DNA of 64,000 bases, taken from positions 3,670,413 to 3,734,412 of the forward strand of contig KB904821.1 in NCBI GenBank assembly GCA_000380225.1. The letters are read 5' to 3'. Both the position numbers and the translations under genes were made by a program. Positions 1 to 64,000 of this stretch are shown here, piece after piece. A model generated the notes under the pieces. The model had not been told where the DNA came from, did not search any database, and was given only the letters and a program-made list of their open reading frames with translations. Position 1 is the stretch's first letter; the number at the start of each line of letters is the position of its first letter. Source of the DNA: a filamentous cyanobacterium ESFC-1. GTDB taxonomy: Bacteria; Cyanobacteriota; Cyanobacteriia; Cyanobacteriales; Spirulinaceae.

Positions 1-326
1 CCGCCGAGTTGACACCAACGGGCAAAGTTCCATTGGGCTTCAGGTCCCCAGAGGAACAGCAGGGAGTGACCCATGCTGTCGGCGGGGGTGGATACGGCCA
101 CGGTTAAGAAGTTACAGCCTTCTAGGTAAGAGGAGGCTAAACCGTGGGTGTACCAAGATGTAACAAAGGTGGTTCCGGTTAGCCAACCACCGAGGGCCAT
201 GTAGGCGCAGGGGAATAACAGAATCCCTGACCAACCTACGAATACAAAGCGATCGCGCTTGAGCCAGTCATCGAGGACATCAAACCATCCTCTCTGGGCG
301 GGAGCGCGTCCGACTGCAATAGTCAT
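1..326 (-). CDS. psbD: Photosystem II D2 protein, N-terminal part (cut by window edge)
   Basis: D2 is one of the two reaction-centre core subunits of photosystem II in the thylakoid membrane. The first 108 codons are present and the rest lies off the left edge. The protein opens [11 protein letters not shown], followed by [11 protein letters not shown], the first transmembrane helix, the loop [18 protein letters not shown] and the start of the second helix, all near-invariant in D2. The start ATG at 326-324 has an AGAGGA ribosome-binding site at plus-strand 336-341. psbC normally overlaps the 3' end of psbD but would lie outside the window. ycf4 is divergent on the other side. The stretch after LWGPEAQ reads WNFARW, whereas the usual D2 reading that I remember is GDFTRW; the change is conspicuous but could be lineage variation. 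Confidence 0.97.
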
Positions 327-747
327 AGACTCAAATCCTCTTGCTCGACAAGATAAATTGCAAGATTTCTATAGGGTGGGTCTGGTTGCCTGTTGACTCT
401 TTCTTAGGGCTGAGACAGCCGCTAGGTTAGAGTTTACAAGCAGTTGCTTCCAGAAAACCACCGAACTTTCGATTAACCTGAAACTCAGGTCAATGCCAGT
501 CCTTTAATTTTCTTAACAGACTTTACAAGTTATAGCTTACCTTGTTTACCGCTAGATAAATCAGGGTCGCAGGCCAACTTGTCTTAAATAATTATTACCG
601 AAAATTTTACAAATTGTCATATCTTTCCTCAGAAATCTCAAAATCTTTCTAGAGGACGGTGACATTTTGGGGGTTGGCAACGAGCGATCGCTTGTGGTGT
701 AACAATGGGAGATGATAACAAGACAACACACAAAAAAGTTGGATTTT
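327..747. promoter_or_regulatory. Divergent psbD-ycf4 intergenic region
   Basis: This 421-bp gap lies between two divergent photosynthesis genes and must hold the promoters and leaders of both. I see the psbD ribosome-binding site (336-341) and one HIP1 site near 684, but I cannot place -10/-35 boxes with confidence. No convincing small gene is present: the open frames here are short, with poor starts. Confidence 0.45.
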
Positions 748-1311
748 ATGACGGCACAGACCACTGAAGACAGTCTGAGGCTGCGCCAAGAGGTTTTAGG
801 GGCGCGGCGTTTTAGCAATATGTTTTGGGCAGTCATTTCCGCGATTGGCGGGATTGGCTTTTTCCTGGCAAGCCTTTCGAGTTATTTGCACAAAAATTTA
901 CTCATTGTCAGCGATCCGTCCCAACTCTCATTCATTCCCCAAGGAGCTGCATTAGGATTTTACGGCGTTGCCGGAAGCCTAGTTTGTCTTTACTTGGTGC
1001 TGGTCGTGATTTGGAATGTTGGGGGCGGCTACAATGAATTCGACAAAAAAAGCGGCTATGCTACTATTTTTCGCTGGGGTTACCCCGGCAAGAATCGCCG
1101 CATCGAATTTAGCTGTCGGCTTGAAGATATCCAAGCCGTTCGCGCCGAAATCAAAGAAGGGTTTAGTCCTAAACGCCAACTTTATCTCAAAGTTAAACAG
1201 CGTCGCGATATTCCCTTAACGCGGGTGGGCGAACCAATGCCCTTATCCGCATTAGAAAACCAAGGGGCAGAATTGGCACGCTTTTTGGGCGTTCCTTTAG
1301 AAGGCATCTAA
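748..1311 (+). CDS. ycf4: Photosystem I assembly protein Ycf4
   Basis: Ycf4 is a thylakoid membrane scaffold that helps assemble the photosystem I complex. The 187-residue product matches the family in length (about 185). Two transmembrane segments lie at about residues 22-46 and 66-90. They are followed by family motifs VGGGYNEFD, FRWGYPGKNRR, a LTRVGEP segment and the closing GVPLEG. An in-frame ATG at 712 would add 12 residues, but the family normally begins just before the LRQEVLG segment, so 748 is chosen. No strong Shine-Dalgarno is visible. The gene is divergent from psbD, and a cyclophilin follows after about 350 bp. Confidence 0.95.
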   Translation: MTAQTTEDSLRLRQEVLGARRFSNMFWAVISAIGGIGFFLASLSSYLHKNLLIVSDPSQLSFIPQGAALGFYGVAGSLVCLYLVLVVIWNVGGGYNEFDKKSGYATIFRWGYPGKNRRIEFSCRLEDIQAVRAEIKEGFSPKRQLYLKVKQRRDIPLTRVGEPMPLSALENQGAELARFLGVPLEGI

Positions 1312-1659
1312 AACAAAAAAATCAGGGAAAGGATGGATAATCGCCGGATGCTGCGCCGTTCGCGTCGCAGTCGTCGCATTAATCGGGATGTCCCTTTCAA
1401 AATTGCTGAAATGGCAGGCCGAATATCGGTCGGTTATGTCAGTGGCGACACTGCCAAAAAGATATCGGTGTCTGATTTTAATTGGAAGCGAATTGGCCAG
1501 TTCACCGCTTCTAAAGTTCAACTTCTCTATCGCGCAACGGGCATTCTAGTTACTTGTCCGCAGAGATTGTTAGTCATCGGGGCATCGAACCCCGCCGTCT
1601 AACACTCCTATCCCTCCCCCACCTGCTGCGCGAGGTCGGGGTATCAAAGGAGTTTTTTG
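1312..1659. other. Intergenic region without a convincing gene
   Basis: This 348-bp gap lies between ycf4 and the cyclophilin gene. It contains a GC-rich stem-loop at 1574-1590 (CGGGG, 7-nt loop, CCCCG) that resembles a tRNA T-arm but has no matching acceptor or anticodon arms. It also contains the AAAGGAG ribosome-binding site (1646-1652) of the next gene. An 89-codon open frame (1333-1602) matches nothing I know and has low-complexity Arg-rich composition, so it is left out. Confidence 0.5.
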
Positions 1660-2433
1660 ATGAAAAAACAAATTCAGCGTTGGTTCGTGCTAACTTGCTG
1701 TGTGGCACTTTTGAGCCTGAGTGGTGTCGGTTTGACGGGTTGTGACTCCCAGAGTGGCAAGTCCTCTGCCGCCACCAACAGCAATACAGAAACAACAGAA
1801 ACAACCACTATTACTGCACAAGCAAGTAACCAAGATATGACACAATTACCCAAACTCGAAGGCAAAGCAACAGTCGTGATGACGGTGAACGGTTCGCCGA
1901 TTACGATTGAAGTTGATGGCGACAACGCACCGATTACGGCGGGAAACTTTGTCGATCTTGTGCAACGGGGAACTTATGATGGTTTGGTGTTTCACCGGGT
2001 AGTTACATCGCCGCAACCGTTTGTGGCCCAAGGGGGCGACCCCCAAGGCAAAGACCCCAGTGTGCCTGCGAGTCGCTTGGGGACAGGGAGTTTTATCGAT
2101 CCTGAAACGAATCAATCCCGCTATATTCCCTTGGAAATTAAGCCGCAAGGGGCGGATGAGCCGATTTATGGCAAAACCCTGAAGCAAGCAGGAGTAACGG
2201 CTCCTCCGGTTTTAGCTCATACTCGCGGGGCGTTGGCCATGGCGCGATCGCAAATGCCGAATTCAGCCTCGGCGCAGTTTTATTTTGCGCTGGCGGATTT
2301 ACAATTCTTAGACGGCGATTATGCGGTTTTTGGTTATGTCACCGAGGGCATGGAAGCGGTAGATGCTATTGCTCAAGGCGATCGCATCGATTCGGCTGAG
2401 ATCGCGGCTGGACTGGAAAACCTTAAAAAATAG
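1660..2433 (+). CDS. Cyclophilin-type peptidyl-prolyl isomerase, lipoprotein
   Basis: A predicted peptidyl-prolyl cis-trans isomerase that would assist protein folding outside the cytoplasm. The 257-residue product has a lipoprotein signal peptide (KKQIQRW, hydrophobic core, lipobox GLTGC at about residues 25-29), a Ser/Thr-rich linker to about residue 60, then a cyclophilin domain with GNFVDLVQRGTYDGLVFHRV and the later DGDYAVFGYVTEGM segment. The Phe-His-Arg part of the active site is present. The start is ATG 1660 with AAAGGAG seven bases upstream; an upstream TTG has no support. The ketoacyl synthase gene follows after 25 bp on the same strand, so the two may be cotranscribed. Confidence 0.9.
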   Translation: MKKQIQRWFVLTCCVALLSLSGVGLTGCDSQSGKSSAATNSNTETTETTTITAQASNQDMTQLPKLEGKATVVMTVNGSPITIEVDGDNAPITAGNFVDLVQRGTYDGLVFHRVVTSPQPFVAQGGDPQGKDPSVPASRLGTGSFIDPETNQSRYIPLEIKPQGADEPIYGKTLKQAGVTAPPVLAHTRGALAMARSQMPNSASAQFYFALADLQFLDGDYAVFGYVTEGMEAVDAIAQGDRIDSAEIAAGLENLKK

Positions 2434-2458
2434 TTAAGTTTTGTAAAGTTCGGGCATC

Positions 2459-3595
2459 GTGGTGAAAGTTGTTGTTACGGGAATCGGGTTGGCGAGTGCA
2501 GGCGGCGATTTAGATGCGACTTGGCAAGGCTTGTTACAGGGCAAATCGGCGTTAAGGCTGGCTCAACCCTTTTTTGACCTTTCACCGCGATTGCTGGGCT
2601 TGATCGGGCAGGAACCAATGAATCTGGCAAGGTTGAGCGATCGCGTCCTGCCAGATTTATTACAAGATGCCCGTCTCGATCCCCCGCTTCCCGATTGTGC
2701 GGTGGTGGTGGGTTCGAGTCGCGGTTGTCAGGGGGATTTGGAGGCGATAAGCCGGGGTGAAGGGGATTTGAGCCTCTGGTTAGATTCTTTGCTGCACCAA
2801 GGGGCGATTTCTATAGCTCAGAAAGTCGGCGCGAGGGGGATTGTTTTCGCACCCATGGCCGCTTGTGCGACGGGGTTGTGGGCGATCGCGAGAGCAACTG
2901 AGTTAATTTTAAATGGGGAATGTCAGCAGGCGATCGCGGGAGCAATAGAAGCCCCGATTACCCCTCTTACCTTGGCAGGATTTGCCAAAATGGGGGCTTT
3001 AGCGAAAACAGGCGCTCATCCCTTCGATTCTCAGCGCAACGGTTTTGTTTTGGGGGAAGGGGCAGCATTATTTGTATTGGAAACGGAAACCAGCGCCCAA
3101 CAGCGAGGGGCGAAGATTTACGGCGAGATTGCCGGATTTGGCTGGACTGCGGATGGTTATCATGTCAGCGCCCCAGATATTATGGGAAAAAGTGGCGCGA
3201 TCGCGATTCAGCAATGTTTAACTCGCAGTGGCTTACAACCTTCAGATATTAATTATATTCACGCTCACGGCACCAGCACCCGCCTCAATGATGAGAATGA
3301 AGCAAAACTGATTCAAGCTTTATTTCCTGCTTCGGTAGCCGTAAGCTCAACCAAAGGCGCGACAGGACACACCCTAGGGGCTTCTGGCGCGTTGGGAACG
3401 GCGTTTACCTTGCTTGCCCTACAACAGCAAGTTTTACCCCCCTGCGTGGGCTTACAACAGCCAGAGTTTGATTTGAATTTTGTCACCACCGCTTGTCATA
3501 GGGAGGTGAATTGTGCTTTGGTGTTGAGTTTTGGCTTTGGGGGACAAAATGTCGCGATCGCCCTAAAACGATATTCTGAGGCAGTAGGGAAATAA
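2459..3595 (+). CDS. Beta-ketoacyl-ACP synthase (FabF-like)
   Basis: A condensing enzyme of the thiolase fold that would extend acyl chains on acyl carrier protein. The 378-residue protein carries the Cys-His-His set: nucleophile in MAACATGLWAI (about residue 139), first His in HAHGTSTRLNDENE, second His in KGATGHTLGASG. A Gly-rich FGFGGQN motif lies near the C-terminus. It starts at GTG. It is shorter than standard FabF (about 412 residues), mainly because its N-terminal half is compact, so it is probably a second, cyanobacteria-type paralogue rather than the housekeeping FabF. It follows the cyclophilin gene by 25 bp. Confidence 0.85.
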   Translation: MVKVVVTGIGLASAGGDLDATWQGLLQGKSALRLAQPFFDLSPRLLGLIGQEPMNLARLSDRVLPDLLQDARLDPPLPDCAVVVGSSRGCQGDLEAISRGEGDLSLWLDSLLHQGAISIAQKVGARGIVFAPMAACATGLWAIARATELILNGECQQAIAGAIEAPITPLTLAGFAKMGALAKTGAHPFDSQRNGFVLGEGAALFVLETETSAQQRGAKIYGEIAGFGWTADGYHVSAPDIMGKSGAIAIQQCLTRSGLQPSDINYIHAHGTSTRLNDENEAKLIQALFPASVAVSSTKGATGHTLGASGALGTAFTLLALQQQVLPPCVGLQQPEFDLNFVTTACHREVNCALVLSFGFGGQNVAIALKRYSEAVGK

Positions 3596-3610
3596 TTGAC
3601 AATTTACAAA

Positions 3611-3673
3611 GAGAGGAGGGGCTTATTTTCTCAGAATGGATGTGGTGTCCTAACTGTTTTGGCAGTTGCTATA
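3611..3673. repeat. Partial copy of a dispersed MITE-like repeat
   Basis: This stretch closely matches 44653-44712, including the segment ATGTGGTGTCCTAACTG and the end GGCAGTTGCTATA. Only the right half of the element is present here; the left terminal inverted repeat is missing. A run of TGACAAAGGACGAAGGACGA-type heptamer repeats follows at about 3676-3710. Confidence 0.75.
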
Positions 3674-3792
3674 TCAATGACAAAGGACGAAGGACGAATG
3701 ACAAAGCGACCCGGAACCAACTACCTTGGGATAAGTTTCGGGGTATTATGCAAACGACGGTTAATTGATAACGGCAAGTTCAAACACCATCG

Positions 3793-4674
3793 ATGGCAAA
3801 ATCGAAAAACTTACAAGTTCCCTCTCCTGCGAATACAGCCTCGCAACAACCGCCCATGACTTTAGAATCTACAACCGAGTATAAACTGGCGCGATCGCAT
3901 CGTTGGTCTTGGGTGGGGCGTTTTTTGTTTCGCTTGTTTTTATTAGGGTTGGGGGGCAGTTTAGCGGCGGGGGTAGGGGTGATTTTGGCGTTGGCAAATC
4001 CGCAACCGAATTCCGAGAAACCGTTAGCGATTCAAGCCTGGGAACAGTTACAAGCCCTGCGAGAACAGTATTGGCAAGAAGGGTTATCCCCCTCAGAAAC
4101 GGTGGCGTTACCCACCGCAAATTTAAGCGACACCGAACGACAACAGCTACAAATTGAGTTAGACCAACTGCAAACCGAACTCAATTCTCTACGCGATCGC
4201 ACCCAAGAACTTGAAGCGAGAGTGGGCGTATCCCAAAGCGATCGCCCCCTCAGCGAACGTTTTGGCGGGCTAGAACAAGCCTTGTCTCAAGATTCTGATG
4301 CAGCAACCCCAACTAATTCCCTTGTCCCCTCAGTCAAGGTCAAAGCAACGCTACCCAAAGATGTTTTATTCAGTCCCAACAATCAACTCACTAGCGAAGC
4401 CACTGCGGTTCTCGATACGATTGTTGAGGAGTTACAGGGTTATCCCGGTTCAACGGTTCGCATCGGGGTTCATACGGATGCTTCGGATAATCCCAACCTC
4501 GACCGAGAACGCTCGTTCCAACAAGGCCGCACCTTAGAAGCATATCTCGAAGAAACCCTGGGCGATCGCTATCGTTTTGTGACCATTGGTTACGGCCAAG
4601 CCCAACCCCTAGCCCCCAATGACACTCCAGAAAATCGCGCCCTCAATCGTCGCGTTGAGATTATTGCTGAGTAG
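3793..4674 (+). CDS. OmpA/MotB-domain envelope protein with N-terminal anchor
   Basis: A predicted cell-envelope protein that binds peptidoglycan. Of its 293 residues, about 1-35 are cytoplasmic. A single transmembrane segment lies at about 40-66, and a Gln/Glu/Leu-rich coiled coil at about 112-145. The C-terminal OmpA-like domain (about 188-293) contains VLFSPNNQLTSEA, the HTDASDN motif and NRALNRRVEI, which fits the family pattern NxxLSxxRA...NR.NRRVE. An alternative start at 3856 would still leave the membrane segment intact. It stands alone, 33 bp ahead of fmt on the same strand. A MotB-like partner (MotA) is not seen, so a motor role is unlikely. Confidence 0.82.
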   Translation: MAKSKNLQVPSPANTASQQPPMTLESTTEYKLARSHRWSWVGRFLFRLFLLGLGGSLAAGVGVILALANPQPNSEKPLAIQAWEQLQALREQYWQEGLSPSETVALPTANLSDTERQQLQIELDQLQTELNSLRDRTQELEARVGVSQSDRPLSERFGGLEQALSQDSDAATPTNSLVPSVKVKATLPKDVLFSPNNQLTSEATAVLDTIVEELQGYPGSTVRIGVHTDASDNPNLDRERSFQQGRTLEAYLEETLGDRYRFVTIGYGQAQPLAPNDTPENRALNRRVEIIAE

Positions 4675-4706
4675 TCCTTGGTCTTTTGTCATTTGTCATT
4701 TGTTAA

Positions 4707-5702
4707 ATGAAAATCATCTTTTTTGGAACGCCACAGTATGCAGTTCCGAGTTTAGAACGGTTAATCGCACATCCTGAAATTGAAATTATTGCCGTTGTGA
4801 CGCAACCGGATAAAGCCAGAGGTCGAGGGAAAAAGTTAATTCCCTCGGCGGTTAAAAAAGTGGCTGTAGCCGCCGATATTCCTGTATGGCAGCCTGCGAA
4901 AATCAAAAAAGACTCCGAAACCCTCGAAAAGCTCCGCAACGCCCAAGCAGACGCTTTTGTGGTGGTAGCCTATGGGCAGATTTTATCCCAAGAAATCCTG
5001 GATATGCCCCATTTGGGCTGTATTAACGGTCATGGGTCTCTTTTGCCTCAATATCGCGGTGCTGCGCCGATTCAGTGGTGTTTGTACGATGGGGAGATTA
5101 TTACCGGGGTGACAACGATGCTGATGGATGCGGGAATGGATACGGGGGCTATGTTACTAAAACAAACTCATAAGATTGAGTGGCTTGAAAATTCTCTGGA
5201 GTTGGCTATCCATTTGTCCTCGATTAGTGCGGGATTGTTGATTGAGACTTTGTTGGGATTGCAACAAGGCACAATTCGACCCACTCCTCAAGATGATGCT
5301 CAAGCGACTTATGCCCGGTTGATTCAAAAAAGCGATTTTGCCCTAGACTGGACAAAACCCGCGATCGCGCTGCACAATCAGATTCGTGCTTTTTTCCCCA
5401 ACTGCGTTGCTACTTTTCGAGGTGATAATCTCAAAATTTCGGCAACTGTTCCTTTTAATCCTGTTTACGAAACCCAACTCAATCAAGCATTTCCCGATCT
5501 AAACTGGCAAGAAATCAGTCAAAAAGACGGCCAACCCGGTGAAATTATCCATCTCCTCAAACAAGAAGGCCCCATTATCAAAACTGGAGAAGGGGCTTTA
5601 TTACTGCGACAAGTGCAAATGGCCGGAAAGCGATCGCAATCCGGTTGGGATTTTGTCAATGGGACTCGTTTAGAAGTCGGTGAAAAGCTCGAAAATGCTT
5701 AG
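4707..5702 (+). CDS. fmt: Methionyl-tRNA formyltransferase
   Basis: Transfers a formyl group from 10-formyl-tetrahydrofolate to initiator Met-tRNA in the cytoplasm. The 331-residue product has the full family layout: N-terminal [16 protein letters not shown], the [12 protein letters not shown] loop that contacts tRNA, the catalytic Asn-x-His-x-Ser motif in [18 protein letters not shown] (about residues 109-126) and the Asp of [14 protein letters not shown]-terminal OB-like domain follows from about residue 205. Family members usually read NVHAS or NIHAS; here it is NGHGS, with the catalytic Asn and His kept. Its stop codon overlaps the stop of the convergent DUF6464 gene. Confidence 0.96.
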
Positions 5703-6058
5703 TCCTCGCGGGGTTGGTAGTGTAAACATCCCTTGCAAGGGCCATCCGGATTAATCGCACAGCGTATAATTTCTGATTGGGCATTAAAGCGACAATGAGC
5801 ATCCCCAATCACCCAACGGCCTTCCACCAGGGTTTTTTCGGTGGGACGTTGGGCAGATTTGACATAAAGAGAAATTTTGTGCAGTTTATAACCGCCGATT
5901 TTGTACTGATAATGGTGATGTCGTTCTAATACAGCGTAAGTTTGACCCGCGACATCGAGGTAACTCCCCGGTTGCGGCATCCAGTTTAAGGTAATACTGC
6001 CCAAAGACTCGCGAGAGGCACTCAGAATCAACTCTGTGGGTAGTGAATCTATCTCCAT
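5699..6058 (-). CDS. DUF6464 family protein (cyanobacterial)
   Basis: A 119-residue protein of unknown function found in cyanobacteria. An N-terminal beta-rich part (about 1-75, [20 protein letters not shown]) is followed by a Cys-containing tail: [13 protein letters not shown], then [18 protein letters not shown]. This gives Cys residues at about 91, 101, 108 and 111, a pattern that could bind a metal. It has no signal peptide or membrane segment. It is convergent with fmt, and the two stop codons overlap (5699-5702). I assign the DUF number from the memory of the C-terminal CxxNPDGPCxxC pattern. Confidence 0.72.
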
Positions 6059-6106
6059 AACTCCTTTGAGTGTAGAGGACTACATTGGATTCATGGTATC
6101 GCGGGT

Positions 6107-6160
6107 GTTGGTTATTGGTTATTAGTTATTAGTTATTGGTTATTGGTTATTGGTGATTAG
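6107..6160. repeat. Heptamer short tandem repeat (TTGGTTA type)
   Basis: An array of TTGGTTA/TTAGTTA heptamers. The same kind of array recurs in at least eight other gaps of this window, always outside recognised coding sequence or at gene ends. Confidence 0.85.
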
Positions 6161-6189
6161 TGACGGGTTAGGCTAAAAACCCTTATATC

Positions 6190-6400
6190 AGTTTGACAAC
6201 TCCCCGCCGTAAACGGTCGGGGATTCTCGCTTCGTCGGGAGAGTCTAGAAAACACGGAACTCAGTCCCAATATTTTCCCCGATCTCTTTACCCGAGCGCG
6301 AGCGTTTTTTCCGTCTGCAAGGGCGGTACTCTAGTTAAAAGTTTAGCACAAAGCCGTCCTATAAGGACAGGGCTAATAACCCATGATTTTTGGTAATCTC
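6190..6400 (+). mobile_element. Right-end/omega-RNA-like remnant of an IS200/IS605 element
   Basis: Three structures look like what follows tnpB in cyanobacterial IS200/IS605-family elements. They are a GC-rich hairpin at 6202-6222 (CCCCGCCG, TAAA, CGGTCGGGG), a TCTAGAAAACACGGAACTCAG segment at about 6242-6261, and a perfect hairpin at 6356-6368 (GTCCT, ATA, AGGAC). The last is followed by GGGCTAATAACCCATGATTTTTGG. No tnpA or tnpB reading frame is left nearby. The identification rests on remembered resemblance to these element ends, not on a search. It could be a relic, or a minimal element mobilised in trans. Confidence 0.5.
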
Positions 6401-6586
6401 GCGCCTTGTGTAGGGGTGAGGTTTCCTCATCCAGTCTCAACTTTTGGGTATTGAGATTTGATGTTATCCCACCATAATCGATCGGGTATTAACGTATTAA
6501 CGTAAAATTGGCCAGGGAAACCCAGCCCCTACGAGAAATTTGACAATCAAACCAATAACCAAGGACAAATGACCAATGACCAACGA

Positions 6587-7996
6587 CTAAACCAAGCGCG
6601 TTTTGGCTTGTTGGACGAAATTCTGTAAAAAAGCAGTGCGTTGGTTGGCTTGGAAGACGTTTTTTAGGGTTTGGTTGAATTTGTCCCAGTTAATTTTGGT
6701 TTCTGTGTTGGCTTGAATGTCTTGGTCTTGGAGATATTCGATTAAGCTTAAACCGGCAATTCGCGTCAGGTAAGCGGCGCTAATGCCTTGGACAACGCCC
6801 CCCGCAACATAAGTCATGGCGTTAGTTTTGAGTAAACCGCCGATGGTTTGGGTGGAAAGTTCGACTAAACCCAATTTCACCATTTGTTCCCCTAATGTAC
6901 CCGCAGCGTTTTGCGCTTGGGAGAGGGAGAATTTTTGTTGATAGATTTCCCCTAAATCGACTAGCATTTGGGTACTAATGGCGGCGGTGGCGAGTAAGTC
7001 TAAAGCGGCGACGGGGTTGGCAAAGGCAGCAGTGGCCGCAATCCATTGATAACGCTCGATAATGGGAAGGGCGCGATCGCGTCTAATGGCATTCAGGCGG
7101 GTTTTAGCGGCGGTTTGCAGGTTGGTGGCTTCTCGCCATGCGGTGGCTAAAGTCAGGGCTTGACGCTGATTTTCGAGCAAACTGGAGACGCGATCGCGCA
7201 GTAGGGTAATTTCGGGTTTTTGCGTTTCTAGGGTTTCGCTAATTGTGCCGTCTTCTTGGTGTTTTCTGACTTTGACCGGGGCAGGCTGAGTGGAAATGGC
7301 GCTGATATCGTCAAAATCAATTAAAGTTACCAGACGGCCTTTGATTTGTTCGATGATGGTTGCTTTTTCGTCTTCTGGGTAGCGGTCTTGTTTGTTGAGA
7401 CTGACTAAAACTTGTTGACTGCGCGATCGCCATTGTTTGATTTTTTGCAGTTGAGAATCGCTGAGATCGCCATCCAGTAAAAAGATAACTAAATCTGCGG
7501 CTAAAATTGTTTTCTCGATTTCGCTGTCTTCTGTCTCGCTATTACTAAATAAGGCTTCGGTGTCGATAATTTCGAGGGTTTCTGGGGGAAATGAGCCTTT
7601 GAGTTGATTCGCTAACTCGGTTTTTCCGGTTTTTCTACCCCCGGCGATCGCGAGTTGTAGGGTTTGACGTTGCAGGCGATCGCGAATCGTTTTTATTTGC
7701 GCTTCTAAGTCGCTAACGTCGCTGTCTGGGGCTTCGGTGGCAATCAGTTTAATACATTCTTGCACCTTCGCGATCGCCCGATTTAACATGGCTTCGGTGA
7801 CAATCTGCGGTTGCGGTAAACTCAGATTTTTGCGGGGTTTTGCTTTTTGTAGCAACCACAAACCACCCCCAACAATCATCACTCCAGTTAAACCCGTTTC
7901 CCCCGCTTGCAGCAGCGAGTCTTGTAAATTCCACCAAGCCCACAGCCCGAAGGACAAGCCCAAACCGCCGACTAAAATAGGTTTACGGATTTTCAT
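6587..7996 (-). CDS. DUF697-type GTPase-like membrane protein
   Basis: A 469-residue protein with an N-terminal hydrophobic hairpin (about residues 5-50), a P-loop GTPase-like domain and a C-terminal DUF697-like membrane region. The P-loop is AGGRKTGKTEL (about 118-128). The second G-motif lies in IIDTEALFSNS, a hydrophobic AADLVIFLLDGD strand follows, and the specificity motif is LNKQDRY (about 210). The C-terminal third has Ala/Gly-rich hydrophobic helices (TAAFANPVAALDLLATAA; GLLKTNAMTYVAGGVVQG). The upstream 14 codons to 8038 are read from a heptamer repeat, so the ATG at 7996 (MKIRKPILVGG) is preferred. The DxxG motif is not canonical (DTEA). The precise role is unknown. Confidence 0.75.
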   Translation of the reverse strand: MKIRKPILVGGLGLSFGLWAWWNLQDSLLQAGETGLTGVMIVGGGLWLLQKAKPRKNLSLPQPQIVTEAMLNRAIAKVQECIKLIATEAPDSDVSDLEAQIKTIRDRLQRQTLQLAIAGGRKTGKTELANQLKGSFPPETLEIIDTEALFSNSETEDSEIEKTILAADLVIFLLDGDLSDSQLQKIKQWRSRSQQVLVSLNKQDRYPEDEKATIIEQIKGRLVTLIDFDDISAISTQPAPVKVRKHQEDGTISETLETQKPEITLLRDRVSSLLENQRQALTLATAWREATNLQTAAKTRLNAIRRDRALPIIERYQWIAATAAFANPVAALDLLATAAISTQMLVDLGEIYQQKFSLSQAQNAAGTLGEQMVKLGLVELSTQTIGGLLKTNAMTYVAGGVVQGISAAYLTRIAGLSLIEYLQDQDIQANTETKINWDKFNQTLKNVFQANQRTAFLQNFVQQAKTRLV

Positions 7997-8000
7997 TTTT

Positions 8001-8110
8001 TGTTGGTCGTTTGTTGTTAGTTGTTGGTTGTTGGTCATTTGCTGTTGGTTATTGGTTATTGGTTATTGGTTATTGGTTGTTGGTTATTGGTTGTTGGTTG
8101 TTGGTTATTC
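8001..8110. repeat. Heptamer short tandem repeat array
   Basis: About 15 TTGTTGG/TTGGTTA heptamers sit directly upstream of the DUF697 gene. They are followed at about 8165-8230 by a second array of CTGCCGA/CTGCCTA heptamers that runs up to the stop of the DUF3352 gene. The DUF697 open frame continues in-frame into the first array. Confidence 0.85.
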
Positions 8111-8230
8111 CCACAATCCCTCAATTGGTAATTGGGAATTTCCTCCCCCTCTTCCCCCTCTCCCGACTGGCGATTGCCGACTGCCGACTGCCCAAAAACC
8201 ACTGCCTACTGCCCACTACCTACTGCCTTT

Positions 8231-9877
8231 TTAATCCTTAACATCAAAGAAAATACTGGCCCGATTAATACCATTTTCCCGGCCGCGACTGCTGAGGGTA
8301 AAGGAATGCAGCGAGTCGAATACAGGCTTGCCGACAAATTCGATCAAGCGGAATAGAGGGATATTGCGGTCGATAAAGGGTTGGGTTTGGGGCCAGTCGA
8401 TGTAAAGGTAGCCGTTGTTGTTTTTGGGGAGTTGGGCGATCGCGTCTCGGAAGTCAGGTTTATCGAGAATGCTGGGGTCTTGGTCTTGGAAAACGAGTTC
8501 TAAGCCCCCTAGATTGTTGCTGAACAGTTCGTAATTGCCGATTGTGGTGTGGACTCCCTTAACTTCGGTTTGCAGGTCGGGAATGCCATTTTGGGTGGTG
8601 GGGGATAGTTTAGTCCAGACGGTGATGGGGCGATCGCCAATGGTAATTTGATTCAAACTCAAGCCTTGGTCTTCGGCTAGGGTGTCGAGGTGGGCGATCG
8701 CGTCTTCGGTTTCAGGAGTGGTATTTTCCGCCACAAACAACCATTGAGAGTTGGGGAGGAGGGCTAGGGCGTATTCGCCTTCTGTCCAGCTAAAAATCTC
8801 CTGGGTGACATCAATTCCCAGGTTTTCGTTGAGGGATACGATTCCTTGATCGATCAGGGGTGCAAAGCCATTCTGAGGCGTGAGGCTTTCGGCCACTTGT
8901 TCCCAGAGTTGCTCTAAATCGCTTCCTGCTGCACTTAAAATGGCACTTTGGGGAATGTAATCTAAGGCCGGGACGGGGGAGGATAACGTCGGAGGGACGG
9001 TGGTATCGCTGAGTAAACCTGCGAGGGCTGTTTCTGCGACTAAACCTTGGCGATCGGCGTTGAGGGACAGGGTTAAGGTTTGCTCTAGTTCCGGGGGTAA
9101 GGGCGTTTTGGCGATCCAGGCAGCGAGGGCGGGTAAATTAACCACACCTACGCCAATGCGGGGGGATTTGATGATATTTAGGGCTTTTTGATAGCCGGGG
9201 GCGCTTTCAAGGCTGAGGTTAGCCGCTTGGACGTTGTTGAGGGCCGATCGCAGGACTTTGGGATGATTGGCAAAAATCACGAAGCGATCGCCAATAACGG
9301 CACTCGCAGAAGTATAGCGATTTTCGGCGGTATTGCGGCGATAAATTAGTTTTACGCCTTTGTAGGTTTCAAAAGTTAATTCTGATTCGGAGGCGATCGC
9401 GTCTCTAGAATACAACCGTTGCAGAAATTCGCGGGCTGCGTCTGGATCGCGACTCGAAGCGACGACAATATAGCCTAATTGCGACCCATTTTCGGGGTTG
9501 CGGTCATAATCGGGGGAAGTCAAAGCAAAAGTAACTTCTTCCCCTAGCCAGGGCTGAATATCTTGCTCGTAGTTGATATTTCTATTGGACAGTAAACTGG
9601 TTTTGAGGCGGTCGAAACGACGGCGATCGCGGCCTCGTTGTCGTAGGGGAACAGCGATTTCGCTAAAGGCTTCAATGCGATCGGGATTCGCTAACAACGA
9701 GAGAACCACCGGAGATTGACGAGGGATAAACAAGGCCGCAGTAGGATCGGTCACGCGACCCAGAGATAAAGACTTGATGGGACTTTGAGCAATAATCCAG
9801 TAAAAAGCACCCCCAGCTACCAATAGGGTAATGAGAACGAAACTGGCTAAAACCAAGAAAAAAGAACGCAACTTCAT
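8231..9877 (-). CDS. DUF3352 domain protein, membrane-anchored
   Basis: A 548-residue envelope protein of unknown function typical of cyanobacteria. The N-terminus MKLRSFFLVLASFVLITLLVAGG is a signal anchor. The long extracytoplasmic part has the DUF3352 pattern: TAALFIPRQSPVVLSLLANPD near the start, EVTFALTSPD, RDPDAAREFLQRL, GDRFVIFANHPKVL, and a second half repeating similar blocks (EYALALLPNSQWLFVAENT, ELVFQDQDPS). The start is ATG 9877; 35 further codons upstream lack coding character. It ends against a heptamer repeat. No neighbour points to a function. Confidence 0.75.
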   Translation of the reverse strand: MKLRSFFLVLASFVLITLLVAGGAFYWIIAQSPIKSLSLGRVTDPTAALFIPRQSPVVLSLLANPDRIEAFSEIAVPLRQRGRDRRRFDRLKTSLLSNRNINYEQDIQPWLGEEVTFALTSPDYDRNPENGSQLGYIVVASSRDPDAAREFLQRLYSRDAIASESELTFETYKGVKLIYRRNTAENRYTSASAVIGDRFVIFANHPKVLRSALNNVQAANLSLESAPGYQKALNIIKSPRIGVGVVNLPALAAWIAKTPLPPELEQTLTLSLNADRQGLVAETALAGLLSDTTVPPTLSSPVPALDYIPQSAILSAAGSDLEQLWEQVAESLTPQNGFAPLIDQGIVSLNENLGIDVTQEIFSWTEGEYALALLPNSQWLFVAENTTPETEDAIAHLDTLAEDQGLSLNQITIGDRPITVWTKLSPTTQNGIPDLQTEVKGVHTTIGNYELFSNNLGGLELVFQDQDPSILDKPDFRDAIAQLPKNNNGYLYIDWPQTQPFIDRNIPLFRLIEFVGKPVFDSLHSFTLSSRGRENGINRASIFFDVKD

Positions 9878-10049
9878 AAACGCGATCGCAATATTCGTCA
9901 GCTTTTCAATTATTACTTGCTCTGGCGCGACTGGAAACTCTCTGCGATCATTTTGCCAGGATGGCAGGCTGTAACACGACACACAACAACTCGCCGCGAA
10001 ACTGCTACCCTGTATCCATAACTCTATTGTTAACTATTGATTTCCCATC

Positions 10050-10409
10050 ATGTCTGATACTACATCTTCTCAACCCATCCCCCAAATCAACGTCAATGAA
10101 TTCTGCGAACAACTCGAAACCGCAGACAGTCCCCCCCAACTGATTGATGTTCGCGAACCGAACGAAGTCGAAATGGCTTATGTCGAAGGCTTTGAGGTGT
10201 TACCGTTGAGTCAGTTTTCCCAATGGTCGGACAATATTCATCAACGCTTTGATGCGGATAGGGAAACCTTTGTCATCTGTCATCACGGAGTGCGATCGCA
10301 ACAGATGTGTCAATGGCTACGCGCTCAAGGATTTACCAATGTTAAAAATATCATAGGGGGCATCGAAGCCTACTCGGTTTATATTAATCCCAGTATTCCC
10401 CGTTATTAG
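10050..10409 (+). CDS. Rhodanese-like sulfurtransferase
   Basis: A single-domain rhodanese of 119 residues that would transfer sulfane sulfur through a Cys persulfide. Landmarks are LIDVREPNEVEMAYVEG (CDC25-like/rhodanese box), then the active-site loop CHHGVRSQQM with Cys at about residue 77, and the closing GFTNVKNIIGGIEAYS. It has no signal peptide and is probably cytoplasmic. hrcA follows after 82 bp on the same strand; I recall this pairing from other cyanobacteria. The Asp-to-Gly hinge and loop length (six residues after Cys) fit a sulfurtransferase rather than an arsenate/phosphatase member. Confidence 0.9.
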   Translation: MSDTTSSQPIPQINVNEFCEQLETADSPPQLIDVREPNEVEMAYVEGFEVLPLSQFSQWSDNIHQRFDADRETFVICHHGVRSQQMCQWLRAQGFTNVKNIIGGIEAYSVYINPSIPRY

Positions 10410-10491
10410 GGTTTTTATCCCTAAGTTAAACTCTGCCAAAACCATTTAGCATCTTTCTTTTTTATTTTCCTTTACGTCAGCGTTTGCGATT

Positions 10492-11568
10492 ATGTCTAAA
10501 GCGCATCAACTCAACGAACGTCAACAAGATGTTTTGAAAGCTACAGTTCACCATTATGTTGCGACGGCTGAACCTGTTGGCTCTAAAACCCTTGCTCAAG
10601 AATACAATTTTAAAGTCAGTTCTGCGACCATTCGTAATGCGATGGGTCGCTTAGAAAAAGCGGGTTTATTGTATCAACCCCATACGTCTGCGGGTCGCAT
10701 TCCTTCGGACTCTGGATACCGCATTTATGTAGACCGCTTGATGATTCCCAATGAAGTTTGGGCCCGTCAAGTCGAACAAATCTACACCACCCAACTCGAA
10801 GGAATGGGTTATTCTTTTGAAAGCTTTTTTCAAAGTGCAGCCCAACTTTTAGCTACAATTAGCGGTCAAATTGCCTTAATTACCCTTCCTCAAAATATTC
10901 ACAACATTCTGCATCACCTCCAACTCATTCAAGTCAATGAAAAACAAGTGATGTTGATTGTGGTAACAGATACCTATCAAACCCAATCCGTGTTGATGAA
11001 TTTACCCAAAGCCCTCGAAGCGACGGGGAATGCTCAATTAATCGACGATGAGTTACAACTTTTGTCGAATTTCCTCAACCACAAATTGCAAGGAAAATCC
11101 CTGTCTACCCTAGCGCAACTGGATTGGGTCGAACTGGATCGCGAGTTTGCTTGTTATACTGATTTTCTCAAAAAGTTACTCAAAGAATTGACGCGACGGG
11201 CTGAACTTCCTGCTTCTAGCCCAATTTTAATTCGCGGTATTTCCGAGGTGTTGCGTCAGCCCGAATTTTGCCAACTCCAACAAGTCCAAACGCTGTTGCA
11301 TCTGCTAGAAGAAGAACAAGACCAACTACTTCCTATGGTGTTTGAATTACCAGAACTTGACGCAATCCAAAAGCGAGTTACCGTCAGAATTGGGGCTGAA
11401 AATAAACTCGAACCCCTCAGCACTTGTGCGCTAATTACTGCGAATTATCATCATCGAGATGTTCCCGTGGGGAGTGTGGGGGTAATTGGCCCGACGCGCA
11501 TGATCTATGAAAACGCGATCGCGATGGTAGAAGCTACAGCCGACTATATTTCCGCAACTTTGAGTTAG
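10492..11568 (+). CDS. hrcA: Heat-inducible transcription repressor HrcA
   Basis: HrcA binds the CIRCE operator upstream of groESL and related chaperone genes and represses them at normal temperature. The 358-residue product has the N-terminal winged helix (LNERQQDVLKATVHHYVATAEPVGS, then SSATIRNAMGRLEKAGLLYQPHTSAGR), a GAF-like middle and the C-terminal VGVIGPTRMIYENAI motif. All are diagnostic. No CIRCE inverted repeat was seen near it in this window, so its targets lie elsewhere. A terminator-like hairpin follows at 11591-11620. Confidence 0.96.
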   Translation: MSKAHQLNERQQDVLKATVHHYVATAEPVGSKTLAQEYNFKVSSATIRNAMGRLEKAGLLYQPHTSAGRIPSDSGYRIYVDRLMIPNEVWARQVEQIYTTQLEGMGYSFESFFQSAAQLLATISGQIALITLPQNIHNILHHLQLIQVNEKQVMLIVVTDTYQTQSVLMNLPKALEATGNAQLIDDELQLLSNFLNHKLQGKSLSTLAQLDWVELDREFACYTDFLKKLLKELTRRAELPASSPILIRGISEVLRQPEFCQLQQVQTLLHLLEEEQDQLLPMVFELPELDAIQKRVTVRIGAENKLEPLSTCALITANYHHRDVPVGSVGVIGPTRMIYENAIAMVEATADYISATLS

Positions 11569-11590
11569 TTTTCAAGACTTAACAATCTCA

Positions 11591-11620
11591 GACCCCGGTT
11601 TTTGCTCAAAACTGGGGTTT
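11591..11620 (+). terminator. Putative rho-independent terminator after hrcA
   Basis: The stem CCCCGGTTTT/AAAACTGGGG (one mismatch) has a short loop and is followed by TTTAC. The arms resemble the dispersed AACCCCGGTTTCT hairpin family of this window, so the terminator may derive from that repeat. Confidence 0.6.
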
Positions 11621-11733
11621 ACTTATGTCTAGAGATAGGTAATTGTCCCTAGGCTTCAATCTCAGGATGGATGAATCTAGAGGGAAAGCTTCATTAAACT
11701 AAAACAATTGCTTGAGTTTAAAAGTCCTAATTT

Positions 11734-13272
11734 ATGACTGTATTAACTAATAAAAATTCAACCATTACGGGAAAACATACTTCCTATTGGATTGATTCAA
11801 CCCTTCCCACGGATTATCCTATCTTACCGGAAAATCTAACCGTAGACGTTGCTATTGTGGGTGCGGGAATTGTCGGAATTACCGCCGCAACCTTATTGAA
11901 AAAAGCCGGAAAAACCGTCGCTTTAATCGATTCTGAGAAGATTGTACAAGGGACAAGTGGCAAAACAACTGCTAAAATTACCGCTTTACATCGTCTGATT
12001 TACAATGATTTAATTGAAAACTTTGATGTCGAAACGGCTCGCATTTATGGAGAAGCCAACCAAGCCGCGATTGAACAAGTCGCAAATTTAGTCACAGAAG
12101 AACAAATTGACTGCGATTTTCGCCGTTGCAATGCTTATACTTTTGCTCGCTACACCGATAGTATAGATAAGATTCACGCTGAAGTCCAAGCCGCACAAAA
12201 AGCTTATTTACCCGCTTCTTTTGTCACCAATACCGAGTTACCCTTTTCTGTTGCAGGTGCGATTAAACTCCCCAATCAAGCCCGTTTTCATGTGCGGAAA
12301 TACTTGCTGAATTTGGCTCATAAAATTCCTGGAAATGGCAGCTATGTCATCGAGAATACGCGAGTCAAAGAAGTGAATCATAGCGATCCTTGTCAAGTGG
12401 TGAGCGATCGCGGTTTTATTAAAGCCCAAGATGTGATTGTTGCGACTAATTTACCCATTCTGGATCAAGGTTTATTTTTCGCAAAAGCTTATCCCAAACG
12501 GTCTTATTTAATTGGGGCTAAAGTCGATAAATCTATCGCTCCTCAAGAGATGTATATCGGGACAGGAAAAGACGATCATTCCATTCGTTCGACTCCCCTA
12601 GATGATGGTGGTACTTTATTAATTGTAGGGGGTCAAGGTCATAAAGTTGGTGAGAAACAAGACACCGAAGAATGTTATCGAAAACTTGAAAACTACGCTC
12701 GTAATGAGTTTAAAATCGAGAATATTGATTATCGTTGGTCTACTCAAGATATGGTGTCCATGGACAAGTTACCTTACATTGGTAAACTGACTCCCACCTC
12801 CGAGCATATCTATGTTGCGACAGGCTTTAGTTTGTGGGGAATGTCCAAAGGGACGTTATCGGGAATGATTTTATCCGACTTAATCTTAGGTCGAAATAAT
12901 CCTTGGGCTGCAACCTTTGATGCAACGCGAGCAACCCCTTTTGTTTCTAAAACTTCCATCAAAGAAAACTTCGATGTCGCAACTCATTGGTTTGGCGATC
13001 GCCTCAAAGGATTTACTGATAATTCCTTTGATAAAGTGAAACCTAATGAAGGAAAAATCTTAAACCTTGATAACCAAAAAGTTGCCGCTTATCGTGACGA
13101 AAACAATCAAGTTCATGCGGTGTCTGCGGTATGTCCGCATTTAGGTTGTGTCGTGAGTTGGAATAATGGTGAAAAGAGTTGGGATTGTCCTTGTCATGGG
13201 TCGCGATTTAGCTGTGATGGAGAACTTTTGCGAGGCCCTGCGGTCAAAGATTTAAAGGCTTACGACGCATAA
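11734..13272 (+). CDS. FAD-dependent oxidoreductase with C-terminal Rieske domain
   Basis: A 512-residue flavoprotein of the D-amino-acid-dehydrogenase/glycine-oxidase (DAO) fold joined to a Rieske [2Fe-2S] domain. The dinucleotide fold VDVAIVGAGIVGITAATLLKK starts at about residue 36. A second conserved region, LPYIGKLTPTSEHIYVATGF, lies at about 345-365. The Rieske ligands CPHLGC and CPCHG lie at about 467-490, with the usual Cys-x-His and Cys-x-x-His spacing. It probably oxidises an amine or amino-acid-like substrate and passes electrons to the cluster; the substrate cannot be read from the sequence. It has no signal peptide. It stands alone, with its own upstream gap of 165 bp. Confidence 0.85.
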   Translation: MTVLTNKNSTITGKHTSYWIDSTLPTDYPILPENLTVDVAIVGAGIVGITAATLLKKAGKTVALIDSEKIVQGTSGKTTAKITALHRLIYNDLIENFDVETARIYGEANQAAIEQVANLVTEEQIDCDFRRCNAYTFARYTDSIDKIHAEVQAAQKAYLPASFVTNTELPFSVAGAIKLPNQARFHVRKYLLNLAHKIPGNGSYVIENTRVKEVNHSDPCQVVSDRGFIKAQDVIVATNLPILDQGLFFAKAYPKRSYLIGAKVDKSIAPQEMYIGTGKDDHSIRSTPLDDGGTLLIVGGQGHKVGEKQDTEECYRKLENYARNEFKIENIDYRWSTQDMVSMDKLPYIGKLTPTSEHIYVATGFSLWGMSKGTLSGMILSDLILGRNNPWAATFDATRATPFVSKTSIKENFDVATHWFGDRLKGFTDNSFDKVKPNEGKILNLDNQKVAAYRDENNQVHAVSAVCPHLGCVVSWNNGEKSWDCPCHGSRFSCDGELLRGPAVKDLKAYDA

Positions 13273-13439
13273 AGAATAGCTGACTCTTTCTTTCGATAGA
13301 GTTCACTCTTGTTCCTGTGGGTCATAATAGGAAACAGATGCAAGGAAGCAAACCGAAGTTATTAAATTAGGTTAGTTTAATTACCTTGATTTGTTAAGGT
13401 AGCAGACTTACAGTCAGTGCGAAAGTTGAGTAATCGTTG

Positions 13440-13475
13440 GTGAAGCAATGACCTCTTTTGGAGGGCTTGCTTCAC
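13440..13475 (+). terminator. Strong hairpin before the coiled-coil gene (terminator or attenuator)
   Basis: A perfect 9-bp inverted repeat, GTGAAGCAA (13440-13448) and TTGCTTCAC (13467-13475), encloses an inner CCTC/GAGG stem and is followed by TTTTC. It lies 168 bp after the oxidoreductase stop and 45 bp before the next start. It may therefore end the upstream transcript, or sit in the leader of the downstream gene. Confidence 0.5.
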
Positions 13476-13520
13476 TTTTCAAGCTTTGTATTTTTACTAG
13501 AAATTTAGGAATATTGACTT

Positions 13521-14309
13521 ATGGCAACATTAGACCGAGATCAAATCGCTGAAGATTTAAAAAAAGTTAAAGAAGAAGGTCAAAGTCGTTACGATCGCAT
13601 TCGCGATATTATGAAAACTGCGGTTTCTGAATCGACTACCGAAGTCAAAGAAGGATCGGGGGAAATTCGCTCAATTGTTAAAGACGCGATCGCGACAGGA
13701 ATTGAAGTTTTCAAAGAAAAGGGTGGAGAAGTCAAAGATGATATTACCGCAGCCATAGAAGGCGCGATCGCGGCTATCAATCAAAAACGCCGTCAAACCA
13801 TTAATACCACCCAAGCCCAAATGAAGCAACTCCAAGGACAAATTGAAGCCGAAGAAGCTGAAATTGTCCAAGAAGTAGACTTGGTTTTAGACGACATCGA
13901 ACAAACTGGGGAAAACCAATCTGACAACATTAAAGAAGCGGTACAATCTGCTGTTTCTCAACTCAAAGACACCGAAGAAGCCGCACTTCTCCGCAAGCGT
14001 TACGCGCAACTCCAAGCCCAACTTTCCGTTGTCCAAGCTAATTTAGCCAACCGTTACGGCGATAATTACGAAGATATTAAAAATTACTTAGACGACGCGA
14101 AAAACTGGTACGAAAGAGCAAAAGCGGAACCGGAAGTTTTTACTGATAAAGTCAAAGAGCGCCAGCAAGAATTTGAAGGTAAACTCAGTAAAGCCGGGGG
14201 TGCGATCGCGCGAAAAGAGAAAGAATTAAAAGGACTTCTCAGCGACTTATGGCATTCTCTGAATGAGATTTTTCGAGAAGATAAAAAGTCCCTTCCTCCT
14301 CAAGAATAG
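13521..14309 (+). CDS. Coiled-coil, Lys/Glu-rich protein of unknown function
   Basis: A 262-residue soluble protein built almost entirely of charged amphipathic helices. It has repeated blocks of the type KDAIATGIEVFKEKGGEV and DDITAAIEGAIAAINQKRR, then a coiled coil (about 90-180) and an acidic/basic C-terminal helix ending in PPQE. The 11-residue-like helical repeats resemble LEA or apolipoprotein-like stress proteins in composition, but no family-defining motif is visible. It has no signal or membrane segment. The leader holds a strong hairpin at 13440-13475. Confidence 0.7.
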   Translation: MATLDRDQIAEDLKKVKEEGQSRYDRIRDIMKTAVSESTTEVKEGSGEIRSIVKDAIATGIEVFKEKGGEVKDDITAAIEGAIAAINQKRRQTINTTQAQMKQLQGQIEAEEAEIVQEVDLVLDDIEQTGENQSDNIKEAVQSAVSQLKDTEEAALLRKRYAQLQAQLSVVQANLANRYGDNYEDIKNYLDDAKNWYERAKAEPEVFTDKVKERQQEFEGKLSKAGGAIARKEKELKGLLSDLWHSLNEIFREDKKSLPPQE

Positions 14310-14406
14310 ACTATTTTATAATACTATAACAACATAATTTTGTAGGGTGGGCAATGTCCACCTTTTTAAGTTTTAAGTATCAAATCCGTTTAATTAGTGG
14401 GGATTA

Positions 14407-14471
14407 AGAACCCCGGTTTCTGGCTTGAAATGTTAACTTGACTGTGTAAGCAGATAAGAAACCAGGGTTCT
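14407..14471. repeat. 65-bp dispersed hairpin repeat
   Basis: The left arm AGAACCCCGGTTTCT (14407-14421) and right arm AGAAACCAGGGTTCT (14457-14471) form a long imperfect hairpin. A copy with the same arms and exactly the same 65-bp length lies at 63407-63471. Half copies occur near 18168-18202 and 38017-38036. Confidence 0.75.
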
Positions 14472-14504
14472 AAAACAGGACAAGCGAGGAATGAGTTGAT
14501 ATCT

Positions 14505-15368
14505 TTAAAATAAAGTAATCAAAGTAACACCAATTAACATAATTCCCGCACCCAGTAAACGCTCCTTAATTCCCGCTTCTCCGAAACAAAAATAACCAAA
14601 CATCACCGCAAATAAAATACTCAACCGTTTAACGGAAATGACTTGCGCGACTAAAGCCAAATCCAACGCTTTCATAAAAGATAACAATAACAAGCCCTGG
14701 CAAATTCCCATCGGAATCAAAGATTGATAATTTTGCTTGACTTGTTGCCAAGGTTTAGAGGATTTTGATAAAGCAATAATTAAAAAAGAAATTGTTAAAA
14801 TGCTGGAATTAAAGGCCGGCCAAAATGTTGCAGAAGAAGTTTGTACGCCAACTTTATTAAAATTACTCAATAAACTCCAACAAAACGCTACCAATAGCAT
14901 TAGTTTTGCCCCTGGATTGTAAAGTAAGGCGCGAAAGGGGGCAAAATAGCCTTGCTTCTTATTTTTGATATTGAGTAAATACGACCCCCCAACAATTAAA
15001 ATCATTCCTGCGATATCAATCCAACGGGGATATTCACCGACAATCAAGGGTGAAGTGATTAAAAGGAATAAAGGCGTAAAAGCCAAAAGCGGAATCGTTA
15101 GAGATAAATCGCTGAGTTTAATCGCACGAAAATATAAAATATTAGCAAAAATTTGAATCCCGAGAATAAAACCCAAATTAAGATAAAACTCCCGTCCGAG
15201 GGTGGGAATCTCATCAATAAAGAAAAAAGGAACTAACACGGGTAACGCGAAAAAACGTGAAGCCCAAGTGACAACATATTCATCAACATTTTTAAGACTT
15301 TGTTTGCTAATCGCGTCTTTAACCGCCGAAAAAAAAGCCGCAAGAACGGCAAATATAAACCAATTCAT
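14505..15368 (-). CDS. EamA/DMT-family transporter
   Basis: A 287-residue inner-membrane protein of the drug/metabolite transporter superfamily with about ten transmembrane segments in two EamA halves. It starts MNWFIFAVLAAFFSAVKDAISK, and the second half begins at about residue 150. The end of each half carries the Gly-rich helix typical of the family (IAGMILIVGGSYLL; LLGAGIMLIGVTLI). The substrate is unknown. The gene is on the minus strand, 7 bp downstream of the stop of trm1, so the two may be cotranscribed. Confidence 0.85.
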   Translation of the reverse strand: MNWFIFAVLAAFFSAVKDAISKQSLKNVDEYVVTWASRFFALPVLVPFFFIDEIPTLGREFYLNLGFILGIQIFANILYFRAIKLSDLSLTIPLLAFTPLFLLITSPLIVGEYPRWIDIAGMILIVGGSYLLNIKNKKQGYFAPFRALLYNPGAKLMLLVAFCWSLLSNFNKVGVQTSSATFWPAFNSSILTISFLIIALSKSSKPWQQVKQNYQSLIPMGICQGLLLLSFMKALDLALVAQVISVKRLSILFAVMFGYFCFGEAGIKERLLGAGIMLIGVTLITLF

Positions 15369-15375
15369 TCTAATT

Positions 15376-16530
15376 TTAAAGTTGTCGGGCTAGATCGATA
15401 CAAGTATGTAAATCGGCATTGGTTTTAATCGCTTCGGGATGGATGTGAGTTGGAGTCGCTAAATAGCCGCGATCTTGTAAACTTTTCATCAGACGATCTC
15501 GCGCTGGAATATCCATTTTGCCTCGCTTACCAATTTCTCCCAAAAGATAAAAATACGGGGGTAACTCGGCTTCAGCTTGCATGATTTCGAGGATTTCGAC
15601 ACAATCCCACCACTGCCAAGTTTGCGCGATCGCCCGCATTTTCTCTAGGGTAGCGCGATCGTGCAATGCCCCCAAACTCATCGGGCCGCTGAGGGTGAGG
15701 GGTTTGTCATCATAAGCACAACTCGCTTTGCCTAATTTGCGCCAATTTATAGTTCGATATTCGCCGCAAGCGTGACAGTAGCCGAGAAAACCATAGTTGG
15801 TAGAACTTAATTGCTTTTTCCTAACCACTCGCACCATCACCCGGTAAATTTCCCCCGAAAATAGCGAGAAAACAGGCTGAATCCCCAAGTCTTGCATAGC
15901 CGCTTGTTGCTGCAACGAACCGAGCAACAACCGCAACCCCTGTTCATGAGCCGCAGGGTGCGATCGCGGCAACGCCCCATAAACCCCCAAACCCCCTTCT
16001 GGCCGGTGTCCTGTCGCCGTCCGACCGTCCGTACTGGTAAGATATAATAGCCCTCCGATTCGTACTGCCATCAACCCTGTATGCAGAAAGGGTGCAGGGG
16101 AACCAAAACAGTCAATATCGACCAAATCGTAGTAATCGCGGCGGTTGTAGCAATCGACCAAAACGCGATTTGCATCCTTGCAAGTAATCTGGACTTGACC
16201 TGACGCGATCGCATCTGCTAAATTTCGATTGATTAATGGTAAGATGTCGGGATTCCCTTCGTTCGCCCAAATCCAATCCGCCTTACTTTCGGCCAGATAC
16301 CGCAACGGACGCACCCCGCACCCCGTCATCGTATCGAGGATTCGTAATTGTCCGACGCGATCGCGCTGCACCCTTGCCGCCAAAACCGCCAGATCGCGTC
16401 CTAAACGGCTACCAGAGTTATAAAACGCCCCGCCTACCTCAAATTTGACCTGACGTTCGGTTTTTGTTTGTCCTTGGTCATTTGTTATTTGTCGTTTGTC
16501 ATTAGTCCTTTGTCCTTTGTCCTTTGTCAT
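15376..16530 (-). CDS. trm1: tRNA (guanine-N2)-dimethyltransferase, Trm1 family
   Basis: Methylates N2 of guanine 26 (and in Aquifex also 27) of tRNAs using S-adenosylmethionine. The 384-residue product has FYNSGSRLGRDLAVLAA, the SAM-binding LDTMTGCGVRPLRYL (about 66-80), the catalytic DIDCFGSPAPFL (family form D-x-D-P-F-G-S) and a zinc-ribbon-like YCHACGEYRTINW (about 250). Trm1 is chiefly archaeal and eukaryotic; among bacteria I know it from Aquifex and cyanobacteria. The only in-frame ATG, at 16530, lies in a heptamer repeat, so the first 25 or so residues (MTKDKGQRTNDKRQ...) are repeat-derived. The next upstream in-frame codon of note is a stop at 16549-16551. Confidence 0.85.
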   Translation of the reverse strand: MTKDKGQRTNDKRQITNDQGQTKTERQVKFEVGGAFYNSGSRLGRDLAVLAARVQRDRVGQLRILDTMTGCGVRPLRYLAESKADWIWANEGNPDILPLINRNLADAIASGQVQITCKDANRVLVDCYNRRDYYDLVDIDCFGSPAPFLHTGLMAVRIGGLLYLTSTDGRTATGHRPEGGLGVYGALPRSHPAAHEQGLRLLLGSLQQQAAMQDLGIQPVFSLFSGEIYRVMVRVVRKKQLSSTNYGFLGYCHACGEYRTINWRKLGKASCAYDDKPLTLSGPMSLGALHDRATLEKMRAIAQTWQWWDCVEILEIMQAEAELPPYFYLLGEIGKRGKMDIPARDRLMKSLQDRGYLATPTHIHPEAIKTNADLHTCIDLARQL

Positions 16531-16576
16531 TAGTTTCGATCGTAGTATTTACCAACAACCAACAACCAACAACAAA
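16470..16576. repeat. Heptamer repeat overlapping the trm1 start
   Basis: TTTGTCC/TTTGTCA-type units (16470-16530) are followed, after a short non-repeat stretch, by CCAACAA units (16553-16576). The first array is read as the N-terminus of Trm1 on the minus strand. Confidence 0.75.
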
Positions 16577-16668
16577 TTTGATACATTGGCATAGGCACGT
16601 CTGTTTTTGGGGCGATCGCCTAGTACACTGTAATATTTGAACCCCCCTCTAAAACTTAAGGTACACGC

Positions 16669-18129
16669 ATGACATCCATCCGGGAGTTACACAAACAGCT
16701 AGTCCGAAAAGAACGTTCTGCCGTCGAGTTAGCCAATGAAGCCCTAGACCGGATTCAGCGACTCGAACCCAAACTGCACAGCTTTCTGCACATTACCGCC
16801 GATTCTGCCCTGGCTCAAGCAAAAGCCGTTGATGCTAAAATCGCGGCTGGGGAAGAAATTGGGATGTTGGCAGGAATTCCCATCGGCATTAAAGATAATA
16901 TGTGTACCGCAGGTATCCCCACAACCTGTGCGTCCAAGATTTTAGACAAATTTGTGCCTCCGTATGAATCTACTGTCACCCAAAAGCTGAAAGACGCGGG
17001 GGCTGTGATGGTGGGTAAAACTAACCTCGATGAATTTGCCATGGGGAGTTCAACCGAAAACTCCGGCTATCAAGTCACGGCAAATCCTTGGGACTTGTCT
17101 CGCGTTCCGGGGGGTTCTTCTGGGGGTTCGGCTGCTGCGGTAGCTGCCGCAGAATGCGTTGTGGCGCTAGGTTCGGATACCGGGGGGTCAATTCGTCAAC
17201 CTGCCGCTTTGTGTGGCGTAGTGGGGCTAAAACCGACTTATGGGCTAGTTTCTCGCTATGGCTTGGTGGCTTATGCGTCTTCCCTCGACCAGATTGGCCC
17301 GTTTGGTCGGAGTGTTGAAGATGCGGCAGTATTGTTGAGCGCGATCGCCGGTTATGACCCCAAAGATTCCACCAGTCTTAAAGTTGAAATTCCCAATTAC
17401 GCCAAACTCATTCGTCCTAATTTCCGACCCCGTGGCCGCTTGCGAGTGGGCATAATTAAAGAAACATTTGGCGGCGGTTTAGATACAGTTGTCGAAGAAA
17501 AAGTAAAAGCGGCGATTGAAACTTTGCAACACTTAGGGGCAGAAATTCAAATCATTTCTTGTCCGACATTTAGTTACGGTTTACCCGCTTATTACATTAT
17601 TGCTCCTTCTGAAGCTTCGGCTAATTTGGCCCGTTACGATGCGGTGAAATATGGCATTCGGGCTGAAGATGCAGATAACCTCGTCGAAATGTATAAAGAA
17701 ACCCGCGCTCAAGGGTTTGGAACTGAGGTTAAACGCCGCATTATGTTAGGAACTTATGCCCTGTCTGCGGGGTATTATGATGCTTATTATCTCAAAGCGC
17801 AAAAAGTTAGAGCGTTGATTAAACAAGACTTTGACAATGCTTTTGAAAAAGTCGATGTTTTAGTGTCTCCCACATCTCCCACTACCGCGTTTAAAGCGGG
17901 AGAAAAAACGGCTGACCCCTTGAGTATGTATTTATCCGACTTGATGACCATTCCGGTGAATTTAGCAGGCTTACCGGGGATTAATGTTCCCTGTGGCTTT
18001 GACGATAAGGGTCTACCTGTAGGAATGCAGTTGATTGGTAAACCGTTAGGAGAAAGTTTATTACTGCAAGTTGCACACGCTTACGAACAAGCCACAGACT
18101 GGCATTTGAAAACACCGAAATTGCAATAA
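16669..18129 (+). CDS. gatA: Glutamyl-tRNA(Gln) amidotransferase subunit A
   Basis: The amidase subunit of GatCAB. It releases ammonia from glutamine and channels it for conversion of Glu-tRNA(Gln) to Gln-tRNA(Gln). The 486-residue product has the amidase-signature catalytic triad Lys75 (GIKDN), Ser150 ([14 protein letters not shown]) and Ser174 ([16 protein letters not shown]). The 75- and 99-residue spacings from Lys match characterised GatA. The length is normal (about 485). gatB and gatC are not adjacent, as is usual in cyanobacteria. It starts at ATG 16669 after an AACTTAAGGTA leader. Confidence 0.97.
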
Positions 18130-18326
18130 ACTCTATTCATTGAAATTGCTAGGTAATGCAGTCAACTCAAGCCCTGGTTTTTCACAAAATCAGGGTTTCT
18201 AATTTATTTTATGGATTTAGTCCGCGAAAGTGGACTTTGCCATGTTAGCCCCAGATTTTAATCTGCGGGCGGGCTGTCGGTTCTTATTTAGAATTACTAT
18301 AGATATGGTGGGCAATTACCCACCCT

Positions 18327-18420
18327 ACTGGCGTGACACACTTTAAATGGTGGGTTACGGCGGATAGCTAAATTGCAGTTATAGCTTAGGTTTTAGCCGC
18401 CTAACCCACCCTACGTTAAA
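18327..18420. repeat. 94-bp dispersed repeat, copy 1
   Basis: This stretch is nearly identical to 47465-47558 in the nrtB-nrtA gap. Shared blocks include GACACACTTTAAATGG, TGGGTTACGGCGGATAGC and TTTTAGCCGCCTAAC. The arms GTGGGTTACGGCGG and CCGCCTAACCCACC are inverted, so the unit can fold as one hairpin. The rest of the gatA-methylase gap (18130-18575) holds a half copy of the AACCCCGG hairpin, an AGTCCGC...GCGGACT-like segment and, at about 18483-18517, a degenerate GAGGGTTTGGGGTGAGGGC block. Confidence 0.8.
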
Positions 18421-18575
18421 GCCTCATTTTAGCTGTGTCGTGCTACTACGCTATATTCCAATGCTAAGAAACGGGGTTAAAGGCCTCTCTACCGTGAGGG
18501 TTTGGGGTGAGGGCTTACCTCAAGTACAAATGCCCGCACTTCGTTTGAAAATATTAGATATTCTAAATTTTATGA

Positions 18576-19436
18576 ATGATGGCCAAAACTATTAGAACTC
18601 CACTGCGTTATCCTGGGGGAAAATCACGGGCATTAAAAACGATTGAACAGTATGTGCCGTCCAATTTCTCGGAATATCGCGAACCGATGATTGGGGGTGG
18701 TTCTGTGTTTATTTATCTCAAACAAAAGCACCCCCAAGTCCAATTTTGGCTTAACGATCTCAATCCAGAGTTATATGCGTTTTGGCAAGTTTTACAACAA
18801 AATCCTGATGATTTTATTCAAGGGGTTTGGCAAGTCAAAAAAGAGCGAAATGATGGCAAAGCTTTATATCAAGAATTAGCCCAATGTGAAACCGAGGATT
18901 TACCTTTACTTACAAGGGCAATTCGCTTTTTCGTTCTCAATCGTATTACTTTTTCAGGAACAATTGAAGCTGGGGGATTTTCTCAAGGGGCTTTTGAAAA
19001 AAGGTTTACTGATTCAGCGATTCAACGGTTAGAAAGCTTTGGGGAATTTTTAACCGATGTAAAAATTACCAATCTTGATTATGCTGAACTGGTGAATGCA
19101 CCGGGAAAGGATGTTTTTATTTTTTTAGATCCTCCTTATCTGTCGGTGACGAAATCAAGGTTATACGGAAAGCGGGGCTGTTTACATACGAATTTCGATC
19201 ACCAACGTTTTGCTGAAGTTTTGCGAAATTGTCCCCATCGCTGGCTTATTACTTATGATGATTGTCCTGAAGTGCGGGCAAACTTTACGGATGCTTATAT
19301 TTATGAGTGGGAATTGCAATATGGCATGAATAACTATAAGCAAGAAAAAGCCCAAAAAGGTCGCGAGGTTATGATTGCTAACTATAAAATAGAAAAAGCA
19401 AAACCCGCACAAACCCGACAACTTAATTTATTTTAA
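18576..19436 (+). CDS. DNA adenine-N6 methyltransferase (D12 class, Dam-like)
   Basis: Transfers a methyl group from SAM to adenine in DNA. The 286-residue protein has the D12-class SAM motif RTPLRYPGGKSR (about 6-17), a central FFVLNRITFSGTIEAGG region and the catalytic DPPY at residues 185-188. No restriction endonuclease gene is adjacent, so it looks solitary. Its last five residues are QLNLF, a good match to the sliding-clamp binding pentapeptide consensus (QL-S/D-LF). The recognition sequence cannot be read directly. HIP1 (GCGATCGC) contains GATC, so GATC methylation is a plausible guess. Two tandem ATGs (18576, 18579) are both possible starts. Confidence 0.88.
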   Translation: MMAKTIRTPLRYPGGKSRALKTIEQYVPSNFSEYREPMIGGGSVFIYLKQKHPQVQFWLNDLNPELYAFWQVLQQNPDDFIQGVWQVKKERNDGKALYQELAQCETEDLPLLTRAIRFFVLNRITFSGTIEAGGFSQGAFEKRFTDSAIQRLESFGEFLTDVKITNLDYAELVNAPGKDVFIFLDPPYLSVTKSRLYGKRGCLHTNFDHQRFAEVLRNCPHRWLITYDDCPEVRANFTDAYIYEWELQYGMNNYKQEKAQKGREVMIANYKIEKAKPAQTRQLNLF

Positions 19437-19442
19437 ATAAGA

Positions 19443-20339
19443 ATGTTTATTTCTCTGGCTTGGAAACTGGCAATTGTGGGCGCGATCGCGTACATTATTC
19501 TTTGTTTAGCTATCTTTAAATGGCAGAATCGTCTCATCTTTTTACCCACTCAAGAACTGACCATTACCCCAAAAAATCTCAACTTGGTATATGATGAGGT
19601 ATGGTTGCCCATTCCAGACGCTAAAAACGGCGATCGCGTGCATGGCTGGTGGCTCGAAGCGACGCAAAACCCCATCGGGACGCTGTTACTGCTCCACGGC
19701 AATAGCGAAAACATTAGCCAAAATCTCAATCGGGCGTTAATTTTTCACCAATTGGGCTTTCAAATTTTGCTGATCGATTATCGCGGTTATGGTCGCAGCG
19801 AGGGCAAATTTCCCCAAGAAGCCCAGGTTTACGAAGATGTCGAGGTTGCCCTTCAGTATCTCGTCAGCCAACGCCAGCTTGCACCCCAAGATATTATTAT
19901 CTACGGGCATTCATTAGGGGGCGCGATCGCCATTAATTTAGCCCAAAACCACCCCCATCTTGCCGGACTCATCATCGAAAGCTCTTTTACCTCCATGCGG
20001 TCTATGTCGGACTTTCTGGGAGGGGTTTACAACTTTCTGCCCATTGACTGGATACTGCATCAATACTTCGACTCTATACAGAAGCTTCCCAGTCTCTCTA
20101 TGCCCATTTTCTACATTCACGGGACACTAGATGAGACTGTCCCCTACGAGATGAGTAAAACCCTGTACGAAGCCACTCAAGGCCCGAAAAAGCTGTTAAT
20201 CGTCCCCGAAGCCGATCATAACAATGTGGCGGCAATCGGTGGGGAAGATTATCTGCAAGCAATTATTGAGTTTATGGCAATGGTGCGCGATGGAGCGAAG
20301 CCTGCCACTTCGCGATCGCAAACTCCCGATTTAGGTTGA
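19443..20339 (+). CDS. Alpha/beta hydrolase with N-terminal membrane anchor
   Basis: A 298-residue hydrolase of the BEM46/YfhR-like group. It has an N-terminal transmembrane segment (about 5-26), an oxyanion-region LLLLHGNSENIS, the nucleophile elbow GHSLGG (Ser at about residue 157), the acid in HGTLDETVP and the catalytic His in PEADHNN. The substrate is unknown; esterase or thioesterase activity is likely. It begins 6 bp after the methylase stop and may share its transcript. Its 3' end overlaps the decayed DUF4276 gene on the other strand by 9 bp, and the last ten or so residues (GAKPATSRSQTPDLG) look like unselected read-through. Confidence 0.85.
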   Translation: MFISLAWKLAIVGAIAYIILCLAIFKWQNRLIFLPTQELTITPKNLNLVYDEVWLPIPDAKNGDRVHGWWLEATQNPIGTLLLLHGNSENISQNLNRALIFHQLGFQILLIDYRGYGRSEGKFPQEAQVYEDVEVALQYLVSQRQLAPQDIIIYGHSLGGAIAINLAQNHPHLAGLIIESSFTSMRSMSDFLGGVYNFLPIDWILHQYFDSIQKLPSLSMPIFYIHGTLDETVPYEMSKTLYEATQGPKKLLIVPEADHNNVAAIGGEDYLQAIIEFMAMVRDGAKPATSRSQTPDLG

Positions 20340-20945
20340 ACTTAGGCTTTCTAGTTGTCCGATCCAGTCATTGAAATGGGGGCATTTTTCTCTAATTTTT
20401 GCAATGCCAATCTTACGAGCAGTTAGGGGTGCAGCTACTACTTTTTCACCTTCATATTCAGGAATTAAATCAATAATTCTTTTAGAAGGGGCTGTGGTAT
20501 TGCCTTCATTAATTAACTCCGGGGATTCAAATTCTTGACAAATTTCGGTTAACTGCTGGATTTCATTTTCGCGGTTAGGGAAACTTTCTATCAACTTACT
20601 CGGATTGGTTAAAATCAAAGTCTTAAATTCGTGTAGTTGGATATAAAGAATAAAGCGGTAATCGCTGATATCTTATGCTAAAATAGCCTCTAAAGACTGA
20701 ATTTTAGCATAAGGATTGGTCAACTTGGAGGCTTCTGTAAAACCAGGAAAATTATTCGGTAAAGCATACAAATCTAACATTGTGGTAAAGCAGGCATTGC
20801 GATCTCGATCTTGTTTGAGCCAAATTTTAATATCTTTCTTGAATTTTTCGTAGTTGACTAATCCTCCTCGAATTTTGAGTTTATTATTGGTCGTTACACA
20901 TCGAACATCTATAGAAATATTGAATTCTTTTAAATTGATAGCCTG
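20331..20945 (-). pseudogene. DUF4276 protein gene, 5'-truncated with an internal stop
   Basis: One reading frame on the minus strand runs from 20945 to 20331, interrupted only by a TAA at 20673-20675. Before the stop it reads RCVTTNN...KIRGGLVNYEKF, TTMLDLYALPNNFPGF and NPYAKIQSLEAILA. After it come DISDYRFILYIQLHEFKTL, FPNRENEIQ and IGIAKIREKCPHFNDWIGQL. These blocks, in this order, are what I recall for the DUF4276 family. The normal start (a FVEGxTE-like strand) is missing; the frame meets another stop at 20946-20948. DUF4276 genes are often found beside AAA ATPases in defence islands; no partner survives here. The TAA could also be a sequencing error. Confidence 0.75.
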
Positions 20946-21167
20946 CTATACTGATGGTACTGAGGTTATTTTTGGGCATAACTTTGAAGGGATAATAAAG
21001 TTACACTTCTGCTTCACAAAAGGCATTTAAAGCGGGAATTTTTCAAGCCGCTTTTGCTGCTGAGATTAAAGCGTAAACTTAAAGAATTAAAAAAATTCTG
21101 GACTAAATTAATTTATATTACCTCAGAAGCGGTAAACTGTGGGTGTTTAGCGTGAAATTCGGTAAAA

Positions 21168-22811
21168 ATGGCAACACTCACCCCCGACCAAAGAAATTAT
21201 TATTATTTACTAGAAGCCGAACGCACAGGCATTCACAAGCCGATTTTAGCGGCATTGCATCAGGCGCATCGCTCTCCCGAATTAGTGAGTGGCGAGACGG
21301 GTTTAGGCGTAGTTGCGACGGGAACGATTATTCCCGAACAAATCGATACTTTTCCCGAACAAGTCCAGTATGGGGCGAATATCGTGCGATCGCTCACCGA
21401 TTATCTGATTACTCAGGGATGGTCGGGGGAAAATATCTGGGATGTAGCCGCAGGCCGTTATACCCGCAGCTTTGTCGAACGAATCGCAGAAGGCTATCAA
21501 CTGCCTGCCGGAACTGCCAACGCAGCCCGTTTACAAGAAACTGAAGCCCCGACTGTGTGGCAAGGGTATCTAACGGATATTGAAACCGACTACATCGGTA
21601 CGCAACTGCCCCAAAACCTGGCTTATCTCGATCGCGCCTTGTTATCCTTTATCGAGCGCATTCCCCAATATTATCTCGGCTTAGAGCATCAACGAGACGC
21701 GGTGTTAGAAGCGGTGCGGATTTGGCGTAAACTAGATACGACTGAAGCCGCGATCGCGTCTCTGGCCCAAGATGCGGTCGTCGAACCCGAAGACCTGACA
21801 GAAGCGCAACTCGACACCCTCCTCAAACAGTTTATTCAGCGCTTATCGCCTTATTACGGCGGTTATCCCCATCAAAGAGAAGCTTTGCTGCGCTTAACTC
21901 AACTGTGGCGGGAATTGCCTTCTCGCGAAGCCGCGATCGCGTCCCTCGAAGCCGATACCTCCCCCAATCCCGGCCTTAAAGTCTACGACCCAGTTTTAAT
22001 CGATTTCGTCGAGCGCATCCCCCAATTTTATACCGGAGTAGGATCGCAACGCAGCGCCCTGACCGAAACCGTCCGATTGTGGCGTAACTTAGATTCTCGG
22101 GCCGCGGTGTTAAACTCTTTTGGCCTCGACCCGGATATCCTGACCGCTAACACCGACCCGGAAACCCTACAAGACATTGCTACCGCCCTCGACCGGGATT
22201 TAGTCGCCTTTATTCGCCGCGTCCCTGGGGCTTATGAACCCAACCCCTCCCAACGAGAAGCCCTGATTCGTTTATTCCAACTGTGGCGCAGTTTCCCGAC
22301 CCGCAACCGCGCCCTAGAAGCCCTCACAGAAGCCTTTAAACGCCTCGAACGGGAAAAAGAACAACAAAAGCCCGTTACCATTGTTACACCGAAACGTCCG
22401 GCCCGTTGGACTCCTTCTAATATCATTCTCTCGATGTCCATTATTCCCGATGGTAACTTTACCTGGGCCGAAGCCACCAAAGGCGGGACAAGAATGCCCC
22501 CCAATCAAGCCACCGTCGATGCCATGATTCGCATTGCCCGTCTTGGTCAACGGGCCCGCGATCGCATTGGTCGTCCTTTTATCATTACCAGTTGGTATCG
22601 TCCTACCAATATTAACCGGGCGGTTGGTGGGGCAAGATATAGCCGTCATATTGTCGGGGATGCCATTGATTTTGTCGTCGAAGGCTTGTCGGGCAATCAA
22701 ATCTACTGGACGCTCGATCCTTGGTGGCCCGGCGGCTTAGGACGCTACCGCCGCTTTCCTAATCTCTGTCATATTGATGCTCGCAATTATCGCGCTCGCT
22801 GGTTAAATTAG
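21168..22811 (+). CDS. M15-type peptidase with four internal helical repeats
   Basis: A 547-residue protein. The C-terminal domain (about 425-547) resembles peptidase family M15A (D-Ala-D-Ala carboxypeptidase-like): FIITSWYRPTNINRAVGG, SRHIVGDAIDFVV with the zinc-ligand His and Asp, and LCHIDAR with the last His. Ahead of it are four copies of a helical repeat, at about residues 154, 214, 275 and 343, each of the form F-I-x-R-x-P-x-Y-Y...QR-x-A-L...LWR. The N-terminal 140 residues resemble a separate muramidase/chitosanase-like helical region (EAERTGIHKPILAALHQAH), but I cannot name it. There is no signal peptide. It may act on cell-wall peptides. Confidence 0.75.
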   Translation: MATLTPDQRNYYYLLEAERTGIHKPILAALHQAHRSPELVSGETGLGVVATGTIIPEQIDTFPEQVQYGANIVRSLTDYLITQGWSGENIWDVAAGRYTRSFVERIAEGYQLPAGTANAARLQETEAPTVWQGYLTDIETDYIGTQLPQNLAYLDRALLSFIERIPQYYLGLEHQRDAVLEAVRIWRKLDTTEAAIASLAQDAVVEPEDLTEAQLDTLLKQFIQRLSPYYGGYPHQREALLRLTQLWRELPSREAAIASLEADTSPNPGLKVYDPVLIDFVERIPQFYTGVGSQRSALTETVRLWRNLDSRAAVLNSFGLDPDILTANTDPETLQDIATALDRDLVAFIRRVPGAYEPNPSQREALIRLFQLWRSFPTRNRALEALTEAFKRLEREKEQQKPVTIVTPKRPARWTPSNIILSMSIIPDGNFTWAEATKGGTRMPPNQATVDAMIRIARLGQRARDRIGRPFIITSWYRPTNINRAVGGARYSRHIVGDAIDFVVEGLSGNQIYWTLDPWWPGGLGRYRRFPNLCHIDARNYRARWLN

Positions 22812-23197
22812 AAACAAAAGCGCCTTGCTTCCTAGGGAGAGAAATCATCAACGGAAGAGCGAATTTGAGGAGAAATGCGATCGCAAACGAGATACAGATG
22901 TAAACTTAAACTTAAAAATTGTGCGATCGCGCTTCTTGAGTTGTCAATGAACCATCAAATCCGTGAGCTTGACTGTTATAGTTGAAGTAGACCTAGGGCA
23001 TTGTGAAACAAAAATTAAGGATTTATTTCCCAAATAGTCCAGCTTAAAGTCGCGATCGCCCTTGACTCGACAGATAGCTCCTAGCTAATTTTTAACAGAA
23101 CATAAACGCTTTTCACGATTTGCACATAGACCTCATTTATGTCATGAGATCGTCAGTCCGAATTAGGGCATTCTAACCTTAGCAACCAAGCGTTTCA
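22812..23197. other. Intergenic region, no gene seen
   Basis: This 386-bp gap is rich in HIP1 sites (near 22879, 22923, 23051). I see no ribosome-binding site plus open frame, no clear terminator and no heptamer array. It presumably carries the promoter of the gene at 23198. Confidence 0.5.
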
Positions 23198-24055
23198 ATG
23201 CAAACATCTATGTCTTCTCAACCCATAACCACTCAAACAGTTTTAGCCCAAACCCCGCCACCTGCGCCTCCCTCAGATAGTGCTTCCGGGATGGGATCGG
23301 TGTGGATGTTCGCGAGTCTTGGTTTGTTTGCGGCCTTAGCAGGTACCGTATTTTACGGCAAAATCTTACTAACTAAAAAAGATAAAGCCATTAAATTTGA
23401 ACAATACAAATCCCACGATCTCCAAAAACGCCTGAAACTCGCTCTCAAAACCATCCAGAAAATGGAGATGAACCCCGATTTGATTCACTCGCGGGAGTTC
23501 AACTTAGATTACTTGCGCTTGCGGATGGATGAGGAGGTCTTTCACTACGCCATTGTCAACCAAATCAAAATTCGGGTTAAGCAGTTAATTAGTATTGCTT
23601 TGCGTCCGAGTACCGCTAGTCAACAAGTGGGTGTGGCTAATACTAGCGGTCGCCAAATTGATGAAACCTTCGATGTGACCTACGAAACCGAAACGCGGGG
23701 TAAACGGGTCAAGCGGGTGTTATTCCGCGTCCAAATTCGGTTGATGAAGCTGCCGACACAATCGACTTCTTCAACCATCGCACAGATTATTGACTGTATT
23801 GAGAAATTCCTCAGTCCCGTTGAAGACCACGATAACTGGCAACCCACCATTCAAGGCCGCGTGGCGGTAATGGATTGGGATCAAAAAGCCAAACCTACAC
23901 CCCTTTTAGTCCTCGAACAATCCGGTGAAGGGGTTAACGTCAGTTTTCGCACCAACCCGACCAAGCGTGCTGGTTCAGTCAAACCCCCCGCCCCACCCCC
24001 GTCTTCTCGGTCTTCTTCTAAAAATAAAAGCCGTCGTTCGACAGCCCGGAATTAA
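23198..24055 (+). CDS. Single-pass membrane protein of unknown function
   Basis: A 285-residue protein that I do not recognise. It has a Pro/Thr/Gln-rich N-terminus (about 1-30), one transmembrane segment (about 33-53, SVWMFASLGLFAALAGTVFYG) and a basic coiled coil. A folded domain from about residue 95 to 235 contains DYLRLRMDEEVFHYAIVNQI and KRVLFRVQIRLMKLP, and a basic Pro/Ser tail follows (PPSSRSSSKNKSRR). Codon use and length suggest a real gene. A later ATG at residue 5 is also possible. No operon partner is visible. Confidence 0.7.
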   Translation: MQTSMSSQPITTQTVLAQTPPPAPPSDSASGMGSVWMFASLGLFAALAGTVFYGKILLTKKDKAIKFEQYKSHDLQKRLKLALKTIQKMEMNPDLIHSREFNLDYLRLRMDEEVFHYAIVNQIKIRVKQLISIALRPSTASQQVGVANTSGRQIDETFDVTYETETRGKRVKRVLFRVQIRLMKLPTQSTSSTIAQIIDCIEKFLSPVEDHDNWQPTIQGRVAVMDWDQKAKPTPLLVLEQSGEGVNVSFRTNPTKRAGSVKPPAPPPSSRSSSKNKSRRSTARN

Positions 24056-24126
24056 TTTGGGCAGCTTTTTTCAGTTATCAGTCATCAGTTAACAGTTATC
24101 AGTTTTTGGGCAATCGGCAATCGGCT

Positions 24127-24243
24127 TGTAGGGGCGGGGTTTCCCCGCCCAACAACCAACAACCAACAACCAACAACCAATAACCAACAACCAACAACCA
24201 ACAACCAACAACCAACAACCAACAACCAACAACCAACAACAAA
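24127..24243. repeat. GC palindrome followed by CCAACAA heptamer array
   Basis: A palindrome GGGGCGGGG-TTT-CCCCGCCC at 24131-24150 is followed by about 13 CCAACAA units. The same palindrome occurs at 37946-37965 and 38068-38087, and at 52042-52061 with one change. Confidence 0.85.
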
Positions 24244-24284
24244 TATAAGGGCTAAAGCCCTTACTACCAACCCATAACCCACCA

Positions 24285-24971
24285 CTAGACCGTCAAGGTT
24301 TCTTGAGATAAACGACCGTCTTCGAGGTGAATAATGCGATCGGCAACATCGAGGATGCGGTTGTCGTGGGTGACAATGAGAATGGTACAGCCTTGTTCTT
24401 GGGCGAGACCCTGCATGAGTTCCACCACATCCCGGCCAGATTTGCTATCGAGGGCGGCGGTGGGTTCGTCTGCGAGTACCATTTTGGGATGACTGACTAA
24501 AGCCCGCGCGATCGCGACTCGTTGTTTTTGACCCCCAGACAGGGCTTCGGGGTAGTAATCCACGCGATCGCCCAAGCCAACCGCCTCTAACATTTCAATC
24601 GAGCGCTTTTTGGCTTCTCGCTGGGTGAAATCGTGCAATTCTAACGACATTTGCACATTTTGACGAGCCGTGAGGGATTTTAAGAGATTATGGGCTTGGA
24701 AAATATACCCAATATTGCGCCGGATTTTCACCACCTGCGATTGACTTGCCCCCACTAACTCCCGATCTAATACTCTGAGGCTACCGGTTTGGGGCGATCG
24801 CAAGCCCCCCATTAGCGTTAGCAGCGTCGTTTTACCCGATCCGGAGGGTCCCTTCATAATCGTCACTTCACCCCCCTCCAAGCTTAAATTAATATCAAAT
24901 AAGGTCTGTTTGCGTAATGCCCCCTGACCGAAGAAAAAATCTAAATTTTTAATATTAATAATAGTCGTCAT
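24285..24971 (-). CDS. devA: DevA-family ABC exporter ATPase
   Basis: The ATP-binding subunit of a DevBCA-type exporter, 228 residues. It has Walker A GPSGSGKTT (41-49), Q-loop FQAHNLL, signature LSGGQKQR (144-151), Walker B VLADEPT and the switch His in VTHDNR. It belongs to the MacB/LolD-like group, which works with a permease (DevC) and a membrane-fusion protein (DevB) to push substrate through an outer-membrane TolC-like channel. It is third in a minus-strand set devB-devC-devA, with gaps of 230 and 126 bp that hold repeats. In heterocyst formers this exporter moves glycolipids, but paralogues occur in many cyanobacteria. Confidence 0.88.
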   Translation of the reverse strand: MTTIINIKNLDFFFGQGALRKQTLFDINLSLEGGEVTIMKGPSGSGKTTLLTLMGGLRSPQTGSLRVLDRELVGASQSQVVKIRRNIGYIFQAHNLLKSLTARQNVQMSLELHDFTQREAKKRSIEMLEAVGLGDRVDYYPEALSGGQKQRVAIARALVSHPKMVLADEPTAALDSKSGRDVVELMQGLAQEQGCTILIVTHDNRILDVADRIIHLEDGRLSQETLTV

Positions 24972-25097
24972 AACAGCGCTTAAGGGTCACGTTTACTCGA
25001 TAATTTACTGGTTATTAGTTATTGGTTATTTTGTGGTCGCGTTTACGAATATATATGACCAGAAATAAAGAGCATAAGACAAAGGACAAATAACCCC

Positions 25098-26246
25098 TTA
25101 AAAAATATCAGCAGGATCGGCTTCACTCAACTTGCGAATCGCTACAGCCCCCGATCCCACGCACATAACAATCGTCAGAATTAAAACTGTTACAGCCTTA
25201 CTCACAGACATAATGACAGGCAGACTTGTGGCGGATTTGGTCATAGTATATAAAATCACACTAATGCCATAACCGGGAATATACCCCAACAATGCCAAAA
25301 TCAAAGCCTCTTGAAAGACCACCGTTAATAAATACCAATTACGATAACCCATCGCTTTGAGAGTGGCATATTCGGGTAAATGATTCGCAACATCCGTGTA
25401 GAGAATTTGGTAAACAATCACCATCCCCACAATAAAACCCATCCCTGCCCCTAGGGTAAAAATGAAACCAATCGCGGTGCTATCTTGCCAATAAGACATT
25501 TCAAAATCTACAAATTCTTCTTTAGAAAAAACTAAAACATCTGCGGGTAACTTTTGGCGAATTTGGGCTAAAACCACTTCGGGATTAGCGGTATCTTTTA
25601 ATTGAATCACCCCCACATCAATCAAGCCGCGATCGCGATTACCAAACAGCCTTAAAAAATTAAGATCGCTGGAAATCAAATTACCATCTGCCCCAAAAGA
25701 TGCCCCCAACTCAACCAATCCCCCTACAGTTAATTGACGACCACCCGCTTCAGTCGTTACCCGGCCTTCTTTCTCAAAAAGTTCGGGAATGGGTCCAAAT
25801 TCCGGTCGCGAAGCTGAGTCAAACAAAACCGTATCTTCGAGTTTAATTTTATCTTTATTTTCCTGAAAACCGTTTAAATCCAAAATATCACTTTCAGGAT
25901 TAATTCCGATTACCATAATCCCACGGGGTTCAGCAGTAATCGGGTTTTTCCAAATCGCAAAATCTAAATAAATGGGATGAATTTCAGCTACCCCCTGAAT
26001 GCCACGGGCTTGATAAAGGCGACGTTGTGAAAACTGATCCATCGCAATCAAAGACGTAGAATCCGGGCTAAGTAGAAAGATATCTCCTTCTATTTTGCGA
26101 TGCAGCGTCACGGCGCTTTCATACAAAGCATCCCGAAATCCAAACTGCATAAACATTAAAATATCCGCAAAGGCAATCCCCGCTAAGGCAATAACTAAAC
26201 GGATGCGTTCGTGGCTGAGTTGTAACCAAGCGAGAGGGGTTTTCAT
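25098..26246 (-). CDS. devC: DevC-family ABC exporter permease
   Basis: The membrane subunit of the DevBCA-type exporter, 382 residues, with FtsX/MacB topology. One N-terminal transmembrane helix (about 18-40), a large periplasmic domain (about 45-255, with SPDSTSLIAMDQFSQRRL) and three C-terminal helices (about 262-290, 310-335, 348-370) are present. The conserved YATLKAMGYRNWYL coupling segment lies near residue 297. It belongs with devB upstream and devA downstream. Confidence 0.88.
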   Translation of the reverse strand: MKTPLAWLQLSHERIRLVIALAGIAFADILMFMQFGFRDALYESAVTLHRKIEGDIFLLSPDSTSLIAMDQFSQRRLYQARGIQGVAEIHPIYLDFAIWKNPITAEPRGIMVIGINPESDILDLNGFQENKDKIKLEDTVLFDSASRPEFGPIPELFEKEGRVTTEAGGRQLTVGGLVELGASFGADGNLISSDLNFLRLFGNRDRGLIDVGVIQLKDTANPEVVLAQIRQKLPADVLVFSKEEFVDFEMSYWQDSTAIGFIFTLGAGMGFIVGMVIVYQILYTDVANHLPEYATLKAMGYRNWYLLTVVFQEALILALLGYIPGYGISVILYTMTKSATSLPVIMSVSKAVTVLILTIVMCVGSGAVAIRKLSEADPADIF

Positions 26247-26375
26247 AATTAGTCCTTGGTCATTGGTCTTTGGTCATTTGTATTATTTGTTAGTGAGTCT
26301 TGAGGGATGAGCGCCCTTATCTGGGTTGTTTTTTGTGAGGTTTCACTGGGTTTTATCCAACTTATTATTACTTAC

Positions 26376-26408
26376 TTTCAGCGTCAAAAAGCAAGTTTAA
26401 GTTTCTGG
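26376..26408. repeat. 33-bp dispersed repeat, copy 1
   Basis: TTTCAGCGTCAAAAAGCAAG followed by TTTAAGTTTCTGG. A copy with two changes lies at 39853-39885. It lies in the devB-devC gap. Confidence 0.7.
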
Positions 26409-26476
26409 GAAGTTATTACTCAAAAATTTCTGAATAGGCAATTAACCGTTGTAAATTGTAAATTGTACATTGTCAA

Positions 26477-27679
26477 TTAAATTTCAATATCCACTAACAC
26501 TTTCGCATTAGTTAAACCAGAAACGCGACGACTGGCTTCGGGAGAAAGTAGAATATCCACTTCAACGACTCGCGCATCGGTATCGGCGGCGGGATCGGTG
26601 TCGAGAACGTCTTTTTTACCAATTTGTAAGCCCACGCGATCGACAATTCCGGTTAAGGGTTGGGAGAATGAGCCGTTTTCGCTGATAATTGTGGCTTTTT
26701 GACCAACTTTTACTTTCCCAATGTCGCTTTCGTAAACTTCCGCCACTACCACCATGCGATCGGTTTGACCTAACTCAACAATGCCCTCCTCACCGACACT
26801 TTCCCCCGGACGAGTTTGTATTTTGAGGATTTGACCGTCTACGGGGGCGCGAACAAAGGCGGTTTCGAGGTCGGTTTGGGCTTGTTGAACCGTGGCTTGG
26901 GCTTGTTGGACTTCGGCTTGGGCTTTGGCAAGATCGACGGGGCGAATTTCGGCGATGCGATCGCGATTGGCTTGGGCTTCTGCGATTTGTTCGGAAAGGG
27001 TGTTCAGAGTGGTTTGATAAGTGGCTTGAGCTTCCTTTAAACGCTCTTGGGCGGTGTCGTATTGGGTGCGCCGTTGTTCCAAGTCAAAATCAGAAATTGC
27101 GCCCCCTGCGGCTAATTCTCGGAAGCGGTTGTACTCGCTTTCGGCGTTGCGAAGTTCGGCTTGGAGGCGGTTGAATGTGGCTTGTCGGGTTTGGATTTCC
27201 CCTTCTCGTTGGGCTTGCAGGCGTTGGATTGTGGCTGCGGCGGCTTGGATTTCTCCGGTTTTGGCCCCGGCTTCGACAATGCGGAGATTAGCTACAGCGA
27301 CGTTTAGATCGGCGATCGCGCGATCGAGGGCGGCTTGTAGGCGATCGCGATCGTCGAGTTCGGCGATAATTTGATTGGCTTCAACCCGATCCCCTTCTTC
27401 TACCAGCAATTTTGACACCTTTGCCGCGCCTAAAGTGGGGGGAGGAGAGAGTTGAATCGCCTCTCCTTGAGGTTCAAGTCGTCCTAACGCCGTGACGGAT
27501 GTCAGGATTGGTGAGGCGGCGGTTTGGGGGGTTACAGCGTCTTCTGAGGTGGGTTGGCGCAGATTGCTAACGGCAAAGATTGTGCCAATACCCACAACAC
27601 CCACTGCCGCGATCGCGATCGCCCATTTTGCGCCAGAATGGGAGACTAAAGAATTTAAAAATCGAGGTTCATCGCCCAT
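26477..27679 (-). CDS. devB: DevB-family membrane-fusion protein (HlyD type)
   Basis: The periplasmic adaptor subunit of the exporter, 400 residues. A signal anchor lies at about 18-37 (AKWAIAIAAVGVVGIGTIF). A biotinyl-lipoyl-like half motif follows (VTALGRLEPQGEAIQLS...VEEGDRVEANQIIAELDDRDRL), then an Ala/Gln-rich helical hairpin (about 115-265), the second lipoyl half (AFVRAPVDGQILKIQTRPGESV) and a beta-barrel domain. This matches DevB, whose hairpin is typical in length. It is first in the minus-strand operon and is divergent from the TetR-type regulator 286 bp away. Confidence 0.9.
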   Translation of the reverse strand: MGDEPRFLNSLVSHSGAKWAIAIAAVGVVGIGTIFAVSNLRQPTSEDAVTPQTAASPILTSVTALGRLEPQGEAIQLSPPPTLGAAKVSKLLVEEGDRVEANQIIAELDDRDRLQAALDRAIADLNVAVANLRIVEAGAKTGEIQAAAATIQRLQAQREGEIQTRQATFNRLQAELRNAESEYNRFRELAAGGAISDFDLEQRRTQYDTAQERLKEAQATYQTTLNTLSEQIAEAQANRDRIAEIRPVDLAKAQAEVQQAQATVQQAQTDLETAFVRAPVDGQILKIQTRPGESVGEEGIVELGQTDRMVVVAEVYESDIGKVKVGQKATIISENGSFSQPLTGIVDRVGLQIGKKDVLDTDPAADTDARVVEVDILLSPEASRRVSGLTNAKVLVDIEI

Positions 27680-27726
27680 AATATCGTCAAGATTCTTAAT
27701 AATTCAGAAGTGAGTCATGACAACAG

Positions 27727-27858
27727 CTATTTGCCGGGAAACAAGCGTTTACGCCCTTTTTGGCGGTCTAGTTTGGCCAGCAATCGTTGGCAACGTTTGA
27801 GTTGATTGTTGAGAATTTCGTCACTTACGGCGATCGTTAAAAACAGAATTGACAGTAG
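27727..27858 (-). pseudogene. Short coding-like remnant in the devB-tetR gap
   Basis: An open stretch of 43 codons ends in SDEILNNQLKRCQRLLAKLD and RQKGRKRLFPGK, then TAG. Its composition (Lys/Arg-rich amphipathic helix, clean end) looks like protein rather than noise, but there is no ATG/GTG start in frame. An out-of-frame ATG at about 27872 reads a few codons and stops. It could be the tail of a lost gene or a small gene broken by a frameshift. The family is not recognised. Confidence 0.3.
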
Positions 27859-27894
27859 TTAAGACTTCCATAATGTCGCCTCTCGACCTAGACT

Positions 27895-27908
27895 AGACCG
27901 TTCAGTTT
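27895..27908. promoter_or_regulatory. Candidate TetR-type operator
   Basis: AGACCG-TT-CAGTTT is an imperfect palindrome (four of six arm positions pair) of the kind TetR-family repressors bind. It lies 57 bp upstream of the regulator start and in the gap shared with devB. It was assigned by eye. Confidence 0.4.
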
Positions 27909-27965
27909 GATTTTCCTTAACTACAGAATAGACCCCAATCTTTGAGGGTGTCAACCAATGAAAGT

Positions 27966-28592
27966 ATGATAAATTCAGATATCCCGCAGCCTACCTTGAA
28001 TCCTAAAGCCGAACAAATTTTAAAGGGTGCAATGCCCGAATTTCTCAAACAGGGTTACGCCCGCACTAGCATGGACAAAGTTGCGAAAGCGGCGGGAGTA
28101 TCCAAACAAACCCTTTACAGCCATTTTTCCGACAAAGAAGGGCTGTTTACCGCCTTAGTACAGCACATCGCCTCTCAAAAGTTTTGTATTGTCTGGTCGA
28201 AACCCTTACAAGGTGAACCTGAAACCGTGTTGCGCGATCTCGGTCAGCGTTTACTGCTTGAGAATATGCACGACAAGGAATACTTGCGTTTTTGCCGTTT
28301 GATTGTCAGCGAATCCGAACAACGCCCCGATCTCGCGCAATTATTTCTCCGCAATATTTGTCAACCTGCGGCGGCTGTTTTAACGAAATATCTGAGCGAT
28401 CGCACTGAGTTGAATATTAGCGACCCGGAAGCCACTTCCCGCATTTTTGTCGGTTCGCTAATTCACTTTATTATGATCCAAGAAGTGCTACACGGTCACG
28501 CAATTATGCCCATGGATGCCAATCGTTTGATTGATAGCTTGATTGATTTGATTGTAAAGACGCGATCGCCCTGTGATGAAATACCCAATTAA
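27966..28592 (+). CDS. TetR/AcrR-family transcriptional regulator
   Basis: A 208-residue repressor-type regulator. The N-terminal helix-turn-helix reads AEQILKGAMPEFLKQGYARTSMDKVAKAAGVSKQTLYSHFSDKEGLF (about 14-60), the standard TetR form. The rest is an all-helical ligand domain of the AefR-like C-terminal type (FCRLIVSESEQRPDLAQLF). The start is ATG 27966; an upstream TTG at 27942 is less likely. Being divergent from devB, it probably controls the exporter and itself in response to an exported or toxic compound (inference). Confidence 0.88.
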   Translation: MINSDIPQPTLNPKAEQILKGAMPEFLKQGYARTSMDKVAKAAGVSKQTLYSHFSDKEGLFTALVQHIASQKFCIVWSKPLQGEPETVLRDLGQRLLLENMHDKEYLRFCRLIVSESEQRPDLAQLFLRNICQPAAAVLTKYLSDRTELNISDPEATSRIFVGSLIHFIMIQEVLHGHAIMPMDANRLIDSLIDLIVKTRSPCDEIPN

Positions 28593-28768
28593 CTACTTTT
28601 GAACAGTTTTTACAATCTGACTGGACTTCAGAAACCCAACAAGCTTGGATTGATGCTTACGGGGCAATTACCGCATTAATGCTAGATGGTGCTGACTATT
28701 CTGCTGATATTCTGAATCTGGATGCTAAAGCAATGGCTGATAAATTGACAGCCCAATTCTTAGGATGA
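28592..28768 (+). pseudogene. C-terminal fragment of a globin-like gene
   Basis: Directly after the regulator stop, an open frame without a start reads TTFEQFLQSDWTSETQQAWI, then DAYGAITALMLDGADYSADI, ending AMADKLTAQFLG and a TGA stop. The W...AY..I...ML pattern is that of the last two helices (G and H) of cyanobacterial single-domain haemoglobins. The haem-binding half is absent. It may be the leftover of a deletion that fused the end of this gene to the regulator locus. Confidence 0.5.
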
Positions 28769-28846
28769 AAAAAGGAGAGAAATGGCTGTATCTTCCCCTT
28801 TAGAATTTTGCAACTTAACAAGCGATCGCGTCAGTCCCAATTGCCT

Positions 28847-29587
28847 TTATACCGTGGGCAAATCGAACAACACTGTTGTCATATAGCGTTCGGCCCATTC
28901 GTCCCCAAATGCCTTTTCTAAGACGCGGCGGGTTTTGTCGTTTTGTTGCTGTTTTGTGCAATAATTACGCTGACCCTCCAGATAAACTGAGGATATTTCT
29001 GACCCTACAGGTTGCGTCTGGCTGGCGAGGGAACAATGAGCTTCTAAAAAACCGATAACGCGATGAAGAAAGCGCTGTTCCTCGTTAGGGTCAGCAGGAC
29101 GAATAAATAAGCAAAATTCTGAGAAAATATCCCCCCATTCCGGTAACTCTCGCGGTTGGGCAAAGTCCGGGGTGGGCAGTTGGGATAATGCTCCGTGATA
29201 ATCTGAGGATAAGGTTTTTTCGGCATTGGTGGGGGAAAGGTCGGCGATCGCGGCGCTAATTTGACCGCGGCCTCCGACTAAATCGCAGCCAAACATGGGC
29301 AGAGGATAGCCTTCACGGGGAAACATCACGCAATGCAAAATATCCAAGTTTTTGCCGACTTTCGCCAATTCTAGGTGCATTTTGCGAAATTCCCGGCTTT
29401 GATAGCAGCAGTTTTCGATTCGCAGTTTTTCCCCTTCTAAACGCCCTTCAATGTAGCCTAAATCTTCAGGGAGGAGGAAGGGTTCGAGATCGAGATGAGT
29501 TTGCCAAGTGGAGATAATGCCATGAGCGAGTTGTTGAATTAAAGGATGTAAATCGTCTTTTACCGAACTATAAGCTGTTTGTACCAT
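28847..29587 (-). CDS. pcyA: Phycocyanobilin:ferredoxin oxidoreductase
   Basis: Reduces biliverdin IXalpha by four electrons from ferredoxin to phycocyanobilin, the chromophore of phycobilisomes, Cph1-type phytochromes and most cyanobacteriochromes. The 246-residue product keeps the catalytic set Glu73 (FRKMHLE), His85 (DILHCVMFP) and Asp102 (FGCDLVGG). Their 12- and 17-residue spacing equals that of Glu76/His88/Asp105 in the Synechocystis enzyme. It is complete, starts at ATG 29587 and is divergent from tatA. It is relevant to the predicted bilin-binding GAF protein at 57238-57735. Confidence 0.97.
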
Positions 29588-29697
29588 TTGAATTTAAACT
29601 TTTAGAGATGACTCATCACTGTGGATAAGGATATACTGAAATAGAACCAATCTTGACGAAATAGTTGGATTTATTTACATAATATTAGGAGTCATTT

Positions 29698-29862
29698 ATG
29701 TTTGGTTTGGGCTGGCCGGAAGTGATTGTCATTGGTGTTGTTGCAACGTTATTCTTTGGAGGGAAAAAGATTCCTGAAATGGGAAGCGCCCTCGGTAAAA
29801 CTTTACGCGGTTTCAAAGAAGAATTAGATAATCCGAGTTCTGACGAATTAGAAGAAGATTAA
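29698..29862 (+). CDS. tatA: Twin-arginine translocase subunit TatA/E
   Basis: A 54-residue protein, shorter than usual gene-calling cut-offs. It reads MFGLGWPEVIVIGVVATLFFGGKKIPEM, then an amphipathic GSALGKTLRGFKEEL and an acidic tail ending LEED. This is the TatA/TatB topology: a short N-terminal transmembrane helix, the FG hinge with FGGKKIPE, then an amphipathic helix. It forms the protein-conducting part of the Tat pathway that exports folded proteins across thylakoid and plasma membranes. AGGAG at 29687-29691 is the ribosome-binding site. A terminator follows at 29871-29893. Two predicted Tat substrates are encoded in this window (30348 and 47594). Confidence 0.95.
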   Translation: MFGLGWPEVIVIGVVATLFFGGKKIPEMGSALGKTLRGFKEELDNPSSDELEED

Positions 29863-29870
29863 TCCCTCAA

Positions 29871-29893
29871 AAACCCCCAGTTAATCTGGGGTT
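29871..29893 (+). terminator. Rho-independent terminator after tatA
   Basis: CCCCAG-TTAAT-CTGGGG, preceded by A residues and followed by TTTTGTTATTTT, eight bases after the tatA stop. This is a classic intrinsic terminator. Confidence 0.85.
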
Positions 29894-29894
29894 T

Positions 29895-30347
29895 TGTTAT
29901 TTTACTCCATTGTTTTTAGTTGTAGTCTTGCTGGAGTTTAACTGTCCTGTTCTCAACTATCGAGTTGTAACCCTACAGGGTTGCTATAAGTTGTTGTCGC
30001 GGTTTCCCGATGCCCTAGAACATGAGAGATGAGCTTGAACTGCCCAAGGCGCGATCGCGATTCACAATATTAACCAGGCAAAGATTGAAGGTTAATCATC
30101 TCATCATTAACTTGCAAGTTATTGGCAATAACGCTGCCACCAGAGATCGAGAATCCATTAAAAAGCTTAAAAAAACTTAATCTGTGGAAAAATCCACTAA
30201 AATAACACCCATTCTCTGAGATTTTTCGTGTTAACTTTTGTAAATATGGATCAACCCTGGGCGGCGCGATCGCCTCGGTACAAAAATCAGGATAAACAGT
30301 AAAAATTAACAGTTTTTTGTGTGGAAGAGGAGTTTCTTGCTTAACTC
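29895..30347. other. Intergenic region with small repeats, no recognised gene
   Basis: A hairpin AACCCT-A-AGGGTT type element lies near 29969-29982 (GTAACCCTACAGGGTTGC), a segment common as a cyanobacterial dispersed repeat. From about 30050 to 30180 one frame stays open (FTILTRQRLKVNHLIINLQV...IKKLKKT) but has no start or ribosome-binding site and matches nothing I know. The last 40 bp carry AGAGGAG at about 30326-30332, which may serve the next gene. Confidence 0.45.
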
Positions 30348-32288
30348 ATGAGTCAATCGTCTAATTCTTCGTTTTCTCAACCGATTTCTCGCCGTACCGC
30401 CCTCAAAGTCATGGGAGCAACGGCAGTAGGGGCAGGAATTGGTTATTCTCGCTTTGTCAAACCCGAACCCACCCTACATCAACCGGACAGCCTCGATCTC
30501 CCCCGTCGTCTGAGCAAACCCCAAAAAGTCGTCGTGATTGGGGCAGGATTAGCCGGACTCGCTTGTGCTTACGAACTCAGCCAGCGAGGATTTGAGGTTA
30601 CATTGCTCGAAAAAGCGCCGCAACTCGGCGGTAAAATCGCCAGTTGGACGATTAACGTCGGGGATGAGACATTTCGTATGGAACACGGCTTCCACGGCTT
30701 TTTCCCGCAATATTACAACCTCAAAAGCATTGTCAGCGAACTCAGCATCGAGCAGAATTTCAAATCCCTGGAATTTTATTCTCTCGTTTTTCGCGATCGC
30801 ACCTACAACCCAGAAGTCTTCCGTCCCAGTCATTCGGCATTCCCCTGGAATATCGTCGATCTCGCCATTTCCTCCCCCAATCGCTTGCAATGGGGTATCA
30901 ACCTTACCAAAATCAAACATTTGCAAGTTTTTCACGCCATCACGGGCTTTAAAATCCCCCGTACCTTCAAAAATTACGACAGCATCAGCGTTGCCGATTG
31001 GGTAGACAAAGACTTCCCCCAAGGCTTGTATGACTTGTACTTCCTACCCTTCGCCAAATCCAGCCTCAACGCCCCCGACTCACTCAGCGCCGGGGAATTA
31101 TTGCAATTTTTCCACTTCTACTTTTTTGGCAATCCCGAAGGCCTAGCCTTCAACGGCACAGTAGACGATATGGGAACCAGTTTAGTCAATCCTATCGCCG
31201 CCGCAATCGAGCGCAACGGCGGCAAAATCGTCTCAGAAGCCACTGTGAGCGAGATAAAGGCTGAAAACAATCAAATTGTGTCGTTAACCTATCAAAAAGG
31301 CGATTCTCAGACCGATGTTCCCTTCTGGGTCGAATCCAACGAGTTAATTAGTGACGAGGATACCCCATATTACGGGGCGGGCGATCGCGTCTATCTTGCC
31401 CAAGACGACGAAAACGCCCTGTCCCTAACCTGTACCCACCAAGGTTGTACCGTTCAACGACAAGAAAACGGTGAATTTATCTGTCCTTGTCACGGCGCGA
31501 GATACAATCGCCAAGGAGAGGTGGTGAGTGGCCCGGCCAAGCGGGATTTAGCGCGTTTTGAGATTCGCGATCGCGCCGACGACTCCATCCAACTGATCGC
31601 CGCCAACCCCACCCCACCCCAACAACAAGAAACCATCGCCGCCGATTACTACTGCATCGCCACCGATGTCCCTGGGACTCGTCACCTGTTTAACCTCATC
31701 CAAGGGGACATCGACCCCAAAGTGCCGCAACAAGTGGCAAATCTCGCCGTTTCTGACCCCTTTGCCGTAGCCCGTTTTTGGTTTGACCGGGATTTCGAGT
31801 GGGAACACAGCAACTTTGCCTCCCTATCCGGTTATGCCCTCACCGACAGCATCACCCTGTACCACCGCATCCAAGCACAATTTATCGATTGGTCGCAGCG
31901 TACTGGCAACAGTGTCATTGAGTTACACGCTTATTGCTACAAAGAAAAAGAGTTTCCCACCCAAGAAGCCCTGCTAACCACCTTTGAACGGGAATTGTAT
32001 GAAATCGTCCCCGCTTTAAAACAAGCCAACCTCCTACACCGAGAATTGGTCAACCAGAAGAACTTTTCGGGCTACCCCCCCAACAGCTACGCCGATCGTC
32101 CCGACACCGAAAGCGGCATTTCTAACCTGATGTTTGCGGGGGATTGGGTCAAAATGCCTTTCCCCTGCGGCTTAATGGAACGGGCGGTTACCAGTGGTTT
32201 ACTTGCGGCTAATGGCATTCTTTATCAAGAAGGATTACAACGGCGATCGCTCCTCTCGGTCAATCCAGAGGGGATATTTAAGATTTAG
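30348..32288 (+). CDS. Tat-exported carotenoid desaturase-like flavoprotein with inserted Rieske domain
   Basis: A 646-residue protein. Residues about 14-32 form a twin-arginine signal (SRRTALKVMGATAVGAGIG). The FAD fold is KVVVIGAGLAGLACAYELSQ (about 62-82) with GGKIASW, then FRMEHGFHGFFPQYYNL, a motif I associate with the CrtU/CruE group (beta-carotene desaturase/methyltransferase). A Rieske [2Fe-2S] domain (CTHQGC and CPCHG, about 362-386) is inserted into the middle. The C-terminal FAD-binding end reads LMFAGDWVKMPFPCGLMERAV. It probably acts on the rings of a carotenoid in or beside the membrane (inference). A less likely alternative is a general amine-oxidase-type enzyme. Confidence 0.7.
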   Translation: MSQSSNSSFSQPISRRTALKVMGATAVGAGIGYSRFVKPEPTLHQPDSLDLPRRLSKPQKVVVIGAGLAGLACAYELSQRGFEVTLLEKAPQLGGKIASWTINVGDETFRMEHGFHGFFPQYYNLKSIVSELSIEQNFKSLEFYSLVFRDRTYNPEVFRPSHSAFPWNIVDLAISSPNRLQWGINLTKIKHLQVFHAITGFKIPRTFKNYDSISVADWVDKDFPQGLYDLYFLPFAKSSLNAPDSLSAGELLQFFHFYFFGNPEGLAFNGTVDDMGTSLVNPIAAAIERNGGKIVSEATVSEIKAENNQIVSLTYQKGDSQTDVPFWVESNELISDEDTPYYGAGDRVYLAQDDENALSLTCTHQGCTVQRQENGEFICPCHGARYNRQGEVVSGPAKRDLARFEIRDRADDSIQLIAANPTPPQQQETIAADYYCIATDVPGTRHLFNLIQGDIDPKVPQQVANLAVSDPFAVARFWFDRDFEWEHSNFASLSGYALTDSITLYHRIQAQFIDWSQRTGNSVIELHAYCYKEKEFPTQEALLTTFERELYEIVPALKQANLLHRELVNQKNFSGYPPNSYADRPDTESGISNLMFAGDWVKMPFPCGLMERAVTSGLLAANGILYQEGLQRRSLLSVNPEGIFKI

Positions 32289-32357
32289 TCCTTGGTCATT
32301 TGTCCTTTGTCCTTTGTCCTTGGTTGTTGGTTGTTGGTTATTGGTTATTGGTTATTT
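32288..32357. repeat. Heptamer short tandem repeat array
   Basis: TTTGTCC and TTGGTTG/TTGGTTA units begin exactly at the stop codon of the preceding gene. A second GATTGCC/GACTGCC array lies at about 32430-32460, next to the kinase gene end. Confidence 0.8.
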
Positions 32358-32478
32358 GTACCGTTTCCCCACATCCCTCAATTGGTAATTGGTAACTGGT
32401 AATTGGTAATTTCCCCCCACCTCCCCCCCCGACTGCCGATTGCCGATTGCCGATTGCCCCTTAATCGCTGATAACTGT

Positions 32479-34392
32479 TCAAAGCTCATCCGGGGCTTGG
32501 GGGATTTCCTTTTCTTCGTCTTTGTTCTCCTCCTCTGAATTGTCGGGAGTTGGAGTTGGGGACGGAGTTGGAGTTGGGGACGGAGTTGGAGTTGGGGACG
32601 GAGTTGGTGATGGGGACGGGGACGGAGTTGGAGTTGGGGACGGCTGCGGTTGTGCGGCGGCTTTGCGTTCTCTGGCGCGATCGCTCAATTCTTGGAATTT
32701 TTTGCGCCAATACTGGTTATTCGGAACATTACTGTTACCAAAAGCAATCACATCATCCCATTTTCCGGCATCAAAGGCGGCTTGGGCTTCTTGGAAACGT
32801 TCTTCGGCTTCTGACCAAGTTTTGCGCCAACTCCCGATTAAATTCTGGGCTTCTTCATGGGTTTGATTGCTAGGATTAATGCCGCGCAGTTGTGCGATCG
32901 CGCCCCTTAAATCCCCATTTTCATATTTTCGGCGGGCCGCGGCAATAATTTCGGCAGCGTTGGGGGTGGGTTCACTCGGAGAGGGTTCCGTGGGGGAAGG
33001 TTCAGGAGGTTCGGGTTCGAGGGCGATATTTTCGGGACATTGGATATACCGAGAAGCGTTGTAGACCCAACCGGATTGCGGATTTTGGATTTCGACCCAA
33101 CCTTGGGATTGTTGACCCGTCAGAGTCAATTCTGTGCCGCGTTGCACCACTCCCACCACGGTATCTCCTGGCCCGGATCGCACATTCAGCGCATCAATAG
33201 CCACGGTACAAACGCCAGCCCCCGGTTCAGAAACCCGCGGCCCACCCCCCGGATTGTCGCTAAATTCAAACCGACGCATCGCAAAAGAAGTCCCAAACGC
33301 GATCGCGAAAATCGTCAATAACGCCCCCCCGAAAAAAAGTATCGGCAAGTTGTCTTTTTTCGGGGTAGAAAGTCCCTGACCTTGAGGCGTTGGGGTTTTG
33401 GGTAAAGGGCGGGTTTTCTGGGTAGCGGGGGGTTGATTTTGACCGCCGACCACAAAGGTAGCTTGTTGCGACAAGGGTATCGAGGCAGGAGGTGACGGAG
33501 AAGGGGACGGTGTAGACGGTGTAACCGGGGAAGGAGGCGCAGTGGGGGGTTGAGTTGGCGCGATCGCGACCGCCACCGCTTCCAAATCCGCCAGCACTTC
33601 CGGGGCTGTTTGATAACGCTCGCGAAAATGATATTTGACCATTTTGGTCAAAATTGCCGCTAACTGCCCGTCTAGGCTGCTCTTATGCTGCCAGAGAATC
33701 TCTCCGGTGTGGGGGTCGTATTGAAACTGCGTCGGATTAATCCCGGTTGCGGCCTGAATCGCAATCACTCCCAACCCGTACAAATCGCTACCCGGTCGCG
33801 GTTGACCCTTGGCTTGTTCGCTGGCCATATAGCCCGGTGTCCCAATGGCGACGGTGTGGGGGGCGTTACTATCGGGGGCTAAAATAATCTGAGTGCTGAC
33901 TTGTTTGACCGCACCAAAGTCTACCAAGACCAGTTGGCCATCAGCTTTGCGCCGCAAAATGTTATCCGGTTTAATATCCCGGTGAATTGCCCCTTGAGTG
34001 TGAACAAAGTCTAGAATGGGCAGAACTTGGCGCAGCATTTGGACGATTTTACGATTCGACCAAGGCTGTTGGGGAATTAACTCTTGGGTGAGGTCGTGGC
34101 CTTCGACATAATCTTGGATCAGGTAAAATTGGCGGTCTTCTTCAAAATATGCCAAAAGCCGAGGAATTTGACCGTGGTCGCCCAAAGCTTCTAAAATTTC
34201 GGCTTCTGAATTGAACAAGCGCTGCGCGGTGGGTAGAAACTCAGGATTTGGGTTAACCAGTTTCAACTGTTTGACCACGCACAACGGATTTCCCGGACGG
34301 CGTGTATCCTGTGCGAGATAGGTCTGGCCAAAGCCCCCTGCACTCAGAGTTTGAATAATTTTGTAACGCCCGTCAAGGAGTTTGCCGATCAT
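32479..34392 (-). CDS. Serine/threonine protein kinase with SH3b domain
   Basis: A 637-residue membrane-bound kinase of the Hanks type. The N-terminal kinase domain (about 1-270) has a Gly loop LSAGGFGQTYLA, VVKQLK, catalytic HRDIKPDN (137-144) and DFG (158-160), all intact. A Pro-rich linker follows, then a transmembrane segment at about 352-374, and a bacterial SH3 domain (about 396-450, IDALNVRSGPGDTVVG) outside the cytoplasm. A helical repeat region (about 480-600) and a low-complexity (Pro-Thr/Ser-Pro) tail end in an acidic stretch. The tail is encoded by an 18-bp tandem repeat at about 32548-32645. The SH3b domain may sense cell-wall material. Confidence 0.92.
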   Translation of the reverse strand: MIGKLLDGRYKIIQTLSAGGFGQTYLAQDTRRPGNPLCVVKQLKLVNPNPEFLPTAQRLFNSEAEILEALGDHGQIPRLLAYFEEDRQFYLIQDYVEGHDLTQELIPQQPWSNRKIVQMLRQVLPILDFVHTQGAIHRDIKPDNILRRKADGQLVLVDFGAVKQVSTQIILAPDSNAPHTVAIGTPGYMASEQAKGQPRPGSDLYGLGVIAIQAATGINPTQFQYDPHTGEILWQHKSSLDGQLAAILTKMVKYHFRERYQTAPEVLADLEAVAVAIAPTQPPTAPPSPVTPSTPSPSPSPPASIPLSQQATFVVGGQNQPPATQKTRPLPKTPTPQGQGLSTPKKDNLPILFFGGALLTIFAIAFGTSFAMRRFEFSDNPGGGPRVSEPGAGVCTVAIDALNVRSGPGDTVVGVVQRGTELTLTGQQSQGWVEIQNPQSGWVYNASRYIQCPENIALEPEPPEPSPTEPSPSEPTPNAAEIIAAARRKYENGDLRGAIAQLRGINPSNQTHEEAQNLIGSWRKTWSEAEERFQEAQAAFDAGKWDDVIAFGNSNVPNNQYWRKKFQELSDRARERKAAAQPQPSPTPTPSPSPSPTPSPTPTPSPTPTPSPTPTPDNSEEENKDEEKEIPQAPDEL

Positions 34393-34604
34393 GAGAAGAT
34401 GCGCGTTGAAAAAGTTTCATCCATCAATCTTGACATATTCGGTTCGGGATTGGTTTCATTCCGGGGGGTGTGATTCTGGCTTGTTTCCCAAACCGATAGA
34501 ATATTCATACCGTCCAAGTGGCGATCGCGATTTTTTCTGAACTTGGATTGATTGACGCGATCGACAATCTTGAGGACGAACAACGTTAACTTTGAATTTG
34601 CCTG

Positions 34605-34991
34605 ATGAAGCCTAAGTTTAAGACGGTTCAAGCTTGGGATCAAGCCCAACTTTTGATGCAACCGATTTTTATTCGTTTAGTAGATAATATCCGCAAAAAA
34701 CTCGAAGATTCTACCTGGAAAGGGACTTACGTCGAAAAGCAACATCCCGTCCCTGGTTATGAATTAACCCTGACGCGATCGCAAGAATCCTACACTTTTA
34801 ATTTATGGGAAATGTGTTACCGAATCTGTTTTCGCAACTACCAAAGTACCCATGCGGATAACACTCCGATAGAAGTGGAAATCGATACCGATCTTTTTGA
34901 TGCAGAAACCGGGGAAGTGGATTGGAATAAAATCGAAGATAAAACAAAAATAATTGTTGATGAAGTTTTCGCGACTTTACCATCGTTATAA
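34605..34991 (+). CDS. Conserved hypothetical protein
   Basis: A soluble, acidic 128-residue protein that I do not recognise by name. It is predicted as alpha/beta, starts MKPKFKTVQAWDQAQLLMQP and has a central LEDSTWKGTYVEKQHPVPGYEL, LWEMCYRICF and a C-terminal EVDWNKIEDKTKIIVDEVF. It has no signal, membrane segment or obvious catalytic motif. It is divergent from the kinase, with 212 bp between them. Coding character is good along its full length. Confidence 0.7.
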   Translation: MKPKFKTVQAWDQAQLLMQPIFIRLVDNIRKKLEDSTWKGTYVEKQHPVPGYELTLTRSQESYTFNLWEMCYRICFRNYQSTHADNTPIEVEIDTDLFDAETGEVDWNKIEDKTKIIVDEVFATLPSL

Positions 34992-35143
34992 GGAATTACC
35001 TTCAAATTTCTGGGGTTGAAAAAGCTTTAAGATTGGTCATACTTTCCTGCAACTGACTTGAGTCAGAGGGACTTAAAAATAGAGTAAAAAGACAACGCCG
35101 TAACGCTGTCTCCATTAAAATTATATGCAGTTGAGTTGGAGTT

Positions 35144-35274
35144 TATAGTCATTACAATTAGTTTCCGTACAGTCATCTCCCAACAAAGGTATCGTATTAT
35201 CCCTGAACCGCCCTCACCCCAAACCCCTCTCCCACTCCGAGAGGGGCTGCTGGTTTTTATTTGGAATTACTATA
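35144..35274. repeat. 131-bp MITE-like element with terminal inverted repeats
   Basis: The left end TATAGTCATTACAATT and the right end (reverse complement TATAGTAATTCCAAAT) are inverted with three mismatches. Between them lies the block CCCTCACCCCAAACCCCTCTCCC with its inverse GAGAGGGG. Its length equals that of the element at 44582-44712. The right end supplies the last codons and stop of the gene at 35257-35865. Confidence 0.7.
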
Positions 35275-35865
35275 GCGTCCTAACATTAAGCTTTCGACTT
35301 GCATTTCCACGGCGGCGATAAAACTATCATCTTCTAAAGCCATCGGGGATAATTCGCCTGTCATAACTCCAGCTTCGATAATATCTTCTGGTTCAACTTC
35401 GCCACTGCGATAAGACTCTAAAAAGTTGAGATAACCCGGAATGCCGTATTCTTCATAACGACCGCGATAAGCTAAACTGACTAATGTAAATGCGCCAGGA
35501 TCGTAGCCATTGTCCGCGTAAAAGTTATCGTTACTTGTATCGGCATCATTGCGGAAATAATAAACGCGATCGCTCTCATTATCCGCCATAGAATCGCTGT
35601 AGTTTCTTTGATTATGATTGAGAGCGCCTAGACGACTTCCCGAATAAGACTCATCTGAATCATATAACTCCGTTTCGTTAGAGTTATAAAATTCTTCGTA
35701 TTCAAATTCATCATATTGTTGACCCCGCATTTCATATTCGTGAAATAATCGGCGAGACTGTTTCGTTCTATTTTCAGTTTCTTTGACTTCAGCCTGAGCG
35801 GCGGGAAGGCCAGCCGTTGCAGAAAACAACAAGACAGAGAGAGTTCCTAAAACAAGCTTATTCAT
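35257..35865 (-). CDS. Secreted acidic protein of unknown function
   Basis: A 202-residue protein with a clear Sec signal peptide (MNKLVLGTLSVLLFSATAGLPAAQA, cleavage after about residue 25). The mature part is very acidic and rich in Tyr, Asp, Glu, Asn and Ser (YDEFEYEEFYNSNETELYDSD). A more ordered C-terminal region, GYDPGAFTLVSLAYRGRYEEYGIPGYLNFL, is followed by a helical end. No family is recognised. The last residues YSNSK and the stop codon are read from a MITE-like repeat, so the ancestral C-terminus may have been different. Confidence 0.75.
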   Translation of the reverse strand: MNKLVLGTLSVLLFSATAGLPAAQAEVKETENRTKQSRRLFHEYEMRGQQYDEFEYEEFYNSNETELYDSDESYSGSRLGALNHNQRNYSDSMADNESDRVYYFRNDADTSNDNFYADNGYDPGAFTLVSLAYRGRYEEYGIPGYLNFLESYRSGEVEPEDIIEAGVMTGELSPMALEDDSFIAAVEMQVESLMLGRYSNSK

Positions 35866-36123
35866 AAAAAAGTTAATTAAAGTTTGTGTCTACAGCTTTA
35901 ATCTAAATAATTAATTGACTTGCTACGTCCGGCAATAGTTATAAAATAAATATAAACCTCCCTACCTTTAGTCAGATCGGTTCTAGTTGATCGGACACAG
36001 GGAATCGGTTACAGTACATTGAGTCCCGTGCATCGTGACTCGTTGTAATGTTTCGCGATCGCGCCCGACAAATCACCCGAAACAAAGATAAACCACAGAA
36101 AAAACTTTCAAGAATCCATCACC

Positions 36124-36390
36124 ATGCAATTAATTCTTTATTCCAAACCCGGCTGTCATTTGTGCGAAGGATTGCAAGAAAAGCTCGAAAAAATTGAAGG
36201 CTTAGACATTAACTTAGAAATCCGCGACATTACCACCCAACCGGACTGGATGGAAGCTTATCAATACTCGATTCCTGTCTTAAATTATCCCACTCCTGAA
36301 GGGGAAAAAACCATTCCCCGATTCTCTCCTCGCGCTTCGGCGGCGCAAGTAGAACGTATGCTAAAAAAATATTTCGGGATATCCCCTTAA
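36124..36390 (+). CDS. Glutaredoxin-like (DUF836) thioredoxin-fold protein
   Basis: An 88-residue thioredoxin-fold protein. The CxxC active site is in YSKPGCHLCEGL (Cys11 and Cys14), and the cis-Pro region is SIPVLNYP (about 58-65). It probably acts as a small thiol oxidoreductase in the cytoplasm. It is 47 bp upstream of murE on the same strand and may be cotranscribed. Confidence 0.85.
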   Translation: MQLILYSKPGCHLCEGLQEKLEKIEGLDINLEIRDITTQPDWMEAYQYSIPVLNYPTPEGEKTIPRFSPRASAAQVERMLKKYFGISP

Positions 36391-36437
36391 GAACTTAGAA
36401 TATAACAATCGTAAATCCTGGTGAAGGAGTCGATAAA

Positions 36438-37931
36438 ATGCGGTTACGGGAATTATTAAGTCAGGTATCTGGGATGGGTTCTATCAGCGAACATCCCGCC
36501 TTAGATCGAGAAGTCAAAGGCTTATCTACCAACTCCCATGCTTGTCAAGCCGGGGATTTATTTTTAGGAATGATTGGGACTCGCGTGGATGGGGGAGAGT
36601 TTTGGCAAAGTGCGATTAATGAAGGCGCGATCGCGGGCCTCATTTCTCCCGCAGCCGCCGAGAAATGCCCCCCTAGCCCCGATGTTTGCGTGATTCCAGT
36701 AGAAAACATGACTCAGGTTTGCGCCGAGGTTTCTAGCGCATTCTACGGACAGCCCGCCCAAAAAATGCAACTGGTGGGAGTCACAGGAACCAACGGCAAA
36801 ACCACCACCACCCACCTGATCGAATTTTTACTGAATCAAGCCGAACAACCCACAGCATTACTAGGGACGCTGTACAGCCGTTGGCAAGGCTTTGAGGAAG
36901 TGGCCGTTAATACGACCCTCTTTGCAGTACAACTCCACGAAAAACTAGCCGCAGCCCAAGCCGCCGGAAGCCAGTACGCCGTTACGGAAGCGAGTTCCCA
37001 CGGCTTGCATCAGGGGCGTTTGTGGGGCTGTCCGTTTGAGGTGGCGGTTTTTACCAACTTGACTCAAGATCACCTGGATTATCATGGCACCATGGAAAAT
37101 TACTTTGAGGCCAAGGCATTGCTATTCAGCCCCCAATACCTCAAAGGCAAAGCCATTATCAACCAAGATGATTCCTATGGTCAACGGTTGATCGATTGCC
37201 TAGACGCTTCTCAGGTATGGCGTTATAGCCTCAGCGATGAAAGTGCCGATCTCTGGACAAGCGACCTCAACTACGAAGCCACAGGGGTAAAAGGCGTACT
37301 GCATACCCCCGTAGGTGAAGCCGCGTTTCAATCGCCTTTGGTGGGTCAGTTTAATATTGCCAATCTCCTCGCGGCAGTGGGGGCTGCCTTGCATTTAGGG
37401 TTAGATTTGAAGCAAATTGTCCAAGTTTTACCCGAATTTGGCGGTGTTCCCGGTCGTATGGAACGGGTACAAATTAGCCCCGATCAAGATATTAGCGCGA
37501 TCGTCGATTATGCCCACACCCCCGATAGCTTAGACAACCTCCTCAAAGCTGCCCGTCCCTTTATTTCAGGGAAAATGATTTGCGTGTTTGGTTGCGGGGG
37601 CGATCGCGATCGCACCAAACGCCCGATTATGGGTAAAATCGCCGCCGATCTCGCCGATATCCCCGTGGTCACTTCCGACAATCCCCGCACCGAAAATCCC
37701 GACCAGATTTTAGCCGATATCCTAGAGGGAATTCCCGATAATGTTAATCCGATTGTAATGGGCGATCGCGCCGCGGCCATTCGTCAAGCCATCCTCGAAG
37801 CCCAACCCGGAGACGGCGTACTCATTGCTGGCAAAGGCCACGAAGACTATCAAATCCTGGGAACTGAAAAAGTCCATTTCGACGACCGCGAACAAGCAAG
37901 GGCGGCTTTGGGGTTGAGAATGCAAAAGTAA
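36438..37931 (+). CDS. murE: UDP-MurNAc-tripeptide synthetase
   Basis: Adds the third amino acid, here meso-diaminopimelate, to UDP-MurNAc-L-Ala-D-Glu in peptidoglycan synthesis. The 497-residue product has the Mur ligase ATP loop GTNGKTT (117-123), the carbamoylated-Lys region and the DNPR motif at 414-417, which marks meso-DAP rather than lysine specificity. The length is normal. AAGGAG about 10 bp before ATG 36438 is the ribosome-binding site. Confidence 0.97.
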   Translation: MRLRELLSQVSGMGSISEHPALDREVKGLSTNSHACQAGDLFLGMIGTRVDGGEFWQSAINEGAIAGLISPAAAEKCPPSPDVCVIPVENMTQVCAEVSSAFYGQPAQKMQLVGVTGTNGKTTTTHLIEFLLNQAEQPTALLGTLYSRWQGFEEVAVNTTLFAVQLHEKLAAAQAAGSQYAVTEASSHGLHQGRLWGCPFEVAVFTNLTQDHLDYHGTMENYFEAKALLFSPQYLKGKAIINQDDSYGQRLIDCLDASQVWRYSLSDESADLWTSDLNYEATGVKGVLHTPVGEAAFQSPLVGQFNIANLLAAVGAALHLGLDLKQIVQVLPEFGGVPGRMERVQISPDQDISAIVDYAHTPDSLDNLLKAARPFISGKMICVFGCGGDRDRTKRPIMGKIAADLADIPVVTSDNPRTENPDQILADILEGIPDNVNPIVMGDRAAAIRQAILEAQPGDGVLIAGKGHEDYQILGTEKVHFDDREQARAALGLRMQK

Positions 37932-37945
37932 GCAATGGGCGTGTA

Positions 37946-38215
37946 GGGGCGGGGTTTCCCCGCCCAAGGGACAGTGGGAGCAAATTAGATCAAATCCGGA
38001 AATACAACCATTGTTTTAAAACCCCGGTTTCTGGCTCAAAATTTTAACCTTACTGTATCAACAAGTAGGGGCGGGGTTTCCCCGCCCAATAACCAATAAC
38101 CAATAACTGGTGCGACCCCGCGCCGCCGAAAGCGTCGAGACCCCGCGCCGCCGAAAGGCGCAAGGGAATGCTCGACAAGACAGGCGCAAGGGAACGCGCG
38201 AGTAGCAAGGGAACG
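37946..38215. repeat. Composite repeat region (GC palindromes and GC-rich tandem units)
   Basis: Two copies of the palindrome GGGGCGGGG-TTT-CCCCGCCC lie at 37946-37965 and 38068-38087. A half copy of the AACCCCGGTTTCT hairpin lies between them, then heptamers. At about 38111-38215 are GC-rich units GACCCCGCGCCGCCGAAAG and AGGCGCAAGGGAA. The last block is the reverse complement of the array at about 52290-52378. Confidence 0.8.
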
Positions 38216-38250
38216 CGCACCAGAAATAACCAACAACCAACAACAACCCA

Positions 38251-39690
38251 TCAACCCTCCAGAGTTGTTTCAACGCCACCATCAGGCCGCAACACCACGC
38301 GGATTTGAGGGGTGGCGTTGTTGCTAGGGGGCGTAATGCCAAAATCCTCCCCCAACAACGGCATCGGGGTGCGATCGATAAACCTGCCAGACAGAGAATT
38401 TAACGGGATAATCCGTTGTAATGTGCCGTCTGTATTGATAACCAAGCGATAGCGCAACTCCCCCTCTAAATTATCCGGCGGTTGCCAGTTCTGCTCAAAA
38501 TAACTTTGAACTTGAGCCGTTTGGGGGATACTTGCCGGGGTGTTGGTAGATTCGGGGGCATTGTCACCACTTCGCCCCAATGCCTCGGCGATACTCTCCG
38601 GGGCATTCGGTTGTTCGGGCGGATTAGCGCGATTTTGCCGTAAGGCCTCGGCCATACTTTCCGGGGCATTCGGTTGTTCGGGCTGAATTTCAGGCAAAGC
38701 CGCTTGGGGAACAGAATCCCCTAAAGGCGGAATATTGGCCGCTGGGTCGTCACCCGGCGGAATCGCGGCAGGGGGATTCCCCGTGGGGCGGGGTTGTACG
38801 GCGACAGCAGGGGGTGCGGGAAGGGGTGTAGTTCTGTTATTCGCGGGATTGCGCGGCACAGTTTCCACCGTCGCAGGGGGATTGGGGGAACGATTGACCG
38901 CAGGAGGGGGCGGTAGTTGATTACCAGAGGCGAGATCGTCGGGAACACTGGGCAGGGGAATCGGTTCGACAGGAGGATTGGGTAGGGTGGGAATGTCCGA
39001 AATTCTTTCTTCCCTGTCGCTTTCAGTGAGGGGTTCGATTTCGCTTTCGGAGGTCTCGATGGTGTTGTTCATCACCGTAATAACCGTCGCCGTTAAGCCC
39101 ACCGCCACAACAACACCTGCCACAGCACTCCCCCAAGTCCGCAGGGGAATCACCGGACGCGCAGGGGGTAAATTGGGCAATACGGTCATTTCAGTGTGGT
39201 AGTTTTCCAGGGCAGTTGCCAAGTCAAAAAGCTGCGTCCCACTGAGTTCAATACCATCGCCGGATTCTTCTGGGGCCAAGTCGCCCCAATACAGTTTGTG
39301 ACTGAGTAAGCCCAAGGGTTGTAGGGTGGGGGTCTGGGTCACAAATTTACTGTCTGGCGGTAATAAACCCGGTACGGCTAAACTTTCGGTTTCGAGGTCG
39401 CCGCCAGATGTTGCCACATAAGCCGTTAAACGGGCAGGAGTGGAATGATAAAGGAAGTTTTGGACATAATCGCTCACGGCTTCATACAGGGCTTCTAATT
39501 GCTCGCTATTGCCCGTTAAAACCACTTGCGGGCTTTCGAGTTGGCGGGGGTCGTCAAAGCGCAACTCAAAGCGAGCATTTTCAAATAAGGGGCGATTTGT
39601 CCAAGCTTGCAGGGGTGACTTTTTGGCAGTCACCTGGAGGGTACAAGTGGGGGGCGTGTAACGGTGGATGGCAGATCGAGAGAATATCAT
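38251..39690 (-). CDS. DUF4335 domain protein
   Basis: A 479-residue cyanobacterial protein. The N-terminal domain (about 1-175) begins with RRYTPPTCTL-like SAIHRYTPPTCTLQVTAKKS and is the DUF4335 region. It is followed by a single transmembrane segment (about 188-208, AVAGVVVAVGLTATVITVM), a long Pro/Asn/Glu-rich low-complexity stretch with two copies of EQPNAPES-x-AEAL (about 345-385), and a C-terminal TonB-like small domain (LRYRLVINTDGTLQRI, about 405-479). Its function is unknown. It pairs with the DUF3038 gene upstream on the same strand, an association I recall from other cyanobacteria. Confidence 0.75.
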   Translation of the reverse strand: MIFSRSAIHRYTPPTCTLQVTAKKSPLQAWTNRPLFENARFELRFDDPRQLESPQVVLTGNSEQLEALYEAVSDYVQNFLYHSTPARLTAYVATSGGDLETESLAVPGLLPPDSKFVTQTPTLQPLGLLSHKLYWGDLAPEESGDGIELSGTQLFDLATALENYHTEMTVLPNLPPARPVIPLRTWGSAVAGVVVAVGLTATVITVMNNTIETSESEIEPLTESDREERISDIPTLPNPPVEPIPLPSVPDDLASGNQLPPPPAVNRSPNPPATVETVPRNPANNRTTPLPAPPAVAVQPRPTGNPPAAIPPGDDPAANIPPLGDSVPQAALPEIQPEQPNAPESMAEALRQNRANPPEQPNAPESIAEALGRSGDNAPESTNTPASIPQTAQVQSYFEQNWQPPDNLEGELRYRLVINTDGTLQRIIPLNSLSGRFIDRTPMPLLGEDFGITPPSNNATPQIRVVLRPDGGVETTLEG

Positions 39691-39852
39691 TGTTTAGTTA
39701 TCAGTTATCGCCTCAACAGCGATTAAGGGGCAGTCGGCAATCGGCAATCGGCAATCGGGGGGGAGTGGGGATGAATGCCCCAGAAAGGGGGTCAGAAACT
39801 TTGGCCTAGAGGGCAGACTCTAGAAAAGGCTCAACGCTAGAATATATCTGGA

Positions 39853-39885
39853 TTTCAGCGTCAAAAAGCGAATTTAACTTTCTGG
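39853..39885. repeat. 33-bp dispersed repeat, copy 2
   Basis: Matches 26376-26408 with two changes, in the segment TTTCAGCGTCAAAAAGCGAA and what follows. Confidence 0.7.
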
Positions 39886-39894
39886 AGAGTCATC

Positions 39895-40171
39895 AGTTTT
39901 TTAGTGACCATTGAGCAGTGACCATTGAGCAGTGAGCATTGACCATTGAGCAGTGAGCATTGAGTATTGACCAGTGAGCATTGACCATTGAGCAGTGAGC
40001 ATTGAGTATTGACCAGTGAGCATTGAGTATTGAGTATTGACCAGTGAGCAGTGAGCATTGACCAACAACGCCATAACCAACAACCAACAACCAACAACCA
40101 ACAACCAATAACCAATAACCAACAACCAATAACCAACAACCAACAACCAACAACAAATGACCAATGACAAA
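39895..40171. repeat. Long heptamer repeat array, two unit types
   Basis: About 25 units of TGAGCAT, TGAGCAG, TGAGTAT, TGACCAT and TGACCAG (39900-40063) are followed by about 13 CAACCAA/TAACCAA units (40074-40155). It separates the DUF4335 and DUF3038 genes. The higher-order pattern (pairs of units repeating every 28-49 bp) shows expansion of multi-unit blocks. Confidence 0.88.
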
Positions 40172-40185
40172 GGACTAATGACCAA

Positions 40186-40773
40186 CTAACGAGAATAGTC
40201 GAGGAGGGCTAACCATAAGCGGCGATGACCGTTTTTGTCGCTGTAAAACAATAAATCGATCAATAGTTTAAACGCGAGTTGGTTGAGGGCTTGGGGGTTG
40301 AGGGAAGCGGTGGTGTCCATGCGGTCTTGGTAGGTGTTGCTGAACTGATCGAGATAATCGCCGAGCAGGGCGGTTTGGTGAGGGGGTTGGTTTTGCTGGG
40401 TGCGTTGTTCGAGTAAACTGACGGCATGGCGGATCAGTTCTTGGTAATCTTGGGCGAGACGGCAGATAATGAGAACGAGCGATCGCGCTTCTTCGATATC
40501 GAGCTTTTTACGACCGCCGGAACTTTTGCGATGAGGGTTGGATTGTCGCAAGCGCCACAGGGTAATACGGTCTGGGGTGATGTCGCCCAGTCCCAGTTGT
40601 TCGGCGGCGTTGAGCATTTCTTCTGACCCTAGCTGGGTAAGGCATTCTAAGGCCATTAATACTAAGTCGAGGTGCGCTTTGATATTATCCAACTGCTGGC
40701 CATCGGGTTCGACAGCTAAGGGCAAGTCGTTGAGTTGAAGGGGAGGAGAGGGGGGTCTAGCAGTCCGACGCAT
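40186..40773 (-). CDS. DUF3038 domain protein
   Basis: A 195-residue soluble, largely helical protein of a family restricted to cyanobacteria. Landmarks are LDNIKAHLDLVLMALECLTQL, the basic loop NPHRKSSGGRKKLDIEEARSL (about 80-100) and the C-terminal LAFKLLIDLLFYS...RRLWLALLDYS. Its function is unknown. It probably works with the DUF4335 membrane protein downstream, with which it is co-oriented, although a 495-bp repeat-filled gap now separates them. Confidence 0.75.
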   Translation of the reverse strand: MRRTARPPSPPLQLNDLPLAVEPDGQQLDNIKAHLDLVLMALECLTQLGSEEMLNAAEQLGLGDITPDRITLWRLRQSNPHRKSSGGRKKLDIEEARSLVLIICRLAQDYQELIRHAVSLLEQRTQQNQPPHQTALLGDYLDQFSNTYQDRMDTTASLNPQALNQLAFKLLIDLLFYSDKNGHRRLWLALLDYSR

Positions 40774-40917
40774 TGTGAATTGGGGTGGGTTGTGGGTTGT
40801 GGGTTTTGGGTTGCGGGTTACTACTGCGATCGAGACAAAGGACTAATGACTAAGGACAAAGGACTAATTACAATAGATTGCGGCAGTTTATAGAACCATG
40901 GAGAAAATAAGCCCAAC

Positions 40918-41643
40918 GTGAAACTTTTTGTCTACCATACCCCAGAAGAAACCCCTCGCGATCGCGTTCCCGATTGTGCCGTAGTTATTGATGTTCTACG
41001 GGCAACAACAACAATCGTGACGGCGTTAGATGCAGGGGCAGAGGCGGTTCAGACGTTTAGCGACATTAATTTATTATTGACCACCAGCGAACAGTGGGAG
41101 GTGGATAAACGCTTGCGATTAGGGGAACGCGGCGGTAAACAGGTTCCGGGGTGCGATCTCGGCAATTCTCCCCTCGATTGTACCCCGGAGGTTGTGGCGG
41201 GGAAACGGTTGTTTCTCAGTACCACTAATGGCACGCGGGCGTTTCAACGGGTAGAAGCGGCCCCTACTGTTGTAGCGGCGACTTTGGCCAATCGTCAAGC
41301 GGTGGTGAATTATCTGCAAGCCCAAACCCCGGAAACGCTGTGGCTGGTGGGTTCGGGATGGGAGGGGACTTACTCTCTCGAAGATACGGTTTGCGCCGGG
41401 GCGATCGCGCTGCCGTTGTGGGAAAAGTTCGGTGACGATATCTTGGGTAATGATCAGACGGTAGCCGCGATCGCGCTGTATCAACAATGGCAAAATCGTC
41501 TTTTAGATTTATTTAATTTAGCCAGTCACGGTCAAAGATTGCTGGGTTTAAACAATACTGCCGATCTTAAATGTTGCGCTCAAATCGATACGATTGATGC
41601 GGTTCCCCTGCAAATAGAAAAGGGGGTTTTGAGCAAGCATTAA
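40918..41643 (+). CDS. comB: 2-phosphosulfolactate phosphatase family protein
   Basis: Of the ComB family, which in methanogens hydrolyses 2-phosphosulfolactate during coenzyme M synthesis. Cyanobacteria do not make coenzyme M, so the true substrate here is unknown. The 241-residue product has [20 protein letters not shown] at the N-terminus, [17 protein letters not shown] and TTNGTRAF, which are diagnostic blocks. It starts at GTG 40918. Its stop overlaps that of the convergent response regulator (41640-41643). Confidence 0.88.
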
Positions 41644-42839
41644 TTGTTTTGGGGGTGACAATATTTGTCGAGGATAGGCAGCAGTTTGGCCGCTTCGATG
41701 GGCTTACTTAAAAAATCGGTCGCCCCCACCACTTTAGCCCGCATCCGGTCAACTAAGGAGTCGCGCCCGGTTACAATCACAATGGGCGTGTCTTGGAATT
41801 TTTGAATACGACGAATTTGACCGCACAATTCATAACCATTGACAATCGGCATAACCAAATCGAGGAAGATAATATCAGGTTGGCTTTGTAATAAAGTGGG
41901 TAAGGCTTGAACAACGTCTTGGATGGTCTGGCATTGATAATTTGCTTGTTCTAAGACGTTTTCAATTTCGCTGGCATCGCGGGGATTATCTTCGATACAA
42001 ATTGCAAATTTTTGTTGAGTTTCAGTCAGGGGTTTTGGGGAAGGAGGTGGCGACTGAGACCGGACGCTATAAGGGATTGGCAGATCGGGAACTTCGACTA
42101 AACCGACGAGGTGATTGCGAATAAAAGGAGCGAGCGATCGCGTGAGATTGATCGAACTTTGTTGAGTGACAGCCGCTAAATCTCGAATCGATTTTTGTCC
42201 GGTTAAAAGTTTGGTTAGTTTTTGATAAGTAGCTGGATTGACTTCCCGTTCAAGCCGTTGGGGTTGTAAAATTTTAGGGGCTAAATCGGGTAAATAAGAG
42301 AGGATTTCATATTGTTGGCATTTCTTGATTTGAGCTGCCACTTTTTTAAAATTAGGCTGCATTTCCAAAGTTAAGTTCCGCCGCAAAATCCCCGTTTTGC
42401 TATGGGAAGGACGCACCCCTAAACGGGGTTGAATTGAGATTTTTGTACTTCTCGCAACGGCTAAAAAGATATCAAATAAAACTTCGTGGACGATGCCGTT
42501 AATAATAGTCATAACTTGGGCATCAGAAATGGTTTTACGTTGGGCTAATAAAGTTAAACTATGATAATCCCAACATTCAAAATCGTCTTTGGCTCGCACC
42601 GTAATTTTTTGCGATCGCGCCGGATGTTTACATAAAAATAATTGCCGTCGCCAACGCCGACTCGGATGTGCGCTACCTCTGGCCCAAACTAAAAAGCCTA
42701 AATGTAAATAAAGACTCCAGTTTTGTCCGGTCACCGCCTCGATGTCAATTCTTCCTGTAAATTGTTGTTTACTGTAACAGTTTAATTCTGAAACTAGATT
42801 AGTTAAATCATTTCTCGCTAATTTCATCGTTGTGGTCAT
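41640..42839 (-). CDS. PATAN-domain response regulator (PatA/PilG-like), copy A
   Basis: A 399-residue response regulator. The N-terminal PATAN (DUF4388-like) domain contains [24 protein letters not shown] and [11 protein letters not shown] (about 25-70). A helical middle has a winged-helix-like [16 protein letters not shown]. The C-terminal receiver domain (about 275-395) has acidic EDNPRD, phospho-acceptor Asp in IIFLDLVMP, Thr in IVIVTGR and Lys in FLSKPIE. Such proteins act in phototaxis, pilus control or cell patterning. No kinase is adjacent. It is paralogous to copy B (43239-44447) in tandem; the receiver domains are almost identical and the N-terminal parts clearly diverged. Confidence 0.88.
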
Positions 42840-43238
42840 TAATTTGCCTATTATATAAAGTTGTGATAAAGTTTTAACAAAAGGTTTTAGTAAAGTTAAG
42901 ATTATATTTATTATAATTCTTGTTGGCCCCTCTAGTCTACTATCTTGAGATAGAGACGATTTGTGAAGTTACTGTAACCTTGCCAGGTTGAACGCGATCG
43001 CTCAGTCAAGATAACGACCGCTTCTCAACCTCCTGCTGCTAATTGGCGGGTTGCGACGGCATTACCATCATTCAGGCAAAATTAACAGAAAACAGTCTGA
43101 AAATTGATTAATCTTGATTCCGAGAAAACCGGATATTTAAAACATCACAGTTTTTCTCTCTTACCCAAAAATAATCCTTGATTGATCTTCTCTGGTTTGG
43201 TCTTAATCCCTGAGCCATTACTTGAAATAAAAGCGTTA
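42840..43238. other. Gap between the two PATAN-REC genes, no gene seen
   Basis: This 399-bp AT-rich spacer presumably carries the promoter of copy A. It contains a HIP1 site near 42995 and no open frame of note. No heptamer array or dispersed repeat was identified. Confidence 0.45.
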
Positions 43239-44447
43239 TCATCCTTGCGATCGGTGGGCTTCCTGTCGCTTTTGGTGACAATATTTGTCGAGAACGGATA
43301 AGAGTTTTGGCGCTTCGATGGGCTTACTTAAAAAATCGGTCGCCCCCACCACTTTGGCCCGCATCCGGTCAACTAAGGTATCGCGCCCGGTTACAATCAC
43401 AATGGGCGTATTTTGGAATTTTTGAATACGGCGAATTTGACCACACAATTCATAACCATTGACAATGGGCATGACCAAATCGAGAAAGATAATATCAGGT
43501 TGGCTTTGTAATAAAGTGGGTAAGGCTTGAACCACATCTTGGATCGTCTGACATTGATAATTTGCTTGTTCTAATACGTTTTCAATTTCGCTGGCATCGC
43601 GGGGATTATCTTCGATACAAATTGCGAATCCTCGACAGGATTTTGCCGGATTTTTTGCAGAAGAAGGTGGCGACTGAGGACAGATGGTGTAAGGGATTGA
43701 CAAATCGGAAATTTCAACTAAACCGACTAAGTGTTTACCCATAAAAGGAGCAAGCGATCGCGTGAGATTGACTGAGCTTTGTTGCGTTAAAACGGCCAAA
43801 TCTCGAATTGATTTTTCCCCGGTTAAAAGTTTGGTTAGTTTTTGATAAGTAGCTGGGTTTACTTCTTGCCGAAGGCGTTGAATTTGTAAAATTCTAGGGG
43901 CTGAATCGGGTAAATAATTCAGAATTTTATATTGCTGGTATGCTTTGATTTGAGATGCAACTTTTTTAAGATTGGGTTGCATTTCTAGGGTCAGGCTGCG
44001 TCGTAAAATTCCCGTGTTGCTATTAGAAGGGCGTACTCCTAAACGGGGTTGAATCGAAATTCGTATATTTTGAGTAACGGTCAGAAAAATATCAAATAAA
44101 ACTTCCTGAACAATACCATTAATAATAGTTGTTACCTGGGATTCTGAGATGGCTTGGCGCTGTGCCAATAAGGTAAGAATATGATAATCCCAACATTCAA
44201 ATTTATCTTTAGCCCGAACAACAATTCTTTGCGATCGCGCCGGATGTTTACATAAAAACAATTGCCGCCGCCAACGCCGACTTGGATGTTCGCCACCTCG
44301 GGCCCATACCAAAAAGCCTAAATTTAAATAAAGACTCCAATTTCGCCCGATTGTGTTTTCAATATCAATGCGACCCGTAAATTGTTTTTGACTATATTGG
44401 CTGAGTTCTGAAATTAAATGGGTCAAATTGTTGGCAGCTAATAGCAT
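43239..44447 (-). CDS. PATAN-domain response regulator (PatA/PilG-like), copy B
   Basis: A 402-residue paralogue of the downstream gene with the same order: PATAN domain ([25 protein letters not shown]), helical middle (KLLTGEKSIRDLAVLT) and C-terminal receiver domain ([27 protein letters not shown]). All phosphorylation residues are present. It ends with a divergent tail (KRQEAHRSQG). By eye the first 270 residues are about three-quarters identical to copy A. The receiver core from FAICIEDNP to FLSKPIEA differs at only two positions, which points to gene conversion. Confidence 0.88.
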   Translation of the reverse strand: MLLAANNLTHLISELSQYSQKQFTGRIDIENTIGRNWSLYLNLGFLVWARGGEHPSRRWRRQLFLCKHPARSQRIVVRAKDKFECWDYHILTLLAQRQAISESQVTTIINGIVQEVLFDIFLTVTQNIRISIQPRLGVRPSNSNTGILRRSLTLEMQPNLKKVASQIKAYQQYKILNYLPDSAPRILQIQRLRQEVNPATYQKLTKLLTGEKSIRDLAVLTQQSSVNLTRSLAPFMGKHLVGLVEISDLSIPYTICPQSPPSSAKNPAKSCRGFAICIEDNPRDASEIENVLEQANYQCQTIQDVVQALPTLLQSQPDIIFLDLVMPIVNGYELCGQIRRIQKFQNTPIVIVTGRDTLVDRMRAKVVGATDFLSKPIEAPKLLSVLDKYCHQKRQEAHRSQG

Positions 44448-44581
44448 AGTTTTAGCGGCTTGTTATGGTCAATAAAGCTTTAACAAAATTTTAATTTTTG
44501 GGATTTTATTTTAAAAATATACCATGATTTCTTACTCTAGGAGGATAATCTTGGCAATTCTGTACGCTAGGCAACGAAAGC

Positions 44582-44712
44582 TATAGCAGCAAGCAAAATA
44601 GTTAGGACGTTTTATTTGAGATTTGCCCTCACCCCAACCCCTCTCCCCCACCGAGAGGGACTTATTTTCTAAGGATGGATATGTTGTCCTGACCGATTTG
44701 GCGGTTGCTATA
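44582..44712. repeat. 131-bp MITE-like element with 27-bp terminal inverted repeats
   Basis: The left end (44582-44608, TATAGCAGCAAGC...TTAGGAC) and right end (44686-44712) are inverted copies, matching at about 18 of 27 positions. The interior is CCCTCACCCCAACCCCTCTCCC...GAGAGGG. There is no coding potential. The right half recurs at 3611-3673. Confidence 0.75.
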
Positions 44713-44878
44713 AATGCAGCCCTTGCAGCTTGCATCAATGTTTACTAGGTTTACTAGGGAGTCAAGAAATCGGGGTTAGAGTCTGAATGCGATCGCTCAA
44801 TCAAGAAAAACCCGATCGCGATAGTTATGCAAGAAATACATCAAAATTTTGCGATAACCTCATAAAGCAAAACATTTT

Positions 44879-44920
44879 GTAGCAGAAGTCACAAATCTCT
44901 TTATTCAGCGTGGCTAACAT
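44879..44920 (+). promoter_or_regulatory. NtcA-type promoter of the nitrate cluster
   Basis: GTA-GCAGAAGT-CAC at 44879-44892 fits the NtcA consensus GTA-N8-TAC at five of six bases. Exactly 22 bases later is TAACAT (44915-44920), a TAN3T -10 box. This is the layout of NtcA-activated promoters, in which NtcA replaces the -35 box when ammonium is scarce and 2-oxoglutarate is high. The predicted start lies about 75 bp upstream of nirA. Confidence 0.75.
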
Positions 44921-45000
44921 GAGCGCAAATCGAAAAATCAAACCTCGGACATGACGCTCCAGTTTGAATTTTTGGCGAGCATCCTTAGAGAATAGACTTC

Positions 45001-46542
45001 ATGACTAGCTCCACTAAGCCCCAAAGTAATCTCAATAAGTTTGAAAAGTTCAAAGCCGAAAAAGACGGCCTCGCGGTCAAAGATGAACTCAAACATTTTG
45101 CTGAAATTGGCTGGGAAGCCGTAGATAAAACCGACCTCGAACAACGCCTCAAATGGCTGGGGGTTTTTTATCGTCCCGTCACCCCCGGTAAGTTTATGTT
45201 GCGTCTGCGGGTTCCCAATGGGATTTTAACGGCAGCCCAAATGCAGACTTTAGCTGAAATCGTGCAACGTTACGGCGACGATGGCAGTGCAGACATCACC
45301 ACCCGCCAAAATATCCAACTGCGGGGCATTCGCTTAGAAGATGTGCCGGATATCTTCGCACAACTCAAAGCCGTAGGGTTGACCTCTATGCAATCGGGGA
45401 TGGATAACGTGCGGAATATCACGGGTTCTCCCGTAGCCGGAATTAACGGGGATGAGTTAATCGATACTCGTCAACTGGTTAAAGATGTACAGGATATGAT
45501 TACCAACTCCGGGGAGGGTAATCGGGAGTTTACCAATCTGCCCCGGAAGTTCAACATCGCCATCGAAGGCGGTCGCGATAACGCGGTTCACGCTGAAATT
45601 AATGATATTGCCCTTGTTCCGGCGTACAAAGACGAAAAACTGGGCTTTAATGTCTTAGTTGGCGGCTTTTTCTCTGCCAAACGCTGCGAATCTGCCATTC
45701 CCCTCGATGCTTGGGTTGAACCCCAGAGCGAAGATGTGGTCGGTTTGTGTCGTGCCATTTTAGAAGTGTATCGCGATCGCGGCCTGCGAGCCAATCGTCA
45801 AAAATCCCGCCTGATGTGGCTGATTGAGGAGTGGGGAGTTGAAACCTTCCGCAGCGAAGTGGAAAAAGTTTATGGCAAACCCCTCGCAACCGCAGCCCCC
45901 GAAGACGAAATCAACTGGGACAAGCGGGATCACATCGGCGTTCACCAACAAGTGCAACCGGGCTACAACTACGTTGGGCTGCACGTTCCCGTGGGTCGCT
46001 TTATGGCGGATACCATGTTTGAACTGGCTCGTCTGGCGGAAGTGTACGGTAGTGGTGAAATCCGCGTGACCGTCGAGCAAAACGCCATTATTCCTGGCAT
46101 TGCCGATGATAAACTCGAAGCCTTTTTGAGCGAGCCTTTATTAGAGCAGTTTAGCATTGACCCGTCTTCCCTGACGCGATCGCTCGTTTCCTGTACCGGG
46201 TCTCGTTACTGCAACTTTGCCCTCATCGAAACCAAACAACAAGGCTTCAAAATGGCTCAAGACCTTGATGCCGAGTTGGATTTACCCGAACGAGTCCGCA
46301 TTCACTGGACAGGCTGCCCCAACTCCTGCGGCCAGCCCCAAGTTGCCGATATCGGCTTGATGGGAACCAAAGCCCGCAAAGACGGCAAAACCGTCGAAGC
46401 CGTGGACTTGTATATGGGCGGTAAAGTCGGTAAAGATGCTCAACTGGGCGATCGCGTCCGCAAAGGTATACCTTGTGACGAACTGCCTGGGGTACTCAAA
46501 GATATCCTAATGGAAGAATTTGGCGCACAGCCCAAAGCCTAA
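45001..46542 (+). CDS. nirA: Ferredoxin-nitrite reductase
   Basis: Reduces nitrite to ammonium by six electrons from ferredoxin using a [4Fe-4S] cluster coupled to sirohaem. The 513-residue product has the two-fold sulfite/nitrite reductase architecture (RLRVPNGILTAAQM; QNIQLRGIRLEDV; FNIAIEGGRDN). Cluster ligands are in SCTGSRYCNFAL (Cys at about 399 and 405) and TGCPNSCGQ (about 439 and 443). It lacks the C-terminal ferredoxin extension seen in some cyanobacteria. It is first in the nitrate assimilation cluster and starts at ATG 45001, about 80 bp after an NtcA-type promoter. Confidence 0.97.
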   Translation: MTSSTKPQSNLNKFEKFKAEKDGLAVKDELKHFAEIGWEAVDKTDLEQRLKWLGVFYRPVTPGKFMLRLRVPNGILTAAQMQTLAEIVQRYGDDGSADITTRQNIQLRGIRLEDVPDIFAQLKAVGLTSMQSGMDNVRNITGSPVAGINGDELIDTRQLVKDVQDMITNSGEGNREFTNLPRKFNIAIEGGRDNAVHAEINDIALVPAYKDEKLGFNVLVGGFFSAKRCESAIPLDAWVEPQSEDVVGLCRAILEVYRDRGLRANRQKSRLMWLIEEWGVETFRSEVEKVYGKPLATAAPEDEINWDKRDHIGVHQQVQPGYNYVGLHVPVGRFMADTMFELARLAEVYGSGEIRVTVEQNAIIPGIADDKLEAFLSEPLLEQFSIDPSSLTRSLVSCTGSRYCNFALIETKQQGFKMAQDLDAELDLPERVRIHWTGCPNSCGQPQVADIGLMGTKARKDGKTVEAVDLYMGGKVGKDAQLGDRVRKGIPCDELPGVLKDILMEEFGAQPKA

Positions 46543-46585
46543 TACCTTCTATCTTGTTACAAACCTATCCTCTCTCCTTTCAATT

Positions 46586-47452
46586 ATGAGCCTCGCCAGC
46601 CAACAATCCCCTGCCAAACCCAAGATCGACATTCAGAAGATCGTCGGACGCAACGGTGAAAACATCATCCTGCCCGCTTTAGGTCTTTTCGCTTTGATTA
46701 TCGTATGGAGTATTATCGCCAAAATGACCGAAGGCGGTATTAGCCAACTGCCGAGTCCGATTCAAACCTTTCAAGACAGTGTGCCTTATCTGCAAAACTT
46801 CTTCTCGACGACCCAAGGAGACGAAGGCATCTTCTTCTTAACCTTGTATAGCTTGTTGCGAGTAGCAGTAGGATTCGCGATCGCGGTAATTATCGCCGTT
46901 CCCTTGGGCTTCCTGATCGGTACGTCTGAAAAAGCCCAAAAAATGCTCATGCCCTTAGTGCAAATCGGCAAACCGATTTCGCCTTTGGCTTGGCTTCCGG
47001 TGGGGATTGTCGTCTCAACGGCTTTGTTGACCGATGCGCCGAGAATGGTCGCCCAAAACACCCCGGCCATTTTCGTGATTGTCGTGACCTCTTTGTGGCC
47101 GACCTTGATTAACACCGCTTTGGGCGTGAAAAGCATTCCCCAAGATTACTGGAACGTCTCGAAAGTGTTGAATCTGTCTCGCTCGAAAGTCGTGACCAAA
47201 ATCATGATTCCCTCGACTCTGCCTTATGTCTTCGCCGGGATGCGCTTAAGCTTGGGGATTGCTTGGTTGGTGATTGTGGCTGCCGAAATGCTTACCGGGG
47301 GAACCGGGATCGGCTTCTTTGTCTGGGATACCTACAACACCGGCGAAATTAGCTTAGTCATTTTATCCCTGTTCGTCATTGGGATTGTCGGTTTACTCCT
47401 CGACCAATTCGTCGCCGTTATCGAACACCTTGCCTTTGGCAAAAACAACTAA
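46586..47452 (+). CDS. nrtB: Nitrate/nitrite ABC transporter permease
   Basis: The inner-membrane subunit of the NrtABCD importer, 288 residues with about six transmembrane segments. It has the SsuC/TauC-type permease loop (VSKVLNLSRSKVVTKIMIPSTLPYVFAGMR, with the EAA-like region at about 205-225). The start is ATG 46586 (MSLASQQSPAKPK); an upstream in-frame start would overlap nirA. In the well-known Synechococcus operon the order is nirA-nrtA-nrtB; here nrtB directly follows nirA (43 bp). A 94-bp dispersed repeat separates it from nrtA. Confidence 0.94.
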   Translation: MSLASQQSPAKPKIDIQKIVGRNGENIILPALGLFALIIVWSIIAKMTEGGISQLPSPIQTFQDSVPYLQNFFSTTQGDEGIFFLTLYSLLRVAVGFAIAVIIAVPLGFLIGTSEKAQKMLMPLVQIGKPISPLAWLPVGIVVSTALLTDAPRMVAQNTPAIFVIVVTSLWPTLINTALGVKSIPQDYWNVSKVLNLSRSKVVTKIMIPSTLPYVFAGMRLSLGIAWLVIVAAEMLTGGTGIGFFVWDTYNTGEISLVILSLFVIGIVGLLLDQFVAVIEHLAFGKNN

Positions 47453-47464
47453 CTGCGTCACTGT

Positions 47465-47558
47465 ACTGGCGCGACACACTTTAAATGGTGGGTTACGGCG
47501 GATAGCGTTGGTTGCAGTCATAGCTTGAGTTTTAGCCGCCTAACCACCCTACATAAAG
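47465..47558. repeat. 94-bp dispersed repeat, copy 2
   Basis: Nearly identical to 18327-18420. It occupies most of the nrtB-nrtA gap and ends 35 bp before the nrtA start. It can form a hairpin (GTGGGTTACGGCGG/CCGCCTAACCACC), so it may affect the nrtB-nrtA transcript. Confidence 0.8.
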
Positions 47559-47593
47559 CTCCAATTCATTCTTTAATCCTTCCTCAATCAATT

Positions 47594-48967
47594 ATGGATC
47601 GTCGCCAATTTATCAAATACTCTAGCCTTGCTGCTGCGGGTTTCACCTTTGCCGCTTGTAATGGTAATAACTCTCAAGACCAAGCCGAAATAGACTCTGC
47701 CGCAATAGACATGGGTGAAGCGGTAGACTTCGGCCCCCTCGAAAAAACCGACCTCACCCTCGGCATTATTCCCCTCACGGATTGCGCCCCTCTGGTTATT
47801 GGTAAAGAAAAAGGCTTCTACGAAAAATACGGCCTCAACGTCACCATTAGTAAAGAAGCCAGTTGGGCCACGGTGCGGGATGGCTTGCTGCAAGGTCGTC
47901 TTGATGCCTCCCACGCCCTTTGCGGAATGCCCATGCTGACCGAACTCGGCCCGGACCAAGCCCCGATGCGATCGCTGATGATGCTTGACCGCAACGGTAA
48001 CGCCATGACCCTTTCGCGCAACGCTTGGGAAGCAGGCATCCGCCCCATGATTGAATATGGCAGCTTTGCCGAATTTGGAGCCGAATACAGCAAATACATC
48101 AAAGGCTTCAGCGAACCGCCGACCTTTGCCATGGTGTTCCCCTCCTCCATGCACAACTACAACACCCGTTATTGGATGAGTGCCATGGACATCGACCCGG
48201 ACAACGATGTGAAGCTCATCGTCATTCCGCCGCCGCAAATGGTAGAAAACATGAAAGCTGGAACCATGGACGGTTACTGTGTCGGAGAACCCTGGAACCA
48301 ACGGGCTGTATTCGATAACGTCGGCTTTACCGCTACCGTAGACCGGGATGTGTGGAAAGGTCATCCTGAAAAAGTCCTCGGTACGATGCAAGAATGGATC
48401 GACAACAACCCCAACACCGCCCGCGCCTTAGTTGCCGCCACCATCGAGGCTTGCCAGTATTGCGACGTTCCCGAAAATCGCCTCGAAGTCGTCGAAATCA
48501 TCTCTCGTCGTCCCTATGTCAACGCCAATGTTGAATATTCCAAAGCGTCTATGACCGGAACTTACGATTACGGCGGTTTTGACGAAGAAGACCGGGTTGA
48601 GCCGATTCCCGACTTCAACCTCTTTAACTTCATTGAAACCGATTACATGGAACGCCCCGAAAATGCCAACTATCCTTACACCTCTCATGGGGTTTGGCTG
48701 ATGACTCAGATGATTCGCTGGGATCAACTCCCCGACATCAAAGAATATCCCGCCGATGCCGATGAAATCATCCAACGGATTTACCCGACGGAAATCTACG
48801 AAGATGTAGCGAAAGCGATGGAGATTGAGTTACCCTCTGACTCGATGAAAATCGAACCCGCCGATGTATTTATCGACGGTCGTGAATTTGACCCTGGCGA
48901 TCCTGTCGCTTATCTCAACGGCTTTGATATTGTCGCCAATCGCCGCCGCACTTATTCTCTGAGTTAA
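47594..48967 (+). CDS. nrtA: Nitrate-binding lipoprotein
   Basis: The substrate-binding component of the nitrate/nitrite importer, 457 residues. The N-terminus MDRRQFIKYSSLAAAGFTFAAC combines a twin-arginine motif with a lipobox (Cys22). The mature domain starts TLGIIPLTDCAPLVIGKEKGF and contains HALCGMPM, FPSSMHNYNTRYWMSA and DGYCVGEPWNQRAVF, which are NrtA/CmpA blocks. The context (nirA, narB) and the fold favour nitrate over bicarbonate (CmpA). The start is ATG 47594; the open frame upstream runs through a dispersed repeat. Confidence 0.95.
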   Translation: MDRRQFIKYSSLAAAGFTFAACNGNNSQDQAEIDSAAIDMGEAVDFGPLEKTDLTLGIIPLTDCAPLVIGKEKGFYEKYGLNVTISKEASWATVRDGLLQGRLDASHALCGMPMLTELGPDQAPMRSLMMLDRNGNAMTLSRNAWEAGIRPMIEYGSFAEFGAEYSKYIKGFSEPPTFAMVFPSSMHNYNTRYWMSAMDIDPDNDVKLIVIPPPQMVENMKAGTMDGYCVGEPWNQRAVFDNVGFTATVDRDVWKGHPEKVLGTMQEWIDNNPNTARALVAATIEACQYCDVPENRLEVVEIISRRPYVNANVEYSKASMTGTYDYGGFDEEDRVEPIPDFNLFNFIETDYMERPENANYPYTSHGVWLMTQMIRWDQLPDIKEYPADADEIIQRIYPTEIYEDVAKAMEIELPSDSMKIEPADVFIDGREFDPGDPVAYLNGFDIVANRRRTYSLS

Positions 48968-48971
48968 TTTG

Positions 48972-49082
48972 TTTGTTGGTCATTGGTTATTGGTTGTTGG
49001 TTATTGGTTATTGGTTATTGGTTGTTGGTCATTGGTCGTTGGTTATTGGTTATTGGTTATTAGTTATTAGTTGTTAGTTATT
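48972..49082. repeat. Heptamer array in the nrtA-nrtC gap
   Basis: About 15 units of TTGGTTA/TTGGTCA/TTAGTTA begin immediately after the nrtA stop and end about 55 bp before nrtC. They are followed by TGTAAATTG direct repeats (49095-49129). Confidence 0.85.
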
Positions 49083-49136
49083 ATTTCTACCGTTGTAAAT
49101 TGTAAATTGCACATTGTAAATTGTACATTGATTATT

Positions 49137-51137
49137 ATGAATCCTTTTCTCGAAATTGATAGTGTTGACCGGGTTTTCCCGTTACCCGGAGGCGGTGAGT
49201 ATGTCGCCCTGAAAAATATTAATGTTGACATTAAAGCCGGAGAATTTATTACCCTTCTGGGTCACTCTGGTTGTGGTAAGTCTACGTTGTTGAATATCGT
49301 GGCCGGGTTGGATCGACCGACGAATGGCGGTATTGTCCTCGAAGGCCGGGAAGTCCGCAAACCGGGGCCCGACCGCATGGTGGTGTTTCAAAACTATTCT
49401 CTACTCCCCTGGCTTACGGTACGGGAAAATGTTGCCCTGGGGGTGGATGAGGTGATGCAAAATCTCCCGCCTGCCGAACGTCGCCAAATTATTGACGATC
49501 ATATTAGGATGGTGCGACTGCAACCGGCGGCGGATAAGAAGCCTGATGAGCTTTCTGGGGGGATGAAGCAACGGGTCGCGATCGCGAGGGCTTTAGCATT
49601 ACGTCCAAAGTTGTTACTGCTTGACGAGCCGTTTGGGGCGCTGGATGCTTTGACTCGCGGCGGTTTGCAAGAACAACTGATGCAAATTTGTCAAGAGTAT
49701 AAAGTGACTTGCGTGATGGTAACTCACGATGCAGACGAGGCGTTGTTACTCTCTGACCGCATTGTGATGTTAACCAATGGCCCGGCGGCCCATGTAGGGC
49801 AAATCCTAGAAGTGCCGTTTCCTCGGCCTCGCAGTCGCATGGACGTGGTGAATCATCCCCGCTATTATGCTCTGCGGGGTGAAATTGTTTACTTCCTCGA
49901 ACAGCAGAAGAAAGCCAAGAAGCGCAAAGCGGCCAAAGCCCCGCAAGTGGTTTCTGCTAATGGTTTAGAGAAGGTGAATCTGGATATTGGTTTTATCCCC
50001 CTAACCGATTGTGCGCCGTTAGCCGTTGCTCAAGAAAAGGGCATTTTCGCCAAACACGGCTTAACTCAGGTGAATTTAAACCGCGAACCAAGTTGGAAGG
50101 CGATCGCCCAGGGCTTGACCGAGAATCGCCTGGATGCGGTGCAAGCGGTGGCGGGGATGCCGTTAGCCATGACCCTGGGAATCGGCGGCAAAGCGCCCCT
50201 GCCAGTGGTTACAGCGTTAACTTTATCCCGCAATGGGAACGCCATTACCCTGTCGCGCCAGTTCTATGACGAAGGGGTGCGAAGCCTAGCGGATTTCAAA
50301 GCGGCCATCGACCGCACCCCGGACACGGTGCATACTTTGGGCATGGTACATCCTTCATCTATGCACAACCTGATGTTGCGTTATTGGTTAGCGTCTGGGG
50401 GGATTGACCCGGATCGGGATGTGAATTTGGTGGTGATTCCGCCGCCGCAAATGGTAGCGAATCTCAAAGCGGGAAACATTGACGGTTACTGCGTGGGGGA
50501 ACCTTGGAACTCTCGCGCTGTGTATGAAAAAACGGGTTTTGTCGTGGCTTGCGATCGCGATATCTATCCCAATCACCCCGAAAAAGTGCTGGCAGTCCGC
50601 GAAGATTGGGCGGAAAAATACCCCCAAACCCACCTAGCCCTCGTTACCGCCCTCCTCGAAGCTTGCGAATTTTGCGACGACCTCCGCAACCGGGAAGAAG
50701 TGTTAGACATTATCTGTCGTCCGCAGTATGTCGGGTCTGACCCCGCTTATACCCGCCCTGGTTTTATCGACCCTTACGATCGCGGTATGGGGGAACCGGA
50801 AATGATGCCCAATTATAATAAGTTCTTTGTTTCGCAAACGAACTGTCCGAGTCGGGTTGAGGCGTTGTGGATGATTGCTCAATTAGCCCGTTGGGGAATT
50901 ACGGTCTTCCCGCGCAACTGGGTATCGATTATCGATCGCGTCCGTCGCGTTGATGTTTATTCTGAAGCCGCCCGTAACCTCGATTTACCGGGTCTTGAAC
51001 CGGGTCGCCGTCCGATTCAATTGGCCGATGGTACGGTTTTTAATCCTGACGATCCGATTCAATATCTGCACGATTTAGCGATTAAACGGGAAATTATCGT
51101 TGAAGAAGTTGAAATCGATGCGGTGAGTCCAGCTTGA
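49137..51137 (+). CDS. nrtC: Nitrate ABC transporter ATPase with C-terminal NrtA-like domain
   Basis: A two-part subunit, 666 residues. The N-terminal ABC ATPase (about 1-255) has GHSGCGKSTLL, LSGGMKQRVAIARAL and LLLDEPFGALD. The C-terminal part (from about residue 278, LDIGFIPLTDCAPLAVAQEKGIF) is homologous to NrtA. In Synechococcus that domain binds nitrate and mediates ammonium-dependent inhibition of uptake. Both parts are complete. The start is ATG 49137; the 22 codons before it come from TGTAAATTG repeats. Confidence 0.95.
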   Translation: MNPFLEIDSVDRVFPLPGGGEYVALKNINVDIKAGEFITLLGHSGCGKSTLLNIVAGLDRPTNGGIVLEGREVRKPGPDRMVVFQNYSLLPWLTVRENVALGVDEVMQNLPPAERRQIIDDHIRMVRLQPAADKKPDELSGGMKQRVAIARALALRPKLLLLDEPFGALDALTRGGLQEQLMQICQEYKVTCVMVTHDADEALLLSDRIVMLTNGPAAHVGQILEVPFPRPRSRMDVVNHPRYYALRGEIVYFLEQQKKAKKRKAAKAPQVVSANGLEKVNLDIGFIPLTDCAPLAVAQEKGIFAKHGLTQVNLNREPSWKAIAQGLTENRLDAVQAVAGMPLAMTLGIGGKAPLPVVTALTLSRNGNAITLSRQFYDEGVRSLADFKAAIDRTPDTVHTLGMVHPSSMHNLMLRYWLASGGIDPDRDVNLVVIPPPQMVANLKAGNIDGYCVGEPWNSRAVYEKTGFVVACDRDIYPNHPEKVLAVREDWAEKYPQTHLALVTALLEACEFCDDLRNREEVLDIICRPQYVGSDPAYTRPGFIDPYDRGMGEPEMMPNYNKFFVSQTNCPSRVEALWMIAQLARWGITVFPRNWVSIIDRVRRVDVYSEAARNLDLPGLEPGRRPIQLADGTVFNPDDPIQYLHDLAIKREIIVEEVEIDAVSPA

Positions 51138-51200
51138 CCCCCGTTTATTTCGTCTTACACCTTTGCTATCGTCTAATTACGCCCACTTCTAACACCAATC

Positions 51201-52031
51201 ATGCAAGCTTTGAATCCAGAACTCCTACAATCCAACTCGACCCAAACCGACGCTTTTTTGGCGATTGATAATGTTTCTAAGGTGTATCCCACCCCCAAAG
51301 GGGATTACACGGTTCTCGAAAATGTCAATTTAACGATTTCTGAAGGGGAATTTGTTTGTTTGATCGGTCACTCCGGTTGCGGCAAATCGACGCTGTTAAA
51401 CATGGTTTCCGGGTTGAATAAGCCCACGATGGGAGAGGTAAGGCTGAAAAATCAGCGCATTACTAAGCCTGGCCCCGACCGTATGGTGGTTTTCCAGAAT
51501 TATTCTTTGTTACCCTGGCTGACGGTGTATGAGAATGTTTATCTAGGAGTGGATGAGGTGTTTGCCCACAAAACCCCCCAAGATAAAAAGGAAATTACCG
51601 AAGAACATTTGGAGTTGGTGGGTTTGACTGAAGCGGCCCAGAAGAAACCACCCCAAATTTCCGGGGGGATGAAGCAACGGGTGGCGATCGCGCGGGCTTT
51701 GGCGACTCGTCCGGAGGCGTTGATTCTCGATGAACCTTTTGGCGCACTTGACCCGATTACCCGCGAGGAGTTACAGGAGGAGTTGCTCAAAATTTGGCAA
51801 GCTCACAAAATCACGGTGTTTATGATTACCCATGATATTGATGAGGCTTTGTTTTTGAGCGATCGCTTGGTGATGATGACCAATGGCCCGTCAGCGACGA
51901 TTGGGGAGGTGTTGGATATTCCTTTCCCCCGTCCGCGCGATCGCCGCGTGATTGCGGAAGACCCTCGTTATTATGAGCTTCGTAATGAGGCGTTGGATTT
52001 CTTGTTCCGTCGTTTTGCTCACGAGGAGTAG
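51201..52031 (+). CDS. nrtD: Nitrate ABC transporter ATPase
   Basis: The second ATPase of the importer, 276 residues, with no regulatory domain. It has Walker A GHSGCGKSTLL, Q-loop VVFQNYSLLPWLTV, signature ISGGMKQRVAIARAL, Walker B LILDEPFGALD and switch His in MITHDIDEA. It heterodimerises with NrtC. It lies 63 bp after nrtC. The 747 bp that follow before narB contain only repeats. Confidence 0.95.
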   Translation: MQALNPELLQSNSTQTDAFLAIDNVSKVYPTPKGDYTVLENVNLTISEGEFVCLIGHSGCGKSTLLNMVSGLNKPTMGEVRLKNQRITKPGPDRMVVFQNYSLLPWLTVYENVYLGVDEVFAHKTPQDKKEITEEHLELVGLTEAAQKKPPQISGGMKQRVAIARALATRPEALILDEPFGALDPITREELQEELLKIWQAHKITVFMITHDIDEALFLSDRLVMMTNGPSATIGEVLDIPFPRPRDRRVIAEDPRYYELRNEALDFLFRRFAHEE

Positions 52032-52041
52032 TGGGCGTGTA

Positions 52042-52450
52042 GGGGCGGGGTTTCCCCGTCCAAGGGGGAGTGGCGATGTAAGCCCCAGAACTCAAGTATA
52101 AAACAAGGGTTCAATGTGCGATTCTGGATGAGTTCGATCGCCTTATATTAGCAATTTGGGTGATGTTAATTTAGCCCTAGTTTGCGGTTAGAAAGTTGGG
52201 GATTGTTGTTGATAATTAACTTGTTTGTAGCTGAAGGTTTTGTGGGGGACTAGCCCCCCACACCCCAACAGTGCGCTACAAGATGCTACTCGCGCGTTCC
52301 CTTGCGCCTTACGGCGGCGCGGGGTCGCTCGTCTTACGGCGGCGCGGGGTCGCTCGTCTTACGGCGGCGCGGGGTCGCACTGCCACTGGGGGCAAGACGT
52401 TGCCCCCAGACCCCCTGCGTAAGGGCGCATGGGGATTAACGGTGAGGAAC
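52042..52450. repeat. Repeat-rich nrtD-narB gap with GC-rich tandem units
   Basis: The 747-bp gap holds the palindrome GGGGCGGGG-TTT-CCCCGTCC (52042-52061) and an inverted repeat GTGGGGG-ACTAG-CCCCCCAC near 52241-52260. It also holds about three tandem 25-bp units CTTACGGCGGCGCGGGGTCGC (about 52306-52378), preceded by ACTCGCGCGTTCCCTTGCGC. From 52451 to 52778 the DNA is AT-rich and has no gene or exact GTA-N8-TAC site. A short CAAATAA array lies at 52722-52745. Confidence 0.82.
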
Positions 52451-52778
52451 TAACAGTCTTGCTTCTGGCAGATGATCGGAGTAGGCGCTCCATGACTTTT
52501 TGACAAAATAATCTGGATTTTAGCCAAGGAGATAATAAGGTTTTTAGCTTATTCCGAACTGACGTTCATTAGCTTGTAAATTTCTGAAGGAAAGTACAAG
52601 GCATTGTCGCTGATTAGGAACTTGCTTATACGCGACTAAATGAGCCTAAATATTGCTGAATTTTGGTTTAAAAATAAGTTTTTCAAACACTGTTTTAAAT
52701 TATTCAATCTGCAAAAGCAAACAACAAATAACAAATAACAAATAACCAGTCAATTAGTCGGAAAAATATTTAGTCATT

Positions 52779-54908
52779 ATGGTTGAAAATGTCAAAACTT
52801 TATGCCCTTACTGTGGGGTGGGGTGCGGTTTAGAGGTTGTACCTCCCAAAAATGTTAGCAATCCGGGTGCATCTGTAACGGATTGGAAGGTGAGGGGCGA
52901 TCGCGCTCATCCTTCGAGTCAGGGAATGGTTTGTGTGAAGGGGGCGACGATTATTGAATCGATTGAGCGCGATCGCTTGCTGTATCCGATGATACGCGAT
53001 TCTCTGAATGATGAGTTTCGCCGCATTAGTTGGGATGAGGCTTTAGACGCGATCGCCTCCCGCATTAAAGGCTTACAAAAGCAGCAAGAGATTGACAAGC
53101 TTTGTGTTTATGGTTCGGGGCAGTTTCTCACGGAGGATTACTATACGGCGCAAAAGTTAGTTAAAGGCTGTTTGGGAACGAATAACTTTGATGCTAATTC
53201 TCGTTTATGTATGTCTTCGGCGGTGTCGGGGTATAAGCAGAGTTTTGGCTCGGATGGCCCCCCTTGTTGTTACGATGACCTGGAGTTAACCGATTGCGCT
53301 TTTCTGATTGGGACGAATACCGCCGAATGTCACCCGATTGTTTTTAATCGGCTTCGCAAACATCACAAGCAAAATGAAGATGTGAAGATGATTGTCGTCG
53401 ATCCTCGGCGCACTCCGACGGCTGAAGCGGCGGATTTACATTTGGCGATTAAACCGGGAACGGATATTGATTTACTCAATGGGATTGCTTATTTATTGTT
53501 GCATTGGGGAGTCATTGATGAGGATTTTATTGAGGATTGCACCCATCACTTTCAGGATTTTGTGGAAGTGGTGAATTGTTATCCCCCGGAAGTCACCAGC
53601 GAGCGTTGCGGTATTTCCATGGGGGATTTAGAGCAAGCGGCGGAATTTTGGGCGAAATCAAAGCGAATTTTGTCGTTATGGTCGATGGGGTTGAATCAAT
53701 CTTCGGAAGGGACGGCAAAAGTCCGCAGTTTGATTAATTTACACCTGCTGACGGGTCAAGTGGGCAAACCCGGTGCGGGGCCGTTTTCCCTCACGGGACA
53801 ACCGAATGCGATGGGAGGCCGAGAAGCGGGGGGATTGTCTCACCTACTAACAGGTTATCGCTCTGTAACCGAGGCTCGCGATCGCGCAGAGGTTGAGCAG
53901 TTTTGGGGCTTACCTCCGGGTCAAATTGCCCCCCAACGAGGGCGCACCACTTGGGAAATGATAACGGGACTGGAAACCGGAGAGGTGCAAATGTTGTGGA
54001 TTGCGGCGACGAATCCGGCGGTGAGTTTACCGGATTTAGAACGAGCGAAAAAGGCTTTGTTGCGATCGCCCTTTACGGTGTATCAAGAGGCTTATTATCC
54101 CACGGAAACGGCGGCTTATGCCCATTTATTGCTTCCGGCGCGGCAGTGGAGCGAGAAAACGGGGGTTATGACCAATTCTGAGCGAATGGTGACTTATTGC
54201 CCCGCTTTTCATCATCCCCCAGGAGAAGCCAAGGATGATTGGTGGATTTTTACCCAGGTGGGTCGCCGTTTGGGTTTTACCGAGCAGTTTGCTTTTGAAT
54301 CTCCGGCGGATGTGTTTCGCGAGTTTGTCCAAGTTACCAAGGGGCGACTTTGCGATATGAGTGGCTTGAGTCATCAAGTGCTGTATGAATGCGGGCCGCA
54401 ACAATGGCCTTATCCCGAAGGCAGTACACCCACGAAAACCGCCTCGAAACGGCTTTATACGGATTTGCGTTTTGCAACCCCCGACCAACGCGCTCGTTTT
54501 GCCGCCGTACACAGTCGCGGCCTGGCTGAACCCCCGGACGCAAAATATCCGCTTGTGTTGACCACAGGGCGCTTATACGGTCACTGGCACACGCAAACGC
54601 GCACGGGACGAATTAGCAAGATTAATAAGTTGCACCCCGACCCGTTTTTAGAAGTACATCCCCGCGATGCAGAGAAACGCGGAATTGCGGATGGGGATTG
54701 GGTGGAAGTGCGATCGCGTCGGGGGTTTTGTCGCTTACAGGTTAAGATTACCACCGCGATCGCCCCCCGGACGGTTTTTGTACCGATGCACTGGGGGTCT
54801 CTTTGGGCTGAAGCGGCAGAAGCGAATAATCTCACCCATCCCGAATCTTGCCCGGATTCCCACCAACCGGAATTGAAGGCTTGTGCGGTTGAGATTGAGT
54901 TAGTTTAG
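52779..54908 (+). CDS. narB: Assimilatory nitrate reductase
   Basis: Reduces nitrate to nitrite with electrons from ferredoxin, using one [4Fe-4S] cluster and a bis-molybdopterin guanine dinucleotide Mo centre. The 709-residue product has cluster ligands CPYCGVGC (Cys9, 12, 16) and Cys52 in GMVCVKG. The molybdopterin oxidoreductase domain follows ([23 protein letters not shown] with the Mo-ligand Cys; GTNTAECHP), and a C-terminal dinucleotide-binding domain ([18 protein letters not shown]). It is separated from nrtD by 747 bp, so it may need its own promoter. It is last in the nitrate cluster. Confidence 0.96.
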
Positions 54909-55072
54909 TTGTTGGTTGTTGGTTGTTGGTTGTTGGTTGTTGGTTATTTGTGAAGAGTTAAAGTTGGCACATTTTTGTTAAATAACCCTGTTTCACAATA
55001 GTTAAGATATGGCATCAATCCCCCAGGTAGTAAGCCCCTCTCCCGTGGGAGAGGGGTTTGGGGTGAGGGCAT
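54908..55072. repeat. Heptamer array and partial MITE hairpin after narB
   Basis: TTGGTTG units at 54911-54950 begin at the narB stop. At 55030-55070 is the hairpin TAAGCCCCTCTCCC...GAGAGGGGTTTGGGGTGAGGG, the interior block of the MITE-like family without its terminal repeats. Confidence 0.8.
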
Positions 55073-55116
55073 ATCTCTCCAGAAACTTAAATCGGCATTG
55101 CGACCCTTAAATGCTA

Positions 55117-57126
55117 TTAACTCGATTTTGCCGCGAGAACCCGATCCCAAAAGTAGCCATCTTCGACGGTGGTTTGACGAGAGGTAGGATCGTAGGCGAG
55201 GAGGTACGATCGCGCGATCGCGTCGAGGTCTTTGAGTTGCTGATATTCGGTTTCACCAATCTCGGTATCGGTAGAAAGGAGGATGACTTGCATCGAAGCG
55301 GCGGGGAAATAACGCTCGACGAGGTTATTTCTGTGAGAAGAATCCAGGCGACCGAGGGGGGTATCTATGGCAACGGGGAGGTGACGACCGGAAACGCGAG
55401 CCAGTCCCCACAAAAACGCGATCGCGAGGAGTTGTTTTTCCCCGGCAGACAGGCGGTGTTTGGGGACTCGTTGACCTTGGGGGTCATACAGGGACAGTCT
55501 AAAGGTTTCTGCGTCAATGGCGACACGATGTACTAAGTCGGATTTATGCAGTAAATAGCGGAAGCATTCTGTTACTTCGACTTCGAGTTTATTGAGCTTT
55601 TTAAGGGTGAGTTTTTCGCGAAAGAGTTTGAGGGTTTCTTGGACTTTGGCGGCGGATTTAATAACGTGTTCGTCGCTTTTACGGTCGATGTTTTGTTCGC
55701 TAAATTGTTTGAGTTCTTTTTTGGTTTGTTCGACAATTACGCCGAGTTTTTCGATGTTTTGTTGGCTTTTTTCTAGGGCAATTTGCGCGTCGTTACGGCG
55801 ATTTTGAGCGACTTTGACGGCTTTTTCGAGTTTTTGATATTCTTCGGGGGAAGCGGCACTTTGTAGTTGTCTTTCTGTGGCGCTCATTTCTTCTTCTAAG
55901 GCGGTGATTTGCTGTTGGAGGTCTTGCAGTTGATTCAGTTGATGGGGGAGGTCGCGATCGCGCAAATAAGTTAAGGTTTCAATGGCTTCTGGATCGGCTT
56001 GTAACCAAGGTTTGGCGTTGGGGTCGAGGTTGGCCGCGATCGCGCTTTTTTCGGCTTCTAAAAAGGCTTTGATTTTATTGATTTTGGCAGTTGTAATGGA
56101 AATGGTTTCGAGGTATTCTAGGAGGCGGCGATCGCGCTTTTCGATAACTTCTCTCGATGCGATCGCGGTCGCTCTTTCCTGCTCGTTTTCTGCTTGAATT
56201 TGGACTTGTGCTAGGAGGGAAGTAATCAGGGTTAAGGGTAAGATTCCGGCAGCAATTTCGCGCATTTGCTCGCGACAATCATCGATTTTTGTATTGATTT
56301 CTTGGACTTTGGTTTCAAGACGCGATCGCTCGGCGGCAATTTTTCCCCCTTCTGTAACAAAGCGGTCTTGGGCTTGATTGAAGTCTTTTTGAGCTTGTTT
56401 GAGTTGACTTTGTAGCGGTTTTATGCTTTCTTTGGCGGCTTCATATTCTATCTTTTTCGCTTCTAATTTCTGCTCGATTTCTTCTAATGTCGCTAAGTCT
56501 TCTGTACTCGCTAAAGCCTTGCGTTTGCGATTCACTAAAATGTCTAAATCATCAGCCAAACGTTCGGCTAATTCTAATCCCAGTAAAGATTGGATTGCGG
56601 TCACAACTTGCGAGGGGGGAGATTCTAATTCGGCTAATTCTTTGACCTGTTCCCCATCAAATAAAAACAAGTTAGAAATACCTAAAGGTAAAATATCTTC
56701 GATATACTCATCCCAGGTTTTAGTCAATGCACTATTCAGCCAAGTATCAATCGAAACTTCTAATTTATCCTTAGTATTCTTGTCACTTTTGAGCCAACTG
56801 CGACGAATGCGATATACCACATTTTTATTCTCATAAACGTGTTCAAAAGCCAACTCAACCGCCGTTTCTTCAACCCCTTTTACAGTCCGATTCACGCATT
56901 GGTTGAGAAAGTCGCTATAACTCAAATTTCCTCGCGTCGAACATTGCGCTCGTTGTCCGTAAAACGCCAAGCGAATCGCATCCATCATGGTTGTTTTACC
57001 CCCCCCATTCATCCCCCCCAAAAGCACAATCGGGCGCATTTCTCCTTTAGTTTCGGGGGATAGATTGACAACTTGACGGCCTAAGTAGGGGCCAAAGTTT
57101 TGTAGAACCAACTCGCGGAAAATCAT
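55117..57126 (-). CDS. dndD: DNA phosphorothioation protein DndD (SMC-like ATPase)
   Basis: DndD hydrolyses ATP and is thought to open or nick DNA during sulfur insertion by the Dnd complex. The 669-residue product has Walker A GGMNGGGKTTMMDAI (38-50), a long coiled coil (about 200-530) and the ABC signature LSAGEKQLLAIAFLWGL (559-575). Walker B lies at VAIDTPLGRLDSSHR (about 586-600). This is the RecN/SMC-like arrangement of the family, and FLFDGEQVKELAE (about 165) is a DndD block. It lies last in the minus-strand cluster dpt4-dndB-dndC-GAF-dndD, 111 bp after the GAF gene. Confidence 0.93.
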   Translation of the reverse strand: MIFRELVLQNFGPYLGRQVVNLSPETKGEMRPIVLLGGMNGGGKTTMMDAIRLAFYGQRAQCSTRGNLSYSDFLNQCVNRTVKGVEETAVELAFEHVYENKNVVYRIRRSWLKSDKNTKDKLEVSIDTWLNSALTKTWDEYIEDILPLGISNLFLFDGEQVKELAELESPPSQVVTAIQSLLGLELAERLADDLDILVNRKRKALASTEDLATLEEIEQKLEAKKIEYEAAKESIKPLQSQLKQAQKDFNQAQDRFVTEGGKIAAERSRLETKVQEINTKIDDCREQMREIAAGILPLTLITSLLAQVQIQAENEQERATAIASREVIEKRDRRLLEYLETISITTAKINKIKAFLEAEKSAIAANLDPNAKPWLQADPEAIETLTYLRDRDLPHQLNQLQDLQQQITALEEEMSATERQLQSAASPEEYQKLEKAVKVAQNRRNDAQIALEKSQQNIEKLGVIVEQTKKELKQFSEQNIDRKSDEHVIKSAAKVQETLKLFREKLTLKKLNKLEVEVTECFRYLLHKSDLVHRVAIDAETFRLSLYDPQGQRVPKHRLSAGEKQLLAIAFLWGLARVSGRHLPVAIDTPLGRLDSSHRNNLVERYFPAASMQVILLSTDTEIGETEYQQLKDLDAIARSYLLAYDPTSRQTTVEDGYFWDRVLAAKSS

Positions 57127-57201
57127 GAATATTAAACAATTAATCTTAGATTTTCAATATATCATTTTCTAAGATAAATAGTCATTATTTGGTTAAAATT
57201 C

Positions 57202-57218
57202 TGTGTTTTCTTAACACA
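57202..57218 (-). terminator. Small hairpin between GAF gene and dndD
   Basis: On the minus strand TGTGTT-AAGAA-AACACA is followed by GAATTTTAACC, 20 bp after the GAF gene stop. It is a weak intrinsic terminator or attenuator candidate. The rest of this 111-bp gap is AT-rich. Confidence 0.4.
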
Positions 57219-57237
57219 ATCAATCGCTCGTTTTCAA

Positions 57238-57735
57238 TTAAGAATTTTCCATAATAACTGGAGAAGTTGCGAGTAGATTTGCCCCTTTTTGCATGGTTTC
57301 GATATCCGTGGGTGACCAAGTTCGAGGGGTAGTGCAACTGTGAGCAATCAGAAGACCCCAGAGGCTTCTATGAGCTAATACCGGAACAACTAAGTTAGCA
57401 CGAACCTGTAACTCGCGCAAAAAGTCCCGATGACATTCTGCGATAGGTTCAGTTTCAATATCAGGAATTGTGCGGACACGGCCTTCTAAATATAACTGAG
57501 CATATTCTTGATTAAAACATTCATCGGGGCCGCTACTACCAAAAATAGAAAAGTCTGTATTACTCAAAGATTCAAAAGTAACTTGGCCTTCCCATTGTCG
57601 ATAAAAATAGTACAGTACAATCCGGTCAACTTGTAGGGATTTTTGGAGTTGTTGAACGGTACTTTGAATTAAGCTGTCTTTCTCTAGTTTACTCGAAAGT
57701 TGTCGGGTGAGTCGTCGCAAGCCAGGATCGGGCAT
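57238..57735 (-). CDS. Stand-alone GAF domain with DXCF cyanobacteriochrome motifs
   Basis: A 165-residue protein that is a single GAF domain. The sequence has the hallmarks of a bilin-binding DXCF cyanobacteriochrome. Asp71-Glu72-Cys73-Phe74 forms the DXCF motif, and Cys101-His102 forms the canonical chromophore-attachment motif in AECHRDFLRELQVRANLVVP. The two cysteines are 28 apart, as I recall for TePixJ (Cys494, Cys522). Typical flanks LYLEGRVRTIPDIE and LWGLLIAHSC...RTWSP are present. Such domains bind phycocyanobilin, often isomerised to phycoviolobilin, and sense blue/green light. No output domain is present. It sits between dndC and dndD on the same strand, 117 and 111 bp away. Photosensing and any link to DNA phosphorothioation are inference. 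Confidence 0.8.
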   Translation of the reverse strand: MPDPGLRRLTRQLSSKLEKDSLIQSTVQQLQKSLQVDRIVLYYFYRQWEGQVTFESLSNTDFSIFGSSGPDECFNQEYAQLYLEGRVRTIPDIETEPIAECHRDFLRELQVRANLVVPVLAHRSLWGLLIAHSCTTPRTWSPTDIETMQKGANLLATSPVIMENS

Positions 57736-57803
57736 AATTAACTAAGTTTTAAAACAACAAACTGGGTTGAGTCAGTGCGGATTCTGTCAATTAACAAAAT
57801 ACA

Positions 57804-57832
57804 GCCCCACCCTAATCTTAAAGATGTGGGGC
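57804..57832 (-). terminator. Hairpin between dndC and GAF gene
   Basis: On the minus strand the stem GCCCCAC/GTGGGGC has an inner ATCTTTAAGAT and is followed by TGTATTTTGTTAATTG. It lies about 20 bp after the dndC stop. It could terminate part of the dndC transcript before the GAF gene. Confidence 0.5.
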
Positions 57833-57852
57833 GATCGCGTACATCTGCCAAC

Positions 57853-59475
57853 TTAGGTATTTTGGGATGGAAATTTCAGATTTCCCCAACCCGGTGCGGT
57901 TTCGGTTGTTTTTTCAGCTTTTTGGGTTGGCTTGGTATCGGAGGATGGGGGGTTTTCTGCGAGGGTCAACTGCTTGATGGCTGCAATATCTCCCTCCTGG
58001 GCCGCTTCCTTGAGACCGCGTTTGAGGTGTGCGTTTGCGATCGCTTCCTCTTTCGACCAGGAACTAATTTCAAAACACTTCTCTAGGTCGTTAAATATAC
58101 CGCTTCGTCGCGATTTTGTAAAGTACTGCCGTTCTGTATCCAGCAGCCTTGACATCAGTTCTAAGTGCATGGTGTCATCCTGGCAGATATCTTCTAGGGT
58201 ACTCCATTCATCCATACCTAACAAGCTATCATCAGCCCCAGGCCGCGGGTCATCAAAGTCTTCCCCGGTTACTTCTTTATAAATCCGAGGCAGAGTATCT
58301 TCAAATTCGTGTTTTTCCTCTAGCCAAATCCTGCGAATTTCGCTTAATTCTTCCGTCGTAATTAAGGTAATATCACGCATTTCTAGCGGTGCAGTTTGAC
58401 GCACTTGGGTTTGCGCCGTAAGGACACGCCTTAGCCAATGTTCCCGCCAATATTTAGTATATGGCCCTGGGATGGGTTTAACCGTAAGTTTGCCGTCTAC
58501 ATTACGTTCAAAAAGTTCTACTCGTCCATAAATACGCCGGAAATCCCTTTTATCATGGTCATCTTGAATATCTAGTTCATTACGAATATCTAAAAGGGGT
58601 TGCATCCATTCTTTTTCTTCGTCATTTTGGATCATCGCCTCCATCGATTTATCTTGACTAACCATTGTGCAAACCCAACAACCAAATCGAGAACTTCCGC
58701 AACTCGGTGTCGAAGTATCTACCACTAAAGGACATTCATTATCAGCAGTAGCACCACGATACATTTTCATTAAATCTTTGTTACTATTTCCCCAGGGATT
58801 CTCCCACTGCATTAGATACAACCAAACTTCATCATTTTGCCAATCTTGAATTGGGCTATAAATCCATGAGTTGGGGAGACTAGAATTATTAGGATTTATG
58901 CGCTCTCGTAATTGTCCTGCATGGTATTTTTCTATAGTCGCTGCACGTTTAGAACTTTCTGCTTTACGAGTTCCCAACACAAGAATAGCCTCTCCATTAG
59001 AACGTGCTATACTCCGAATAAATTGGTTGGAAGGCTTGATTTTTAATCTTTCAGTACACCATCTAAATCTATTTCTAGGTGCAGGATATCCTTTGCCTAT
59101 TAGACAAACCCAAAATGTATCTTTAATTTCGGGACGTAATAAGTGAGCTTCTATAGGCATTTGCTGATCGTTAGCAGCCAGCTTAATTTGCTCTATAGAA
59201 TTACTTACCCAAGCAGATACAACAGGATTTTCAACTAAGGTATCAGTAGTAATTACATAAATTTTTTTATTTCGTTTAGTAACGGGTAATTCTGCAATTG
59301 CATACCAGATTAGTTGCAGTACAGCAGAACTATCTTTACCTCCACTCCAACCAATAACGAAGGGAACATTATCTTGTAAATATAACTCTTGTATTTCTAG
59401 AGTTAACTGTTTAACTTCTTCGACAAACTCTTCTGTTGTACGCTGTGGAAACAGTAAAGATGCTTGATTAATCAT
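57853..59475 (-). CDS. dndC: DNA phosphorothioation protein DndC (PAPS-reductase-like)
   Basis: DndC is an ATP-pyrophosphatase with a 4Fe-4S cluster that activates sulfur insertion into the DNA backbone. The 540-residue product has the PP-loop SGGKDS (44-49) and the Cys-rich block CPLVVDTSTPSCG and FGCWVCTMV (about 247-270), diagnostic of DndC. The segment KPIPGPYTKYWREHWLRR is also present. The C-terminal tail (about 500-540) is low complexity. Start ATG 59475 has AAAGG 11 bp upstream. It lies 96 bp after dndB. Confidence 0.95.
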   Translation of the reverse strand: MINQASLLFPQRTTEEFVEEVKQLTLEIQELYLQDNVPFVIGWSGGKDSSAVLQLIWYAIAELPVTKRNKKIYVITTDTLVENPVVSAWVSNSIEQIKLAANDQQMPIEAHLLRPEIKDTFWVCLIGKGYPAPRNRFRWCTERLKIKPSNQFIRSIARSNGEAILVLGTRKAESSKRAATIEKYHAGQLRERINPNNSSLPNSWIYSPIQDWQNDEVWLYLMQWENPWGNSNKDLMKMYRGATADNECPLVVDTSTPSCGSSRFGCWVCTMVSQDKSMEAMIQNDEEKEWMQPLLDIRNELDIQDDHDKRDFRRIYGRVELFERNVDGKLTVKPIPGPYTKYWREHWLRRVLTAQTQVRQTAPLEMRDITLITTEELSEIRRIWLEEKHEFEDTLPRIYKEVTGEDFDDPRPGADDSLLGMDEWSTLEDICQDDTMHLELMSRLLDTERQYFTKSRRSGIFNDLEKCFEISSWSKEEAIANAHLKRGLKEAAQEGDIAAIKQLTLAENPPSSDTKPTQKAEKTTETAPGWGNLKFPSQNT

Positions 59476-59571
59476 ACTAATTCAACCTTTTATAACTTCT
59501 CAACTCAAAAAACAAGTAGCGATGAGGTAAATTACCCCATCGCAAATGATGAGACAAATCAATGAATTCGA

Positions 59572-60822
59572 TCAAGCTTTATTAGATAAGTTAATTGCTG
59601 TCAATCTTTCCACTTCAGACAGAGCAATGTGAAACCCTCTTTTAATAGCAGCTACTTGGGCGACTATTCTCTTATTACCTTTATCGTCGTCAATTACAAT
59701 GCTATTTTGCCATAAATTAGAGCTACGTCGATAGTCTATACTTGCTAACGCTCGGATTAGTCTTTGCTGTTGTTCTTCACTAAAAATATTACCAAAGAAA
59801 ATTTGATGACCAACACGGCTAATAATCTGAAATCCTACAGTATTAAAATCAATTCTTTCTTGGCGCAAATTATATAAATCAAGATTTATAGTTTCTGATT
59901 TCGGTTTTAATAAAAGTTGCCAAGTATCATTGTTTTGAGCAAATTCCATGTAAAAAGTTTGTGCTTTTTCTAGCAACAAGCTACAGTCAGCTTCAGACTG
60001 ATTAGAGCGAGATTCAATAACTTGCTTTCGAGAAGAACCAAATAGAAATTCAGCCATTCCAACTCGAAGCTGATTCATAGTGAACAAGTAATTTGGATCT
60101 TTGCCCACTGTCCGTGAAATTTTATCAATTCTTTCATTAAATATAATCAAGTTTTTAGATACATCTCTAGTTAATTTAGATAAAGCATTACTAACGTCAA
60201 AGGCAGTAAGAAGTGCAGGAGGTATTGGTTTATTTTTGGCACAATCTGCAAAATCTTGATGAATTTGATCAATGTCATCTTCTTGTACAACTAATACAGT
60301 GACACTATCATTTTTTAATGAGGGTCTTTCAGAAATTGCTTTTTCAATAGCTTTAAGACGATGTTGTCCATCAGTTACATAAAGCTCTAAATCGCTAGGA
60401 ATCACAGCATAACCAAACTGAACAGCTCCTGTACCAAACGCGAATACTTTGATAGCAGTTTTAGCATTAAAAATCAAAGGTGGTAAGATATACTGCTGTG
60501 TATCTAAAAGATATTTGGCAATTTCATCTACATGCTGACGCATTAAAGGACGATTGACAAAACTTTCTGCATTAGTCTTATTATCTTTAGGTTTAGCACT
60601 ATTTAGCTTTGCCATTTCTAGCAGTAAATTAAAAGGTAAAGAAAAGGTCATGTGTTTTCTCTGACCTTGTTCATAAATATGACACAAAAAGACTCTAGCT
60701 CCAGAGGTGGCAGCATCGGCGTATGCCTGACTTTGAGCTTCTTGTTGACTCGCCATTGAAACGACATTAGCACTAGAAGGCTGTCCGTTTGTACTGGACA
60801 TCGTATTGATTGTAGAAAACAT
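59572..60822 (-). CDS. dndB: DNA sulfur modification protein DndB (DGQHR domain)
   Basis: DndB is a DNA-binding regulator of the dnd operon in characterised systems and affects modification frequency. The 416-residue product has the family signature DGQHRLKAIEKAI (about 149-161), LLEMAKLNSAKPKDNKTNAESFVNR near the N-terminus, and NRPLMRQHVDEIAKYL. The middle has LTRDVSKNLIIFNER. The start is ATG 60822, about 80 bp downstream of a good minus-strand promoter (60911-60940). An earlier position for the regulator in the operon is usual. Confidence 0.92.
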   Translation of the reverse strand: MFSTINTMSSTNGQPSSANVVSMASQQEAQSQAYADAATSGARVFLCHIYEQGQRKHMTFSLPFNLLLEMAKLNSAKPKDNKTNAESFVNRPLMRQHVDEIAKYLLDTQQYILPPLIFNAKTAIKVFAFGTGAVQFGYAVIPSDLELYVTDGQHRLKAIEKAISERPSLKNDSVTVLVVQEDDIDQIHQDFADCAKNKPIPPALLTAFDVSNALSKLTRDVSKNLIIFNERIDKISRTVGKDPNYLFTMNQLRVGMAEFLFGSSRKQVIESRSNQSEADCSLLLEKAQTFYMEFAQNNDTWQLLLKPKSETINLDLYNLRQERIDFNTVGFQIISRVGHQIFFGNIFSEEQQQRLIRALASIDYRRSSNLWQNSIVIDDDKGNKRIVAQVAAIKRGFHIALSEVERLTAINLSNKA

Positions 60823-60910
60823 AACTATATTTTTTAAAATACCTCACATAGATACTGGCACTTGAAAACCTGTACTGATCTCAATTAGTATGTATGGAAC
60901 TGCTGCCTTG

Positions 60911-60940
60911 ACTATAAACTATATTTTTTAGCTAAGTCAA
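60911..60940 (-). promoter_or_regulatory. Predicted sigma-70 promoter of dndB
   Basis: On the minus strand -35 TTGACT (60940-60935) and -10 TATAGT (60916-60911) are 18 bp apart. Each box matches the consensus at five of six bases. An inverted repeat CCTTGACT/AGTCAAGG (60906-60913 and 60935-60942) frames the promoter and may be an operator, possibly for DndB itself. Confidence 0.6.
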
Positions 60941-61016
60941 GGTAAATGCAGCGTTTTTTTAGACTGAATTTACTAATTGCAGTCCTTTTTTAGACTGATT
61001 TTAGGATGGTATTTGA
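60924..61016. repeat. Three 31-bp degenerate tandem repeats with phased A/T tracts
   Basis: Units start at 60924, 60955 and 60986, each with TTTTTTAG. Units 2 and 3 share TTTTTTAGACTGA; units 1 and 2 also share TAA-x-TGCAG at the same offset. On the dndB coding strand this puts A6 tracts every 31 bp (three helical turns) through and upstream of the promoter. Confidence 0.65.
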
Positions 61017-61062
61017 TAATTTAACGGAATAAACTGATCGCGTATCCCGCGATCGCGCACTC

Positions 61063-61530
61063 TTACAAAAACCGACTCAAATCGAACTCCTCGTCTATCC
61101 GTTCATCCTTGAAGCGTTCGTGGGCTAAGATGAGCAGGAGACGCTCCGTATAGTCTACCGCACCGCGCAACTCCTCTCGTAGCCATTCTAAGCCCCCATT
61201 GGCGTATTCCTCGAAAATCGCGACGCGCTGTTCCTCTGCATTGGGGTTGAAAGGGGAGAGAATCTTCGTGTCGGGGATTTCAGAAATCGCGATTAATTTA
61301 ATCAGAGGATCGTAGCCGCGAGCGAGAAACACCTCTATACTGATAGGGGCGGGTTCTTTGGTGGAAATAGCTCCCAAGGGCGATCGCCTCTGGTGATGAT
61401 TTCCCACCGCAGCCGCAAACGCGATCGCGTCAGCATAAGTTTGAAAAGGGCCAGTTGTTCCCTTGGCTTCAATTAAGGTTTGTACCAAGTCGGCTTTATC
61501 TTTCGCTATCCGAATTCGATTTGCACCCAT
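61063..61530 (-). CDS. DNA phosphorothioation-associated protein 4
   Basis: A 155-residue protein of the dnd-associated protein 4 family, found beside dnd genes. It reads NRIRIAKDKADLVQTLIEAK, GPFQTYADAIAFAAAVGNHH and a C-terminal GLEWLREELRGAVDYTERLLLIL. The N-terminal part is basic and helical, so DNA binding is possible; its activity is unknown. It is first in the minus-strand cluster, 240 bp before dndB, and divergent from the methyltransferase-like gene at 61605. It is not DndE, which is shorter and lacks these blocks. Confidence 0.8.
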   Translation of the reverse strand: MGANRIRIAKDKADLVQTLIEAKGTTGPFQTYADAIAFAAAVGNHHQRRSPLGAISTKEPAPISIEVFLARGYDPLIKLIAISEIPDTKILSPFNPNAEEQRVAIFEEYANGGLEWLREELRGAVDYTERLLLILAHERFKDERIDEEFDLSRFL

Positions 61531-61604
61531 CGTTGTTGTGTGGTTAGTGGTTGGCGATCGCGTTTTGCTATGATTGGCTTACCCGCATTATCGGTGCCGT
61601 CACA

Positions 61605-62276
61605 ATGCCATTGCAAGCCCGAAAACAACTCTTTGCGCTTCTGATCGCGATCGCGCTTGTTCTTATTTTGCCCGCTTTTTACTACCAAGTCCTCAGCAGC
61701 CCCGAAATTATTTTCGCGATCGCTTGTTATTTTAGCTTTTTTGGGGGGCTGACGGTATGGCGAATTTGGCGTTACGGTAACTTAGTAAAAAGAGAAAACG
61801 ACGCTCAATTGCGGGATACTCGCGGTCAATGGCTCTCTATATTGATGTTATTGGGATTAATCGGAGTACATAGTTTAGCAATTTATGAGTTTTCTCAGCT
61901 TAATCCAGGGCGCGATGGCGTTATTTCTTTATTGGGCGCGATCGCGATTATTGCTGCTATTATATTAAGCCAAATTGCCCTCAAAAATCTAGGAAAATTC
62001 TTTGACCGTCTCGCGATTAAACCAGATCATCAACTGATTACTACAGGGATTTATCGATATATCAGACATCCCGTATATACCAGTTATATTTTGCTGTTTT
62101 GTGGCTATTGTATTTTACTCCAAGCTTGGCTGAGTTTAGTTATAAACGCGATTCTTTGTACACTTTGGTTTCGTCACCGCATCCACATCGAAGAACAAAT
62201 GCTCATCGCTCATTTCGGTCAAATTTATCTTCATTATTGCCAAAAAACGAAGCGTTTATTCCCTTTTATTTATTAG
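61605..62276 (+). CDS. Isoprenylcysteine carboxyl methyltransferase-like membrane protein
   Basis: A 223-residue integral membrane protein with about five transmembrane segments, of the ICMT/PEMT superfamily. The C-terminal block LITTGIYRYIRHPVYTSYILLFCGY (about 140-165) and the following HRIHIEEQMLIAHFGQIYLHYCQKTKR (about 190-217) form the SAM-binding RHPxY/EE signature. The start is ATG 61605; an upstream TTG extension would be read through a HIP1 site. The substrate is unknown. It is divergent from the dnd cluster, with 74 bp between starts. Confidence 0.82.
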   Translation: MPLQARKQLFALLIAIALVLILPAFYYQVLSSPEIIFAIACYFSFFGGLTVWRIWRYGNLVKRENDAQLRDTRGQWLSILMLLGLIGVHSLAIYEFSQLNPGRDGVISLLGAIAIIAAIILSQIALKNLGKFFDRLAIKPDHQLITTGIYRYIRHPVYTSYILLFCGYCILLQAWLSLVINAILCTLWFRHRIHIEEQMLIAHFGQIYLHYCQKTKRLFPFIY

Positions 62277-62367
62277 AATACATCAATGTTTTGAGCATAA
62301 GCATTGCACCGTTACCATATCCATATACTGTAGGGGCGTATTGCATACACCCTTATAAGATTAATCT

Positions 62368-62392
62368 CGTTACCAGGTTCAACCTGGTAACG
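62368..62392. repeat. Perfect 25-nt palindrome
   Basis: CGTTACCAGGTT-C-AACCTGGTAACG. It is followed by AAAAAAC, so it is not an intrinsic terminator for the plus strand. It resembles a known dispersed cyanobacterial palindrome. Confidence 0.7.
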
Positions 62393-62477
62393 AAAAAACA
62401 AGACTTTGCCTTGATTAGAACAATTCTATATTATTAAGACAAATATGAATGTAAGTTTACTTCTGAAATGAAATTGC

Positions 62478-62546
62478 TATAGTCATTAAATAAAAACTAA
62501 CTGTAAGCCCCTCTCTCTATTTGGGAGAGGGGTTTGGGGTGAGGGC
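62478..62546. repeat. Partial MITE-like element
   Basis: A left terminal repeat TATAGTCATTAAATAAAAAC is followed by the interior hairpin AAGCCCCTCTCTC...GAGAGGGGTTTGGGGTGAGGG. The right end is missing. Confidence 0.65.
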
Positions 62547-62603
62547 AAAAGCCAGGTTTCTTATCCAGTACAATATTAAACTGTCCCCTAATTCCTATCA
62601 TCC

Positions 62604-63377
62604 ATGAAATATTGGCACGAAACCCTCGCAGTTACCCAAAGAATCCTTACTGAATTAATCCGTCGTCGTCGCAGTTTAATCTTTTGGGCAATCTTTCCCA
62701 TTTCAATTTTACTACTCAACGGTTATATTCTAGCCGAACGTGCTAATCTCGAAATTGCCGACGCAATGAAAACCGCCGCACCCGCAACTTTAGTGGGGGC
62801 TGCATTATTTTTTAGTTGTTTGGGAGGGAGCGTTTCTACTGTTGTTTCTGAGCGAGAACAAAAGACACTGAAACGGCTTTTTATTTCGCCATTAAGTGGC
62901 TTTTCTTACTTTTTAGGAATCTTTCTCGCTCACAGTTTTATTGGCATTGGTCAGCTTATTTTAGTGTATTTATTGGTAGTCCTTTGGGGATCAGAATTAG
63001 ACGGAAACTTATTCATAGGATTAATTATTATTTTATTAAGCATTATGAGTTATGTAGGAGTTGGCTTTATTTTAGGAACCCAACTCGCTCGTCGTACCGA
63101 AGATGTAAACGCCCTCGTTGCTACTTTTGGTGTCCCTTTATTAATCCTCGGTGGCGCATTTTTACCCACTTCTTTATTCCCGCAAGTGTTGTTAGACATT
63201 GCTCAATTTAACCCTATTTTTCACATGAGCGAAGCCTTAGCAGGAGTTTGGGTCAATCAAGACAGTTTTACCGATATTGACGATCATATCTTATTTTTAG
63301 TTATTTTTGCCTTGGGCGCGATCGCCTGCGGTTGGTTATCTTATCGCCAGATGTTAAACAACGAACGCCGATTGTAA
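62604..63377 (+). CDS. ABC-2 type transporter permease
   Basis: A 257-residue permease of the ABC-2 exporter family with six predicted transmembrane segments. A cytoplasmic N-terminal helix (WHETLAVTQRILTELIRRRRSLIFW) leads into the first segment. SEREQKTLKRLFISPLSGFSYFLG (about 85-108) is the family coupling region, and GGAFLPTSLFP (about 193-203) precedes the last helices. ABC-2 permeases need an ATPase, and none is adjacent in the window. The substrate is unknown (drug, lipid or polysaccharide are typical). Confidence 0.85.
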   Translation: MKYWHETLAVTQRILTELIRRRRSLIFWAIFPISILLLNGYILAERANLEIADAMKTAAPATLVGAALFFSCLGGSVSTVVSEREQKTLKRLFISPLSGFSYFLGIFLAHSFIGIGQLILVYLLVVLWGSELDGNLFIGLIIILLSIMSYVGVGFILGTQLARRTEDVNALVATFGVPLLILGGAFLPTSLFPQVLLDIAQFNPIFHMSEALAGVWVNQDSFTDIDDHILFLVIFALGAIACGWLSYRQMLNNERRL

Positions 63378-63406
63378 TATCAAGTCTGTTTAAATCGTGA
63401 CTATCA

Positions 63407-63471
63407 AGAACCCCGGTTTCTAATTCGCTTACCCGATTAAGTTTTAATATTACCCCAGAAACCGAGGTTCT
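63407..63471. repeat. 65-bp dispersed hairpin repeat, second copy
   Basis: Arms AGAACCCCGGTTTCT (63407-63421) and AGAAACCGAGGTTCT (63457-63471). The left arm is the same as at 14407 and the total length is the same; the loops differ. Confidence 0.75.
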
Positions 63472-63533
63472 GGAACGGCTTGCCGCCTACATTTGTTATT
63501 ATTAAAGAATAACCTCATTCTCTTATTCAACCT

Positions 63534-63770
63534 ATGACCACAACTCCTGAAAGAGAACCCAATTTAACCGATGTCATTGAGAAGCTAGAAAGCCTCTCAA
63601 GCGAAGTTCATGACCTTTCCACCCGCGTTGACAATATCTCCACTGAAATGAAACGCTTTGACGAACGATTCAGCGATTACCAAAAAGCCACACAATGGGT
63701 TGTACAACTAGCATTTACTTTGATTGCGAGTGCGATAATTACAGTTATTATTACTTCAGTTGTGCGTTGA
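63534..63770 (+). CDS. Small coiled-coil membrane protein
   Basis: A 78-residue protein. An N-terminal coiled coil (about 10-48, DVIEKLESLSSEVHDLSTRVDNISTEM) has heptad spacing. A C-terminal transmembrane segment lies at about 54-75 (VVQLAFTLIASAIITVIITSV). It resembles the many small hemolysin XhlA-like or DUF proteins of cyanobacteria. Its function is unknown. It starts at ATG 63534. Confidence 0.7.
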   Translation: MTTTPEREPNLTDVIEKLESLSSEVHDLSTRVDNISTEMKRFDERFSDYQKATQWVVQLAFTLIASAIITVIITSVVR

Positions 63771-63777
63771 AATTAAA

Positions 63778-64000
63778 CTAACCACAATCACAACTCGGCG
63801 TACAATCTAAACCACTTGCACAATCACCACAATCAGGAGTACAGTCTAAGTTGAGATTGCTACAATCAGGAGCGCAATCTAAGTTTATGTCGCTACAATC
63901 GGGAGTAATATCGAAACATACATCAGCACATTCAAACGGCAATGTAATAGTATTACAAGTACTTTCATTACAAAACTTATTTTTTTCGGGTTCTTTTTGA
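63778..64000 (-). CDS. C-terminal part of a Cys-rich repeat protein (cut by window edge)
   Basis: An open frame on the minus strand runs off the right edge and ends with TAG at 63780-63778. The visible 74 residues contain four spaced copies of an L-D-C-x-P-x-C unit (ITPDCSDINL, DCAPDCSNLNL, DCTPDCGDCASGL, DCTPSCDCG), 17 Cys in all, with an earlier CNESTC...FECADVC part. Regular Cys spacing suggests metal binding or disulfide knots. No family is recognised. Confidence 0.6.
   Translation of the reverse strand, partial: QKEPEKNKFCNESTCNTITLPFECADVCFDITPDCSDINLDCAPDCSNLNLDCTPDCGDCASGLDCTPSCDCG

Follow-up and report, generated by a model that had tools for sequence, protein, structure and literature searches.

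A predicted one-domain DXCF cyanobacteriochrome between dndC and dndD of the filamentous cyanobacterium ESFC-1 belongs to a stand-alone photosensor family

The GAF gene and its dnd neighbours

The window, a stretch of 64,000 nt of contig KB904821.1 from the filamentous cyanobacterium ESFC-1, carries a cluster of DNA phosphorothioation (dnd) genes in which dndC and dndD are separated by a small GAF gene. The features of this locus, and a gene for chromophore supply found elsewhere in the window, are as follows:

55117..57126, minus strand: dndD, downstream neighbour of the GAF gene across a 111 bp gap (TIGR03185, 686 bits)
57238..57735, minus strand: predicted stand-alone DXCF cyanobacteriochrome GAF protein, 165 aa (ORF, Pfam GAF, fold, tree)
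57430..57435, minus strand: C101-H102 codons, canonical bilin Cys and His (sequence; family conservation)
57514-57516, minus strand: F74 codon, directly after D71-E72-C73
57517..57525, minus strand: D71-E72-C73 codons, including the second Cys (sequence; family conservation)
57853..59475, minus strand: dndC, upstream neighbour across a 117 bp gap (TIGR03183, 710 bits)
59572..60822, minus strand: DndB-family (DGQHR) protein (PF14072, 251 bits; TIGR03233, 98.5 bits)
61063..61530, minus strand: DNA phosphorothioation-associated protein 4, dnd_assoc_4 (TIGR04062, 195 bits)
28862..29521, minus strand: ferredoxin-dependent bilin reductase of the pcyA type, chromophore supply (PF05996, 252 bits; G000:C1:3699274-3699933)

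The GAF ORF starts with ATG and encodes a single GAF domain (Pfam score 71 bits, cut-off 22.4), and all of the flanking dnd genes share its orientation, in agreement with the initial annotation of the locus. The sequence motifs described there were also confirmed. In an alignment to TePixJ chain 3vv4, D71-E-C73-F matches DPCF without gaps, and the 28 residues from C73 to C101 of the Cys101-His102 pair are likewise ungapped. The flanking blocks GRVRTIPDIE, VRANLVVP and LWGLLIAH are all present. The pcyA gene that had been noted for this genome proved to lie within the window itself. The GC content of the GAF gene (0.42) falls between those of dndC (0.41) and dndD (0.46), so base composition is uninformative as to a recent acquisition.

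The DndB-family protein scores far from the dndB equivalog model TIGR03233 (98.5 bits, below the cut-off of 328), and dndE is absent from the cluster in the window. The genome has a sole match to DndE, G000:C1:4562721-4563050 (locus L266), which lies about 834 kb from the dnd cluster. The DndD protein scores higher with the PADLOC model for PbeC (939 bits) than with those for DndD (804 bits), and is well above the cut-off of TIGR03185.

The GAF gene is linked to the Dnd system (dndBCD(E)) by genomic position only. Its protein matches no Dnd or PADLOC model, its single NCBIfam match is to the bacteriophytochrome BphP (29.2 bits, far under the cut-off of that model), and it is missing from the other dnd clusters examined. 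GAF proteins receive no mention in the literature on the origin of dnd and on the dnd machinery. Scans of a 7.1 kb region gave 24 promoter-like sites (14.5 expected) and 7 terminator-like sites (7.2 expected), with nothing decisive at the GAF gene in either case.

Fold and photosensor class

Searches of solved structures with the window protein returned phytochrome-superfamily GAF domains only, with cyanobacteriochromes leading. The best relatives in the PDB by sequence, using both single-sequence and profile searches, were 6oap, miRFP670nano, RcaE and TePixJ, all of them cyanobacteriochrome GAFs or proteins derived from these. An AlphaFold2 model that used 23 GTDB orthologs in addition to the window protein (mean pLDDT 82.6, pTM 0.79) superimposes on cyanobacteriochrome crystal structures with Z scores of 24 to 21 and an rmsd of 1.6–3.0 over about 150 residues, and Foldseek gave the same picture. 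In a phylogenetic tree the protein falls in a branch with TePixJ, RcaE and 6oap (support 97/89), and most GAFs of the same genome that do not have the Cys fall outside this branch.

Profile search, predicted structure and tree, all of them named in the initial annotation, place the protein among the bilin-binding cyanobacteriochromes. Its identification as a stand-alone DXCF cyanobacteriochrome and predicted bilin binder is thus strongly supported by sequence and structural model, from which we infer that it would bind a bilin. The proposed light sensor tied to dnd can accordingly be divided into two parts: the DXCF photosensor stands (sequence, fold, tree, and both Cys conserved in about 60 orthologs), and the tie to phosphorothioation is not supported.

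A close parallel with the same DXCF and CH motifs and the same 28-residue spacing is the blue/green DXCF domain of TePixJ (4glq, 3vv4, 6p58), which matches the window model with a Z score of 22.4 and an rmsd of 1.9 at about 30% identity. The TePixJ GAF forms one domain within a methyl-accepting chemotaxis protein, whereas the window GAF is the whole protein, and the residues around the second Cys also differ, those of the window GAF family reading GSTGPDxCFNxEY. The nearest relative outside the family (support 96/84, 43% identity) is a DXCF GAF in the same genome (G000:C1:1573002-1573487). Unlike the window GAF, it is part of a large multidomain protein of 1473 aa, in which the GAF is followed by a linker helix.

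Oscil6304_2705 of Oscillatoria acuminata PCC 6304 is presumably the characterised protein nearest to the window GAF. Asp-71, Cys-73 and His-102 were reportedly mutated in the study of that protein, and these residue numbers are those of the window GAF; if this holds, Oscil6304_2705 is very probably a member of the same family, and an ortholog. PMC10296107, citing Sato et al. 2019, describes it as a two-Cys cyanobacteriochrome that switches between blue and orange states and in doing so loses its Cys linkage at the B-C bridge. Oscil6304_2705 is not known to lie near dnd genes.

A family of stand-alone DXCF cyanobacteriochromes

Searching 59 relatives revealed stand-alone homologs in 22 other genomes, with identities of 46–69%, while GAFs of larger proteins reached about 44% or less. 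A scan of GTDB gave 27 loci at 54–65% identity, although some records appear there twice under different names. By profile search, 57 of 386 cyanobacterial genomes carry a family member, one per genome, with scores of at least 206 bits and always in an open frame of 165–213 aa. The next-best matches (176 bits or less) are in larger proteins, mostly of 400 to more than 2000 aa (up to 2200). The family forms one clade with 100/100 support in a maximum-likelihood tree built from 92 rows. Within this clade the window protein groups with L243, L245, L164 and L262 (support 89/97), whose genomes all belong to the same taxonomic family as the window genome; this fits vertical descent of the gene as judged from sequence. 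Plasmid carriage was considered and rejected, just distant relatives (29–40% identity) being found on plasmids. On these sequence comparisons, the family is conserved, chromosomal, single-copy, sharply bounded and one-domain.

D71, F74 and C101 are invariant in the 60 family rows, C73 is kept in 58 of them (97%), and H102 is conserved at 98%. Family-specific conservation is seen near the second Cys (G66, S67, G69, N75 and Y78) and in a YYFY block (Y43, Y45). The family proteins end at the point where output-linked GAFs run on into a helix leading toward the output domain. Two orthologs (L166 and L188) have Ser at the position of the second Cys (DESF and DDSF), and in a third (L187) CY replaces CH. 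From their sequences, these three would be natural variants suited to probing a two-Cys photocycle.

The same substitutions, together with the missing output domain, could be taken to mean that the window GAF no longer binds bilin and has a ligand-binding or structural role instead. The invariance of Cys101 and the near-invariance of the second Cys argue against this, as do the closest solved relatives, which are bilin binders, and the pcyA-type gene carried by the genome, and we regard such a loss as very unlikely. Somewhat less remote, although still unlikely, is a bilin-binding protein that stores, scavenges or quenches chromophore and does not signal. Its single domain, the lack of a C-terminal linker helix and the lack of a conserved genetic partner would suit that role. 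However, the DXCF Cys is conserved, and it is needed for a two-Cys photocycle and not for simple binding; the strong family-specific conservation of the residues around it is also contrary to a storage or quenching role.

The dndC-dndD junction in other genomes

If the photosensor were part of the phosphorothioation pathway, as the initial annotation proposed, it would sense light or redox state, share a transcript with dndC and dndD, and tune or bind their products. Read-through transcription is possible, given the common strand and the short gaps (117 and 111 bp) on either side. Among 292 genomes of the phylum, 73 have a dndC scoring above the NCBI cut-off, as do 46 of the 59 relatives. None of the 97 other dndC loci carries the family GAF gene. 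At 69 of these loci dndD comes next in the same orientation (median gap 161 bp); the stretch fetched at the remaining 28 contains no dndD.

Unrelated ORFs of at least 100 aa are present in 14 of the 69 gaps, and include Y1_Tnp (IS200-type transposases), Uma2, PfkB, PDDEXK_3 and YkuD. The junction therefore tolerates insertions, with the GAF gene being one kind of insert among several. IS200-like single-transposase genes of about 134–179 aa occur on the same strand in the gaps of L070, L114, L115, L120, L122, L123 and L285, two of them confirmed as Y1_Tnp by Pfam and the rest by similar sequence.

Some dndC genes have other features of their own. Three genomes of one genus have a dndC that overlaps tail-to-tail by 4 bp with a gene for a protein of 554–566 aa with a GAF and a receiver-like domain (L069:7043-8707, minus strand; L074:6987-8687, minus strand; L126:3763-5427, plus strand), and the GAFs of these proteins have CP where CH is expected. 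Two relatives from the same family as the window genome carry damaged dndC genes: a fragment with one stop, evidently a remnant (G293:C2:2248456-2248710), and a frame interrupted near position 343 of the profile (G294:C14:103185-104335).

Among the 50 genomes with both genes, GAF and dndC are adjacent in the window genome only (822 bp between match starts), which amounts to one of 98 dndC loci. The next-nearest pair is 21 kb apart (G172), and the remaining pairs are separated by more than 140 kb or lie on separate contigs. Adjacency to dnd genes in a single strain, which the initial annotation had named as evidence against its proposal, is thus what was found among the sampled genomes. Orthologs in the same taxonomic family sit elsewhere, although several of those genomes carry dndC. 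The near-complete genomes G027, G060, G083, G170 and G215 contain the GAF gene without a dndC over the cut-off, and no fusion was seen.

Co-occurrence of the two genes gives some weak, unadjusted support to a link, in one genome set. In the order-level set, 38 genomes have both genes, one has the GAF gene only, 34 have dndC only and 10 have neither (Fisher p = 0.008, a value that ignores phylogeny); in the set of relatives the corresponding value is p = 0.22, again ignoring phylogeny. The genomes of that order without dndC are mostly small (2.8–4.9 Mb) and the GAF-bearing genomes mostly larger, making genome size a likely confounder of the co-occurrence.

Neighbourhood of the family

Flanking DNA was read at 49 + 14 family loci, commonly 5–7 kb on each side and less at contig ends. 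None of these loci has dnd genes nearby. A conserved alternative operon was also looked for, and no shared gene arrangement was found for the family, recurrent neighbours being limited to close relatives. The Microcoleus and Nostoc groups, for example, each have their own recurring local neighbours beside the family gene. Upstream and downstream DNA shows no conserved regulatory sequence relative to the orthologs, local alignment scores lying within the range of shuffled sequence.

The proposed coupling to dnd is thus opposed from three sides: the other dndC loci are without the GAF gene, the family members are located elsewhere, and the junction accepts unrelated inserts. A light-regulated dnd operon is rejected on this lack of recurrence across the dndC and family loci examined, and we consider a general coupling of sensor and dnd genes highly improbable. 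The least probable reading is a lineage-specific capture of the photosensor into the dnd transcription unit, where it would be co-expressed with, or bound to, DndC and DndD and place phosphorothioation under light control. As the sample included one species of the genus, the adjacency may be a fixed feature of that genus. Judged from the sequences compared, the position of the GAF gene among dnd genes is most likely a chance neighbourhood, found in one genome among those sampled.

Proposed mechanism

We consider it probable that the window protein is a member of a one-domain DXCF sensor family that signals in trans, and that its gene came into the dndC-dndD junction by chance insertion. In DXCF cyanobacteriochromes the canonical Cys binds the bilin at C3-1, and the second Cys, bonded to C10 in the 15Z state that absorbs blue light, is released upon isomerisation to 15E (PMC11284453, PMC10296107). 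By analogy, Cys101 would attach a phycocyanobilin-derived bilin, and Cys73 would form a second, reversible thioether at C10 to give a blue-absorbing dark state, which light would turn into an orange, teal or green state of longer wavelength. The sequence is compatible with either a green (phycoviolobilin) or an orange (phycocyanobilin) product and does not tell them apart.

Since the protein has neither an output domain nor a linker helix, it most likely acts as a diffusible two-Cys blue-light sensor that passes its signal in trans to a separate partner. The gene would have been inserted or rearranged into an insertion-tolerant junction and would stand outside the phosphorothioation machinery. 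In this scheme we infer the photocycle colour, the trans signalling and the lack of a role in the dnd pathway.

Co-orientation inside a defence operon is weak evidence of function, given that the dndC-dndD junction repeatedly takes in unrelated genes, and the striking link to dnd falls away because the adjacency is confined to a single genome among those sampled. The finding that remains is a delimited, single-copy, one-domain photosensor family present across many cyanobacteria. Its two photochemical Cys are strongly conserved, yet output domain and conserved gene partner are absent, which raises the testable question of how a widespread one-domain photosensor without an output domain relays its signal.
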